Origin: Quercus robur
Lineage: Eukaryota > Streptophyta > Magnoliopsida > Fagales > Fagaceae
Direction of reading: 5' to 3'
DNA: 64,000 bases
Assembly: GCF_932294415.1 (NCBI RefSeq)
Contig: NC_065536.1
Location: 58,095,854 to 58,159,853 of the forward strand
Shown: positions 1 through 64,000 of the stretch, piece after piece
How positions within the stretch are numbered: the stretch's first letter is position 1
How the letters are laid out: each line of letters begins with the position of its first letter
Program-made: the position numbers and the translations under genes
The notes under the pieces: generated by a model
What the model was told of the DNA's origin: nothing
What the model saw: only the letters and a program-made list of their open reading frames with translations
Databases searched by the model: none

Positions 1-558
1 TTCAGAGAAGGGGTTAGCCCTGACAAGACTGGCAGGATGGTGGCTGCCTCCACATTCAATGCATCCCACCAAACCTCCTGATTGCATTTATGTGGAGAAG
101 ACACTTGAATAATGCTGCCTTAGCCGCCAAAACTCATAAGGGGTTTTGGAAGGTGTCTGATAGGACAAGCACTCGAGTGGTGGACTGGACAATCAACAAA
201 TGGAGGGCTAAGATTTCCTGAAGGAAGCTATATAATGTGAGAGACCCTTTAAAGGTCAGAGGACACAAAATCTGGGAGAAAATATTGTAGCATTAAGAAA
301 AGTAACTTTAATCAAAATTAAGAGAAATATATTCAAGAATTACTCTTCTCGGACATTGCCGAGGAAGAATTTCTGTGCATCACATTTGTCTATTTATTGC
401 TTATCCTTGCTCTCTTACCATCCTTAGCCCATCAAGGGCATCGTCTACTTTGTTGAAACTTAGCTTTTTAGCCCACTCTCTACAAATTTATTGTATTGGG
501 CTCTTTGGGCCTTAATCCATTCATCTTTTGGATTTAAGAGCTAAAGCCTGCCCCTACA
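1..558 (-). mobile_element. LTR copy, minus orientation, cut by window edge
   Basis: Read on the minus strand, this stretch begins TGTAGGGGCAGG at 558 and shares ordered blocks with the two full-length LTRs at 18024-18829 and 50190-50951. The shared blocks are the 'aatttgtagag' block following a GCCCAA-type block near the start, a gcat(t)caatg-type block followed by a (T/C)GGAGG purine block, and CCGAGG motifs. It has no long open frame. It is a fossil LTR of the recurring family in this window; its far end lies outside the window. Family membership is inferred from shared blocks, not from an alignment. Confidence 0.55.
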
Positions 559-2572
559 AAAACCATAGTAATTTTAGGATAAAGATAGTTGAAGTTTTTT
601 TTTTTTTTTTTAATAAGAATGAGATAATTGAAGTATTTGAATTCAAATAGATAACAAATATAGATAGTAATCAAACATTTGAATACAAATGGGTGGTAAG
701 AATAACAGTTTAATTATTTATTTTTTCCTTTTTATACATGAGATAATACTACTGTTTTAACCTTTTTTGCTTTTTTGTATGAGGATATTTTAGTACACCA
801 ACAATTGAAGACAAAACACGGGAATCCTCTTATTAATAGTATAAATAGATAAGTAAATCAATAATATAATTTTAACAATAATTTTGTTATTCATTGTTAG
901 CATAGATTTGTGAAAGAATAATATTTTTTAAGTAAATCAAGTATCTCATGAACAAAATCGACAATGTTCAAAATGAGAATGAAATAAGCTTGAATAGTTG
1001 TAAGTATGATTTAGTTTTGTAATCAGTTCAAATTCTACTTATGATCAAAATAAAATTAAATGAATAATCTTAAACTTACTACAGATTTTACTATAGCATT
1101 AAATCCATAAAAAGGCTTCCACTTTTTTTTTTTTAATAAGTAAACATAAACAAAAAGACTCCCATGTTTGTTGAGGTTCTCTTTCTCTCTCCTTTACTAT
1201 CGCCAAAAAGTACAAAACTAGTTTAGGAAGGGTATTTGAATAAGAGTGTTTAAGCTACTGTTTTCAATTTAGGGTGTTTAAATACTTTATTTTGAAGACA
1301 CATCTAAACCAGTTTTTAGTTTTTGAGTTACAATATTGGGTGGTATTATTGTAAATATATTGAAAATTATGGGACCCACAAGTTTGGCATCTGACTACAC
1401 GAACTGTGAATTTTCTCTCTCTCATTCACAGCCTTCTCTTCAATCCTCTCTCTAATTACCTCACCTCATCTCTCTCTCTCTCTTCACCTCCATTGTTTTT
1501 ACTCTTTCACCTCATCTCTCTCTCTCTCTCTCTCTTCACCTCCATTGTTTTTGCTCTTTCTCTCATATCAAATGAACCAACACCATTATTGCTAACAACA
1601 ACAAAAGAAAGCCAAATCCAAAAACTTACATCTACTTTTTTTTTTTTTTAATCATCAACAACACAAAAATTTATTGAAGATAGATAGAAATAGAAGAGTC
1701 AATTCTCCAAGATCATCTTATCAAAAGAAAAGAAAAAAACGTTTAGATCAGAAGTTCAAATCTAAAAATAACAACATCAAAATGACCTGGGATGTGGGTA
1801 CTCAGTTTTGGTTGAATGATTTTGGTGTAATTTTATAACTTTTGCAAATGTAGGCCTTTGAAGCAAAGTGGGAGATGGGAAAAAGAGGAAGAAGAAGAAG
1901 AGGAAAAAGAAGGTATATCATATATGGCTTGGCTGTGTGGTTATGGGAATGGGTGGGAACATGGGAATCTCTCTCTCATTCTCACCAAAGAAATTAAAAG
2001 CACTGTATTGTCAGAAAAAAGTTGATAAATTTACCCACTTAGAAAAAACATGTACAAATATAAAACACAAAATTTTTTCTTTACGTTTGAAAATATGTTA
2101 TTAGAAACATAGTACTAACATTATGAGTATTTTAAATACATATTTTTACAATACTTTTTAAATTACATTTTTCACATTATTTTGAACAATAATACTTGAA
2201 TATCATTACCAAACAAGTCCATAGGGTGTATTATTAAAGTGGTGATGCCAAACAATACATCATAACATATGTAAATTTTTCATTCTCTTATGCTCACTCT
2301 CTTTTCTTTCTCTTGCCCTCTATTTTACTAAACATGTTAATATAGACTTTTTGAACCAAAATGGACTTTGCTACAATTTGTTCTTAGTGCCTCATCTGAT
2401 TGTTAAAGCTGTTTGGCTAGTTGCTAAATTGGCATGTCAAATGCCTTTGAACTGTTGCTGGTTTAATCTAGCTATTTTGTAAACGATTGTATGCTTTTCT
2501 CCCTATTTTGGTATTAAAAAAAAAAATGTTAATATAGTCTTAAGCATTTGGTAAAGTGAATTGCCATTCAAC
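559..2572. other. Intergenic, no gene seen
   Basis: AT-rich spacer. It holds a pyrimidine-rich imperfect tandem repeat at about 1461-1562 (a roughly 50-bp unit with CT runs, twice) and a purine block near 1875-1912. The two short open frames here (1406-1651 and 1868-2104) arise from these low-complexity tracts and have no recognisable domain. Confidence 0.6.
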
Positions 2573-3632
2573 TAAGAGTCATCAAATAGCCCATGACCCA
2601 TGGGTTGGCCTAGTAGCCCGCTAGCCCACCAGGCTAATGGGCAGCCTAGCCCGGTAATATTGAAGCCCGTGGGCAACCCAGTAGCCCAATGGGACAGGTT
2701 ATGGGTTGGTTTCTTTACCCATGGGCGCTCGGTGGGCCGACCCATTAGCCCAGCCCAGTAGCCTGACCCGTTAGCCTGACTCATTGCCCAAAATTTATAA
2801 CAAAATAATTTGGGGGTTGGGTGGGTGAGGGATTGAACTTTAGACATTATAAAAACTTTAAGATCACACACCTAACCACCAAATACTTGGAATGATTGTG
2901 ATACAATATGCATGATAAATATATATTTTGGTCTTAGTCTAGTAGTTTTGATTTTTAAAACAAAGTTACTAAGATGACTGTTGCCCTACCTCTGTGCCTC
3001 TGGAAAGAAAGTCATTCTTTCCTTTGATAAATTCCAATTCTTTCCTTACAAGTTACAATTATAGAAGAAATTCCTTAAAAAAAAAAAAAAAAAGCTTACC
3101 GTTGGTTGGAAGAAATTCTTTCCTTAATGAGTTGATATTTGATTCTTCATATATTTCCTTTAAGAATTGATATTTTATTCTTCAAATATTTCCTTTAAGA
3201 GTTGATATTTAATTCAATGTACTTATTTATTCTTATCAATAAAAGTTAATTAATCTTATTTTAGTACCTTTTTTTAAGAGGTATGTCTTAGTATTTTTTT
3301 TAATAGAATCTTTTTAGTAGATTTAATTGTTCAATTTGATAGTTTGTAATAATATATAATTATAATTTTTTTGGTTAAATTTTTTATAACCCCGTTGAAG
3401 ACCTGTTAAAAATGCCCATGGGTAGCCCATTAAACCCACCTCGCTAGCCCAACCCGCTAAAACCCAAATGGGCATTGCCCATGGGTAGGGCCATGGACTA
3501 GGGTTTTTCCATCTAGCCCGGCCCGACCCAGCCTATTGACTAGTCAACAACTCGTTAAGCCCAGCCCATTAGACCCATGTGCCAAGTAAAAACGGGTCGG
3601 GCCGGCCCGGCCCGGCCCATTGACGAGGCCTA
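2573..3632. mobile_element. Non-autonomous hAT-like DNA transposon, 8-bp TSD
   Basis: The 1060-bp element is bounded by a perfect 8-bp direct repeat CATTCAAC (2565-2572 and 3633-3640). Its ends are loosely inverted (TAAGAGTCATCAA at the left; TAGGCCTCGTCAA when the right end is read in reverse). The subterminal regions (2590-2780 and 3400-3630) are dense in GGCCC/GCCCA/GGGTT repeats, and the interior is plain AT-rich DNA. No transposase frame is present. An 8-bp TSD with clustered short subterminal motifs is typical of hAT elements. The 99-residue minus frame inside is low-complexity repeat translation. Confidence 0.82.
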
Positions 3633-3640
3633 CATTCAAC

Positions 3641-3979
3641 CCATGACTTTAACTTTTCAAAATTATCCAATTTGCTTTCAATGAACAAAAATCACTTAAT
3701 ACTGTTTGAAAATTCTCATGCTCCTTGTTTTATCTCTTGTTGCTATTTATATACCATTAGCTATTCAAAAATTTCCTCATGCATATAATTGCCATGATAC
3801 AATTATTGTGAGACTTGCAAAGTCAATACAAGCTGTTAAAAGAAAATAGAGGCCTTATTAAGAGGGTCAAAAATATTTTAAATGATGTGAAACTCATTTG
3901 TACCTAGGAAGCGACTTTGATATTTTTGAAAAATTTTGTAGTACATGATACTAACCCAAACCTTGTGGTTCATGTATAA

Positions 3980-4014
<35 letters not shown>

Positions 4015-4447
4015 TATAGGTTCATGTATTACCTCATTTGTACTTAGGGAAAATAAATTTGATATTTTTGAAAAAGTTAGTATATGATATTAGGGGAAAA
4101 TGGACATTTACCCTTAATTTACAAACTATGCAGCAAAATACTTTTATTTTGAAACTATTTAACAAAATGCTCCTATTTTTGAAACTTAATTTTAACAAAA
4201 TTGAGTTACAGGTGGAGCTAATGTCGAGTTCTATGAATATTTTGTCACTCAAATTTTCAAAAAATAATACATAAAACTCAATTTTGAAGATATCGAGTTA
4301 TACACATAACTCGATTTTGTTAAAATTAAGTTTTAAAAATAAAGATATTTTACTAAATAATTTCAAAACAGAAGCATTTTGCTACATAATTTGTAAATTA
4401 TGGATAAATAATCATATTAACCCAAATCTCGCGTGGTTCATGTATTA

Positions 4448-4506
<59 letters not shown>

Positions 4507-4684
4507 GAAAAGGTTCATGTATTACCTCATTTGTACTTGGAAGCAAATTTGATAAATCCAAACCTCGTGTGGCTCATGTATTTACCCAAAAAAAAAAAAA
4601 AAAAAACCATTGAGGCAGGAGGCTTTTTCCTTTAAACACCGTGTATGAACAGTAGCACAAAGGGAGAGAGAGAGAGAGAGAGAG
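3641..4684. other. Upstream region of the first transporter gene; repeats
   Basis: About 1 kb of 5' flank. It holds a repeated phrase (ttcatgtatta/taaccc followed by a T tract) near 3970, 4018, 4436 and 4512, very long T tracts (about 3987-4010 and 4451-4502), and a GA dinucleotide run ending directly at the start codon (about 4662-4684). The imperfect inverted repeat at 4085-4425 is listed separately. No TATA box stands out. Confidence 0.55.
4085..4425. repeat. Imperfect long inverted repeat (foldback element)
   Basis: The arms at about 4090-4215 and 4297-4422 are inverted copies. The minus-strand translation of the left arm and the plus-strand translation of the right arm share a run reading NSILLKLSFKN, followed by further matches (SILLNSFK versus DILLNNFK; CKLRVN versus CKLWIN). 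It is non-coding, so the matching peptides only reveal the inverted duplication. It looks like a foldback or MITE-like element about 260 bp upstream of a start codon. Confidence 0.7.
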
Positions 4685-7600
4685 ATGAAGGGCTTGGGAG
4701 TAACAACAGCCATGGTGGCAGTCCAGTTCCTTGAGGTGGGCTTCAACACTATGCTAAAAGCAGCCATGAGTAAAGGGATGAGTAACTTTGTTTTTGTGGT
4801 TTACTCAAATGGCCTTGCCATCTTCGTTCTTCTTCTAGCTTCCTTCATCTTTTACAGGTTTTCATATTCATCTGCTCCAACTGTTCAATTCAACAACTAC
4901 CTTGCCATACTTTCTACATAAACATCTTTTTTCTCATCACTTTGGTTAATTTGCAGAAAAAGAAGTCTTCCTCCACTGACAGTTTCATTAGTCTGTAGAA
5001 TCTTTCTTCTTGGCCTGCTAAGGTTCTTTTCTTGTTTTATTTAGATTATAGTGATAAGATATAAATGGGTTTCCATTTTTGTTTTTGGTACTATAAATGG
5101 GTTTCTAAAATGTGTACAAGCTTACACTTATCTATAATCAATCATGATTTTTGGTGGGTTTTATAGTTGCTGTGTGCAGAGCTTCATGTTTACTGGTATA
5201 AGGTACAGCTCTCCAACTTTGGCCTCAGCAATGGTTGACCTGACTCCAGCTTTTACTTTCATACTTGCCCTCATCTCCAGGTGGGTCTCCTCTCTGTTCA
5301 AAGTGCTCAATGACTAAAAGCCTCGCTCACCAGTGGCATTTACCATTTAGAATATGCCACCTGAATTTGGGCTGGTTCATTTCTGTTATTAACCCAAAAA
5401 ATGGGGATACTTTTGTTTTTAGCATTAATAGACTTAGATACTTCCCCACAATTTCATATCTCATGTGTGATGGTGAATATTACTGGATTTTGCCTGGTAT
5501 TTTTCACCTCCAAAAAATTTTGGAGGACCAACAAAAAATCTTATGTCCCAATAAAATTGTTCCACTTTATATTGTATCAATTATAGTATGTCATATGTCA
5601 AATTTAAAAAAAGAAAAAAAAGAAGAGACATGTCTCATACCGTGATTGGTGGATTATAGAACAATACACACATTGGAACAAAGATTTTTATTTGACAATG
5701 TTGATACCAAAGTCAAAACTATCCTTTGGATTTCCAATATGAATATTTAGGATTCTAAAATATACTATTCTAAAGTTAATTATTGGTGTTTACAATTAGT
5801 GTTGAGTTAGATGGTAAGTTTAAAAGGTTTTTTTTTTTTTTTTTTTTTTTCTTTATTGATAAAAATAAAAATAAGGCAGTGTAGTAATTTTCATATAACA
5901 GCGGTAATCCCACACATTAGTAAAGAAGAGAAGAAGTCATATAGTAGGAAATTAGGAATGGTAATCTCAATAGTTTTTGATACTATGTGAGAGTTGAAAG
6001 ATAAAATTTTGTGCTGTTGTAACTTGTAAGTTAATGTAAAAATATTACTGGATGTCCTGGGTAGTGCGTGTGAAGTTTGAAAGTTAGAGTTGAAATTTGT
6101 CATCCATATTATTGATGGTGATTTTGTTTGTACCTAATTAATTTGGCCCCCAGGCATTAAACTTTGTCATGTGGTGCTTGCTATTGTTAATCTCGCTTCC
6201 ACTTTGTTTAATACACCTGCACTGTTGGCCGGAAAAGAGAGAATAATTTTGAACTTGGAGCCTTTGTGTTAAAGACTTAAAGTCTAAATTAAATTATGAT
6301 AGGAGTATGTCAAGTGTGAAAAGTTTTAATAGAGGAAGTCATATTCAAAGTCTAGATCAAGATAGGATATCAATGACATGAAATCATCAATCATTCAAAC
6401 ATTTGAAGGAGTTTAAAACTAATTATGGTAGTTAGAATTCTGTGGATGCAGTGATTGTTGTAGCATGTGGAGAGGATAATGATGACGGTGACACTTTTTA
6501 TGGTTACTAAATGTTTGGTTTTGATTGAAACTTCATGGATTTGGATTTACCCCCTCATTTCACATATGTTGATATAGAGATTAGTTTGATATTTACAGGA
6601 CTTATGTTGAAGGTTCTGTTACAGTATATAATGATGTGCAATGTAGAGGTATGACTTATGAGAATAGCTACAATAAAAATTAAGGTGTTTGATGAGTACT
6701 AGTCAAGACACCTGCTTATGAAGTAGAGATTTGTTAAGTCCTCCCTATGAGGCATAACAGTTCCTGCATAAGATTGAAATCCCAGATTGGTGTAAGAAGA
6801 AAATTAAAAAGATAAATCCATATTAATAAAAGGTGATAGTATAGTTTTTTATTGCGTCAGAATTGAAGACAGTTTAATCATGCGTTTATGCTAGTTGTTC
6901 TTAAGTTTGAGAGTTAAATTTGAAAATTTGTAATTTATATTATTGATAATGGATTTGTTGCAGACAAGGGCAATTTAGTTGAATCAAGTTAAACTTTGTG
7001 TTTTTGCGGTTCTTACTGTTGTTCAGTTTTGGGTGTTTTCCACAATCTTTAGTATTGAGAATTGAAATATAGAAAACATCACTGATATGTAGGCACAGGT
7101 GAACTAACTTTAACATGGAGATCAAAAGGCTGATATGGAGAATAACCTCTGTACACTAAGATATATTACCATAGATGATGAACTAAAACGTTAAAACTCT
7201 TTCAAAAGATGTGAATAATAAAACTTGAATGAAATGGTGGTTGTAGGATGGAAAAGCTGGACTTGAGAACCCAAAGCAGTCTTGCTAAGTGTATTGGCAC
7301 CATGGTATCCATTATAGGTGCATTAATTGTGACTTTGTACAAAGGCCTGCCTATCATAAATGCTTTATCATCCAAGGGTCAACCCAGTGAGGTTCTTCTG
7401 TCACTGCAATCAAATTGGGTCCTTGGAGGCTTTCTCCTTGCCATTGGTAGCTTATGTCTTTCAATATTGTTTATTGTCCAGGTAAAACTGGTTTAAACAT
7501 TCTAGTCCCCTCTTACTGTACATGTTGCAGACATTATATCTCAGAAAATTGACTCGAATTTTTTTTCCCCTTTTTTTCAAATGTACATATCTAGACCTGG

Positions 7601-8307
7601 ATTATTAGAGAGTATCCTGCAGAGTTGATTGTAACACTTATTGCTAGCTTTTTTGCGACCTTCCAATCTGCCTTGGTGGCTCTAGTTGCAGAGAAAGACC
7701 CAAAAGTTTGGAGATTAAGGTCTAATATGGAGTTGATAGCTATAGGCTATTCGGTAAGCATGATGAAGGCGACATGCTTTACTTTAGGCTTGTCATTCTA
7801 TCACGTAGATCCCAAAATTTTGGGACTCAGACTTGGTAGTTGTTGTATCTTGTCACTCATTATAGCTTACCCTTTGGTTTTCCAATAACTTGTTTGTAGG
7901 CCGTTTTCCTGGTAGCTGCACGAAATGTTGTTGCTACATGGGCATGTCGCAAGAAGGGTCCTGTCTTTGTTGCATTATTTAGTCCTCTAGGGATGGTCAT
8001 TGCACTTGTAATGGGTGTTACTTTTCTTGGGGATACTCTCTATCTTGGAAGGTATAATTCTTATATCTCAATATAGTAATTCTGTGAAGCTATGCTACTG
8101 TCCTGGAATATTAAGGACTATTATGATTATGATTCAATTTTATTGCTGTGCAGTTTGATAGGAGCAACTGTAATAGCTCTTGGGTTTTATGCTGTGATAT
8201 GGGGGCAAGCACAGGAAGAGAAGACCATTGAAAACAGAGGAATTTGTAGCTTTGAGTCATCTTCTGCTAAAGTTCCTCTTTTGGAAAACAAAGGCTTGGA
8301 TATCTAG
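4685..8307 (+). CDS. WAT1-related (UMAMIT/EamA) transporter, gene 1 of array
   Basis: Seven exons by GT-AG junctions: 4685-4857, 4957-5022, 5167-5280, 7247-7481, 7595-7753, 7900-8051, 8154-8307; they sum to 1053 nt (350 aa plus stop). The product is a multi-pass protein of the drug/metabolite transporter superfamily with two EamA halves (about residues 10-140 and 180-310). Landmarks are KAAMSKGMS in helix 1-2, YSSPTLASA and [10 protein letters not shown] in the first half, a GT(M/I)VSI block followed by TLYKGLP, a YPAEL block opening exon 5, KKGPVFVA and LGDTLYLG in exon 6, and a VIWGQAQEE segment leading to the soluble tail. UMAMITs export amino acids and WAT1 moves auxin across membranes; substrate and membrane here are unknown. 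The best family match from memory is the At3g28050/At5g40240 group. Intron 3 (1966 nt) is the longest. The start follows a GA-rich leader and matches the paralogues. Confidence 0.9.
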
Positions 8308-9111
8308 GACACTTGCACAATAAATTAAAAACCAGCTATAGATTTGGTTTGATGTTTTTTCACTGAACTTGAAGTGTGGTGAAAGATACAATCAACAACC
8401 ATGTGTATATATTTATCTATAATGGAAAGTTTAAAACGAAATTTGATGAATTTCTTAAAATATCAAGAGCTTTGATATAGTCTTTTTGAGACGCCTAAAA
8501 TATCAAGAGCTTTGATATAGTCTTTTCAAGATCTAAGTGTACCAGAACTAGGTAATCCATAGGAAAATTAAAGAGTAAAAATTATTGGTTAATATGTCAC
8601 AAATAAGCAACATTAATCAAATATATCAACCTTATCTTACCAAATTTGAGTTCAAGAAAGTATTCAATTTCTTATTTGATTGGTGCCTTCAAGTCTGGTA
8701 GATGAAGTGTCTTGTTCCCATTAAAGCCCAGAATGAGAAATGATTTCAATAAGACCAAGAAGTTTTCTATGGAAGTGGGGCACACTACAATTGTGACATT
8801 GAAAAAACAAAGATATTTATTACTTTTGGATGTTATTTATTAATGCAACATAAGCCGGAGGGTTTTCCTTCACACGTCACCCACACAAAAGAAAAATCAA
8901 GGAAAAATACAGAAGCACATCCCACAGAATATCATAGTTTTTCTCCAAATGTCTTGTGATGGTGGAACAGTGGCCCCTGTTAGTTAGCAAATATTATAAA
9001 TATTGAATGATTGCTGGGTGCTCTTTCCCTATCACCACACATTATCCCAACCCTCCTATTGAGTGTTTGTAAGTGTTATTGTTCATTACAAAAACACACA
9101 GAAAAGAGAGA
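8308..9111. other. Intergenic, short tandem duplication, no gene seen
   Basis: Spacer between the first two transporter genes. It carries an imperfect two-copy 40-bp tandem repeat at about 8456-8527 (the phrase tatcaagagctttgatatag appears at 8461 and 8501). Nothing else is recognisable. Confidence 0.6.
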
Positions 9112-12100
9112 ATGTGGAGTTTAGGTGTGACAGCAATAATGGTGGCAGTAGAGTTCTTTGAGGTGGGCTTAACAACATTAAGCAAAGCAGCCATGAGAAA
9201 AGGGATGAGTAACTTTGTTTTCATTGTGTACTCTAACGCCCTCGCTATCTTGTTCCTTCTTTCATCATCTCTCATCTTTTACAGGTTCACTTATACATAT
9301 ATAGTTAATCATCTTTTTTGTACTAATTCATCAATTCTAACAATTACCAAGGCTTTTTTGAGAACCTGAATCCTCTAGTTACTCCATTTGATTTACAGAA
9401 AAAGAACTTGTCCTCGACTTACATTCTCCATCTTTTGTAGAATGTTCCTCCTTGGTGTGCTCAGGTATACTCGTTTAATATGCTGATGCTAGTGATATAC
9501 TGATATGATAGGTACATATATGCATGTGTGCCTATGTGCGCATTCATGTGACTTTGAAACGGGGTTTTTTTTTTAGTTGCTGTGTGCAGTCGTTTATGTA
9601 TTTTGGGATAGGGTACAGCTCTCCCACTTTAGCCTCAGCCATGACTGATCTAACTCCAGCATTTACTTTCATTCTTGCCATCTTATCCCGGTTAGTCTCC
9701 TATATTTTTTATATATTAGAAAAATTATTAGATGTTCAAGAGTATTCACACCAATAAATGTAAGTAATTTAATATAAAAATATAACATAAGCTTATAAAT
9801 TAATATGAGAAAGTTCATTCTAGTCTTAGCTGTTTTGAATTTATTGGTGTGAACTGTGAAGTACCATGTTATCTATATTCCATGAGTATCTAATATTTAC
9901 TCTTGTTTTTGGTGCGAAAATACTTGTAGGTTAGTTGTTAAGATTCACTTGTCTAGGTACAACTATAATTTTGTCAACTTTTAGATTATAAACAAGCCAA
10001 CTTTAAGCAAAAAGCTTATCCAAACTGACACAGCAACCAAACTTAAAGCTTTGTAGTTGCTATATACCAAACTATGCACAGATATCCTAATTAACTATAA
10101 AATGCTTCAAATATAAGATATAATATTGAAATTCTCAATTTTCTTTTGCAAACTTATTTAAGAATTGAATCAAATGTGATTTTAGAATGGAAAAGCTAGA
10201 CTTTAGACTCAGAAGCAGCCAGGCCAAGTCTATTGGTACCATGGTCTCAATTGCAGGGGCATTAATGGTGACATTGTACAAAGGACCGCCAATCACATTT
10301 GCTGCATCACCGCATAATTTACATCATGAGCTTCATGCATCAGTGCAATCTGACTGGCTCATTGGAGGCCTTCTCCTAGTAGCTGCATGCTTTTGTTTTG
10401 CACTTTTGTTAATTGTTCAGGTAAAATCCTTGCAGCCATTATGTGTCATTAAAAATAAACAAAAACCCTGAAAATTGAAACTTATTTTGTTTTTTCATAT
10501 ACAAAGACCTGGATCATGAAGGACTACCCCGCAGTGCTGATGCAAACACTCATTTGTTGCATTATTGTGACCATCCAAATTGCCTCTGTCTCTTTGGTTG
10601 CGGAGAAAGACCCGAATGCTTGGCGACTAAGGCCTGATATTGAGTTGATAGCTATAGGGTACTCGGTAAGAGCATAGAGAAGTCCCAAACTTTGCTCTAG
10701 GACTAAAGTTTTGCTCTTTCTTTCCACTTCATTTCCAAGATTTAATGACCTTGCTTGTTCCTCTATCTCTAGGCACTCTTTGGGATAGCAATTCGAAGTG
10801 TTGTTCACACATGGGCATGTAACAAGAAGGGGCCTGTTTATGTCTCATTGTTTAAGCCCCTTGGAATTGTCATTGCACTTGTCATGGGGGTTGCTTTTCT
10901 CGGGGATACTCTTTACCTTGGAAGGTATTATACTCAAATCTGTTTGTCAATTCTTAGATGGGTATGTTTAGAATTGTCCTTTCGTCAAGGACTTAACTTT
11001 TAGGCGTTTGGATCAATGATCGGGAAATCCTTAAAAGCAAAATACACAAGCCCTATAAACTTGTATTACCGGTCACAAAAAGGGTGTCCTTAAAAGCAAA
11101 ATACGAAAGTCCTATAATCTAATGTATTACAATAATCACAAAAAGATAATTCTAAACTATCTATATCTATACTATTATTTAAGAGGCTTCTCTTGTTTGG
11201 ATTCCTCATTTTTTTGGTTCAAAAATGTCCCTACACTTCTATGTTTAAATAGAAATAAAACTAAAGAATAATCCGATAAAAATACAACTTTAACTCCCAT
11301 TAAAACATTGCCTAAAAAATATGGCCACTCTTCTATTGATTTTTAAATTGCTTTATCCACTTCTAAATTTTAAATGCATAACATTAATGAAAAAACATGT
11401 AAACTTTAAATTGGAATGAATGAATGAAAAATTTGCACGTGCGATGTGGCTAGTATTTATTATGTTGCTGAAGTGACACAAATTATATTTATTATCATGT
11501 CACTATATAAGTTTTTTATTAAAAAAAAAAATTGTTAGTAGTTTTAACAATAGTTAGTAATGTACTGAATAATATATGTACGGTACAAGATATTTATGTG
11601 TTTCATTCAACTCAAGATTTTTAAAAGTAAATTGCAAAAGTACGGGTAAAAAATTGAAATGAAAAAACTGAAAATAGAGAAAAAAACTTTCAAGATTATA
11701 ATAGAAACATGAAAACGTTGATGTTTAATATAAATAATAAAACAAAGAACTAAAATATTAATTTTGATAATTTAATTTTTATATATTATGATACATTTTA
11801 ACAAAATAAGCAGTATACTCTTAATAATAAAAAATTAAAGTTTAGTAAAGTTGAAGTATTTTTGTGCAAGTATAATATGGGAAACTTTTCTATGTTTAGT
11901 CATTGAAAATGTGTATTTTTAAGTATACCCAGTCCCACATTGGGCATATATTGAGTTAATTTGAATTTTATTAGCAAATTTGGCTAGAATTTTTCCTTGG
12001 TTCATTACACGTTACTATGGCTTTAACATCTTTTAAGAGAATAATTACATCATGATTCAATAACATGTAATCTTTGTTCTGCAGTGTGGTTGGAGCGGCT

Positions 12101-12238
12101 GTAATAGCTACTGGGTTTTATTCTGTGATTTGGGGTAAAGCCCAAGAAGAGAAGAGGGTGGAGGATACAGGAATTTCTGACCTTGGGTCATTCGCTTCTA
12201 AAGTCCCACTTCTTCAGAACAAAAGCATGAGAATTTAG
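9112..12238 (+). CDS. WAT1-related (UMAMIT/EamA) transporter, gene 2 of array
   Basis: Seven exons: 9112-9284, 9399-9464, 9577-9690, 10186-10420, 10507-10665, 10773-10924, 12085-12238; 1053 nt, 350 aa. Every exon has exactly the same length as in the gene at 4685-8307, marking a direct duplicate. The order of features is the usual one: a KAAMRKGMS helix pair, [10 protein letters not shown] and [10 protein letters not shown] in the first EamA half, MEKLD opening exon 4, TLYKGPP, a tryptophan-led exon 5 with VAEKDPNAW, then KKGPVYVS and LGDTLYLG in exon 6 and a WGKAQEEK tail. It is predicted to be a ten-helix membrane carrier for small organic solutes; the substrate cannot be told. Intron 6 is 1160 nt, enlarged by a Helitron and a small tandem duplication. 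All junctions are GT-AG and there is no stop in the joined frame. Confidence 0.9.
11027..11148. repeat. Two-copy tandem duplication in intron 6 of gene 2
   Basis: The phrase tccttaaaagcaaaatac occurs at about 11028 and 11088, followed in each copy by related text (cctataa...gtatta...tcacaaaaag). The period is about 60 bp and the copies have diverged. Intronic, no coding effect. Confidence 0.65.
11160..11453 (+). mobile_element. Short Helitron-like element in intron 6 of gene 2
   Basis: It starts TCTATATCTATACTATTA and ends GTGGCTAG, with a short GC-rich imperfect hairpin (GCACGTGCGATGTG) just before the CTAG terminus. It sits between A (11159) and T (11454). A TC start, a 3' hairpin, a CTRR end, an A/T insertion site and absence of TIR or TSD are the diagnostic features of Helitrons. 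At 294 bp it is non-autonomous and has no open frame. The hairpin is degenerate, which lowers certainty. Confidence 0.65.
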
Positions 12239-12565
12239 AAGATATGCAACCAAAAAAAAGTGATTGGGAAAGTACTGTGAAGTCATTATTTGACAAGCCA
12301 TGTCAATTTTGAGATCAATTGTTTAAATTAAAGTGGAAGGAGGATATCATGCATGACTTCATAGCTTAAGATAAGATTGAATATGGACTCCCTCTAAAAT
12401 GAGATGCCAAATTGGTCTTGAAGATGATAAATCAATTCTGATGAAGGGACAAAAGTCTCTTGATTATATCTCTAGCTTTTCTTTTAAAAAATGCTAAGAG
12501 GTTCAAACACAATGACAAAGAAAGAAATAAAATTTATATAAAATTTGTTTGTGTATACATATTCA
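12239..12565. other. Intergenic, no gene seen
   Basis: The 3' flank of the second transporter gene. AT-rich; nothing recognisable before the SINE. Confidence 0.6.
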
Positions 12566-12577
12566 ATCTATATCAAT

Positions 12578-12743
12578 TTAGTGGGATCCAGTTATCTTAA
12601 CTGATAAAATTTCTAATGGTTGAATAAAAGATTTGAGATTCAATTCCCATTACACAAAAAACCGATTGGTATCTTGGTCTGATGATAAAGAGTACAATCA
12701 TTAGAAGCGAATGTCATAAGTTGAAATTCTATTAAAAAAAAAT
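12578..12743 (+). mobile_element. tRNA-derived SINE with 12-bp TSD
   Basis: The 166-bp element is flanked by a perfect 12-bp direct repeat ATCTATATCAAT (12566-12577 and 12744-12755). It has an A-box-like stretch (ttaactgataaaat), a B-box-like stretch (gagattcaattccc), a conserved body phrase ttggtctgatgataaagag, and an A-rich 3' end. Variable-length TSDs plus an internal pol III promoter and A tail define a SINE. A diverged relative lies at about 32025-32185. Confidence 0.8.
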
Positions 12744-12761
12744 ATCTATATCAATCTATAA

Positions 12762-13051
12762 TCTATATATAATTAAAAGTTAAAAAGTAGTATTTATTGT
12801 TGCTACGCTTCTGTTGTGCCACATCATTCACCTATTTCTAACACTTTCTCTTACTTTATAATTACACTTCTTTCAACATTTTCCATTCGCTTTTACATTT
12901 TTATATCCCCACTACTCTATACCTTACCCTTACAACTCCTTCAACCCTTCATTTTCCTTTTATTTGGACTATTCTTCTCCCAATTTTATTTACTATAAAA
13001 ATTTGCTATTTTCTTTTTCATTCAGTCCATATTTTGCCCACACAAAAAGAA

Positions 13052-13147
<96 letters not shown>

Positions 13148-13864
13148 TTCCTTTCAGTGGATTTTTAATTCTTTATTGTATCTTTACTTTAGGTTGATGA
13201 ATTTTGTGTTGAACTCTACTTTGGTTATCTTTTAATTTGGTTATCTTTTTTCTTTTCTTCTCTTTAATTGGTAGATGTAATCCTATGACATTATATAACA
13301 TATAATGATATAATGTTATTCAATTACATATCATGTCTTGCATAATTTTGTGTTTACAACTATACATTTTTAGATATTTTGGAAGTCAAAATTTGAGTTT
13401 ATAATCAAAATACAATCTACATGTCTATGTATTTGAATGTGTCTTTCAATTTTTTGAGTAATATCAATTCTAAATTTGTGATGAGATTTGAGTATTATGA
13501 TAATTTTTTTAAGCGAATGAGAAATTTGAACCATTAATTTGAAGCTTAAAAAAGTTTGGTTGTACCCATAAAATAGGAAAACATAACACACTATACCAAA
13601 AGTTTGAAGAATATAGACCACTTCCAAAAAGAATAATACCAATCAAACACACCCAAATTTCTCAAAAAAAAAAAAAAAAAAAAAACACCCAACATAATAG
13701 AATGATATATTTGTAGAGATAACAAGATGAAATATACTTTTAGAAATAGTTTAATTTATAAGGACAACAAATTATCTTCAGTAAATTTTAGAAAATAAAG
13801 TATACATTATTCCACATTACAAAATAATTATATATTCCCACGTATTACATGGGTCTACGACTAG
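12762..13864 (+). mobile_element. Non-autonomous Helitron-like element
   Basis: It starts TCTATATATAATTAAAAG directly after an A and ends with an imperfect hairpin (CCCACGTATTACATGGG) followed by TCTACGACTAG, then T at 13865. This is the Helitron signature (5' TC, 3' hairpin plus CTAG, A/T insertion). It is 1103 bp long, has no Rep/helicase frame and contains a long (TC)n/(TA)n microsatellite. The 5' end is chosen by resemblance to plant Helitron starts and is less certain than the 3' end. Confidence 0.68.
13055..13147. repeat. (TC)n then (TA)n compound microsatellite
   Basis: About 36 TC units (13055-13126) run straight into about ten TA units (13127-13147). It lies inside the Helitron-like element. 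It produces a spurious leucine/serine open frame. Confidence 0.95.
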
Positions 13865-14085
13865 TATATTATAAAATTTGGTTTCCCAAACTAGTAAATG
13901 CATTCTACGATAACATGTATTCATTTTCAAAGCATATTGCAATAATATGTGGCACTTTCCTACATTTAGTTAGTATTACATGTACAAACAACACCATGTG
14001 TTAAAAAATTATTTGTACATGTCAATATGTCCCTTAAATGTCTCATTTAATTGGTTTTTTTTCCCCACTTTTTTAATGCATATAA

Positions 14086-15140
14086 GGGTAGATTACAAAG
14101 TTAGTCCCTATCTTTTGTACAATTTTCAATTTGATTCTTAATCTTTCAATTATCTCAATTTGATTCCTAACATTTTTAGAGTCGTATTAATTTGGTCCAT
14201 GTTGTTATCTCTTTCATGGAAAAGTGTGATGTGCTTAGCGGAATAATAAAAAATTGTTTTTTTACACCACATTAATTGCCAACAATACTGCCACTTTAGA
14301 TTTTTTTTTTCCTTAAAAAAAAAATAAATAAAAAAGAGCAAAATTTGCATTTGTGGGTCGGATTACCCTTCCCTGAAACGATCTAAAATTTGTCAAATAC
14401 TAAAATCCCTAATTCTTAGTACACATCTTCATCTCTTCTCCCCTCATCCTCACACTCATAAACCTCAAGATCTGAAGTTGTAAAATCAGATCTGAAGTTG
14501 TAAAATCCCTATTTCATGATTTCTCTCTCTTGTGGGTTTGGTGGCTGTTGGCGAGACTTTTTTCTTTATTATTGTCACCCCTCTATTATTTTTCTTCATT
14601 TGGAATGCCCAGTCATACTTTTTTCACATTATATGAGATGTTTCCTGAGCATCCAATTGTTCATGACATTTCCATACGCATATTGGGAATCACTGCAATA
14701 AATTAGCATAGAATTCAATCATTTTAGTCTTCCTATATAAGTCCGAATGCATTCAATTTCTAAGTTTTATTCGGTAAAAAAAGGCACAAACTAGAGGTGA
14801 GTTAAGAATTCCAGCAGCAACTTTGGTTTTACACTCTTGGAAAAAGAAAGATGGGTCACTGGGTGAAATACAGGTTTGTTCTATTAAGTTTATGAAGTAA
14901 TGATGTCCGTCTCGCATGTGAATGTGAATTTTAGGGTTTTTTTTTTTATCTGACATAGCATTAAAAATAATTTTTTATTTTCCATATGATACATCAGATT
15001 TTTTTCCATCTAAAGAATAATAGTAGGAACCAAATTGATATGATACTAAAAAGGTTAGGGACTAAATTGAGACAATTGAAATGTTGGAGATCAAATTAAT
15101 AAATGATATAAAGGATAGGGACTAACTTTGTAATATACCC
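14086..15140. mobile_element. Mutator-like element with long terminal inverted repeats
   Basis: The ends are long inverted copies of about 135 bp. The left end begins gggtagattacaaagttag and the reversed right end begins gggtatattacaaagttag, with matching 'tcaatttg/agt' blocks inside. The flanking 9-mers tgcatataa (14077-14085) and tacatctaa (15141-15149) agree at 7 of 9 positions, fitting an aged 9-bp TSD as made by MULEs. No transposase frame is seen; the interior (about 14350-15000) holds only short chance frames. Confidence 0.75.
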
Positions 15141-16429
15141 TACATCTAATTTAAATCTATACACCTATAGCAAAAGAGTTAATATTTTTTATTTTGGGTC
15201 CATAATTAAACGTATAATAATTAGGAAAAAAAAAGAAATTTTTTTTATTTTTTATGAAAATGTATATGGAAATTTCCTAATGCTTATATATATTCTTTAT
15301 ATTTATTTTGGGTATTAATGATACTTTTTTTTAGAAGAGTGAGGCTTATTTTTATAATTATAAAATATCATTATTTTGACAATTACAAACTTATAATTAC
15401 ATTTGTTTCAATTACTTAAACATACAATGTCTATTCCTCCTCCCAACCTTCTCATCACCTTCCTCACCCCCACTTTATTGGTAATAAGTTTTTTCCCTTC
15501 TTCATATTTTCATATTTAAATATGTTCTCTCTTTGTCACTCTTTAGCAGCTAGCTCAAAAATAGTGTTAGGTTTCAGCTTTACATTTATGTTTTTAATTT
15601 ATACTATCTCCTCTTATTCTCTGATTTTTACAGATTATTGTCTTTATATATATAATTTATACCGACTATTGATTTTTTTAAATTGCTTTAAAATGATTGT
15701 TAGTATTATTTTGAGATTAAGGCCAATATTTTGTATTTTTGCGTTCGGATTGGTATACTCCATATTAGTCTTAATGTATTTCGAATGTTTAGATTTTGAT
15801 TTGTAGATGATATTCAGTTTTCATCTCTAATACCTTTCTCTTCCTCTCTCTAATCTTATTCTCTTATTTATTTCACTGCTTTACGTTTCACAAATTGCTC
15901 TCTAAGTATATAGAATTTATGCCAAATATTGCTTTTTTTTTTTATGCCAAATATTGATTTCTGTAAGCGTGTACTTACTAAATTGCATGTTTAACCTTTG
16001 GAGTAAGGAAAGATGTTGATGTGCGTTGCACTTGTTATTAGTTTTCTCCAATATTTAAATAGTTTTTCTAGCAAAAATTTGTAATCTTTAGCATTTTATT
16101 TATAGAAAAAACTGAAAGACAACAAGAATGTGATTTGAACAAACTATATGTATTTAAGAATTTTAAAAATCTATGCCATAGTGATTGATATATAAGCATA
16201 TTTCACACACTCAAAAATCCAAATTTTGTTTCATGCCAGCTTGGTGTGCATGAAATGCACATTGTCATATGGTGCACAACGCCAAAAAAAAAAACTATTA
16301 AATTTATTATAGTTGACAAAATAATAATAGAATGTGATAAAATTTTAAAATAAAGAAAAAAAAAAAAAAGGAAGCATATTACTTAATAATATTTGATATT
16401 TGATGGTATTAATGATATTTTCTTTTTTG
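15141..16429. other. Intergenic, no gene seen
   Basis: AT-rich DNA with T-rich low-complexity runs and short open frames (such as 15522-15806) that have no recognisable domain. A weak hairpin near 16020 (gtgcgttgcac) resembles a worn Helitron 3' end but lacks a clean CTAG. Confidence 0.5.
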
Positions 16430-16643
16430 GTAAACTACATATTTGGACTTTAATTTTTATGTTGTTTATCAATTTGGTTCCTAACTTTTGGAATGTATTA
16501 ATATAGTCTCTAACCTTTTAATATTATTTCAAAAAGGTCCGAGTCGTTAAATGGTGGATGAAAAAAATATGATATGGTCTTATTAAAATTTTTTTTTGCC
16601 ACATAACCTGCCACCTGGGCTTCATTAAATATTAAAAAAATTA
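16430..16643 (+). mobile_element. One arm of a long-TIR (Mutator-like) element
   Basis: The repeated phrases 'tcaatttggttcctaac', 'tagtctctaacctttt' and a gtggatg(g)aaaa block match the arm type seen at 14086 and 60785. No opposite arm is found nearby. The arm runs up to the LTR fragment at 16644, so it appears interrupted or deleted. Confidence 0.5.
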
Positions 16644-16850
16644 TGCACCCATACGTCTCCTCGGACCGAGTATTCCGTGGACATAAAGGAGATAGTCTTA
16701 CGTTTAGACTGCTGTATGGCATACAATTAACTAACGTTCACTTCGTCCAACCCTAGTTCTGTAACCCGCTCTCTACAAATTCATTGTCTAGGGTCCTTTA
16801 GGCCAGAACCACTTACTTGCTAGGCCTGAGCCCCAAAAACCGACCCTACA
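16644..16850 (-). mobile_element. LTR fragment, minus orientation
   Basis: On the minus strand it begins TGTAGGGTCGG and contains 'aatttgtagag' in the same position as the other LTRs of this window, plus a CCGAGG-like motif. At about 207 bp it is far shorter than the 760-810 bp copies, so it is a fossil remnant. Confidence 0.5.
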
Positions 16851-17030
16851 ATTATTATTATATAAAAATAGCTTTTATATGGGCTTGACCTTTATAACTC
16901 AATTGATATATTTTTTTTAGTGTTTCTAATAGAAACATTTTAAATATTACATCTCCTATCTACTAATAATTAAAAAGAAAAGTAAAGAAAAAAGAACATA
17001 TACTATTCCTATATGTATATATTCACATTA

Positions 17031-17065
<35 letters not shown>

Positions 17066-18018
17066 TCACATATAATGTAAGTAGGTCATATGTTACATCA
17101 TTACGTGAGATATCACCTCAAGAAAAAGAGCATGAGAACACTTGCCTCCAAAATACCAACGCATGCGCAACCTACAAGCTACACCATCATTCCAATTCGT
17201 TTTACTTGAATCAATAATTCATTATAAAGTGTCAACAAAGGATAGAATTTAAAAAGACCAATTGTCCCATTTTTTTTTTTTTTTTCTAACTAAACAACTA
17301 ATTAAATCATGGGTAAAGTAGTCATTCCACTAGCAAGTTATTTATTAATTAATGTAATATACTCTCCAATATGAAGCTCCAAAAGATTGGAGAGTACGAT
17401 GAAGGAAAGGAGAATATGACTCAGAATCTGCTATTCTAGCTATCCTTTTGTTCACTGGTTCTGGTTTAACACAAGTTATGGTTATTATTATTACATTCGA
17501 AAAGCTGGTATTGCCATATTTCACCTTCCTTAGTGGGAAAACAAATGATTATCTAAGAATGAAGAAAAAGGGAATTAGAACTAGCATCAATAATTTTTTG
17601 CCATTTGGAACTAAAAGTGAGGTATTAGATGCCGAACATATAATTAGCTTGAGAACTGCTTATCTAGTTTTTTACTAAAAATCTTTTATTTAAAGTGTGC
17701 TAAAATATATCTATACTTTGGTATAAATAAAAAATAAATAAAAAAGTGGAAAAAATTAAAGTTTTAAAAAGTTATACATAAAATCTAAAAGCTAAATCCT
17801 GAACTTATAAACTGATTCCAGGCAAACATGAAGATATAAGCAATAAGTTGAACTTAAAGTATCATATGATATTTTGCTCGGTTGGGATATACTTATAAGC
17901 TAGCTTATTGTTTATTTTATTTTATACTATTTGTGAGTTCCAAATGATCATTTACTTATTTTATTTAATTTTTATTTATTTCTCCTACTATTATTGGATC
18001 GCATGTGAATCACCTATT
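16851..18018. other. Intergenic, no gene seen
   Basis: AT-rich, with a (TA)n run near 17035-17060 and, at about 17690-17830, sequence resembling the interior of the MITE family at 31419-31583. The 76-residue frame at 17448-17678 has one hydrophobic stretch but no recognisable domain. Confidence 0.45.
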
Positions 18019-18023
18019 TATTT

Positions 18024-18829
18024 TGTAAGGACTGAAATTAGATTGGACCCAATATAGGATTGGATTTTAGTCCAAGAAGCCCAAACAATAAATTTGTAGA
18101 GCGTGGATGAAAGAACTAGATCTACTCCAAAAGAAAAATGATAAAATTTGCTAATTTAAGGCTATTAAATACAAGTAAGATGAGAAAGTCTATCCTCGAA
18201 GTGGCCTGAGGAGCTTATATTATATTGTCTTGTTGATCAACAAAGTTACAAGAGTTCACATTCTTATCCTCAAAACTGCTTGATTTCTTCTCCGATCTCT
18301 TTTTTAGTACATCTTCCCATGCTATATACTACAATCTTGGTATCATCCTTACCATACACGTGTAGGTTAGATTCTGAAAACTCTTTCCTGTCCCATCCAA
18401 CACCTCCCAGAACCATCAACTAGTAGCTGTAAGGCTGCTTGACCACTGTTTAGGCATCACCTCCACATTAATGCAACTAGAGAGTTAGTTGGGAGGCATT
18501 TAATGCGGAGGTAGCAGCTTTTTGAAGATATTTATTAGCCTTCTCCTTTTTTACCCCTTGTCCATCGTCCAACTCTCAGTTGTGATGTAACTTCAAAGAA
18601 AGTCTGTGATGATACGGCACTCTTACTAACCTCGGACCCTTGTTGCCGAGGTGGCTTTTCTCCTCGGACATTCGTTGGGCTTATCTCATATTATCTCTAC
18701 TTTTCTCTTTATTCCTTTTCCCCTTTTAATCTTATCTGGACATCCTCAGATTAGCTAATGTCTTCGGATTGGACTATAGGCCCAGTTAGTACAGCCTTAA
18801 CAGTACCTCCTGATTAACTGGCCCCCACA
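18024..18829 (+). mobile_element. Solo LTR with 5-bp TSD
   Basis: The 806-bp sequence begins TGTAAGGACTG and ends GGCCCCCACA, giving canonical TG...CA termini. It is flanked by the perfect 5-bp direct repeat TATTT (18019-18023 and 18830-18834). No second LTR or coding interior is adjacent, so it is a solo LTR left by recombination, a fossil. It contains the family blocks 'aatttgtagagcgtg', 'aatgcggagg' and several CCTCGGAC motifs. Superfamily (Copia or Gypsy) cannot be assigned without the interior. Confidence 0.85.
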
Positions 18830-18834
18830 TATTT

Positions 18835-18963
18835 TATTTAACTTTTACTTTTTATCTACAATACTTTTAACAAAATGCTAGAAAAACTATTCCAAACATA
18901 ATCGATTATGAATGTCACAAACAAATTTAGCATATGTTATTCATCTTCAACTTCTACATGATT

Positions 18964-18999
<36 letters not shown>

Positions 19000-20079
19000 C
19001 TACATGATTTTAAATTTCAAATAAAATAGTCTTCTGAAATGGAAATTGGCAAAGAGATTGCAGTACGGAATAGAAAATTTTAATCTTTTAGAGATTATAT
19101 TTTTTGTTGGCGTGATTCTTCTCGGTCCCATTTGTGCCATTATTGTTGGGGAAAAATTTACACAAACAGTGTGGGCCTCATGGTTGAACAAATGTGTGGA
19201 GCTAATCCCTTTTGTGAAGGCCCAAAACAGTGCTCCAGGACTACCTTAACAGTTGCTTTTCTTGTTGCATGTAAATTTTCTTCCTTTTTAAGTCCCCACT
19301 CCCCACTTCCAGTCAATGATACCATCCATCAAGGACATCACATAACACTTTCTTCCTTTTGTTTTAATTTTTCGCAATCGATTGGTGAAAAATGGTACCC
19401 CTATCACATTCTACACAGTACGAAGATGGTGAAAGAGAATAACGTTAATTACAAAACTTACAATGTTACAAGAATCAAGACTCCGCTGAGATTTAATGGA
19501 GATTTCTCAAATAATTGTCCCTATCCTCCAAGAAATATCTGCAATGTATAAGTATAGAATAACCACCTAATGGTACGAGTATCAATGTCACTACAAAGGA
19601 GATAAGATAAAGATGGGTCCGACAGTCTTTATGATGGCTGTCCAGAGAATATCACAGATATTTTGAGTTTATATTAACCCTTCCATCCTATTCCTTGAAG
19701 TTAATTAATTACAGTTGAAAAGATAATACTATTTCTATTACATTAACTATTACAATTATATGATCAATTGATGATGATTGAATTTAATTGAAAAACTTAA
19801 AATACAACGAAGTGACGAACTATATCTACGTGTCCTTTCTTCTACCAAAAGTTTCGAGAAAATATAATTCAAAATTTAATATTATAAAAATTCATAGTGT
19901 AATGTAATAATTCAAAGTATAGTAACAAAAGGTTATTTAACAAGAAAAAAAACAAAAGGGTTAAAATCATGTGTAATATAATCTAACCAATATATATTTT
20001 TATTAATGGATGATTATTGTTAGAATGCATGAGAGAGAGAGGATGCATAAATTATATGGTTTAACTCAACACTTACGTC
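18835..20079. other. Intergenic, unassigned frames
   Basis: Contains a long A tract (about 18970-18995). Two overlapping plus-strand frames (19046-19249 and 19132-19551, the latter 139 codons with several cysteines) match no family I know. They have no convincing splice context or domain, and I do not call a gene. Confidence 0.4.
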
Positions 20080-20256
20080 TAGGGGTGTGTAGCCAACCCG
20101 CTAAGCCGCCAAAACTGACCCGACCCGACCCACCTGTCGGGTTGGGTCGGTTTTTAGGCCTTGGTGGGTTGGGTCGGTTTTTAGGCCTTGGTGGGTTGGC
20201 TTGGGTTATAAAATTTCAAACCCACCAAATCCAATCCGACCCATCCATATATTTAA

Positions 20257-20290
<34 letters not shown>

Positions 20291-20649
20291 ATATTATATA
20301 ATTAATAAATTTTTTAAAATAACCAGCTTTTCCTATCCTATATAAAAGTCAATTAGTTCTCATAAACCCTAGTAAATTATTATTGTTGTTTAGTTATTAG
20401 TGTTGTTTGCCTGTTACATTGATACTAATCTTTGGGTTTTTTTAATATATTTATATTTATATTTTTTTTACTCAATTTAATAATAATAATAATAAAATTT
20501 GTTTAACCCATGGATTCAACCCAACCCATATGGGTTGGGTTGGGCTTATGTTATGGGTTGGGTTAGGTTGAATTTTTTTTTATCCACCATGTTAGGTTGG
20601 ATCAAAAAATCCTCTCAACCCGACCCATTCCGACCCATGCACACTCGAC
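20080..20649. mobile_element. hAT-like element with GGGTTGG-rich ends, no TSD seen
   Basis: The left end TAGGGGTGTGTAGCCAACCC and the reversed right end (tcgagtgtgcatgggtcgg) are loosely inverted. The subterminal zones (20090-20230 and 20500-20640) are built of GACCC/GGGTT repeats, as in the three hAT-like elements with clear TSDs. No matching flanking 8-mer is visible. The interior holds a (TA)n run at 20258-20290. Confidence 0.55.
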
Positions 20650-21242
20650 GACAGAATATAGTTGGACTTGGCGTGACATCTTTAACAACTTGAAAAAAAA
20701 AAAACTTTATCCTTGTTTGGGGAGTTTATTTTCATTAATTTATTAGGCTTTAAAAATGTAACTGTACCTTAAAAAAAGAGTTAAACATTATACAAACTGT
20801 TCATAAACTAAGTAAGAATTTATTCTTGAAATTGTCTGAATTTTTTTAAGTAACGTGTTGGGACAAGTGGAAATGGTGATTGATGTTATGTTCCAATAGA
20901 ATGGATATGGAGATGGATTAAAGTTAAGACTATCCCACACTCCGTAGTCCCCACTCTCCCCACTTTTATCTTTAGGATTGTTAATTTGCCATTTCCCAAA
21001 CTAGGCTTAGGAATAGGATAGTCAGTATCTTGCTATCAATATTTGTTTTCATTCATCAATAAAGCATGTTATCAAAGAAAAAAAAATGCATGTCAGTTTA
21101 CAACGTGAGACTTAAAAGGAAGTAGAGAACCATAAGTTTTATGCCTTCCTCTTCCTCCCAATACTGAATTGAGTTTTAGGCTTTAGCTGATGTGATTCAA
21201 ATTTCCCTTCCTTCAAGTTATAGCACCTCAAGATTAAACAGA
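20650..21242. other. 5' flank of the third transporter gene
   Basis: AT-rich flank with no element or gene recognised. No clear TATA box could be assigned. Confidence 0.5.
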
Positions 21243-23675
21243 ATGTTCCAGGGTAAGGGCGTGACACTGATCATGGTCACTGTGGAGTGCTTGGATGTGG
21301 GCTTAAACACTATTAGCAAAGCTGCTATGACTGGAGGGATGAGTGATTTCATCTTTGTTACATATTCTAATTCCATAGCTATCTTTTTTCTTCTCTTATC
21401 TTGCCTCATCTTTTACAGGTGAACTTAACTGTTTCAAGTTTCAACTCTCTTCCAACAATTAGCCCTGGTTTTGTCTCTCTTAAGGTACTTACTATAATTT
21501 TGTTCACTGACAGAAAAAAGTCTCTCCCTCCACTCACATGGGGCATAGTCGGTGGAGTGTTTCTTGTTGCCTTGTTAAGGTAGCCATTTTTTCATTCAAC
21601 TTAAGTATTAGTATTTATGTCAAGTAAGAAATTAACAAAGAATATGATTTTAGTTGAATAAAATGAGGGAAAAGAATACATGTGACACACCCTAACTAGT
21701 TTGTTGAGAATTCATAACTGACCCTAAAATGATAAAAGGACTAAAGCTTGGTTGTTGTTGTTGTCGTCTGTCTTTGTGGGAATAGTGAGCTGGTTATTTG
21801 TGTTTTTCAAAATTTTAATTTTGATGTATGACGAGGAGAATGGTTGCAGTTCTACTGTACAGATGCTTAAAGCTTTTGGGATAGGTTATAGCTCTCCCAC
21901 TATGTCCTCAGTTATGTCTGATTTACTCCCAGCTTTTACTTTTGTTCTTGCCGTCATCTGCAGGTGCACTTCTTAATTCCCTTGCCTTCAGCTCTGGAAT
22001 TCTTGTTTTGGTTTTGTTTCTGTTTATATATGGCAATTGATAAGCCTTAAATCAAATGGGTGTTATAGGTTTGAAAAACTAGACTTAAGACTTAGAGGTA
22101 GTCGGGCCAGGAGTATTGGTACCATTGTATCAATCACAGGAGCTTTAATTGTCACTCTCTACAAAGGCCTACCAATTTCAATTGCTTCATTACCTGAGAA
22201 AGTGGTCAGTGGTGAGCTTCTTTCCCCCCTCCACTCAAACTGGATCCTAGGGGGTTTTTGCTCTGCATCTGCTTACTTTTTGCTTGCAGTGACATACATT
22301 GTACAGGTAAAAGTAAAACATACACAAACAAATCCATACCAAAAGAAATACCATATGCCTTTTTAACAGCATTGTATACTATATCTCAAGATATTAACTG
22401 GTTTTTTTTTTGGTTCTTTCTAGACATGGGTTGTTAGGGACTACCCTGCAGAGCTTATGTTTTCACTCATTCGTTGTACCTTTGTGACCATCCTATCTGC
22501 CATCATCTCTCTTATTTTAGAGAATGATCCAAATGCTTGGAAATTGAACTTTGATATGGAATTGATAGCTGTAGTGTACTCGGTAAGCAAAAATTAGACC
22601 CTGTTAATTTTGACACTAAGGTTTTGTTGTTGTTGTTGTTGTTGCAATCCTGTCCATCATTGCAGCTTATAGCTAATGACTTACCAATTGCCATATGGCT
22701 TAATCTCCAGGCACTGTTTGCAATTACAATTCGAACCAGTGTTCATCTATGGGCATGTCACAAGAAGGGTCCTGTCTATGTTGCCATGTTTAAGCCACTT
22801 GGTATAGTCATTGCAGTTGTGATGGGGGTTACTTACCTTGGGGATACTCTTTATCTTGGAAGGTATAATTCTTAATATAGATAATAGATGTATGCTTAAA
22901 GTATGACCAGAATTTTGGACATTTGGATAATAAATTAAGAATATTTAGTCTAGTTAAACGTATAAGCTAGCTAAAACTGATTCCTCGCCGATCATAAAAA
23001 GAAAATATTAAGAGGTGTAAAGTAATTGAGTTGCTTACAAGCATGTCATTCTGGATTGATATAAAGTCAACTTCAAAGAAAGAAGAGTTCTCTACAAGTT
23101 TACAACCACCGAATTCTTCATTGACGAAGAATTCACACCCCTCTCACATGGAAATTTCACTTGGCCCCACTGCAACCCAAAAATAAGAAGGGTGTAAAAT
23201 TTTTCAATAATGGTACTACGCACTTTCATAAATTTCACAACAACTGTCCTATGTGATAGACTGTGATCGATTGTTAGTCACTGCTTTTTTTTCCCACTAT
23301 TCACTGTCTGTAAAGTAGGACAGCTGTGACAAAGTGTGTGTTACTAGCAAACTATGTTGCGAAAAAGAAACTATATGAAGAAAAGTAAGTCGCAAAGGTC
23401 TTGATGGAAAATGCAATACCATCATAGATACAGAGTTGATATATCTACTTCATACACCATTTCTGTTTTTCCAAGACATGGAATTTGATATATTATTGTT
23501 CAACTAAATGATGTGCAGTGTGGTTGGAGCGGCTATTATAGTACTTGGGTTTTATGCCGTGCTATGGGGGCAAGCCCAAGAAGAGGTGGTGATTGAACAC
23601 CATCCAATTACTAGTAGCTATGAGTCATCCTCTCCTAATGCCCCTCTTTTGCAGAACAATGGCACTGAAGTGTAG
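21243..23675 (+). CDS. WAT1-related (UMAMIT/EamA) transporter, gene 3 of array
   Basis: Seven exons: 21243-21418, 21514-21579, 21850-21963, 22069-22306, 22424-22582, 22711-22862, 23519-23675; 1062 nt, 353 aa. The ATG at 21243 is chosen because it places the [10 protein letters not shown] segment as in the paralogues and no upstream in-frame ATG exists. Features in order are KAAMTGGMS, a first EamA half with FGIGYSSPT and [10 protein letters not shown], a KLDLR segment, TLYKGLP, a [11 protein letters not shown] exon 5 with LENDPNAW, then KKGPVYVA and LGDTLYLG and a WGQAQEE tail. Exons 2, 3, 5 and 6 match the other copies in length; exons 1, 4 and 7 are each 3 nt longer than in genes 1 and 2. 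It is predicted to be a ten-helix solute carrier. Introns are compact except intron 6 (656 nt), which carries a small MITE-like inverted repeat at 23218-23345. Confidence 0.9.
23218..23345. mobile_element. Small MITE-like inverted repeat in intron 6 of gene 3
   Basis: The left end tactacgcactttcataa and the reversed right end (tagtaacacacactttgtca) are related, and both arms carry an 'actgtccta/gctgtccta' block. It is 128 bp with no coding content. The TSD is not clear. Confidence 0.5.
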
Positions 23676-26600
23676 AAACCTTGCAAAAAATGTGAAGTTA
23701 GATTAAAGCCTTGCTGTGTTAGAAACTAAATACATCATTTTTTTTGTTGGCAGCATCAGTTTAGGAAGATACATATTTGTTAAAATAACATTTATTGGGT
23801 AAAGTAGAAGATAATTGTTCGATAAATACAGGCATGTATTTCTCTAAAGGGGAAATTATGATAGAATGTTGCTTCATTAAAGTTGATGGGGGTCACAAAA
23901 CAGGATTCCCTCCATATCATTTGAAATAGAGAGTATCCATTTTACTGTAATGATTTATTTTTTCTTTTTTAATTTGACAATATATAGAGTGTCACGTCAT
24001 TTAAAATTTTAGATAACATGATTTTGATGTATCTTCAAATCTTTAATATTTAATATGAATCATAAAATTGATTTATTCAAAAGATGATTTAGACTCCTTA
24101 GTTGATTTTATAGCAAAATAAACAACTTATTAAATTAACCAATTATCAAGTATTGATTAGCACGAGTTAATCACCATAGATTAACAATCACCATATGAAA
24201 AGCAATAAAAATAAAGTAAAAGAACACAAACATATGGTGACGAGTTACAAAATCTAAAAATGCATTCAAAGGAAAAAACCACTCCGAGGTTTCCTAAACC
24301 CTAAGAAGAAATTCAATAATAGAATTACAGTTCACAAACTAAAATAAACTCTTTATCATATACTCTAGCATGTAGAAACCTTACTGATGTGACCCAATGG
24401 TCAGCTCCAAGCTGCTTGGACTCTTCTACTATGAATTTTTTCATGAACTGCATCCATGACTCAAATGACCTATCTTGAAGATTTGACCTCCACAACAAAC
24501 ATGTATTGGCATGCTTTATGGCTTCAACCTTGATCACCAATCAAAAACTCCATCTTTAGATTCACTTTTGGTACTTAATGGTTGCTGAAACTAAGTTTAG
24601 TTTTTTTCTTTAATAGCACATGGCATAAGTACTTCTACACCTATTTAGAGCTCCGTTTGGTTGACCATTATGTGTTCTTATATAGTCTTGCATGTAAGGC
24701 ACATTTTCCAAGTCATCAGCTAACCTTATTAATCAAAGGGTCATGCTAACAAATATCTTTAAAAAAAATGATTAATAATCCATTTTAAGAAAATTTTGAC
24801 ACTACTTTTATGGGAAATCGAAAAAGCAGTCAAAACATTAATTTTTTCCCCCCATAAAAACTTTTTTTAAATGAATTATTAACCATTATTCTAAGAGCAT
24901 TCGTTAGCATTTTACTTAATGAAATCGTAATTAAAGAATCCCATTTGTCGAGAGGTCTACTTTAGTTGATCGAGATTCGATCAAAGGTGAGTCAGGAGTA
25001 CAGAAACTTCCTTCTCTTGAGTTAGTTCTTGAACACTTGATCTTACTCTTTATGATGATTACCTATTGAACAATTATAAAAGTTATGGAACTTGCCAACG
25101 CTAATCCTAACAATCTCTTCCTTTAGGAAGGTAAGTGGAGCGTTTGTAAAGGTTGCTCTGATAATTTAGGTTATAAAGATTTTGTGAGTCATTGATATTA
25201 TCTAATTGTTCCTTTTATTCAGTGATTTTTCTTTGGGACTATTTGTATCCGAATACAACAAATAGTGGTTATTTCATTGAAAAGATTTTCATTCTTTTTT
25301 ATTATCACTTCATAACCAAATCATTGTGCGACTATCTTTTTTTTTTCTTTTTTTTTATAAACATTGTGCGACTATCTTTATTGCTTTGATTGATTTAGTT
25401 TAGTGTATAAACAATAAATTGTAGTTATTTAAGTTAATATGCAATATTAATATTAAATTATTGTGATTAACTGATTAATTTCTTATTTATGAAAGGTTAA
25501 TTATGTAAGGGTCTTAATATTTTTTTTCACAATTAATATTATATCTATTCACGGTCGGTTCAATAACCACAAGTTCCAATGATGGAGCCGGTATCATTTT
25601 TTTTTTTTTTTTCTTTCTAAAAATCCTACTAATAACTATTGTCTTTTCGGCTGAGATACTAATAACTATTGTCAACCACGATCAACAATCAACAAATTAT
25701 AGAAAAATCTAATATCCTATATCTAAGAAATTGTATTTATTCCTATATTAAAAAGAATGTTTGCATTTTAGACGTAACTATATACTTAAAAAAAAATTAA
25801 TTTGTATTGTACTAGCAAGGTAAAATTTACATTATAGACTTATTTTACATTTTTTTTTATGAATTATTTTACACATTTATTTAGTCTATAATATATAATT
25901 TTTATAATTTTTTTTTGATAGGTATAATTTTTATAATTAGTACAATGTAAACCTATAATTATCTCTTCTCTATATATTAAGAGGATTTAGAAAGTCACTC
26001 TCTCTCCAAAAAAAAAAAAAAAAAAATTTAGAAAGTTAGTTATGCCTTCCGAAATGTCAAAAATATCCCTAAACTAATTAAATAATCCTTATTCTTAAAA
26101 AATAAAAAATATAGTTATAATTGTAATTCAACAAAATTAAAAAAAAAAATTACTAAAGAAACTTTTTTCCTAAAAATTAACACAATTGTTATTTAAATGT
26201 ATCTCACACATTCTTGATACATTTTTTCCTAAAATCTAGCAGAATAAATCCATCGGTTTACTATATTTCAAATCCTAAATTTTAATTTTTTAAAAATCTC
26301 CTCCTATATAACCTCACTAACAATAGATAAATTTAAATTAAAAAATTACATTAAACTGAAAATAGAATAAAAAAACCTTCACACGTTAACCTCACTAACA
26401 ATACTGTTAACTTTTATTACGAACAAAATAAATTCAATAAATCTTGAATCAAGAGACTCAACACTGAAATTTTCCTGAATTTTCTAAGGTACATTTCTGC
26501 CTATCCTTTGGTAATAAATTATCAAATGCCCCTCTCAATCTCATTATTCCAAAAAAGATGCCTCAATCATTGATGGCGTTGGGCGGTTTATTATTATACA

Positions 26601-26757
26601 ATATTTTGTTAGATTGGTGAGCGCAGCCAAGAGCCAACCAACGGAGGCTTAAGTTAAGTTAAGGGGGCGAACATGACACAAACAAGTGAGGAGTTTGGAG
26701 ACTTTAACGTTGGTCTCTGAACTGTCTCTATCTCTCTCTTTCACACAGACACAGAAA
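23676..26757. other. Intergenic, 3 kb, no gene seen
   Basis: AT-rich DNA with many homopolymer runs. Short frames (such as the 71-residue minus frame at 24325-24540) have no recognisable domain. Near 25968 the text TCTCTATATATTAAGAGG resembles a plant Helitron 5' end, but I found no matching 3' hairpin-CTAG end before the next gene. Confidence 0.5.
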
Positions 26758-29700
26758 ATGGGAATGGAAAAGGTAGCTCTGCCATTTGTGGGCATGGTGA
26801 TGGCAGAGTTTGCCCAAGTTGGTCTAATGATAGTTGGCAAAGAAGCCATGTCTAAGGGTATGAGCAACTTGGTCTTCATCTTCTACTCCAATGCCTTTGC
26901 CTCTCTCATCCTTCTCCCCTCTGCCCTTCTCTTCCACAGGTTCTCTCTCTCTCTGAAACACCCTCTACAGCTTTTTCTTTGTATGTATGTTAAAAAAAAC
27001 CAATTCTTTTGCTTTTGTTTTCAATCTTAGCAGATCACAATCACCGCGTCCTCAGCTTTCTTTCTGCATTCTTTGTGGGTTCTTCTTGCTTGGCCTTATT
27101 GGGTGAGTTATTACTTATAATTCCAGCTTCACTGTGAAAATTACTTCGTGGGTTTGTCTCTGTTTGATTCAATTTCTGTTGCTTTGTGTTTTTTAATCCA
27201 TGACATGTAATGGGTGGTTTTGTTATTTGGGGTTTGATTGGTTTTGGCATTTTTTTTTTTTACAGTTTTATTGTGCAGGCTTTAGGGTATGCTGGGATTT
27301 TGTATAGCTCTCCTACGCTTGCAACGGCCATTCTCAACCTTACCCCAGCTTTTACCTTCATTCTGGCCGTTACTTTCAGGTCAATCTTATTGCACACTTT
27401 GAATTCTGACCACATTCTATTGTGAATTATGCCCCACATACGTTTCTATTGTTTACTGATGAGAATCAGTTTAGATAATTATTGAGACTAATGAATAATA
27501 CGTAATAAGTCTGATTTGAAATGGTAGGTCTATTCTTGATGGTACAATATTCACTTACCCTGTAATTATTAGATTGAGTATAACAAGTCTGGAGTGGTAA
27601 TGAACTTTCTGGTGATTTTAATCATCATGTTTAACAAAATTATTGGTCTACATTTTCCATTCCGCTTGTTGATGCTTGAGAAATTTTTTTAATTTTTAAT
27701 CATCTTGTTTAACAAAATTATTGGTCTTAATTTTTCCATTCCGCTTGTTGATGCTTGAGAAATTTTTTTAATTTTTAATTTATTTTTCCCATGAAGTGAT
27801 AATTTTTTTTTTTTTTTTGATGACATAAAATGTGGTTGCTGAATTTTTGTTCCCTGTTTGTTTCGATAGAATTTTAATACACAAAAAAGAGGACCACAGT
27901 CTAACTAGATATAAACAACATTTTCTTTTATTGGTAAGTTATAAAACTAGTGGGTCTTGAATCGATGACTTTACCCTCCACCTTGTTCTAACAAAGAGAG
28001 GAGGTGCTAATTGAGACTTTGAGCTAAAGCCCATGACTTCACCTCCACCCTTCTGTCTCCCTCTTGGATTCCTTGGGATTAATTGTGACATTTCTCTTTT
28101 GGCCCAAGATGCTTAGGTTGGTCTTGGAGTTGTTACCAACCATTGTAACTGTGTTATTGATGGTAGTAACATGAATACTGTATCTAGCTCTTTGTCTACT
28201 TTGACTATTCAGTAGAGAGACTTACAATTTGCTTATTTTGTTAATGGCTCTTTACACAAGTTTCTTATGATATCAATGGCAATTTGTTATCTGTTTTGCC
28301 TTGTTCCCTGCTAAATGAAATATGTGTTATGGAGATTGAGGTAACATTTTTTTAAAAAAATATATACATATATATGTATTTATATATATATATATATTTT
28401 ATAATCTGGCAATGAAATAATGCTATATTCAGAGGTTCTCCAGTAAAGAACCGGTTTTAGAAATTGTGTAGCTCAATCTTGTGGGCAAAGAAAATGTTAA
28501 CAGAGTGGGTTTCTCTCAATCCGTCTTTTTCATTTTCTGGTTGTCTTGGCATTATTCCTCACCCTTCCCCAAACCCACCCCCCCCCCCCCCCCCCCAGCC
28601 GCCCAGACTAGGCAAAACAGTTTTATTTCACATCTTTACCTAATTTGTATAAATGTGCTTAGTTTAAGGCTGAAAAGTAGAGTTTTGAAAAACTAGTAGA
28701 CTGAGAATGCTGCTTGGAATAAGATATTTATTTTTATATGTGTTTCTTATTATTGATTCAACTGGGTTGTTTCAGGATGGAGAAACTAGATTGGAGAAGC
28801 TCCAATAGCCAAGTTAAAATCATTGGAACCATTATCTCAATTTCAGGGGCATTCATTGTGACTTTATACAAGGGCCTTCCCCTGCTGACGACACCCTTAC
28901 ATTCAAACTTATCTCATAAACTTCTTGTGCAAATGTCAAACTGGGTCATTGGAGGATTACTCCTGGCAGCTGATGCTATGCTGGCTTCAACATGGCTTAT
29001 TTTGCAGGTGAAGTCCCCAAAAGGCCCCAAGATACTTCGAAACCATTAGAAAATGAGAACAAGTTATAATGCTTCATTTTCTACGTTTCAGGCATGGATG
29101 CTTAAGAAATACCCAGCAGAGTTGATTGTAGTCTTTTTCTACTGCTTCTTTGTGGCCATTCAATCTGCAGTGGTCTCTTTGGTTGTGGAAAGAGACCTAA
29201 GTTCTTGGAGTCTACAACCTAATATGAGGTTGATTGCTGTTCTATATTCGGTAATTAGATAAAAATTCCCATCATGATTTATCTACTGAATCTGCATGAT
29301 TTTTTTTTTTCTTATCCTGGAAGAATCTAGTTGGTTTTTTAAATATAACATAAGTAACTTTCATTTTAAGTGTAGGCAGTGTTTGGTTCAGCATTCCAAG
29401 TTGGCATTTCTGCATGGTGCCTGCACAAGACGGGGCCCCTTTTTGTTGCTATGTTCAAGCCTGTGGGGATTGTCATTTCAGTTTTCATAGGTGTTATCTT
29501 CTTAGGAGATAATTTCTATCTTGGAAGGTGGGGAGTATATCATTCCTTGTGTCTTTTTTCTGTATGCTACCTTTTGACTGATCGTGCAATTGAGTATCAT
29601 CGTTCCTACCTTGTTTCTAATTAATATTTGTAATGGAATACCAAATTACTTATCAGTCCCACCATATTTTAAAATTTCTGCAGTCTGATTGGAGCAATTC

Positions 29701-29837
29701 TGATTGTCGTCGGATTTTATTGTGTGATGTGGGGAAAGGCCAAAGAGCAGAAGACGGGAGAGGAAACTAGGATAAGTTTCTTGGAGTCAAGCAGAGAAAA
29801 GGTTCCTCTCTTGCAAAACAGTAGTGAAGAAATATAG
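26758..29837 (+). CDS. WAT1-related (UMAMIT/EamA) transporter, gene 4 of array
   Basis: Seven exons: 26758-26939, 27034-27102 (or 27031-27102), 27266-27379, 28776-29007, 29092-29250, 29376-29527, 29684-29837; 1062 nt, 353 aa with the shorter exon 2. It is the most diverged intact member: [20 protein letters not shown] at the N-terminus, [25 protein letters not shown] and [10 protein letters not shown] in the first EamA half, KLDWRSS in exon 4, TLYKGLP, KYPAEL opening the second half, then HKTGPLFVA and LGDNFYLG and a WGKAKEQK tail. The family role is export of amino acids or other small metabolites; the substrate is not inferable. Exon 2 has a tandem acceptor (TAGCAG) that can add or drop one codon. 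Intron 3 (1396 nt) contains a 78-bp tandem duplication and a C tract. Confidence 0.89.
27621..27778. repeat. 78-bp tandem duplication in intron 3 of gene 4
   Basis: A unit containing ttaacaaaattattggtct and ccgcttgttgatgcttgag appears twice with a 78-bp period (first ttaacaaaa at 27631, second at 27709). The copies differ at only a few positions, so the duplication is recent. Confidence 0.85.
28571..28598. repeat. Poly-C tract in intron 3 of gene 4
   Basis: A run of C broken by one A, ending before agccgccc. A similar C tract lies at about 30307-30325 in the next intergenic region. Long C runs are rare in this AT-rich window and prone to sequencing-length error. Confidence 0.85.
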
Positions 29838-31418
29838 AAGTTTTGTCGATCAACTCAAAGCAAAAGGTCCCTCCTGCCTACCAAAACAGGTAATCTCAAC
29901 TGCCATTGTCTTGGAAGAGTATGAAAATATATCTAAAAAGTTATTGTTGGAAGCTGCTCTTTCATCAATTCTATTTCCCCACTCACCCTTGCATTAATTT
30001 CAAACATGGCGTTTTGAGGTTAATATGAGCATCATTTTTGCTCCAGGACAGTATACATCACCCTAAGTGATGCAGGAAACCATGGGCCTAAGGCCAGCCC
30101 CTGATATTGAGCCTTGGCTCAGCTGCCATATTTAGGTAAAACTAAATTTACTTTTTTCTTTAAGAACAAGATAAACTCAAGGCTGCTTGGTTTTTCGAAA
30201 GATATTGAATAACAACATTGTATTTCGTTTGACTTTTGGAGTTTGGTGTAGACATTCAGTGTGCTAAAGAAAGATTTAGCCATTAAGTTCATCTTAATTC
30301 AACATCCCCCCCCCCCCCCCCCCCCTTTTTTTCCTGACTTAGTTTGACAGTTATAATATCAAGAAAACCTACAAAACCGTTCTCAAATGTGAATTTTGGA
30401 GGGGTGATAATCCTGCTTCTATTTAGATGGCCGGTGCTTCTATTTCTGATTCAAGATAATATTCATAAATACAGTCATATGAATAGATAGTTTGAACATA
30501 GCTGCAAATTTAAAGTGTTGAACTGCATCTCTAGGGGAAACATTTTTTTTTTTTTTTGCCCCTTACAAGTATTAAAAGCCAGTGCATCATTTTTTTCATT
30601 TGATTGAACCTCAATTAATGACCAAGAGACAACATACATCTTAGCTTCTCTGTGAATGAAGAGGCCACTTTAATAGTTGACTTTTATCCTTTAAACTGCC
30701 TCAATATTCAGAGAAAAAATAAATAAATAAAAGAACTACTGATATATTTATCATATGATTAGTCGTACTGTTTTCATTAATTTTTCCCATGTCAATGCAT
30801 CAATATTGAATTCTAGTTTTCTTTTCTTTTCCTTTTTATTTTTATAAGAAATACCTAAAGGCGTCATATGGAGGTTTTTATGTGGAAGTTTGCTTAAATT
30901 GTTTTATAAGTACTTATATAGCATCTCTATTAATATAGTCTTGCCTAAAACTGAAGGGAGGAAGAAGTCCATGGAGCCTATGTGATGTGCAATAACTGTT
31001 TGTTGTCAATGTGATGTGGAGTCATAAACATGGAAGGCACAACCATAGACATCAGCATGAGCTGAAAGTTGAGTTTGTGGGGTCAGAACTAATTCCTAGA
31101 TCCACATCTTATGGAAACTGCAGCATCACCTTACAAAGCCAATGGTTAATGTGCGTGCTTCTTCCCTGTTTAATAATATAGTGAAATCAGACTATTTGGC
31201 CTTTGGTCGCAGTAGTTTATGCCCTCTCTTTGTTAGGGAGATCAAAAATCTCAGGCCTTTGTTGGTGCAGCCATATTGTACTGTTGACTTAGCTTTTATT
31301 TATGGCTTTTGTTAATAAATGTCCCAAGGGCAAGTTAATGCACATTTTGAGAAGCACAATCAACATCCTTGAATTTTGAATTATTGACATATCCCACCTT
31401 GCTTAGAAAAATGTCGGC

Positions 31419-31583
31419 CTATTTGGGAATAACTTATATAGTTTTTTTTTCTGAAAACTTTTTGTTAAATGTGTGTTAAAGTATACTTATACTTTGAAAA
31501 AGTGAGAAAAAGTAAGAAAAAGTGAGGTTTTAAAAAACTATACATAAAAGCTAAAAATTAAGCTTATAATTAGCCAAATAGAC
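31419..31583. mobile_element. Short MITE, CTATTTGGGAA-type ends
   Basis: The left end ctatttgggaataacttat and the reversed right end (gtctatttggctaattataa) are inverted relatives. The same end motif bounds the element at 34212-34350. Length is about 165 bp, with an interior containing a purine run (gtgagaaaaagtaagaaaaa). Confidence 0.6.
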
Positions 31584-32024
31584 ACATAGTGGTAGCTGAA
31601 CATTCGAGATCTAAAAAGTAACAAAAGTAATGAACAAAGTCTTCATTTAAACCGATTTGGAGGAAAATTCCTTCAACTACTCCTTCTGTGATGATTTGTA
31701 AAACCATTTGTGTGTACTTTTAGTTCCATGACCTGTTGAATAAATCATATGACTTTTTAAAATTATACAGATGGATGATTTTATGTATAAATCTACATGT
31801 AGTGGATTGAAAGAGAATCCTGCAAATCGGTTTTTCCACTTCAACCTAAATTTTAGTCGGCTAGTTTTTACCTTTTCGCTAAATTTTTGCCAACATTGGC
31901 TAAAACACAATTCCATTTTTTTTTTCCAATTCGATAATTACAACTGGGGAGGGACTAGGGAGTTTTAAACCATACAAATCATCCTTAAAATTTCATTTGC
32001 AACTTATGGGCCATTGGGGTTGTT

Positions 32025-32185
32025 TTATTTTTAAGTTCTATTTAGTTAACTGATAAAATTTCTTGTTATCAAATAAAAGATTTTGGGTTCAAATTCTATC
32101 TATATTAAAAACTAATTAGTATCTTGACATTATGGAGCGAACATCATTGGTTAAAATTTTATTGTTTACGTAAAATAAAAAATAC
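32025..32185 (+). mobile_element. Diverged SINE copy
   Basis: It follows the same order of phrases as the SINE at 12578-12743: gttaactgataaaatttct, then aataaaagattttgggttcaaattc (B-box-like), then aaaaactaattagtatcttg and gagcgaacatcattggttaaaatt, then an A-rich end. It is more decayed and no TSD could be defined. Confidence 0.6.
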
Positions 32186-32474
32186 TTAAGCAAATAATAA
32201 TAAGATTTAAAAAAATAAATAATTAGACAAAGGGACAAACGAAACTTGAACATGTGCCCAAGTTTTTCTCAAAGTAAAACCTTTTTTTTTTTTTTTTTTG
32301 GATTAACAACACCTATTCCACGTCACCTTCCCTCCCATGCTTTAAAGGTTGAGACATCCGAGTAGCTTTTTCCCAACAAAAGTAGCTTCACCACTTTGTG
32401 AAGGGCTAATCAACCCCTCACCCATAGGTCTCTCTCCCTATCCCCACATTATAGAAGTCTCCATAAATATGTGT

Positions 32475-32505
<31 letters not shown>

Positions 32506-32515
32506 CCATTCCAAG

Positions 32516-33354
32516 ATGTGGGTGAGGGCTGTACTACTTGAGGAAGTAGTGCCTTTCATAGCGATGGTTACTATGGAAGGTTGCGCCATAGGATTGACAA
32601 TTTTGTCTAAAACAGCCATGACAAATGGGATGAGCCCTATCGTATTTGTTGTCTATACCAATGCTATTGCTTCCATCCTCCTCCTCTTCCCTTATTCCTT
32701 CATATTTCACTGCTGGGACAGGTTTTGTTCTCTATTCTTTATTATCTTCTTATTCTTGACATAAGCCTAAAGAATCATTTTAGGACAGGGTGGTGTCCTA
32801 CCAGTGGAAAGTTAATGTGACCACAGACGGAAAATCAATGTGACCTGTGAGTTTGAGAGTTGTAAATTCGAGTAATGACAAGTCTATTAGTGCCCAAATG
32901 GTCCTATGTTATAACGCAATGCAGGAGTTTAAGTGATGCAGGAGCAGTGGCCATACTTGCAAACCCCTTTTTTATTTTATTTTTAAAAAAAGACAAAGAA
33001 TCATTTTTTTTTTTTTTTTTTGTTTTGTTAACAACTTAACATATATTATATAATAAATTTGGAGATTAAAAAAAATTATAAACGGTTTCAAAATAATTGT
33101 TAACTTAACTAGTAAATTTTTTATTAACAAATATAATCTTGCTAGTAATATAATTTTTTTAACAATATATGGTTAAGATAACATGTTGTGATGGTGAATA
33201 ATAAAAGTTGATGTCAACATTTGAATTCATAAAAAATTGATGTTGTAATTTTGAAATAATTACAATTTTTCATCTCAGAAATATATTGTTAAACTTTTTG
33301 AAGAAGGCTTACCTTATATTAAGGTGAAGTAACAACAACGACAACAACAACAAC

Positions 33355-33387
<33 letters not shown>

Positions 33388-35839
33388 CCTCAGTGGGCTT
33401 AAGTTTTACTGTTTAATTTCCAAAAAGAAAAAAATTGTTGCTGTTTGGACTTTGGAGTCTTTGGACTATCAGGCTTGGTCCCAACTTTTAATGATGTTCA
33501 TCATACAAACTACAAAGCCTCAATTTGATGGTTTAATATTAGACAATAAAAGAAATTTCCATTATTTCTGGTTGATGTTTTTGTAGGATAACTGTAGCTC
33601 AGAACTTTGCATTCCTCGGCCTAAAAGTTACAGTTCTCCAATTCTAGTATGTGCAATGGGCCTTTTGATCCCTGCTTTTTCGTTCATGCTCTCTCTCATA
33701 GGTTTTCCCTAAACTTCACCTCTGTTTACTCTCAAATTCATAGTTGAACTGAAAAACTTTATTGGGCTTGGGCCATAATTTAACTTCAAAGTGTTTACTA
33801 TTTTAGGAGGACAAAATTAGAGTAGAGAAGCTCAAGCTTCCAAGCTAAAGTAGTAGGCAACTTGATATCAATCATGGGAGCCATAATGGTGGAACTTTAT
33901 AAAGGCACAGAAATGCTTAAAACATCTGTTTCTTCTCCATACGTTCTTCAATTCAAAGAGCAACTTTTCATCTTCTCTTCAACCCCAGAACACTGGGTTC
34001 TTGGTGGCATCTTGCTTGCTGCTACTTCCTTGTCTGTTTCAACATGGAACATTATTCAGGTACAACTTTTTGAACCGTTAATTTTTAATTTTTTTTTATT
34101 TTTTATGCTTGAAATAATAGTTAAATGATTATATTCACTCTTTTTCTTAAAAAGATTTAATTTTTTTTTGGGTGATTTATTATGGTATTAGGGTATACCA
34201 CAATTTAGTCATTGTTTGGGAACAAATTATAAGCCAGTTTTTTACTTTTAAGATTTTATATACAGCTTCTTAAAATTTTACTTTTTCAAAATATAAGTAT
34301 ACTTTAGCACATTTTTAACAAAAAGTTAAATAAGTTGTTCCCAAATAGACACGACCTATTTAACATTTCTTAAATTTTTGGGATCTAGTGTTAGTTTTTC
34401 AAATTCATTAAAGAATTCCTTCTTTTTTTGGCTCTTTCTTAAAAAAGTTAAAAAACAAAAAAAAAAAAAATTGGGTGGTTTATTGTGGTAAAAGTAAACC
34501 ACAGTTTGATCATTGTTTCTACTCTATCTCCCACTTAACATTGTTTAAACTTTAGGGATCAAGTGCTAGTTTGTCGATTTCATTACAGAGTTCCTTCTTT
34601 TTTCCTTTTGAACTCTCAAACCAACATTGTAATTTGATTTGCTCAACTGGGAACCGTGAAACAATATCCAGAACTAGAAGTGATGAAGGCGGTCTCTTTC
34701 TATAGCTTAATGGGGACAATCCAGTGTACAGTATTCACTTTAATTGTAGAAAAAAAAAAATCTAAGTGCTTGGAAATTAAAGATTAACATGGAGCTCCTT
34801 CTCATAGTTTTAACAGTAAGGAAACGAAAAAACTTTAGCTTGCTCAATTGTTCTATCACAAATTCAAAATTACTTGGACTTAACCGACTATACGTACTGT
34901 GCTTGTAGGCAGTCTTTGGGGGTGTAGTCCGTACTCGTGTCCATATATGGTGCATGCAAATAAAGGGCCCTTTTTATGTGCCAGTGTTCAAGCCAATTGG
35001 GATTGTTTTTGCAACCATTTTTGGTATTAGCTTCTTTGCAAATAGTCTTCATTATGGAAGGTAGACAAAACCCCTTTTTCACATTTTCATAATCATTTTC
35101 ACATTTTCATAAGTTAGTATTATACGTGAATGGTATTTCGTTAGGTACTAGGATTTTGTCATACTCGTTTGTAATCTCACTTTTTCAATAGCCTATAATA
35201 GGGGCATAATGGCCTCTATTTTATGTCCTTATCATGGGCCTGACTTTCGATTCCCTTAATTTTGGGTAAAATCTTAGGTATTAAATTACCTTAATTATGA
35301 GAAGCTGATTGGATTTTTATATGCATGTCAATGATGTTATTCTTTATGGATTGCCTGGATTTTGTGTGACAAAAGAGAAAGAAAGATATGAAATGAAAAA
35401 AAGAAGAAGAAGAAATTAATGCATTTGGGTTGGCTTTCTTCTTGGTGGAACGTATAAGTTTATTAGCTTATGTTCAATTTTTTAAAATTTTATTTTGTTG
35501 AGGTATAATTATATTCTTATCCACTTTAAGCAAATAAGTTAATCCAAGCGCATAGTCCCACACTGATCTTGTGACCCAAAAACACCAACCAAAAAAAAAA
35601 AAAAACTTGCATAAAATTATATACCTATTTAAGTTCTCCCATGTCTCTTCAATTTGTTCAATCTTAAATGTTGGGTTATTCTATGCAGTGTGATGGGAGC
35701 AATTATAATTGGAATCGGATATTATACTGTGATGTGGGGACAAATTAGAGAAGAGGAAGAACATGAAGATCATGGTGTTCAGAGTGCGGATTTCATAGAA
35801 AAGAGGGTCCCTCTCTTGCAAGAAGAGATGCAAGTCTAG
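32516..35839 (+). pseudogene. Pseudogene of a UMAMIT36/RTP1-like WAT1 transporter
   Basis: Recognisable exon remnants: exon 1 32516-32721 (residues like EEVVPFIAMVTMEGCAIGLT), exon 3 about 33587-33701 (ITVAQNFAFLGL, then CAMGLLIPAFSFML), exon 4 about 33808-34059 (SIMGAIMVELYKG, HWVLGGILLA), exon 5 about 34647-34815 (TVKQYPELEVMKAVSFYS, GTIQC), exon 6 34909-35060 (KGPFYVPVFKPIGI, FFANSLHYG) and exon 7 35689-35839. From memory the closest family member is Arabidopsis At1g70260 (UMAMIT36, RTP1), not the At3g28050 type of the four upstream genes. It is broken: exon 2 is not found, exon 3 has a frame change after FLGL, exon 4 has a TAG where the family has Trp (TKLE-stop-RSSS), exon 5 has a frame change at an A run near 34750, and the exon 5 acceptor AG is missing. 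Exons 1, 6 and 7 remain open, so decay is probably recent. Confidence 0.82.
34212..34350. mobile_element. Short MITE inside pseudogene intron
   Basis: The left end tgtttgggaacaaattataa and the reversed right end (gtctatttgggaacaactta) form imperfect terminal inverted repeats. About 139 bp, same family as 31419-31583. It lies between pseudogene exons 4 and 5. Confidence 0.7.
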
Positions 35840-38562
35840 AAATATTGTGACAACCAAAAAGCTCAATGAGAAAAATGAATCCTAAGATACAATCTTTGAG
35901 TAATTGCAGTCCGATCTTTCATAAAAAATTAAAAATACTAGTTTTATAGCTTGGTGCATGGAATTCCTTCACAGGCCATGAGTTACACGATAACATAATG
36001 CCACACTCGGTTTTCTTTGAGGGCTTCAATTGCACACCATTGATATCAGGTGCAACTCTCAATTATGCTGCTTTAATTATGACTAAAGAGATTTTGACTG
36101 TGCTAAACGTAATCCTTTCTTGTTGCCACAGGGCTGAAGAGTACAGATTTATCAAGCTTTGCAATGATACTGAGGAAACAAGCAAGTCTTACGAATCAAA
36201 TGATAATATTAGGGAAATTGGTTTGGTTCTGTTGTATATATTTGCACTTGGTGGTATGAGCCTGAATGTTGGAACAGTTTTTTCCAAGGGTCTGGTTTTC
36301 TTATGTTTTGCTGAGTCCTTGCCTCCATGGCCTAGCGCGTATTCTCTACATTTCTTGCGCATATTCTCTACATTTCTTGACAAATTAGGATAAAGTGCAC
36401 AATTTTTTTTCACAACTATCGAAATGACTTGTTGTGACACACCATGAAAAAATTAAGTTATGTTTTTATTAAATTTATTAATGTTTAGTTTGAAACTAAA
36501 AGGTTGTAAAGATTTTTGCTATAAAAACATTATCCCAATTATAAATTTTTCCCACAAGAGGAAAATATTTAAGTCCTTATGTGCTAAAAAGAATATATAT
36601 ATATATTTTTTATTTAATAATGGAATACCTTACCTACTACATTTTTTTGAATTAAAATAAATTTGAAATGAGACTAAGGGGAATTGGCCCGCCCATACAT
36701 CTTCTCAGTGAAAACCAACAAGGCAGGGGAGGAGCCCAAGTGCAACAATATGGACTAAAATCTTTAAACGATTAGAATATCTTTTATGGCCAGTTTGTAT
36801 CGCTTTCAAACGGAAGATATTAAGATCAGGGTAAGCCCAAGATAGTTTGAGGCCTAAAAGGCTTAAAAGTAGTATTTTTATATTTAAATATTATTTAAAT
36901 ATAAATAATATTTAGTTTATTTTTTATATTATAATATTTTTTATTTCAAATCTATTATTAATTCTTACTTATTAATATGATTAATTCACTCAAAGTGAGC
37001 TAGCGATATTTACTATATAGATTTTACAAAGCATGTCACCAATAAAAAAAAAATTATTTAAACATTCACTCATTAGATTCTTTAAGTGACATAAATTATA
37101 TTCCTATCACATCAATTTGTAAGTTTTTTGTCGTAAAATATGTATTAGCTTTAGCATTTTTTATTCACTTAATAGTGATTGGGTTGTATTTCTATTAATT
37201 CATTTTTTTTTTATGAGAAAATGCTAAAACTATTACAAATTTAATTGCTAAAAGCTTAAAAACTGGTGTGATAATGTAGTAACACTTTAACAAAAAGAAC
37301 AAATGAGTATTAAATAACTTTTTGTGATTGGTGACATGTCAATTAATAAGACTTATGTAATAAAACTTTTAATATACTAGCATAACTCTAATATTTTAGG
37401 CATTCTTAGGAGTGGAAAAAAACATGTACACATAACTCACAAAAAAGAAAGAAAAGATAAACACCTTATTGCCCCCATATTTGGGGGCCTAAATGGCCTA
37501 GGCCTAGGACTGGTCCTAAATGCGACTTAGAAGCTTGGGACCTAAATAGAGGCTTCTTTGATACTAGCAATATAACATCAAAATTACGTTTGTTGGAGGA
37601 GAGAAATCAACCTAGAGAATTCATGTGATTTGACAGTATGCATACGTTCACGAGAATGAGCTGCTAATAACCTACTATATAAGAAAATTAGGATTATAAA
37701 TTTACAATAGTATTTATATATATAATAATTCTACTTCTCTTCAAAAAAAGAAAAATATATATAATAATTCTACTTGGTGCAAATTCCCAAAATACCCATA
37801 TATAGTACCGTTTTATTTTGCTAGATGCGCTCCACTCTACACTCTAAACCCATAAGGCCCTCAACTCAATGGACTATCATAAATGGTTTAAAACAAACTA
37901 GGGATAGAGATTATTGGAAACTAGTAGTAGAAAGTAGAAACAAATTCTTTATTAGCTACTTTATGATTAACAAAGCTGATAAACCTTCCATGGCTGATTT
38001 TGAATCTTGTGTATGATTGTGGGAAGCTCCTGGGAAGACAATGGCAGGTGCTCTACGAGACCACGACAATTGTCCCAAAATTTTTTTTGTCTCAATGTTA
38101 TCACTGGGATAATTAGGGAATCCCTATGTTAAGAACAATTCAAATATTTTGCACTTGGTTTGGTTTGTACCTTATTTGAAACTATTTTAGTTAATATAAT
38201 CACCTGTGGAAAAAAAAAAAAACCCTCCAAAGCTTGTTATCCTGTCTATATACAATAAATTTCCAAAAAGACAAAAGCATACCAAGTATCTTATAAACAC
38301 ATCTAATTTCACGCCTTGTTGAGTTGTCAATTTCTAGGAGTAATATTATTTTCACGTGAATTCACCATTAATATTATTTTTATTATGCACCAATCACAAC
38401 TTAACACATTAGTTGGTACGGAAATTAAATATATGCCTAGAGTCTAGACTTATTAAAAGCCAATACATGACTTAATCTTTCACCATTTGTAAAACAAGTA
38501 GTATAAGAGAAACACACGCAAGGCACACTTCAATTAGACTTCCAAAGGCCAAAGCTGGTGAT
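35840..38562. other. Intergenic; one unassigned frame
   Basis: A 131-codon plus frame (35998-36393) follows the pseudogene. It has a hydrophobic stretch (residues about 74-92) but I recognise no family and see no supporting start context or splice sites. From about 36835 to 37525 the DNA is AT-rich between blocks that use GGCCTAAA/GGCCTAGG motifs (gaggcctaaaaggc, and cctaaatggcctaggcctagg), suggesting a decayed small DNA element. Nothing else is seen. Confidence 0.4.
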
Positions 38563-39672
38563 TAGATATGGTAATATGGGTCAGAATTTTCTGACCCGAT
38601 CCGAAAAATATCTAACTTGAATCTGATTTTTTGACACGTGACCCGATCCGATTTTTTTCGGATCAACCCGAGCCGAATAACCCGTGACCCGACCCGTTAA
38701 AAAAATTTAGCTAATTTTTTTTTAATTACATTCTGATACCATGTGCATAAAGCACAAAGTACCAAAACTAGTAATAATATATTATGTTTATCATAACCAA
38801 TAAGAAGAGCACTGTCCTTGACAGTAGACAAGACATCACAACACTAGTCTACTTTCACTACACAGGGGCCAACTTGGCCGACTCACAACCATTAAAAAAA
38901 AAAAAATCTCATTCAATGGTCAATGCTTGCTAGCTGTAGTCCATGTCCATCACTCACTCGGTTCACTCCATTGTCCAAAGCCAAAGCACAAAATGCACAA
39001 TACAATCAATTATACAAACAAGCCTGAAAAGTGAAACCTGAAAGTTTAGTTGAGTTCCTCTACTTCTCTAAGTTCTCTTGCAACTCCATTTTCACAGTCT
39101 CTGCCCTTCTTCAGTCTTCACACATTCGACATTCCACACTTTTTTTATGTTTATTTTTAAATCATTTTTTTTAGTTTATTTTTCTAAGTAATCTAACTTT
39201 ACTATTATTTTAAATGCAACAGGAATATGTGCACTAAGAAGACCAATAACTTGCTACTTTGCTGGTTCACTTGTTTTGTTTGTTTTAAAATCTATCTCTT
39301 TTCGAAGTTGTAAACTTGTAATTATATGCATTTTAACAGTGAGTTATTAACATTGAAGACTTTTTCCATCATGAATTTATGACTATAAATAATTTTTGTC
39401 ATGCTCAAAGGTCAAAACTATTAGAATTTGAAGGATATTAACAAGTGGCATTAAGTGCAATTCATTTGCTTAACTGATTTTATTTATTCTCTCTAAACAG
39501 GTTGTCATTGATTTGTTTTTGTAATTGAAAAAAAAAAAAAAAAAAAAAAAAAAAAGGTCAACCCGACCCGACCCGCAACCTGATTGACCCGTTTAAAAAT
39601 GACCCATTTTGACCCGTGATCCGTTTGACCCGCCAACCCAATTGATCCAACCCGCCCGTTTTGCCACGTCTA
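38563..39672. mobile_element. Non-autonomous hAT-like DNA transposon, 8-bp TSD
   Basis: The 1110-bp element is bounded by a perfect 8-bp direct repeat CTGGTGAT (38555-38562 and 39673-39680). The ends are TAGATATGGTAATATGGGTC at the left and, reversed, TAGACGTGGCAAAACGGGCG at the right. The subterminal regions (38580-38700 and 39555-39660) are packed with GACCCG repeats; the interior is ordinary AT-rich DNA with a long A tract (about 39529-39555). No transposase frame is present. The right end closely matches the ends of the element at 58078-58784, so they are one family. Confidence 0.87.
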
Positions 39673-40012
39673 CTGGTGATCAATCTCAACAAATAATTTG
39701 GCCAACCATTTTGCAATTACATCTAGACTTTTATCTCATTAGGTCCCAGCTCCTCACTTTCTATAACTGGCAAAATTAAAACTTAAACATTCAAGAAAAA
39801 TCTGAAAATGTTTTTTCATCTCTCTCTCTCTCTTAATTACCCCCACGTTAGGTGAGCAATATTTTCTTAGAAAGATCTAAATTCCAATCCAACCCCACTA
39901 TAACTTCTTCAAGTTATCCTATTGAAAATGAAGAATAGGCCACTTAATACCAAACATTACTTGAAATTCTCTCTGAACTTTGCTGGGTAAGACTTTCACT
40001 ATTTTCCAAGGG

Positions 40013-40138
40013 AGTCAATATCGTACCGAAGATTGTATCAGTTTAGCTAGCAGTACGATATATTTCGGATACCGGTCAATACCGGTGTACCGTTTCAGGT
40101 TTACCACTATTTTTTATATTTATATAAAAAAAAAAAAA

Positions 40139-40172
<34 letters not shown>

Positions 40173-40587
40173 GTGTGTGTATATATATATTATAATAAAT
40201 ATAAAAGTTTACCATAAAACATTTCCTCTATTTAGAACTAATTATTTATGGTTTTAGACTTTAGTACCAATTAAAGAAAAAAAAAAAAAAACAATATAAA
40301 AAATAGAAAGTTTAAAAGTTACCATTGCATACTAAGAAAACAAATAATACTACTAAGTTAATGCAAATAAGTTACCATTCAATCCTAACAAAAATTCAAA
40401 AATTACAAAACTTAAAAAAAAATAAAAACTTTTTTTTTATACCGACCGGTATTGCCCGAAATTGGCTGGTACATGGCCGATACGGCCGGTATTTAAACCG
40501 GTATGAAACGTTGATATTTCGATACCAGTATACATACCAATATGGTACATACTGGCTGGTACGGCCGGTACCGGTAAAATATTGACT
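40013..40587. mobile_element. Inverted-end element rich in ACCGGT
   Basis: The left end AGTCAATATCGTACCG and the reversed right end AGTCAATATTTTACCGG are inverted repeats. Both subterminal regions (40020-40105 and 40438-40575) are dense in ACCGGT/CGGTAC/GGCCGG motifs, the interior is AT-rich, and no transposase is seen. The 9-mer actttgctg occurs at 39977-39985 and, immediately after the right end, at 40588-40596. If it is the TSD, the element would extend left to 39986. Confidence 0.6.
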
Positions 40588-41420
40588 ACTTTGCTGTTTT
40601 CTTAATTTTTTTACCATAAAAGTGCAGCCCGACATGTGTGTCATTTAATAATGAATATTTAGATGATTTATTTAGTATAATAATCCAGCCAATAACTAAG
40701 GAGAGACATTCTTAGCAAAAATAAATAAGGAAAAAGTGAAAGACACATATGGTTTACCAACCAATAACGACTACTAGTCATTAGTATTGAGACTTGAAAC
40801 TATGGTAGGCCGTAGGCATCAGCCAACCGCTATGGTGATAAAATATATAAATATAAATAAATATATATATATATATATATATATTTTGTTACTGTAAAAA
40901 AGATGTGAGATGGGATCCTATTTATTTACAGAATTCATATCAGCTCAACAACCCCCCTCCACTTCTCATTTCCCAAATTTTCTCAACCCCAAAGGCATCT
41001 AGCTTTGCAATTTTATTTTTTCGTCAAAAAAAAAGAAAAAAAAAGAAAGAAAGAAAAAGCTTTGCAATTTTATTTCTTCTCTTATTATTTTTTATTTTTT
41101 TATGCGTGTGTGCAACTGCAGAGGTTATAGAAAGTTCTTAAGAGAACTGCAATTCTCAATTTCAAAGTTGCTCTCTCCCAATGCCATGGGACAAAAACAA
41201 AAAGTATGAGATAGGCCTCATGAAACTTATCTACCCTCTCCACCATGGAGTGAGAGGTGGAACTGTGGAAGTAGTTATTGAGTTAAAACTCAAGAGGCTT
41301 GATTATTTTGTCTTTTAATTTTTACTAGAAGTTAGTTGATGAGGTTTGAAACAAGAACGTCTATGCTAGCTTTAAAAAAATAAATAAAAAACCTCATTGG
41401 ACTATTATTTTATATTTTAG

Positions 41421-41870
41421 GTGACATACACTTTTAGTCTTTGAAATTTGTGATAAGTTTGGTTTTGGTCTCTTAAATTTAATTCGGTTTTGGGCTCTCA
41501 AATTTTAAAAAGGGAACAATTTGTCTCTTCATCTTTTTTTATTTTTTTATTTTACATAACTAACATATGCTAAAACACTCAGATATCCAAGGGACCAAAA
41601 TGGAACCAATCACATATTTAAAGAATCAAGATTGAATCAGCCTCATATATATTTATGAGACTAAAATTGAACTGACCTCATATTTTTGATACCAAAAAAT
41701 GCAAATAAGAAATAAATTGAAACTACGAAATGGGAAAAGAAAAATTGATGAACGGATGAAAATTTTCATTTTTTTAGATTTAAATGACTGAATTATAACT
41801 TTTTAATTTTGAAGGAACAAAATCTAATTTATCCAAAATTTAATAGACCAAAGTGCAGTTTATCAAATTT
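41421..41870. mobile_element. Short long-TIR (Mutator-like or MITE) element
   Basis: The left arm 'cacttttagtctttgaaat...tttggtctcttaaattt' and the reversed right arm 'cactttggtctattaaatt...ttgttccttcaaaatt' are diverged inverted repeats of roughly 80 bp. The interior carries 'aaaatggaacc', 'aaaattgaactga' type phrases. No TSD is established. Confidence 0.5.
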
Positions 41871-43913
41871 TAATTCAAATTAATTATCTAATTTTAACTT
41901 TGGATATGTAATTGAACATATAGGATACGTCCTTCCTGCCGTGAGTACTTCAATGAACGAAGCAGGAAGTGTTTGGAACACATGTTGCGGCTTCTAGCTA
42001 GTTGGTGTCTCATGAGACCATTTCATTAGATAATTTTCCGCTTCTCAGGATCTAGATTGGTAGGTTACCTAATATATCCACCTTTGTAAATGTATGATTA
42101 TTGCATATTTGATTGTTTGTCTTGCACTTCTTATTTGTATGATGGTAATGCTATGTGATTAATTAAAATACCGACAGTTTTGGTGCAGATCTGATTTTTT
42201 TCATTAAGACAAAGTCACGGGATTTTATGTATTGTTACGAGTACAACCAATGCATAATTTTCAATGCATTTGGTGCGAAGGTTGGTTTCGAATGATAGCC
42301 ACTGGAGGAGGGTCCCAGGAATTGAATGTAATGAGCCATGCTGATCAATTAGCTTCATCCCCCAGTTCTAAATGTGGAGTCTGCTTGTGTTTTGATCCTC
42401 TTTAATTAGTATCCTTTTTCCGATATAAGGAGCCTTATGCTAGGTTTATTAGTTAAGTGATTGAGAACAATAATAAATTTATTTATGCCCACTATATTTG
42501 TTTGCCAAAATGATCAAATGGGGGTACTTTCAGCATAATGATTATTCCACAAATATAAGTTTTTGTGAGGTATGAGGAAGAAGAACCGAAATTGAAGTAT
42601 TTAAGAGAGAATTTCACACGCATACACTTAGAATATGTTAGAATATGATTTCTATCTCAGATATTAAAAAAAAATAAAATCAAATCAAATGAGACTTTAT
42701 TTATATTTAATTGCAAAAGATCAAAACAAGGAATTTAAAATTTTCGTTTCCAATTGGAAATATTACTGTGCATAACTTCTGATGATTTCTTTTTCCAACT
42801 GGAATTTAATTTTTTTTTGTTTCCACAGCATCTTTGAAGAGGAGGAGAAATTATTCAATACACCGAACCAATAAAAAGTGTTATTATTTAACAAATTTTA
42901 ATTTTAGGAAATTCACGTAATCATTGTAACCCACAATGATTTACTTATATTAATTAGAAAGACCAATGAGAGAACGAAATAATTTCTATTTGATAAAGGT
43001 AATTATCTGATTGATTCCATAAAGTTGACATCATCTCACAGCATAATTGTATTTGAACTTAAGTTGAGCAAGGACAACAAGCTTATTTACCACTCAGGAA
43101 TGTTAAATAAAATAGGGCAAATTTTTCTTCCAAACCGGCTTGGAAGAATCTCTTCTAAGCTCTAACTCATTATGTGATGGTTTATAAAATTATCAATGTG
43201 TATTATTTAAACAAGTTACATGACTTATTAAATGAGTAATGTGGCTAAAAATATACATGTATGGTTGTATCAATCGCCACTCAGTGGGTTAAAGGTAAAC
43301 TTTTTCTGATAGTTTTGTTTCGATAAAATAGGACATAACTAACCACACTAGATAAAAGAAATTAAAATTTGTTGGTAATGCAATCTCCTATATCCCATGT
43401 TTACCAAATTAATTTGTATTTCAATCATTTTTAATATTTTAAATGTGTTAAATTACCGATTATCCTAAAAGTTTAACCTATTAAGATATGATAAATTTGA
43501 TCATTTAACCACATTTTAATAGGGGAGACTCAATACGTGAGAATTTAAATGGGAGGTAGAGTAGAAAAGACAATGATCGAACTTAAGATCTCTTATTCTG
43601 ATACCATATTTAATTATCGATTGTCTTAAAAGTTTAAGCTATATATTAAGATATAATAAAATTAATCAATTAACCAAATACTTCTAACAAAATATATAAG
43701 TAAAAATAGAGGAGACCAACAGGAGGAAAATAAGAAGTTAAGAACGTCATCAATCATCATCCATTACATTACGTAACGAAGAAAGGAACATGTACCCCAA
43801 AGGAACAACTACTAAGAACTGAAAAGAGTGCAGTACTCCAAACACAGTTTTATTGTTTATTGATAATTTCTTCACTTCACCAGAAACATTCCAAATGGAA
43901 ATGGGAGTGCCCT

Positions 43914-44699
43914 CTAATATGCCTTAAGAACATAGTCATCCAGCTCCTTGAAGTTCTTGGCAGCAAAGTCCTTAATGAGGTGTGGGTCTGGAATCTCTTC
44001 GCTAGCCTTTTCAAACTCACAGGACCACTTCACAAGGCTCCCAGCTCCCTTTGGAATTACGGAAATGTTGCTCTTGAAATTCTTGTAGAATTTCAGCAGA
44101 TCCCCATCAATCACACAATACACAAATGTCTTGTTTGCTTCATCCATTATGTCCACCTTCTCCTTCGATACTTTCACAAGAGGAGAACCTGAAAAAAAAA
44201 TAAAAGACAAAAGAGAGAACAATTTTTTAGATGAATTTCGTTGATTTACTTATTTGCTGAAAAGTACCGTAAAAAATAAGAAAATAATTTTTTTTTTTTT
44301 TAATAGGCTTGCTAAACACCCTCTTACATTACTTATTGGATATATGAAGTGTAAATAGATGTCCAACATAGAAAAAAAAATTAAAATGACACGTGCCAAA
44401 AATCATAGACTTAAGTTTTTAGATTAATTGACTTAAGTTGCATATTGATGTGAATATGCAGATCATATATATCTTAGATTGAACCTTTAAACAAAAGAGT
44501 GACCAAAATTACCTTCCCCATAATGTATGAGGCGAACAGAACCAGTGGACTTCCCATCACCTTCAAGAACTTCAATGCTCTTGTAATCATTAGGGAAGGC
44601 CTTAGGGAGGACATTGACAGAGTCCCTAAGGGCTTCAAAGAACTTGTCTGCATGAGACTTCACCTCAATTTCTACATCCATCTTACCAGTGGAAGCCAT
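43914..44699 (-). CDS. MLP423: MLP-like protein 423 (Bet v 1/PR-10 fold)
   Basis: Two exons on the minus strand: 44699-44513 and 44188-43914 (187 + 275 nt, 153 aa plus stop), joined by a 324-nt GT-AG intron that splits the Gly codon in YGEG|SPLV. The protein opens with MASTGKMDVEIEVKS, has FPNDYKSIEVLEGDGKSTG (a relaxed glycine-rich loop near residues 38-53), KWSCEFEK in the second half and a C-terminal helix rich in DPHLIKDFAAKNFKEL. This is the major latex protein branch of the Bet v 1 superfamily, about 150 aa cytosolic proteins with a hydrophobic cavity for small ligands. They are linked in several plants to stress responses and fruit or vascular development. It closely resembles Arabidopsis MLP423 (At1g24020) from memory. 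The model is full length, with a TATA box about 100 nt upstream and AATAAA signals about 50-60 nt downstream. The ligand is unknown. Confidence 0.93.
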
Positions 44700-44799
44700 T
44701 TTTTATGTAATAGAAGAAGAATCAAAATGAAAATTCAAAGAGAGAGAGAACTTTGTATGTATGTTGTAGTGATGCAAATTTGAGACTAGCTTAGGGGTG

Positions 44800-44807
44800 T
44801 ATATATA
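44800..44807 (-). promoter_or_regulatory. TATA box of the MLP gene
   Basis: TATATATA lies 100 nt upstream of the minus-strand start codon. A transcription start about 30 nt downstream would give a leader of roughly 70 nt, normal for this gene type. No other TATA-like run lies between it and the ATG. Confidence 0.6.
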
Positions 44808-44945
44808 GTAGTAGTGGAGCTTTGGTTTTTCAGACAATGGCCTTAAATTCAACATTAACAAGTTCAACTGCCACTTTACTTGGGAGTAGTCACTAGTATT
44901 GAAATATATCATGAAAATTAGAAAGACCACATGGCTCACAAGCAA

Positions 44946-47900
44946 AAGGGGCCCAATAATTTAAAGGCATTCAGTGAGTTGGTAATGGATGGTGGGGGCC
45001 GACCGGCCTTGCAATAACTATGGACCCATACAATCAAAATCAAATTCAGTAATGTATTGAAGTTTAACTTTGCCCCCCAAAAATTAAAAAGAAGAAGCAG
45101 CTGTTAAACAATCTGGATGGCACTAAATTCTTTAGTTAGTATGATTGTGATAGGATATAAATTTAAATTATAGCTTTGATCCCAACAAATCTTAAATTTT
45201 GACATATTTATATTTTATGGTGTTCGTTTGGGCATTTGAGTTCAATTAAAAAAAAAAAAACTTTTATAAGACATTTTGTAAAAATCCACCATTTATCCTA
45301 GATAAATACTTAGCTTTACATATTAGAATTTTCTATTTAACTCTAATTGTCAACATCCATTAAATCAGTCATTAATCTTCTCTCTCTCCATTGATTAATG
45401 TTTTCTGCAACCTAAAACTTATCATTTATGAAATATACTTCTATGTCTTTAAAATTTATTTGATTTAGCCAACAATTTAGCACTATCACCTGTTTTTTCT
45501 AACGAAAACATTCAGAATTCAAATCCTCACACTTTCAAGCTTCCTGATGTATTCAAAAAATGAAATTTATTTTATTTATTGTAAAATACTGTTCTTATTT
45601 TTTATTATAGAATATTTTATCATAAGTCTTGAACACATCATTATTACCATTTTTTTTTATGAAAATTAAAATCTTATGATTCTTGATTTGATCTGAAAAA
45701 CCTTCCTACCTATCATTCCTAAAAATTTTGGTATTAAATTTTTTTAAGGTCTCAATTTTTTCTTCACGTTATACGTTTACCAAATAGATTTGGCATATGA
45801 GGGTTACCATTACTTGACTGAAATTGCATTGTAAATGAAATTGTCCTCTTGTGATAGATTAAAATGTAATGGCATGTAGAAAATGAGAAGTATAAATTAT
45901 ACTAAAATTAGCCAGGGCCACCAAATAGACTCACCAAGTACATAATACCTACCTAAGGTCCTAAACATCCTTATAGCCCATAGGCTCCCCAAATACATAA
46001 ATTCTCATGATAAAGTTTAGTTCCTTTTGTGCTTAAAAAATCAAAAATAAAATAAAACCTATGACTATATTTTTTTCTGCTCTCTAAGTTGATGAAAAGA
46101 GGAGCTGTGGATGCAAATATTGGGTTCACTTTTGTAGAAAGAGATGGAATGAACAAATTGAACTCCAAAGGTGGCTCAATAGTATAGGTGAACGAGGCGG
46201 TCGCCTAAGGCCAATAGTAGAAAAAAGCCCCTAAATTTTAATCAATAGAATTATTTCTTTCATTACAATACTATTGATTAAACCTAAATATTAGTTATTA
46301 ATAAATAAAAAGAATAGAGTTTAAGTAATTTTGCATCTATAACAAAAGAATAAAGTTTAAGTAATATTTGATTTTTTCTAAAAGACATATTTAAATATAT
46401 AAAAAGCCTCAATTTAGTTTTCGCCTAAGGCCCTCAAATGCATCAAGTCGCCCTCATTGAACTCATTGTCATTAGATGTAACCATTTAAATGCTGAACCG
46501 CTGAATCAGTTAAGCAGAGAACATATGGTGCTGAAGTCAATGGGCAAATTTAATGAGAAAAACGACAGAGCCACCCTCACCGATTTTGGAAAATGGAGTT
46601 TGTGGAGTTGGAGACGACAAACTAAATACAACCACTAAGTTTGATCACAGAGAAAATTTACTATATATTTCTATGTAAAAATATTACTAATATTTATTAT
46701 TTATCTATTCACTCCTAAGAAATCTGCAAGATGGAAAGTAGTTTGTTACAGCCATTTTTCTCTCCATATGCACAAATGATGATGATTTATTTTTAGCTAG
46801 ATGGCATCTTTCTTCTGTGATCTTTTTGTATTGGGAGGTAAAAACCTAGGGCAGATTCAAATAAGGTTCTCCTATATGGTAAACTTGTTCTTTTCATTCT
46901 TATTGTACCGTTATTCCCCTACATATAAAAATCCTTTGCCAATGTGGGAACTCCAATGTAGTTATTGTGAGGAAAGGGAGATTCAAGCTTCAATGTTTTT
47001 TTTATAGATGAGCTACATATAGAACTCTAACATTTGCCAAGAGCTTTGTAGCTCACTTAATACTTTTTGGTGTTTTCAAAAAAGATGTCCAAGATTCAAA
47101 TTACATCTCTCTTTTATAACTATCAAATTATTCTCACACACACACAAAACTCACCGACATTTTATTTATATTTTTTCTTATAAATTACCCCTATTAGTTA
47201 TTAGTATATCTTAATTGAATTGACTTTAAAAAAAAAAAAAAATTTGAGTTGAGTTGAGTTAAGTTGTATTTTATTTATTAATTAATAACAATTTATCACT
47301 TAAAATTTATTGTGAAATTATTGGAAATGTAGCATTCCTCTTACCTATTTTTTGAGTGTGTCATCTTCTTCTAGCATTTTGCTGAGGCCCATCCTTGTTT
47401 CAAAGGCCTAAATGGAGTTGGGCAAATCTTCTACTCTTTGGGGTGTAAACGCACCTTTGTATTGATTTTGTGGACCATAATAACCCAGGCCCATATTTTT
47501 CACATACTAGGCTTTTATTACGGTATATGTCAGGCCCAGTAATCAAGCAAATTTCCAGTACTAAAGTCCTATGCTAACGATTTTTTTTTTTTTTTTTAAG
47601 GTAAAATAGAAAAAGAGAAGGGAGGTGAAGTTAAAACCAAGTACATGATATAGCAAAAGATTTCATTACTACTGAAATATCACTCTATCGAAACGATTTT
47701 CATTCGTACTAAAATTCACATCTCATATTTGGTATATTATGGTTAAATTTAGTATTTACCCATAGTGATTGTATACCAACAACTAGACCTGCTGATTACC
47801 GAATGGCTGACTGGGTGGGCTATGTTTAGAGAAACCGTAACATCAAATTATTCAGCATAACAACAAATCAAATTTAGTACTTCCTTTTGTTTTACTCACT

Positions 47901-47984
47901 GACGTTTGTTAGTTTAATCATTAGTAGCTAGTTTAGTAATTTAAGTACAACTTATTTAAAGTTCTTTGTTTTTCAACGCTTACA
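44946..47984. other. Intergenic, 3 kb, no gene
   Basis: AT-rich DNA. At about 46186-46455 the blocks aggcggtcgcctaaggcc and, reversed, agggcgacttgatgc...ggccttaggcga face each other around an AT-rich core, suggesting a small hAT-like MITE. At 47290-47345 a phrase ending tgtagcattcctc resembles one arm of the MITE at 48438-48607. Short frames here have no domain. Confidence 0.45.
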
Positions 47985-48418
47985 TTGTACAGCTTATTAA
48001 GAAGATCAAAGCTCCAATGGATGCTGTTGGGGCTGAGGCGAAAGCTTTTGTGGTTGGTATCTCCTATGCTAGAGATGTTGGGGTTGCTGAATTTATTTTG
48101 GAGGGTGATTCTTTGATTATCTCACATGCTTTATGTGAAGTTGTGAACAATCCTCGCCTCCTTCATCTATTGGTCCAATTGTCTATGGTATTTTATCTTC
48201 CAGCCACGAGTTTTGACATATTGAATTTTTCCATGTTAGAAGACAAGGTAATAGACTGTTCATTTGTTAGCAAAAAAATGCTTTTGGCATTGATAATTTT
48301 TCTGTTTGGATTGAAGAGAGTTCTCATTTTATAGAACAAACTCTTCTTCGGGATGTAATTTCTTTTTCTAGTTGAATGAAATTTCAGTTTCCTATAAAAT
48401 AAATAAATAAATAAAAAA
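47985..48418 (+). mobile_element. LINE 3' remnant: RNase H-like domain and tail
   Basis: A plus frame from 47966 reads through an RNase H-like segment of the kind found at the C-terminus of plant non-LTR retrotransposons: GAEAKAFVVGISYARDVGV, then FILEGDSLIISHAL with the conserved acidic residue in EGDS. Past about 48200 the frame shifts: SHVRRQGNRL, a hallmark phrase of this domain, continues in another frame, so the copy is dead. A 3' trailer follows and ends in an A-rich tail (ataaataaataaataaaaaa, 48397-48418). The reverse transcriptase region is absent, as expected for a 5'-truncated LINE. Confidence 0.75.
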
Positions 48419-48437
48419 CCATCACATATTAACAAAA

Positions 48438-48607
48438 GGAGTGCTACGTCAATAACATTTTCACAACAAATCATAAGCGGTAAGTTGTTATTAGTTCTAA
48501 TTTGAATCTACAACTTAAATTACTTTTTTTGCCCCACCCATAACAACTAATAACAACCTACCACTTAGGATTTATTGTGAAAATGTTGTAAACATAGCAT
48601 TTCTCAT
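48438..48607. mobile_element. MITE with long inverted repeats
   Basis: The arm 'gtgctacgtcaataacattttcacaacaaatc...gttgttattagtt' and the reversed right arm 'atgctatgtttacaacattttcacaataaatc...gttgttattagtt' are about 80 percent alike over about 60 bp. It follows directly after the LINE tail. It is 170 bp and non-coding. The TSD is unclear. Confidence 0.7.
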
Positions 48608-48749
48608 TAAACAAACCCATAAAATTAAAGACAAAATTTAGCTACAAACTTAACTATAACTAGTGATTAAATACAACTGCATTCAATATCCTTTTATTGG
48701 ATATGAATTTTGTAAAATCAATCACTGGATAACATTTTCTTCTTATATT

Positions 48750-49236
48750 TGTTAGACTTATGGTTAAGTGATTAAATTCACCATTTCTTAACAGTTTAAA
48801 CTTTTGGAACAATCGGTAATTTAACATGGTATCAGAGCAGGAGATCCTGAACTTGATCCCTGGCTTTACTTTATCTTCCATTTAAAATGTTAAATTCCCA
48901 CTTGTTGGGTCCGCACTTATTAAGGGGAAGGTTAGGCCCACAAGTGGGGGAGAGTGTTAGACTTATAGTTAAGTGATTAAATTCACTATTTCTTAACAGT
49001 TTAAACTTTTGAGACAATCAGTAATTTAACATGGTATCAAAGCAGGAGATCCTGAACTCGATCCCTTGCTTTACTCTACCTCCTATTTAAAATGTTAAAT
49101 TCCCACTTGTTGGGTTCCCACTTATTAAAGGGAAGTTTAGGCCCACAAGTAAGGGGGAATGTTAGACTTATGGTTAAGTGATTAAGTTCACCATTTCTTA
49201 ATAGCTTAAACTTTTGGTACAATCGGTAATTTAACA
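48750..49236 (+). mobile_element. Tandem TRIM/SMART-type mini LTR element
   Basis: Three near-identical 77-bp terminal repeats (48750-48826, 48955-49031, 49160-49236), each beginning TGTTAGACTTA and ending TTTAACA, alternate with two 128-bp interiors. Each interior starts directly with a primer-binding site complementary to initiator tRNA-Met (tggtatcagagc or a close variant, at 48827 and 49032) and ends in a purine-rich tract (such as aagtgggggagag at 48942-48954). A single unit of 282 bp fits the TRIM/SMART class of miniature, non-coding LTR retrotransposons. The flanking 5-mers atatt and atatc nearly match, as for one old insertion. It has no coding capacity and is a fossil. Confidence 0.9.
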
Positions 49237-49619
49237 ATATCTTTCATGATTGCAAAATTTTTGTAAAATAAAAATCAATAGCTATATCATCAATTAAATG
49301 TCTAGATTTCAAGTTTTTGTAGTATAAATTATACATAAAAAAAAAAAAAAAAAAAAGCTTAATGATTGAATAGTGAATAATATCTTATTGGCATAAAATT
49401 TAACATACATATTAAGAACATATAGAGCATGTAATTCAACAATTATAATTTTGAATTATACATTTAAAGCTAAACTTTGTCCTAAAATTAATTTACCCAA
49501 AATAAGCTTTGTCAAAGAATTCTAAATACTCTTTGTCAGAACTATTCGAAAAGGTGATGTAAATGAAAATGAGATGGAGGAAAAGTTGATCGAGAAAAGG
49601 AAAAAAAATAAAAATCATT

Positions 49620-49664
<45 letters not shown>

Positions 49665-50189
49665 GGAAAAAAAATCATTAGTTGTATATACATGCACTGA
49701 GCAACGGGGAGAATATCATGATCCTTGTTTTAGCGCCCCTCTATGTAACATGAGAAATGGTAGAAAAAAATAGATAACCAAATTTTTTTATCTCTTGTTT
49801 AATTTTTATTTTTATTATTCTTTTTACACAATAATTTCACAACATTCTCATACTAGCCTATCACCTTACACATAGGTATATAAATTTTTTTAGCATCTGT
49901 GAACAGTAAGGTTGTATATAAACAACCCTACTGTTCATGGGTTACAAAAATAAAAATTAATATTTTAATGGAGTGATAGAGGAAGAGAGGAAAAGAGGGA
50001 AGAGAGAGAATTAATTTGTTTATATTATTTTAATAAGTTGTATGTAAAATAGAAACTGAGATGTTGGGTGAGTTATAAAATGGGATAGTAAAACAAATAA
50101 AATAGGTTTTAAAGATGTATGACACTTTTTTTGCATCTACGGATGCTAATTCTCTAATAGTGGTGAAATTTTTAGGCCAAAATAATATT
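49237..50189. other. Intergenic, no gene seen
   Basis: AT-rich with A and T tracts (about 49339-49358 and 49621-49661). No recognisable feature otherwise. Confidence 0.55.
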
Positions 50190-50951
50190 TGTAAGGACTC
50201 AATTTGTAACGACCCCAAAATGATATTGGGTTCGCGCGTTAGGGGCCCAAACAATATAATTTGTAGAGCGTGTGCTTGAAAGGCTAGGCCTTGGTCACCG
50301 GATGGTAGTTAATCAAGGTTTCCATAGCGATTTGCACAAGGATGAACCTGACGTGTTTAATAATAATCTATTCCGGTACGTCATGAGTGGCTCCGGTCTT
50401 TAGACCTCGTCCAAGGAGCTTCATGTCCTTATTATTCTCCCTTTTTTAGGACTCCATGGTCTAGAAGCCCCCTTTTTTGGTGCATAAGTCTTCACATTAT
50501 ATAGCCCTTCTTGGTTGATCCTGACCCTCCACCTGTTTATCAGGCAAGTACCTATTCAAATACCTGTCCCATTAGCCGCCTCCCCTTGCTTTTTGTTAGT
50601 TGCACTAACCGAAGCCACACTATTCAGGCGTCTTTTCTCCTTAATATGGCTAGGACGTTTGTGAGCGCCTTCAATGCGGAGGTGACGTATTTACCTTGAA
50701 CCACCCCCACTCCGTACCCCCATATAGGTCCCATTCTACTCGCCTCTTCTTTTGGGAGCATTTTGGAGGCAACCTTCGACGAGATGTTGCTCTTCCCTTT
50801 GAAGTCTTGGGATGCCGAGGATAGAGTCATCCTCGGCTGCGTCTCTAGACTATTTGGTCTTTCACCACTTATCCTCAGCAACTACTCTCCTTGGCACGGG
50901 TCCTAGGCTCTAGTGAAAAATGGGCCGGGTCATAAGTTCTCTAGCCCCACA
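50190..50951 (+). mobile_element. Solo LTR of the recurring family
   Basis: It begins TGTAAGGACTC and ends TAGCCCCACA (762 bp). The flanking 5-mers atatt (50185-50189) and gtatt (50952-50956) differ at one position, consistent with an old TSD. It shares 'aatttgtagagcgtg', 'aatgcggaggtgacg' and CCGAGG/CCTCGGC blocks with 18024-18829. No interior is adjacent. The open frames at 50511-50699 and 50624-50881 are chance frames within it. A fossil. Confidence 0.8.
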
Positions 50952-51662
50952 GTATTTTATTCACTAGAAAAAGTTTATAAATTTGGTTATAGCAACTTCC
51001 ATTTAAAAAAAAAAAAAAAAATTTAACATAACTTTGAATATCTAACTGTTAGATTACATGTCATTTATATTTTTAACATATATTTCAAATTTAATGCCAA
51101 TAGGATGTTATTTATTATTCGAACCATAAACTTATTTTTTATATAAATTTATATTGCAAAAACTTGAAATTTAAACATATTATTGATGAGATACCTATTA
51201 ATTAGTCAAAATTTACATTCAATAAAAAGATATTAAGTGAAATAGTACATTTTTTTTTTTTGAGAAATAATTACAACACGCTGCTAACCCCACAGTTTGA
51301 ACCCTTTCCCCCCTAGACTCTCAAACACTTTGTATATAGGGAGATGTCAATTCAGCTACAAGACTTTTAACAAGTTAAATAGTACACTTAAGTTATTGTT
51401 ACCAAATTTTGTCCTTTTAGAATTAAAATGTAGAACAGTAGAAGAGACATGGACTTCGGCCATTCGGCTCATACTTCAAAGACCATGCGAATCTATTTCC
51501 AATAGCACTTAAGTAAAATATATTTTCTAATTTTTTAATGTATTTTATCCCTTTTTTTTTCTTCCAAATCTGTAAAATATATATTCTTTTGAAGACATAT
51601 TTATGAATTTTTAATGTATTCTTTTGAACATCATGACTCATGAGGCAAACGATTATATTTTC

Positions 51663-51862
51663 AAGCCATTTTTTTTTTATTTTCTATTATTGGTTCTCTT
51701 ACATTTCATTATTCTTCTCTCTGTTGCGGATCTTTGAGTTGTTCCTTTCTATGATGTGGGTCTTAAGCCATTTTTTTCCTATAATTGGTTCTCTTACATT
51801 TCATTCTTCTTCTCTTTGTTGCAGATCTTCGGGTTGTTCCTTCCTATGATGTGGGTCTTTGA
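51663..51862. repeat. 95-bp two-copy tandem duplication
   Basis: A unit with aagccattttt, ttggttctcttacatttcatt, tgttgc(g/a)gatctt and tatgatgtgggtctt appears twice with a 95-bp period (ttggttc at 51690 and 51785). The copies are about 90 percent alike. Function unknown. Confidence 0.8.
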
Positions 51863-52192
51863 GATCTTCGGCAAATGCAAGAATTTGAATCATTTGATTA
51901 TGAATTATGAATTATAATTTTTTTAATTTCTATTTTTAATACAAATAATAATATTTATTTATTTTAGAGCTCTTTTATTTTTTTATTTTTAGATATATAG
52001 CAACTTTGATCATCTTTCTTTTAAAACCCTTAAAGCGAGGAGACACCTTTCTTTTTTCTTTTCATTTTTAAGTTCTTTAACAATGGATTCAAAAAATGAA
52101 AGTTGTTTTTGGATCAAAATTTGTTTATGTAATTCAAATCTGTGATGAGTTTGAGTTCAACTTATGTTCAAAAGAAAATTAAATTAACTGAT

Positions 52193-52490
52193 TTTGAACT
52201 TTTAAATTTTAATACTTCTATCAATAATATTCATTTACAACCTTACAAGTATTATTCATTACCATATGTTTATATTAATGTAAATATATTTCATCTCAAA
52301 CCAAATATATTGTTCCAATGTAATTTTGAACTTTTAATACTTGTATCAACAATATTCATTTACAAATCCTACAAATACTATTCATATTCATTTAACATAA
52401 GTATATTTTGTCTCAAACCAAATGTATTGTGCCAAGGTTTTCATATTACTCTCTTTTAATACTCGTATCAACAATATTCGTTTACAACGT
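52193..52490. repeat. Imperfect 130-bp tandem repeat, two and a part copies
   Basis: The phrases acttttaatac(t), atcaa(t/c)aatattcatttaca and tctcaaaccaaat(a/g)tattg recur in the same order, with a third partial copy near 52448-52490. It generates a 105-codon frame whose two halves resemble each other, but there is no recognised domain. Confidence 0.65.
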
Positions 52491-53384
52491 TTTAAATGAC
52501 TAAAGTGAGGTGTTTAACTTGTCTTATTTATAAGACATCTACAAAAACCCTAAAAAGATATCAGAAATTTGGAATTGATATTTCCAAGGGAGTAAAGGAC
52601 TTCAAATTTCCAATAACAATGAATTTTACAAAATGTCGTAATATCCACCAATACATCATCACATTAATTAGCCTTCGTTTTGTAAGTATCTAATACATGA
52701 TCATATTCATCCTCGACGTGGCCAATAATATACCAATGTGTCCATTAGAATTTACCAAAAAATAAAAAATAAAAAAAACTTTCCATCAAATTCCTTGTGA
52801 CCAAAGCCTCAATAATCAGATGCCGCATGTTTTCAGTTGAAAAAAAAAACAACAAGGAAAAAAAAAACCAGAATATAAGAAGCCTCACAAGACTACCACA
52901 AAGACAAATCTCAAGACCCATTAGAAATATAAGGGAGGAGCTCTAACCAAATAACCAAATTTTGCATGGAAGATAGACATTAAAAAGCAAGGAAAATAGA
53001 ATATAAGCCCTATGAGCTGATCTAAAAGAGCAAACAAAAAATTACTGAAAAAAAAAGAAAAAAGAAAAACGAAAAAAAAGAATCTAGGATGAACAAAAAA
53101 TAAGAGAGAGGCATAATTTTTTCAGGTCCAATTGAAGTGACCTAACTCAACATGATCAACCTGATCCTTTGTTTAAAAAGACTTATTTCTATAGAAATCA
53201 ACAATTGGGTGGATTTGCAATTAAATAAATGCAAAGGTGGGCCATCTAGAGAGATTCTTTTACAAATAAAAATTAGGCCCATAATATGCATCAACTTTAC
53301 ATCTATCCTTTGATTGGTAGGACTGTGTCACTTTCATCAATAAGTTCACATTTTTCTTCCACAATAATATTATCAACCGCATAT

Positions 53385-53578
53385 AGTTTAAAAACCTAGA
53401 TCGGTCAATAAATAAAAAAAGAAGCTGGTTTTCGGTTTAACCTGGTTCTTGACTGATTTTTATTTTTTCAATATTGACTGGTTTTTTGCCAGTTTTTTCA
53501 ATTTTAACCAGTCCAATTCTAGATCCAGTTTTTTATTCAACCTGTTGAACGAGCCAGTCAGGTCTAGCTTTTAAAACA
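53385..53578. mobile_element. MITE, AGTTTAAAAAC-type ends
   Basis: The left end agtttaaaaacctagatc and the reversed right end tgttttaaaagctagacc are inverted repeats of about 18 bp. The 5-mer catat flanks both sides (53380-53384 and 53579-53583). The interior is rich in GGTTTAACC/CCAGT phrases. 194 bp, non-coding. Confidence 0.65.
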
Positions 53579-53583
53579 CATAT

Positions 53584-54763
53584 TAGGCAAGGCATAGGTG
53601 ACAGGACCCTCACACAGATCCCTCTCCTAAAATGAAGTAAGATGAAAGCAAATCAAAACAAATATCTAGAAACAAAATTTATATAGAATCGCAAAGGAAT
53701 CTAAAGAATGATTCTTAACGAGAACCAACTGCATTCTAGTCTCTAATTCTACCTTTAGAATAAAGTAAAAATGGGTCTCGCAATTGGTAAAAGCTGAATT
53801 TTCAGACAAAGGCTCCAGTAGATATGTGTCTTTGTGAAAATATAGTAGTTTAGCATTTTAGATGTAAATTTTGTTTTAGGCACCATGGAATATGAATCAT
53901 TCTGGTGAAAGAATTATGAAAAGATTCACTTAGTAGTTTAGTATAAAATTGATGGGAACAAACACAATTGGTTGACAACTCTGCACCTTCTAGAAGGTTA
54001 ACAAAGGCACTTGCCATTAAAGAATCAACAAAGGTTTGCAAACTCGTTTTCAAGTGTCCAGCATTCCTAATTACCACTGAAGAAGTGTCCTAAAATCAAA
54101 GCTTAACTTCTGTTGTACGAAAGTTCTTTCCAAATAGCCAATGTTATCGGTTCTCAACATTTTCCTTTGCTTAGCTCATTCTCCATTCATATTTCAAGAA
54201 TTAGTTATATGATATATGGTTCATGAAAACTATAAAAAAAATTAATTTTCAAAACCAATAAAGTGTTTTGGGTTACTCTTTAAAAAAAAAAAACAAAAAC
54301 AAAAAAATACAAAAAAGTGTTTTGGGTTAGATAGTGAATGGGTTGTGGGATTGGGTTTTAAGACGTAAGATTTGGGCTTGAGTCTGGGATCCACGGGTTT
54401 GGAACTTTAATTGGGCTTCCTTTGAATAACCCATTTCATCCACTTTCCCTTCATCAATGATGACCAACTAGATAGACAGGGTGGTTTTATCACCAATCTT
54501 GTTTGACCAACAATACAACTAATGATGGATTCTGTCGCTAAGACTTTTTTCTAGTCTCCCTCTTCTCTTAGGCAGTAGAAGTTGTTTGTCCCTTCTTTGA
54601 AGGAGAGTTTGTTTTGTTTGTTTGTTTTTGTCTTCTCTTGAGTCACCAAGTGTGCCTCTCAAGTTTGTTGGTTGGTTTTTTTGCGGGTATAGGGAAACAC
54701 AGGAACTTTTTTGGTCTTTTCAACTCTCCTTCATAATTTGGAGTCCATCAACCTCTCTTACCT
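53584..54763. other. Intergenic; probable LINE leader at right
   Basis: No gene seen. The minus frame at 53850-54077 (75 codons) is not recognised. The last few hundred bases (about 54480-54763) may be the 5' leader of the LINE that starts at 54764, but no boundary could be fixed. Confidence 0.4.
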
Positions 54764-56346
54764 ATGGAAGATCTCACTAAGAATTGGAGCAATTTAACTC
54801 TTTATGAGAAGGAGGACACTGGTTTTACTCTTCCACGAGATAAGCAACTTAAGGAATACATCATTGTGGCCACATTCCTTATTTCACGTTACCTAGTCAT
54901 GGAAGTTGTGATCCGAACACTCAAGCATTTGTGGAGATTAAAGAATGGTTTCAAAATCAGAAACGTGGAAAGGATCATTGAAAACCAGCCATGGAGCATC
55001 AACAAACACCTTGCCCTCATACAAAAGTTTGATGAGTCTATGAAATTCCATGAGTTGGCGTTTGTTAGAGAAGAAAATAAGAGTCAGACATTGAGGCAGG
55101 CGGCGGAGACTGAAGGTGGTTCACTAGAAGTTGCCAATCCACTGAGTGCTGAGATGGAGAAGATGACAACTAGGGTTTGCATTGAAGAGGAAAAGGGTAT
55201 TAATGACGAACCGGTTACAAACAATGAGCAAATGGCTGAAGTAGACAAACAGAAGGAAACGGCTGCATTTAATTCCAATTCCAGCTCATGTTCGAGATTT
55301 ACTCTTCCCAAAAACTCGGGATTATCATTGAATGAGAATTATACTCTTCCACAAACGGCTGTGCCAGAATCGCCAATCAATAGCCAAGAATCTTCGCTGC
55401 CATTATCTCTCGCAATTAATGGGATTTTAAGCTATCCTAAGGGCATTGATACGGAGTTAAATGCGGGGAATGATGACAGCTCACCAATTATTGCTCCTAT
55501 TAACTCTAATTCCCAGCAATCCCAACGATAAGTGTTTAATATGGTCAATATTCCAGACAAGGAAAAAAGCGCAACAACAACAATGAAGGGTAATGAACCA
55601 GATCAGTCCAATTAGCCTCCACACCGTGCCATTTGGAAACCTCCTCCATGGCCGATCCTGAAGGTGAACTCTGATGATGCAATTTTTTAGGAACAAAACT
55701 CTGTGGATGTTGTTTTGGATATGGGAGGTGGATTAGTGTTGTTTTGGAGATCGACTATTGATGTAATTGTGGAGGGTTCGGGCACAAATTATATTGATAC
55801 AATGTTTCAAGAGGAAGATAGGGTAGGGATTAGAGTGATCATCCGAGAATGCCAAGAAAAAGGCTTGGCACACATGGTCGGAATCATCCCTCTCCCCCTA
55901 ACTGTCATAGAGCTTGAAACTTTGGCTATATCGAAGGCTTTACAATTTGATGCTGATCTGAGTTTGGAAGATGCCACCCCAGAAGGAGTTTTAGAGATTG
56001 CAATGAACGCTTTGAATGCAGATTCGCAGTCTTTGGAATCCTTTGGTTTACTTAGTCGTGATGTTGAATGTTTTGCAAGTTTATTTCATTGTATTAGGTT
56101 TTCACAAGTTTGTAGAGAAAGATTGTTGTATTCTCACAGTAAGAGAAACGACAATGAAGTTGCTCATAGTCTAGCTAAAAATGCATTATGCATACCAGAT
56201 TTTCAAATATGGATGGAAGATGTCTCATCTCATATTGGTTCGATTTTACAATTGGATTTAGTTGAATTTTATTAATAAAATTCATCAGTTTCTTTCTATA
56301 AAAATTTAAAAAAAAAAAAAAACAAAAAAAAAACAAAAAAAAAAAC
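54764..56346 (+). mobile_element. Rearranged non-autonomous LINE (DUF4283 and RNase H parts)
   Basis: Two large frames. The first (54764-55531, 255 codons) opens like plant LINE ORF1/DUF4283 proteins: MEDLTKNWSNLTLYEKE, TLKHLWRLKNGFKIRNV, then NQPWSINKHLALIQKFD and FHELAF. The usual stretch between IRNV and ERII is missing, as is a zinc knuckle, and a long Ser/Asn/Glu-rich tail follows. Just downstream, PHRAIWKPPPWPILKVNSD begins an RNase H-like domain. The second frame (55703-56275, 190 codons) carries GGGLVLFWRSTIDVIVEGS, which belongs to the N-terminal endonuclease part of LINE ORF2, and then returns to RNase H (GIRVIIRECQEKGLA, HSKRNDNEVAHSLAKNAL, FQIWMED). No reverse transcriptase is present. 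It ends in an A-rich tail (about 56306-56346). It is internally deleted and shuffled. Confidence 0.75.
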
Positions 56347-56681
56347 AGATTACAATAAACATTTTTTAGTGTACTTATTCGTCGCGTTGCTTTTGTGAAA
56401 GTAAGGGACAACAAAAGAAAAAGCTGTGGAAAACGGAGAAAGCCCAATTCTTTTGGGGTTTTAACGCCAACTTCCTTATATTCCTTCATTAAAAAATAAA
56501 AAACAGTGTGCACAAAGTTAAAATGTCCCACTCCTCCGGAAAACTTGCTCACGACAGATAAAAAATAAAAATAAATAAAAAATAAAAAAAAGAGAGAGAA
56601 AACTCGAAAAGCTAAAAAAATAAAAAATAAAAAGAAAACACAACCGGTTCTTGCTCCTTTGCTCATCTGTGTGTTGCAATA
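56347..56681. promoter_or_regulatory. Upstream region of the first TIR gene
   Basis: A-rich flank. Its last about 40 bases (tgctcctttgctcatctgtg and on to the ATG) match the sequence just before the second TIR gene (tgctcctctgtgtg...), so the leader was duplicated with the gene and supports both start codons. No TATA box was assigned. Confidence 0.55.
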
Positions 56682-57281
56682 ATGGCTCGTCCTTCTGCTC
56701 CATCCTTATCGGCCCTTGCTGCTTTGCTCTTGAGTTTAGGCTTCGCACTGGTCTTACCTCAATTAGTTCTATGTGTTGCAACCACGACTCATTCCGAGGG
56801 CCAAGAAAACTTTGATCCATCTTTATCAACCCCAACATTGACACATGAATATGAGGTCTTTGTTAGCTTTCGTGGGGCCGATATCCGCACAGGCTTTAAA
56901 AGCCATTTTTTTGCTGCTTTAAACCATAAAAGGATTGGTGCATATAGAGATGACATAGATCTCCCTAGAGGGGGAGAGATTGGACCTGAGTTGTTGAAGG
57001 CAATTGAGACTTCAAGGATTGCAGTTGTTGTGTTCACAAAAAATTATGCTACTTCGGATTGGTGCCTTGATGAGCTGGTGAAGATCATGGAATGCAAAAG
57101 GCTTTTAAATCAAATGGTGCTGCCTATATTCTATGGTGTGTCTCAGTCCGAGGTGCTAGAACAGAAGGGAGTTTTTGCAAAGGCGCTCTTAAAGGGCCCT
57201 AAAGACAAGGTTAACAATTGGAGAGCTGCATTGATGGAGGCCGCAAACTTGGCAGGCTTGCATTCAGAACAATATAGGTAA
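56682..57281 (+). CDS. TIR-domain protein, first of tandem pair
   Basis: A 199-codon frame. Residues about 8-34 form a hydrophobic N-terminal segment (signal peptide or membrane anchor), followed by a TIR domain from about 57: YEVFVSFRG (57-65), a KSHFFAAL alpha-A with the Ser-His pair (74-75), the BB loop with LPRGGEIGPELL (94-105), SRIAVVVFTKNYATSDWCLD and the catalytic-type Glu131 of WCLDEL. The usual P-I-F-Y-x-V-D-P motif reads PIFYGVSQSEV, so the DP is lost. Plant TIR domains hydrolyse NAD+ to make immune signalling nucleotides through EDS1; a role here is inference. The frame ends in a splice donor whose GTAA contains the stop (AG|GTAA at 57276-57281), so the gene is either a TIR-only protein or exon 1 (56682-57277) of a longer one. 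No NB-ARC or LRR exon is seen downstream. Confidence 0.8.
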   Translation: MARPSAPSLSALAALLLSLGFALVLPQLVLCVATTTHSEGQENFDPSLSTPTLTHEYEVFVSFRGADIRTGFKSHFFAALNHKRIGAYRDDIDLPRGGEIGPELLKAIETSRIAVVVFTKNYATSDWCLDELVKIMECKRLLNQMVLPIFYGVSQSEVLEQKGVFAKALLKGPKDKVNNWRAALMEAANLAGLHSEQYR

Positions 57282-58077
57282 ATATTATATTACATGTTTT
57301 TTTATTAAAAAAAACTTTTGTTTATATGTGTGTATATATATTAAATTGAATTTAAATTTAATGTAAACACAAATACTAAAAAATATGGTTTTACATATAA
57401 ACACAATTATAATAAATGTCTGATAATAGCTATTATAATTATAAGATTTTATATTACATACTAATTTTTGTATGATTTAATGTGCATAATACATAATAAT
57501 TAGGATTTATCATTTTCTGCTTTTTCAAGTCTAAAATGCAAAATTCACCATCTAAGTTTTATTGGACTTTATTTCGTGATTCTAAATTTTAAGTTTATTT
57601 AATTAGGCCTTTTTTTTGTTAATTTTTATTTATTTTTTTTATAAAAAAAATCTAGTAAATATTTTTCAATCATTAATAGAATTTTTTAATTTAAAATTTT
57701 GAAAAAAAAATTAAAAATTGGGATAATTAACCCCAACATCATTCCATATAACATTCCACAAGTGTATCTAATTTTAAAAAACAAGCGAAACTATGATTTA
57801 AATCAAGTTTTTTAACTTCAAAATCGTAAATTAAAGTCACAATTTTTCTTATTTTTGGAGGGTATATGTAGTATTAGCACATTAAGGAATGCACTAAACA
57901 TTCCCCCGTTCAAAAAATACAATTAAAATAATTATTCTTTTTTCTCATGTTGGTTTTTGTAAAAGTAAGAAACAACAAAAGAAAAAAAAAAGAAAAAGAA
58001 AAAAAAAAGATGGGGTGAGGGGAGGGGGGTGGGGGCGTTTTGGCGTGTTGCTCCTAAAGTCAAGTGGACACTAGTAT
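57282..58077. other. Spacer after the first TIR exon; no NB-ARC exon
   Basis: AT-rich DNA with no P-loop, kinase-2 or GLPL-type coding stretch in any frame. A G-rich block (about 58012-58034) lies just left of the hAT-like element. Confidence 0.6.
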
Positions 58078-58784
58078 TAGACGTGGCAAAACGGGCGGGT
58101 CGGGTCGGGTTCGGGTCGGGTCAATCGGGTTTGCGGGTTAAACGGGTCACGGGTCAAAACGGGTCATTTTTAAAACGGGTCAATCGGGTTGCGGGTCAAA
58201 CGGGTCGCGGGTTGAGTCGGGTCGTGAGTCGGGTCGAGTTGACCCGTATTTTTCAAACAATTTTTTTTTTTTTTTTTGGAAATAGATGCAATCTGTCAAT
58301 TGTTTATGAGTTCCTTAATTGTGATTAGATTCTTACTAGTGATATTGTTACCAATTACCACTAAACACTTGAATTGATACCCAAATTTGGTGCAACTCCT
58401 GTTCCAGCTTTCTAGAAACTAATCTTGGTATAATCTTTAATCTATTTAAAGTAGGAAGAGAAAATAAAGGTGGCAAGTAAAAAATAACAAACTATAATGG
58501 AGTACATAACATATTAAGTAAAAAAGAATAAGTAAATATTTTATAAAAATTACACCTCAATCTAAATCTACTCAACATTGGTAAACGTGGCAAAACGTGC
58601 GGGTCGGGTTCGGGTTCGGGTTCGGGTCGGGTTAATCGGGTCACGGGTCAATCGGGTCACGGGTCAAAACGGGTCACGGGTCAAAACGGGTCATTTTTAA
58701 ACGGGTCAATCGGGTTACGGGTCAAACGGGTTGCAGGTCAAACGGGTCGGGTCAAAACGGGTCTGACCCGTTTTGCCATGTCTA
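58078..58784. mobile_element. Non-autonomous hAT-like DNA transposon, 8-bp TSD
   Basis: The 707-bp element is bounded by a perfect 8-bp direct repeat ACTAGTAT (58070-58077 and 58785-58792). Its terminal inverted repeats are TAGACGTGGCAAAACGGG (left) and TAGACATGGCAAAACGGG (right, reversed), one mismatch in 18. Both subterminal regions are dense arrays of CGGGTCGGGT/AACGGGTCA. A third, internal, direct copy of the end motif (aacgtggcaaaacg) lies at about 58584. No transposase. It sits between the two TIR genes and so postdates or accompanied their separation. Confidence 0.92.
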
Positions 58785-58896
58785 ACTAGTATACTACCTA
58801 CAACGTTGAGCAGAAGACAGCGAAAAAGGAGGAGAGAGAAATCCCAAAGAAGCAATCTTTGCTTCTTTGCTCCTCTGTGTGTTTCAACTTTCAACC

Positions 58897-59448
58897 ATGG
58901 CTCGTTCCTTTGCTCTATCCTTATCCGTCCTCGTTCCTTGGCTTTTCTTGAGTTTAGGCAGCTCACTTCAATTAGGTCTTAGTGTTGGAACCATGGCTCA
59001 TTCCGTGAGCCAAGAAAACTCCCCAACGTTGACCTATGATTATCAGGTCTTCGTTAGTTTTAGCGAAGATACCCACAAAAATTTTACCTGCCATCTCTTT
59101 GTTGCTTTAGATCGCAAAGGGATTCGTGTGTATAAATCAGAATTTATTCGGATTGAACAAATGAAGGCAATCGAGAAATCAAGGATTGCAGTTGTGGTGT
59201 TCTCTAAAAACTATGGTAATTCGGATTGGTGCCTGGATGAGCTGGTTAAGATCATGGAATGCAAAAGGCTGTTCAATCAAAGAGTGATCCCTATTTTTTA
59301 CGATGGGTCTCCTTCTGAAGTGCGAAAACAGGAGGGCGATTTCGCAGAGGCGCTACGGAATGGCCCTGAAGACAAGGTGAATAGTTGGAAGGTTGCTTTG
59401 ACGTACGTTGCAAGCTTGGCAGGCTCGCATTTGAATCCATATCGGTAA
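58897..59448 (+). CDS. TIR-domain protein, second of pair, BB loop shortened
   Basis: A 183-codon frame, clearly a duplicate of 56682-57281: the same MAR start, a hydrophobic segment (about 6-30), and a TIR domain from about 49. Conserved parts are YQVFVSF, SRIAVVVFSKNYGNSDWCLD with the catalytic-type Glu115, ELVKIMECKR, PIFYDGSPSEVRKQEGDFAEAL. Differences matter: the FRG-D-R motif is replaced by FSEDTHKN, alpha-A Ser-His reads Cys-His, and about eight residues of the BB loop (the DLPRGGEIG region) are missing between VYKSEF and MKAIEKS. The loop shapes the NADase pocket and self-association in plant TIRs, so this copy may be inactive or altered; that is inference. The frame also ends within a donor (CG|GTAA, exon 58897-59444, phase 2), exactly as in the sister gene. 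Confidence 0.75.
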   Translation: MARSFALSLSVLVPWLFLSLGSSLQLGLSVGTMAHSVSQENSPTLTYDYQVFVSFSEDTHKNFTCHLFVALDRKGIRVYKSEFIRIEQMKAIEKSRIAVVVFSKNYGNSDWCLDELVKIMECKRLFNQRVIPIFYDGSPSEVRKQEGDFAEALRNGPEDKVNSWKVALTYVASLAGSHLNPYR

Positions 59449-60505
59449 TATTATTTACATATGACTTTGTCGCTCTAATATTATTTACGTTGCAAGCTTC
59501 GCCTCTCTTCTTCATTCATTCCAGCCCTAATTTTCAACTATATAGAAATTTCTCTTTAAAACCCAAAAACCCTACGTGAAAACCTTTGAACTCTGAACAA
59601 CGCAAAGATTAAGAAAATAAAAGCAGTCTCCATAATCGTAAGTTGGAAAAAAAGATGCAGCCTCCGCTTCCTCCCGTAAATTTTGGCTTTAGGAGTTGGG
59701 GGGAGGAATAGGAATGCCTCTCCTACAAAAAATATGTTTTTAACTTCTGTTTTAATACCTGTACTCTTTTTCTCTCTTTCTTATATATCTGTTTTCGTTT
59801 TTTGATTTGGTTTAATCTGGCACTCCCATTGAATGTCTGGTAAACAAGTCCATGCAAAATCTGGATTTATAGTGGACTTGTAGTTGACATATGGATAACA
59901 TGCAGTAATGTTTAATGTTTAATGTTAAGGCTGCCTTTCTTTATATATATATATATATATATATCTCAATAGAAAAGCCTGCCAAAATATCATTCATAGA
60001 TCAACCACTATTACCTAAAAATGGTGGGACTTGATCGTAAAAGTACACATTCAAGCCGCAAAAGTTTGAAAGAGATTGAAATTCAAAGTTGTTAGTGGTT
60101 GATTTGTGTTGTTTTATAGTCATATATTTTAGGAAGACAATATTGTACTATTCTTTGATATATTTGCTTATTAGCATTTGTATATTAGAGGAAGCTTTCA
60201 AATAAATATTCTTAGGTTTTAGACATTTAAATTGAGATTTATTTGATTTTAAGTATCATTCTTTTGTGGACTATGTGATTTTTTTTTTTTTTTAAATTAA
60301 TTGGCAGATTTGAAATTAAAGTTGCAAAACAATCACATTAATTTTAGGAAAAAATATTTTTGTCTTTCAATTTATTACTAATGGTTCTTTTAACATTGCA
60401 ACATTTTTGTTTTTATTTATTTATTTATTTTTTGCTAAATATTTGGCTAAGTTTTCCTATTAAATTATAATGATATGATGATTATAGTAAATTAAATCAT
60501 AACTT
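59449..60505. other. Spacer after the second TIR exon; no NB-ARC exon
   Basis: AT-rich with a (TA)n run (59941-59964). No NB-ARC or LRR coding similarity seen on the plus strand. Nothing recognised. Confidence 0.55.
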
Positions 60506-60604
60506 ATACTCAATAACATTCCCGTGTATCGCACGAATTAGCGATGTGTGTGTGTGTATATATATACTCAATAGCATTCCCGTGCATCGCACGGGTTAGC
60601 GACT

Positions 60605-60606
<2 letters not shown>
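60506..60606 (+). mobile_element. Duplicated Helitron 3' ends
   Basis: Two direct copies of a Helitron-type terminus lie in tandem. The first (about 60506-60545, cattcccgtgtatcgcacg...ttagcgatg) is worn. The second (about 60568-60606) has a perfect hairpin CCCGTGCATCGCACGGG, then TTAGCGACTAG, followed by T. Short TG/TA microsatellites separate and follow them. The corresponding 5' TC end was not located upstream. Confidence 0.65.
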
Positions 60607-60636
<30 letters not shown>

Positions 60637-60784
60637 ATTTTTATTGATCATATGATCCATATATAATATTTTTTCTTTAAATGATCAAATATATAGTTTC
60701 ATATACAAATACAATAATAATAAATACTTATTAATAGTTATTAAATTTCTATTTAAACAAAAAATCATTTCATATTAAAGGATA

Positions 60785-60930
60785 AACTATATAGTTAGTC
60801 CTTAACCTTTACGTTGAATGTCAATTTGGTCCTTAATCTTTCAAATGTGCCAATTTGATCCTAACCTTTTAGTATAATGTCAAAATGGTTCATACTATTA
60901 AGTGGTGGATGGAAAATACTAACGTAACTA
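60785..60930 (+). mobile_element. One arm of a long-TIR (Mutator-like) element
   Basis: Phrases 'actatatagttagtccttaac', 'tcaatttggtccttaatc', 'tttgatcctaacctttt' and 'gtggatggaaaa' match the arm type at 14086 and 16430. No opposite arm was found before 61860. The following 61000-61800 region carries only small frames (such as 61248-61496) without a domain. Confidence 0.55.
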
Positions 60931-61855
60931 ACAGTCAAAATAAAATATAGGTTTTAGACTACATAAGACTGCTACTTGGACCGCTATGTCAACCACCTAA
61001 AATAAATAAATAAATAATGTGAGGCTGAATGTCCTTTTTATACTTTAGTGTTGTTCTATTTTCTAAAAACGTCATTTTTGTTTTTGTTTATTTTTTAATT
61101 TTGGTTTGGTCCTGATCAACGTGGCCTCTTATATATAGAAGCAAGAACGACCAATTATAACATGAAGATCTACACTTGTGTAATTGAAGTCCAAAGGTTG
61201 GATTTGTTCTTCAACAACCATGAATTCTTTAAACAACCCAACAAACTATGTCGTCACCAAGAAATCGTATCAACCCCATAAATTCCAAAGCCCATAACCG
61301 TAATCTCCAAAATCTGTCGCCTAATCCTCAAATCCATAAAAAAAAAAATAATAATAATAATAAAAAAACCCTTCGCCGTTTGATTGCTTTCTCTCTCTGG
61401 TTGTTCGGTCTTCTCCTCCACCTCTTTCTCTCTCTGACAACAAAGCTCACCTCTCAATTTCGTCGTTTGGCCGCTGCAACCACCACCTTGAATTAGCAAG
61501 ACGATTTTCATCCTCTAGTCGTTTGGCTGCCTTCCATGGCTGTCACCTTTGATGATGGGTCTTCCATGGTTGTTTAGTCCTTTGGTTGGTTGTTTATTAA
61601 TTGAAGGGAGGTGGAGGAGTTGATTTGGGTTTTTTGGCTCAGTTTAAGTTTTGTTGATATTGATTTAGGTTGTATCATGTATATGAAGGAGTTGATCTGG
61701 GAGAGAGAGGGGAAGATAAAAATTAGTGGGACGATCTGGGTTGAAAGGAACATAGACAGAGGAAGAAAGATTATAAAATAATAAATAATGAACAAGATAA
61801 TATTTTAAGAGTAGAGTATTGAGTTTTCTAAATTGGGGTATTTTTTATATATTTA
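60931..61855. other. Spacer, no gene supported
   Basis: Frames at 61248-61496 (plus) and 61254-61511 and 61574-61795 (minus) overlap one another and are rich in Asn/Lys, Ser or Leu from low-complexity DNA. I do not call a gene here. Confidence 0.5.
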
Positions 61856-61886
61856 CTAGTCGCTAACCCGTGCAATGCACGGGTAA
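61856..61886 (-). mobile_element. Helitron 3' end, minus orientation
   Basis: On the minus strand the hairpin CCCGTGCATTGCACGGG is followed by TTAGCGACTAG and then T, the same terminus as at 60568-60606. The body would extend to the right (61887 onward); its 5' TC end could not be placed, so only the terminus is annotated. Confidence 0.7.
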
Positions 61887-63317
61887 GATACTTTGAAATA
61901 TCTATTTAAATACATTGTATTCTCAAAGCTTTTCAAAAGAATATGCATGTTAACAACTTCTATCCTTTTCAGCTTCATTACAACTCATGTTGGAGAGAGA
62001 GAGAGAGATTGTACCTATCAAAGTATCTGTTTAAACTCCTCTTCTAAAAATATTCATCCATTGGATTCATAATAATGCCACAGACCCTACACAATAAACC
62101 ATATGCTCCAACCCTTTGATTACAGTGATCCTTTAATGACCATTGCTTCTGCCATTAAAGGATCATTCAAATTAAATTTCTTTGTCTAAGCTTCAACATA
62201 AGACTGCATTTCATCTCGAGCTGCTACCCCCAGAATTGAAGCACCTCGACATTTAAACTTGATGAGTCTGTAAACCAAAACATTTATGTCATACTGCTAT
62301 GTTGCACATATATATTTTTAATTACAAATTATCCTTGCACAAAAAGATCATTACCAGTACTTAATCTTAGCATGATTCTCCATGTAATATAGCAAAGAAA
62401 CAATTGGTAGATTATCCAGTCCTCTCCAACTATCTTATGGGTCTGTGCATTTATATTACAAATCATTTAACTTGCCTTTATGCTGTAAACTTGTAGTTGC
62501 TTCTTTCTGTAAATTATGCATGAATAAATATTACAATTATCTACTTCCTAGCATGTTCTCTTTAGATCAACCACACCATGGATCTCAAAGAAGGTGGTAT
62601 CCTTGACAAATGAAAACAATAACTTGGTAAATGCCCTCATCTCTTATAAACCAATTTTCGTTATTGCAGTTTAAACATACATTAACAGCCAAGATAAACA
62701 GTAAAGAAAATGAGAAACTAATAAACTACTTAAAAAACTTCTAGCTTAGTTGAGTATTTTCTGCACTTAATTTTGTGTTATTTCCTATCTCCAAGTCATC
62801 CAAAGAACCTGTCCCATCAGTGAATAATTCTTCCATTACTTATAAAAATTGTTTAAAGAAGAAGAGAAAGAACTAAATTGTACTACTAACATGCTGCTAA
62901 GTCAACAAAATTTTTAAGGGTACCACATAGTTCAACTCCTTCCACATCTTGGATTAATTTGATAACATTATATAAAGAAATTATGAACAAAGCATGAATG
63001 TAATGATTGATTGATGTGCACCAAATCATACCTAACATATAAAATGGAAATTTAAATTTATTTTTCTACCGTATTAAAATCTACTTACAAATCACTCTAA
63101 GAAAATTCCTTTATTCATGTCAAAGATTTTATAAACAATTTACAATTATGATACCTCATATTTCTAACCAACTAATTTTTAAAGTTAATTTTTATCAACT
63201 GAATGTGTCCATTGCATTCATAGCTGTGACTAAGAAATAGGGAGTACTAAATAGTTGAACCCATTTCTCTACAATCTCTCTGTTCTCCTTGTATCCATCT
63301 GATTTCTACACGGTATT
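61887..63317. other. Right flank; possible captured exon pieces, minus strand
   Basis: Probably the body of the minus-strand Helitron. Several short minus-strand open blocks look exon-like. At 62267-62186 an acceptor-like tttacag is followed by LIKFKCRGASILGVAARDEM and then an ending of SYVEA-stop. At 62835-62741 a block reads MEELFTDGTGSLDDLEIGNN. At about 62640-62545 another contains FVKDTTFFEIHGVVDLKRTC. I do not recognise the parent gene and cannot show that the pieces join. Helitrons often carry gene fragments, so capture is a fair guess. Confidence 0.3.
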
Positions 63318-63660
63318 TTATTTATTTATTATTTTTTTTTTTATAAATAACGATATTTCATAAAACAAAAGCCCCAGGTACATTAGGAGTGTACATGGAA
63401 AGATTTACATCAAGATCGAAAATTACAATGATCAAGCATAACAAAAAGATTAGAGCAAGAAAAAGAAGAGAAAGCAGAACACCAAGCAAACAAAGAGTGG
63501 AGGAGGAGAGATTTAATCTCAAGAGTCGACCGTTCCGTTCCGTTAAAGCATAAACCTTTCAAGAGATTTAATCTGACTTCTAAACAGTAATCTACACATA
63601 AACCTCTCATAAATTAATTGATTTACCTAATAAAGCTGGAGGTTCTGAGATTAGTCCATA
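63318..63660 (-). mobile_element. LINE 3' end, minus strand
   Basis: Read on the minus strand, a short C-terminal frame (63610-63410) ends with residues such as LEIKSLLLHSLFAWCSAFSS and SNLFVMLDHCNFRS, resembling the extreme C-terminus of plant LINE ORF2 proteins. It is followed by a trailer (tgtacctggggcttttgttt, then atgaaatatcg) and an A-rich tail (63318-63345, seen as T-rich on the plus strand). It is 5'-truncated as is usual for LINEs. Family assignment is from memory of such ends. Confidence 0.6.
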
Positions 63661-64000
63661 GAGATCCTAATTTTTGAAAGGTATTAGAAATAATGCATTG
63701 AGATATGGAAAACAAAAGGCACAATATTATAGAAAGTAAATTGACCTTCCTCACTATAGTGAAAAAAGCATCACATGCTCCAAAATAACGTTGAGGCACT
63801 CTAGCCAGTAATTTTCCTTTAGATTAAAGTTCAACTTTGACAATTTGCAATCTACACAACAGAACCAAATAAAAAAGAAGAAGAAAGGACCATTAAATAG
63901 TAAATAATCAAGTTGTGTCTCTCTTCAATAACTACTTAAAACCTAAAAAATTGAACATTAAGGAAAAATCTTAAAGATACAAACTTACCCTTATTGTATG
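63661..64000. other. Window end, nothing recognised
   Basis: AT-rich DNA to the edge of the window without a supported feature. Confidence 0.5.

Follow-up and report, generated by a model that had tools for sequence, protein, structure and literature searches.

Origin of tandem copies in a miniature LTR retrotransposon (TRIM) family of Quercus robur: evidence from outer-LTR likeness and subfamily mosaics

Introduction

Tandem forms of TRIMs, which are non-coding, non-autonomous LTR retrotransposons, have been reported for 129 subfamilies in 35 of 43 plant genomes, and in maize the form with three LTRs and two interiors (L3I2) is given as the commonest kind of TA-TRIM (63 of 93 arrays) (Gao et al. 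2016, PMC4717578). Both template switching and recombination have been published as origins of tandem LTR elements (PMC1950507, PMC7215508, PMC4528315, PMC11899658). For Cassandra tandems the two processes have both been proposed (PMC7215508), the authors of the Wukong study infer recombination between intact elements (PMC4528315), and a 2025 paper treats the origin of tandem LTR elements as open, with complex insertion and illegitimate recombination both seeming possible (PMC11899658). Template switching predicts outer LTRs that are identical at insertion and a middle LTR that is separately derived (PMC1950507). If crossing-over took place after insertion, the middle LTR should be intermediate between the outer ones, and the first and second interiors (I1 and I2) should diverge no more than the first and third LTRs (L1 and L3).

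Here we describe an L3I2 element in the window (the whole 64,000-nucleotide stretch of Quercus robur DNA that was analysed, C3:58095854-58159853) together with its relatives in the searched genome (786 Mb, 42 contigs). The window element itself is ordinary and belongs to an already described class, the tandem mini-retrotransposons. Its family, however, comprises two diagnosable subfamilies and several tandems, and this combination allows a direct test of origin based on the likeness of outer and middle LTRs and on the position of the switch.

Results

The window element (48750-49236, C3:58144603-58145089, 487 bp in total) consists of three LTRs and two interiors laid out as 77-128-77-128-77, with the LTR starts spaced 205 and 205 nt apart (Table 1), and Tandem Repeats Finder reports the same stretch as a single array of period 205 (2.4 copies, 90% matches, 0% indels). 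This is the repeat-interior-repeat-interior-repeat order with equal lengths put forward in the original prediction, which was also correct in placing a primer-site motif directly after the first two repeats and a purine tract ahead of the second and third (GGGGGAGAG before L2, GGGGGAA before L3). We take the primer-site motif to fit tRNA-Met. The motifs occupy the positions that define TRIMs, with a putative primer site after the 5' LTR and a purine tract before the 3' LTR, and the LTRs are direct repeats with TG...CA ends. In ungapped comparison, the LTRs are 90-95% identical to one another over 77 positions and the interiors 88% identical over 128, and transitions predominate among the differences. 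None of the window ORFs of at least 120 aa overlaps the element; its 282-bp unit (<1 kb) and 128-bp interior are of TRIM size and have no coding capacity. With three LTRs and two interiors within one target-site duplication (TSD, 4/5 letters), as in TA-TRIMs, the element is a non-coding, non-autonomous LTR retrotransposon (TRIM) in the L3I2 form. The unit was expected to be among the smallest of its kind; it is small but not the smallest, a 233-bp TRIM having been reported, and the accompanying remark that compact tandem TRIMs are rarely annotated falls short, tandem TRIMs being described as common in plants (PMC4717578).

Table 1. Components of the L3I2 element and its flanking duplication, in window positions
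Feature	Position	Strand	Details
5' TSD ATATT	48745..48749	+	4/5 letters as in the 3' copy
LTR 1 (L1), 77 bp, TGTT...AACA	48750..48826	+	repeat comparison; subfamily A
Interior 1 (I1), 128 bp	48827..48954	+	starts with primer-site motif TGGTATCAGAGC, ends in purine tract; subfamily A
LTR 2 (L2), middle LTR common to both units	48955..49031	+	5 differences from LTR 1, 8 from LTR 3; subfamily A
Interior 2 (I2), 128 bp	49032..49159	+	carries primer-site motif TGGTATCAAAGC and purine tract AAGGGGGAA; differs from interior 1 at 15/128 positions; subfamily A
LTR 3 (L3)	49160..49236	+	4 differences from LTR 1; subfamily A
3' TSD ATATC	49237..49241	+	flank reading

Several other features were observed in the window. 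An inverted repeat at 48437-48604 (two 65-nt arms, 82% complementary, with a 38-nt spacer) is perhaps a MITE, and ORFs at 56682-57281 and 58867-59448 contain TIR domains (Pfam TIR, E 7e-45 and 7e-34) that may mark a TIR-type resistance-like gene cluster. ORFs at 47966-48334 and 55703-56275 match RVT_3 (reverse transcriptase-like, E 3e-5 and 2e-5) and are possibly retroelement remnants, and short tandem arrays with CGGGTCAAA-type units of several periods occupy 58176-58763.

The 28-base junction between LTR and primer site has 21 exact matches in the genome and 297 matches at three or fewer mismatches, compared with 0 for a reversed-pattern control, and the family is therefore dispersed and multicopy rather than confined to this locus, the outcome that had been named as counting against the original prediction. 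Because the window unit recurs at many other genome sites, a chance origin is excluded. The junction search gave places for 100 of the 297 matches, and the loci examined contain 38 junctions with two mismatches and 69 with 0-1 mismatch (21 + 48), the latter being the same number as among the matches listed; arrays account for 5 of these 69, at 4 loci. Among the loci examined, 66 full single copies lie outside array loci (this leaves out L111:517-800, which belongs to an array, and L002:520-728, a copy on its own at an array locus), 25 of them exactly 282 bp and 45 of them 280-284 bp long, in keeping with the conserved spacing that had been anticipated for a genuine family. Median LTR-LTR divergence is 9.0% (64 singles, L111 included). 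Among 68 full singles, one pair has alike flanks and is for this reason regarded as a segmental duplicate. No helper (autonomous) element was found in the loci examined. A larger autonomous partner had been considered at L061, L062 and L111, where an LTR lies by an unusual primer site, and was rejected: L061 and L062 are short copies that lack most of the interior, and L111 is a tandem array.

Complete L3I2 arrays are present at eight loci, namely the window (L001), L002, L003, L111, L124, L132, L133 and L135. L038 also reads as L3I2, with a partial first LTR about 750 bp from the first interior; this separated LTR presumably belongs to the array, and L038 is included with the eight in the nine-array count used for the test of origin. 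Outside that count are L134 (149-836, reverse strand), with four LTRs and three interiors, all of subfamily B; L004, L013, L024 and L067, which are truncated or inverted and lack three scorable LTRs; and L125 (701-1061), in which an L-I-L copy is followed by 2 bp and a complete LTR, with a perfect TSD (TAAAC) around all. The L125 arrangement resembles a two-LTR junction, and L024 and L067 contain inverted junctions. The arrays were recovered with the window array and related copies as queries (best 40 candidates or 100 places per search) and are a non-random sample; at least two more candidates lie outside the set, at C39:46492615-46493009 and at C4:56867619-56868136, where two TRIM copies stand in opposite orientation about 30 bp apart. 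The further tandems have unrelated flanks: those of 14 array loci (up to 700 bp per side; L135 not among them) have no mutual similarity at E 1e-5.

We compared outer and middle LTRs within the arrays. The outer LTRs are the closest pair in eight of the nine L3I2 arrays (P = 0.001 if each pair is given a chance of 1/3), and interior divergence exceeds outer-LTR divergence in 8/9 (sign test P = 0.02). When L038 is dropped, its first LTR being partial and set apart, 7/8 arrays agree on each measure (P = 0.0026 for the outer pair), and an earlier eight-array count of the test had likewise given 7/8. Pairwise realignment of five arrays shifts the counts and leaves the result the same (outer pair closest in 5/5); in L124, the differences for L1-L2, L1-L3 and L2-L3 are 16/9/14, 16/13/16 or 14/9/13 depending on the alignment, and the outer pair is always the closest. 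L003 is the exception on both measures, with a middle LTR that is intermediate (3 and 4 differences, versus 7 between the outer LTRs), while in the four-LTR array L134 the outer LTRs (10/77) do not clearly stand out as the closest pair. In the window copy, where the numbers are small, the outer pair has 4 differences versus 5 and 8 for the other pairs, and the interiors diverge by 11.7% versus 5.2% for the outer LTRs. The window copy leans to template switching, with too few differences to decide. Taken across the nine arrays, the comparisons suggest for most that the tandem was already complete when it was inserted, and for one (L003) that crossing-over produced it.

The alternative that survives best is that a single L2I1 TRIM was inserted and later converted to L3I2 by unequal crossing-over between its LTRs, on sister chromatids or homologues, as has been suggested for Wukong. 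Crossing-over would also preserve the TSD, and it fits L003 well. In the window copy, I1 and I2 have three rare states in common, a level reached by 24 of 2,999 between-locus pairs, and because of these shared states they are read as close kin, as crossing-over would have it; L1 and L3 differ at four sites, and L2 agrees with L1 at three of these and with neither at the fourth. (The nearest-neighbour ranks of I1 and I2 say little here, copies such as L017 being near many others.) However, crossing-over needs L2 to be nearer to both outer LTRs than these are to each other, and I1-I2 divergence not above L1-L3 divergence, and each of these expectations fails in 8/9 arrays, the window copy included. 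We consider this origin unlikely for the window tandem, though it deserves some weight, and regard it as reasonably probable that the tandem was made by template switching and inserted once as a unit.

The interiors of the family split into subfamily A (60 singles, L111 included) and subfamily B (12 singles). Leave-one-locus-out scoring, for which the labels were drawn from the same data, misplaced 0/72 interiors and 5/131 LTRs. Mean distances between singles are similar for LTRs and interiors, at 0.125 and 0.125 respectively in A and 0.157 and 0.162 in B (59 A and 12 B singles, L111 left out). The window array is of subfamily A throughout, as are L002 and L003, and L134 is a non-mosaic B array; L135 is B except for its first LTR, which scored to neither subfamily. 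In five mosaic arrays (L124, L111, L038, L132 and L133), the outer LTRs belong to one subfamily and the middle LTR to the other. The order is L_A I_B L_B I_A L_A in L124 and L111, and L_B I_A L_A I_B L_B in L038. L132 and L133 have the LTR order of L124 and a first interior of subfamily B, with weaker outer-LTR scores (-10.7 and -4.4 in L132, -2.1 and -4.8 in L133) and a second interior that is ambiguous in L132 (+6.0) and B in L133 (+34.9). Among the truncated or inverted copies, L067 reads L_A I_B L_B I_A (first LTR weak, -4.3) and L013 reads I_A L_A I_B L_B with its 5' side cut; I1 of L024, which is B in one scoring and unassigned beside an inverted junction in others, was not counted as mosaic.

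Ten of 12 subfamily changes fall between an LTR and the following interior (hand count, each side scoring 4 or more; changes within one array are not independent), and the remaining two, in L132 and L133, fall between an interior and the following LTR. In the LTR the subfamily markers are confined to roughly the first 40 bases, and in the interior they start near position 13, which places most changes in the expected region of R, U5 and the primer site. Copying of one chimeric tandem to several loci was considered and rejected: among L124, L111, L132, L133 and L067, mean distances between arrays (L1, I1, I2 and L3) are greater than mean distances to singles, and only L2 is slightly closer (0.134 vs 0.144). 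Since the distances between arrays mostly exceed those between arrays and singles, separate array origins fit better, with a small doubt arising from the L1 copies of L124 and L067, which are mutual nearest (0.07).

A/B mosaics cannot come from one element alone, a further difficulty for crossing-over. In yeast, cDNA or one-LTR circles of Ty1 recombine into the LTR of a resident element, and similar homologous recombination, by which another copy's cDNA or one-LTR circle enters the LTR of a resident TRIM, would account for mosaics with a single TSD; entry into the 5' LTR would yield L_A I_B L_B I_A L_A, the same mosaic order as template switching. Entry into the 3' LTR, however, should yield outer LTRs of differing subfamily, and no such case occurs in the five mosaic arrays whose outer LTRs are both scored (weakly in two of them); L013, cut on its 5' side, is uninformative on this point. 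We find this explanation improbable. As for template switching across the family, we put at about an even chance the broader reading that the tandems were mostly born chimeric, from co-packaged RNAs, often of different subfamilies, that were joined at R and inserted together.

Perfect 5-bp TSDs flank 38 of the 66 full singles, and 4/5 matches another 11, in line with the 4-6 bp typical of TRIMs; in a control that paired flanks across elements, matches of 5/5 occurred in about 0.15-0.16% and of 4/5 in about 3.3-3.4%. Among nine complete arrays (here L001, L002, L003, L111, L124 and L132-L135), six have TSDs matching at 4-5/5 letters, compared with 3.6% in the control: 5/5 in L124 and L135, and 4/5 in the window copy, L002, L003 and L111. 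No clear match was seen in L133 (3/5), L134 (3/5) or L132 (1/5). Where the TSD is clear, it is grounds for reading the arrays as single insertions and not as fusions of neighbours, and for the family as a whole one-unit insertion is the favoured origin. The near-match of the outer 5-mers in the window copy, from which the original prediction had suggested either one-unit insertion or unequal recombination after insertion, is upheld (4/5), but one-unit insertion is not proven for this copy itself. Recombination between two neighbouring independent insertions, with loss of the sequence between them, is stated in one earlier study to be the source of most shared-LTR complexes identified up to that time (PMC1950507), yet it predicts unmatched outer flanks and is disfavoured by the TSDs; we judge it very improbable, although L132, L133 and L134 taken by themselves would be compatible with it.

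L061 and L062, which are about 35 kb apart, each hold a short TRIM copy within alike, locally duplicated sequence, and another copy of the duplicated stretch in L061 has no TRIM at the same point, forming a paralogous empty site. The regular period of 205 might speak for a satellite or a chance tandem repeat unrelated to retrotransposons, but that explanation is refuted by this empty site and by the dispersed 282-bp singles with 5-bp TSDs.

Discussion

Under template switching before insertion, the enzymes of a helper element would reverse-transcribe two co-packaged TRIM RNAs, and the growing minus strand, on reaching the 5' R of the first RNA, would switch to the 3' R of the second. In the resulting concatenated cDNA the outer LTRs would be identical and the middle LTR separately derived, and a single insertion would leave one TSD around the whole. 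At the window locus, both template RNAs would have come from subfamily A. Some observations stand against template switching: the pattern of L003 fits crossing-over, L132, L133 and L134 are without a clear TSD, and the close kinship of I1 and I2 in the window copy is also predicted by duplication at a single locus. If the arrays were indeed born chimeric, the middle LTR and its interior would record the second parent, while the outer LTRs would agree with each other, and the arrays would be fossil evidence of which RNAs had been co-packaged.

In structure, the window element shares with the described TA-TRIMs its three LTRs and two interiors in one TSD and its short non-coding interior (PMC4717578). 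By description, SMART/FRetro129 (Gao et al. 2012, PMC3281118) is close in size (292 bp, with 85-bp LTRs and a 122-bp interior) and has the TGT...ACA ends and 5-bp TSD of the oak family, but it is reported there from grasses and not outside them, and the oak element has 77-bp LTRs and a 128-bp interior. Wukong is likewise a TRIM and also occurs in tandem, with three, four, six or seven LTRs, although at 532 bp with 230-bp LTRs it differs from the 282-bp oak unit (PMC4528315). Cassandra also forms TRIM tandems with shared LTRs (PMC7215508); its LTRs contain 5S rRNA sequence, whereas those of the window element do not, no Rfam family reaching its gathering score in the window. A search at the level of titles and the starts of abstracts, in which subscription journals are thinly covered, found no description of subfamily mosaics within TRIM arrays.

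The complexes of Sabot and Schulman (2007, PMC1950507) resemble the L3I2 arrays reported here in having three LTRs, two interiors, a TSD on the outside and outer LTRs that are the most alike. Their examples, however, are large Angela, Squiq and Opie elements, whereas the oak arrays belong to a 282-bp TRIM family in which, unlike in those complexes as described, two subfamilies mark the templates. L3I2 TRIMs and both models of their origin are already known; what is added here is evidence on that origin from subfamily mosaics and from the likeness of the outer LTRs.
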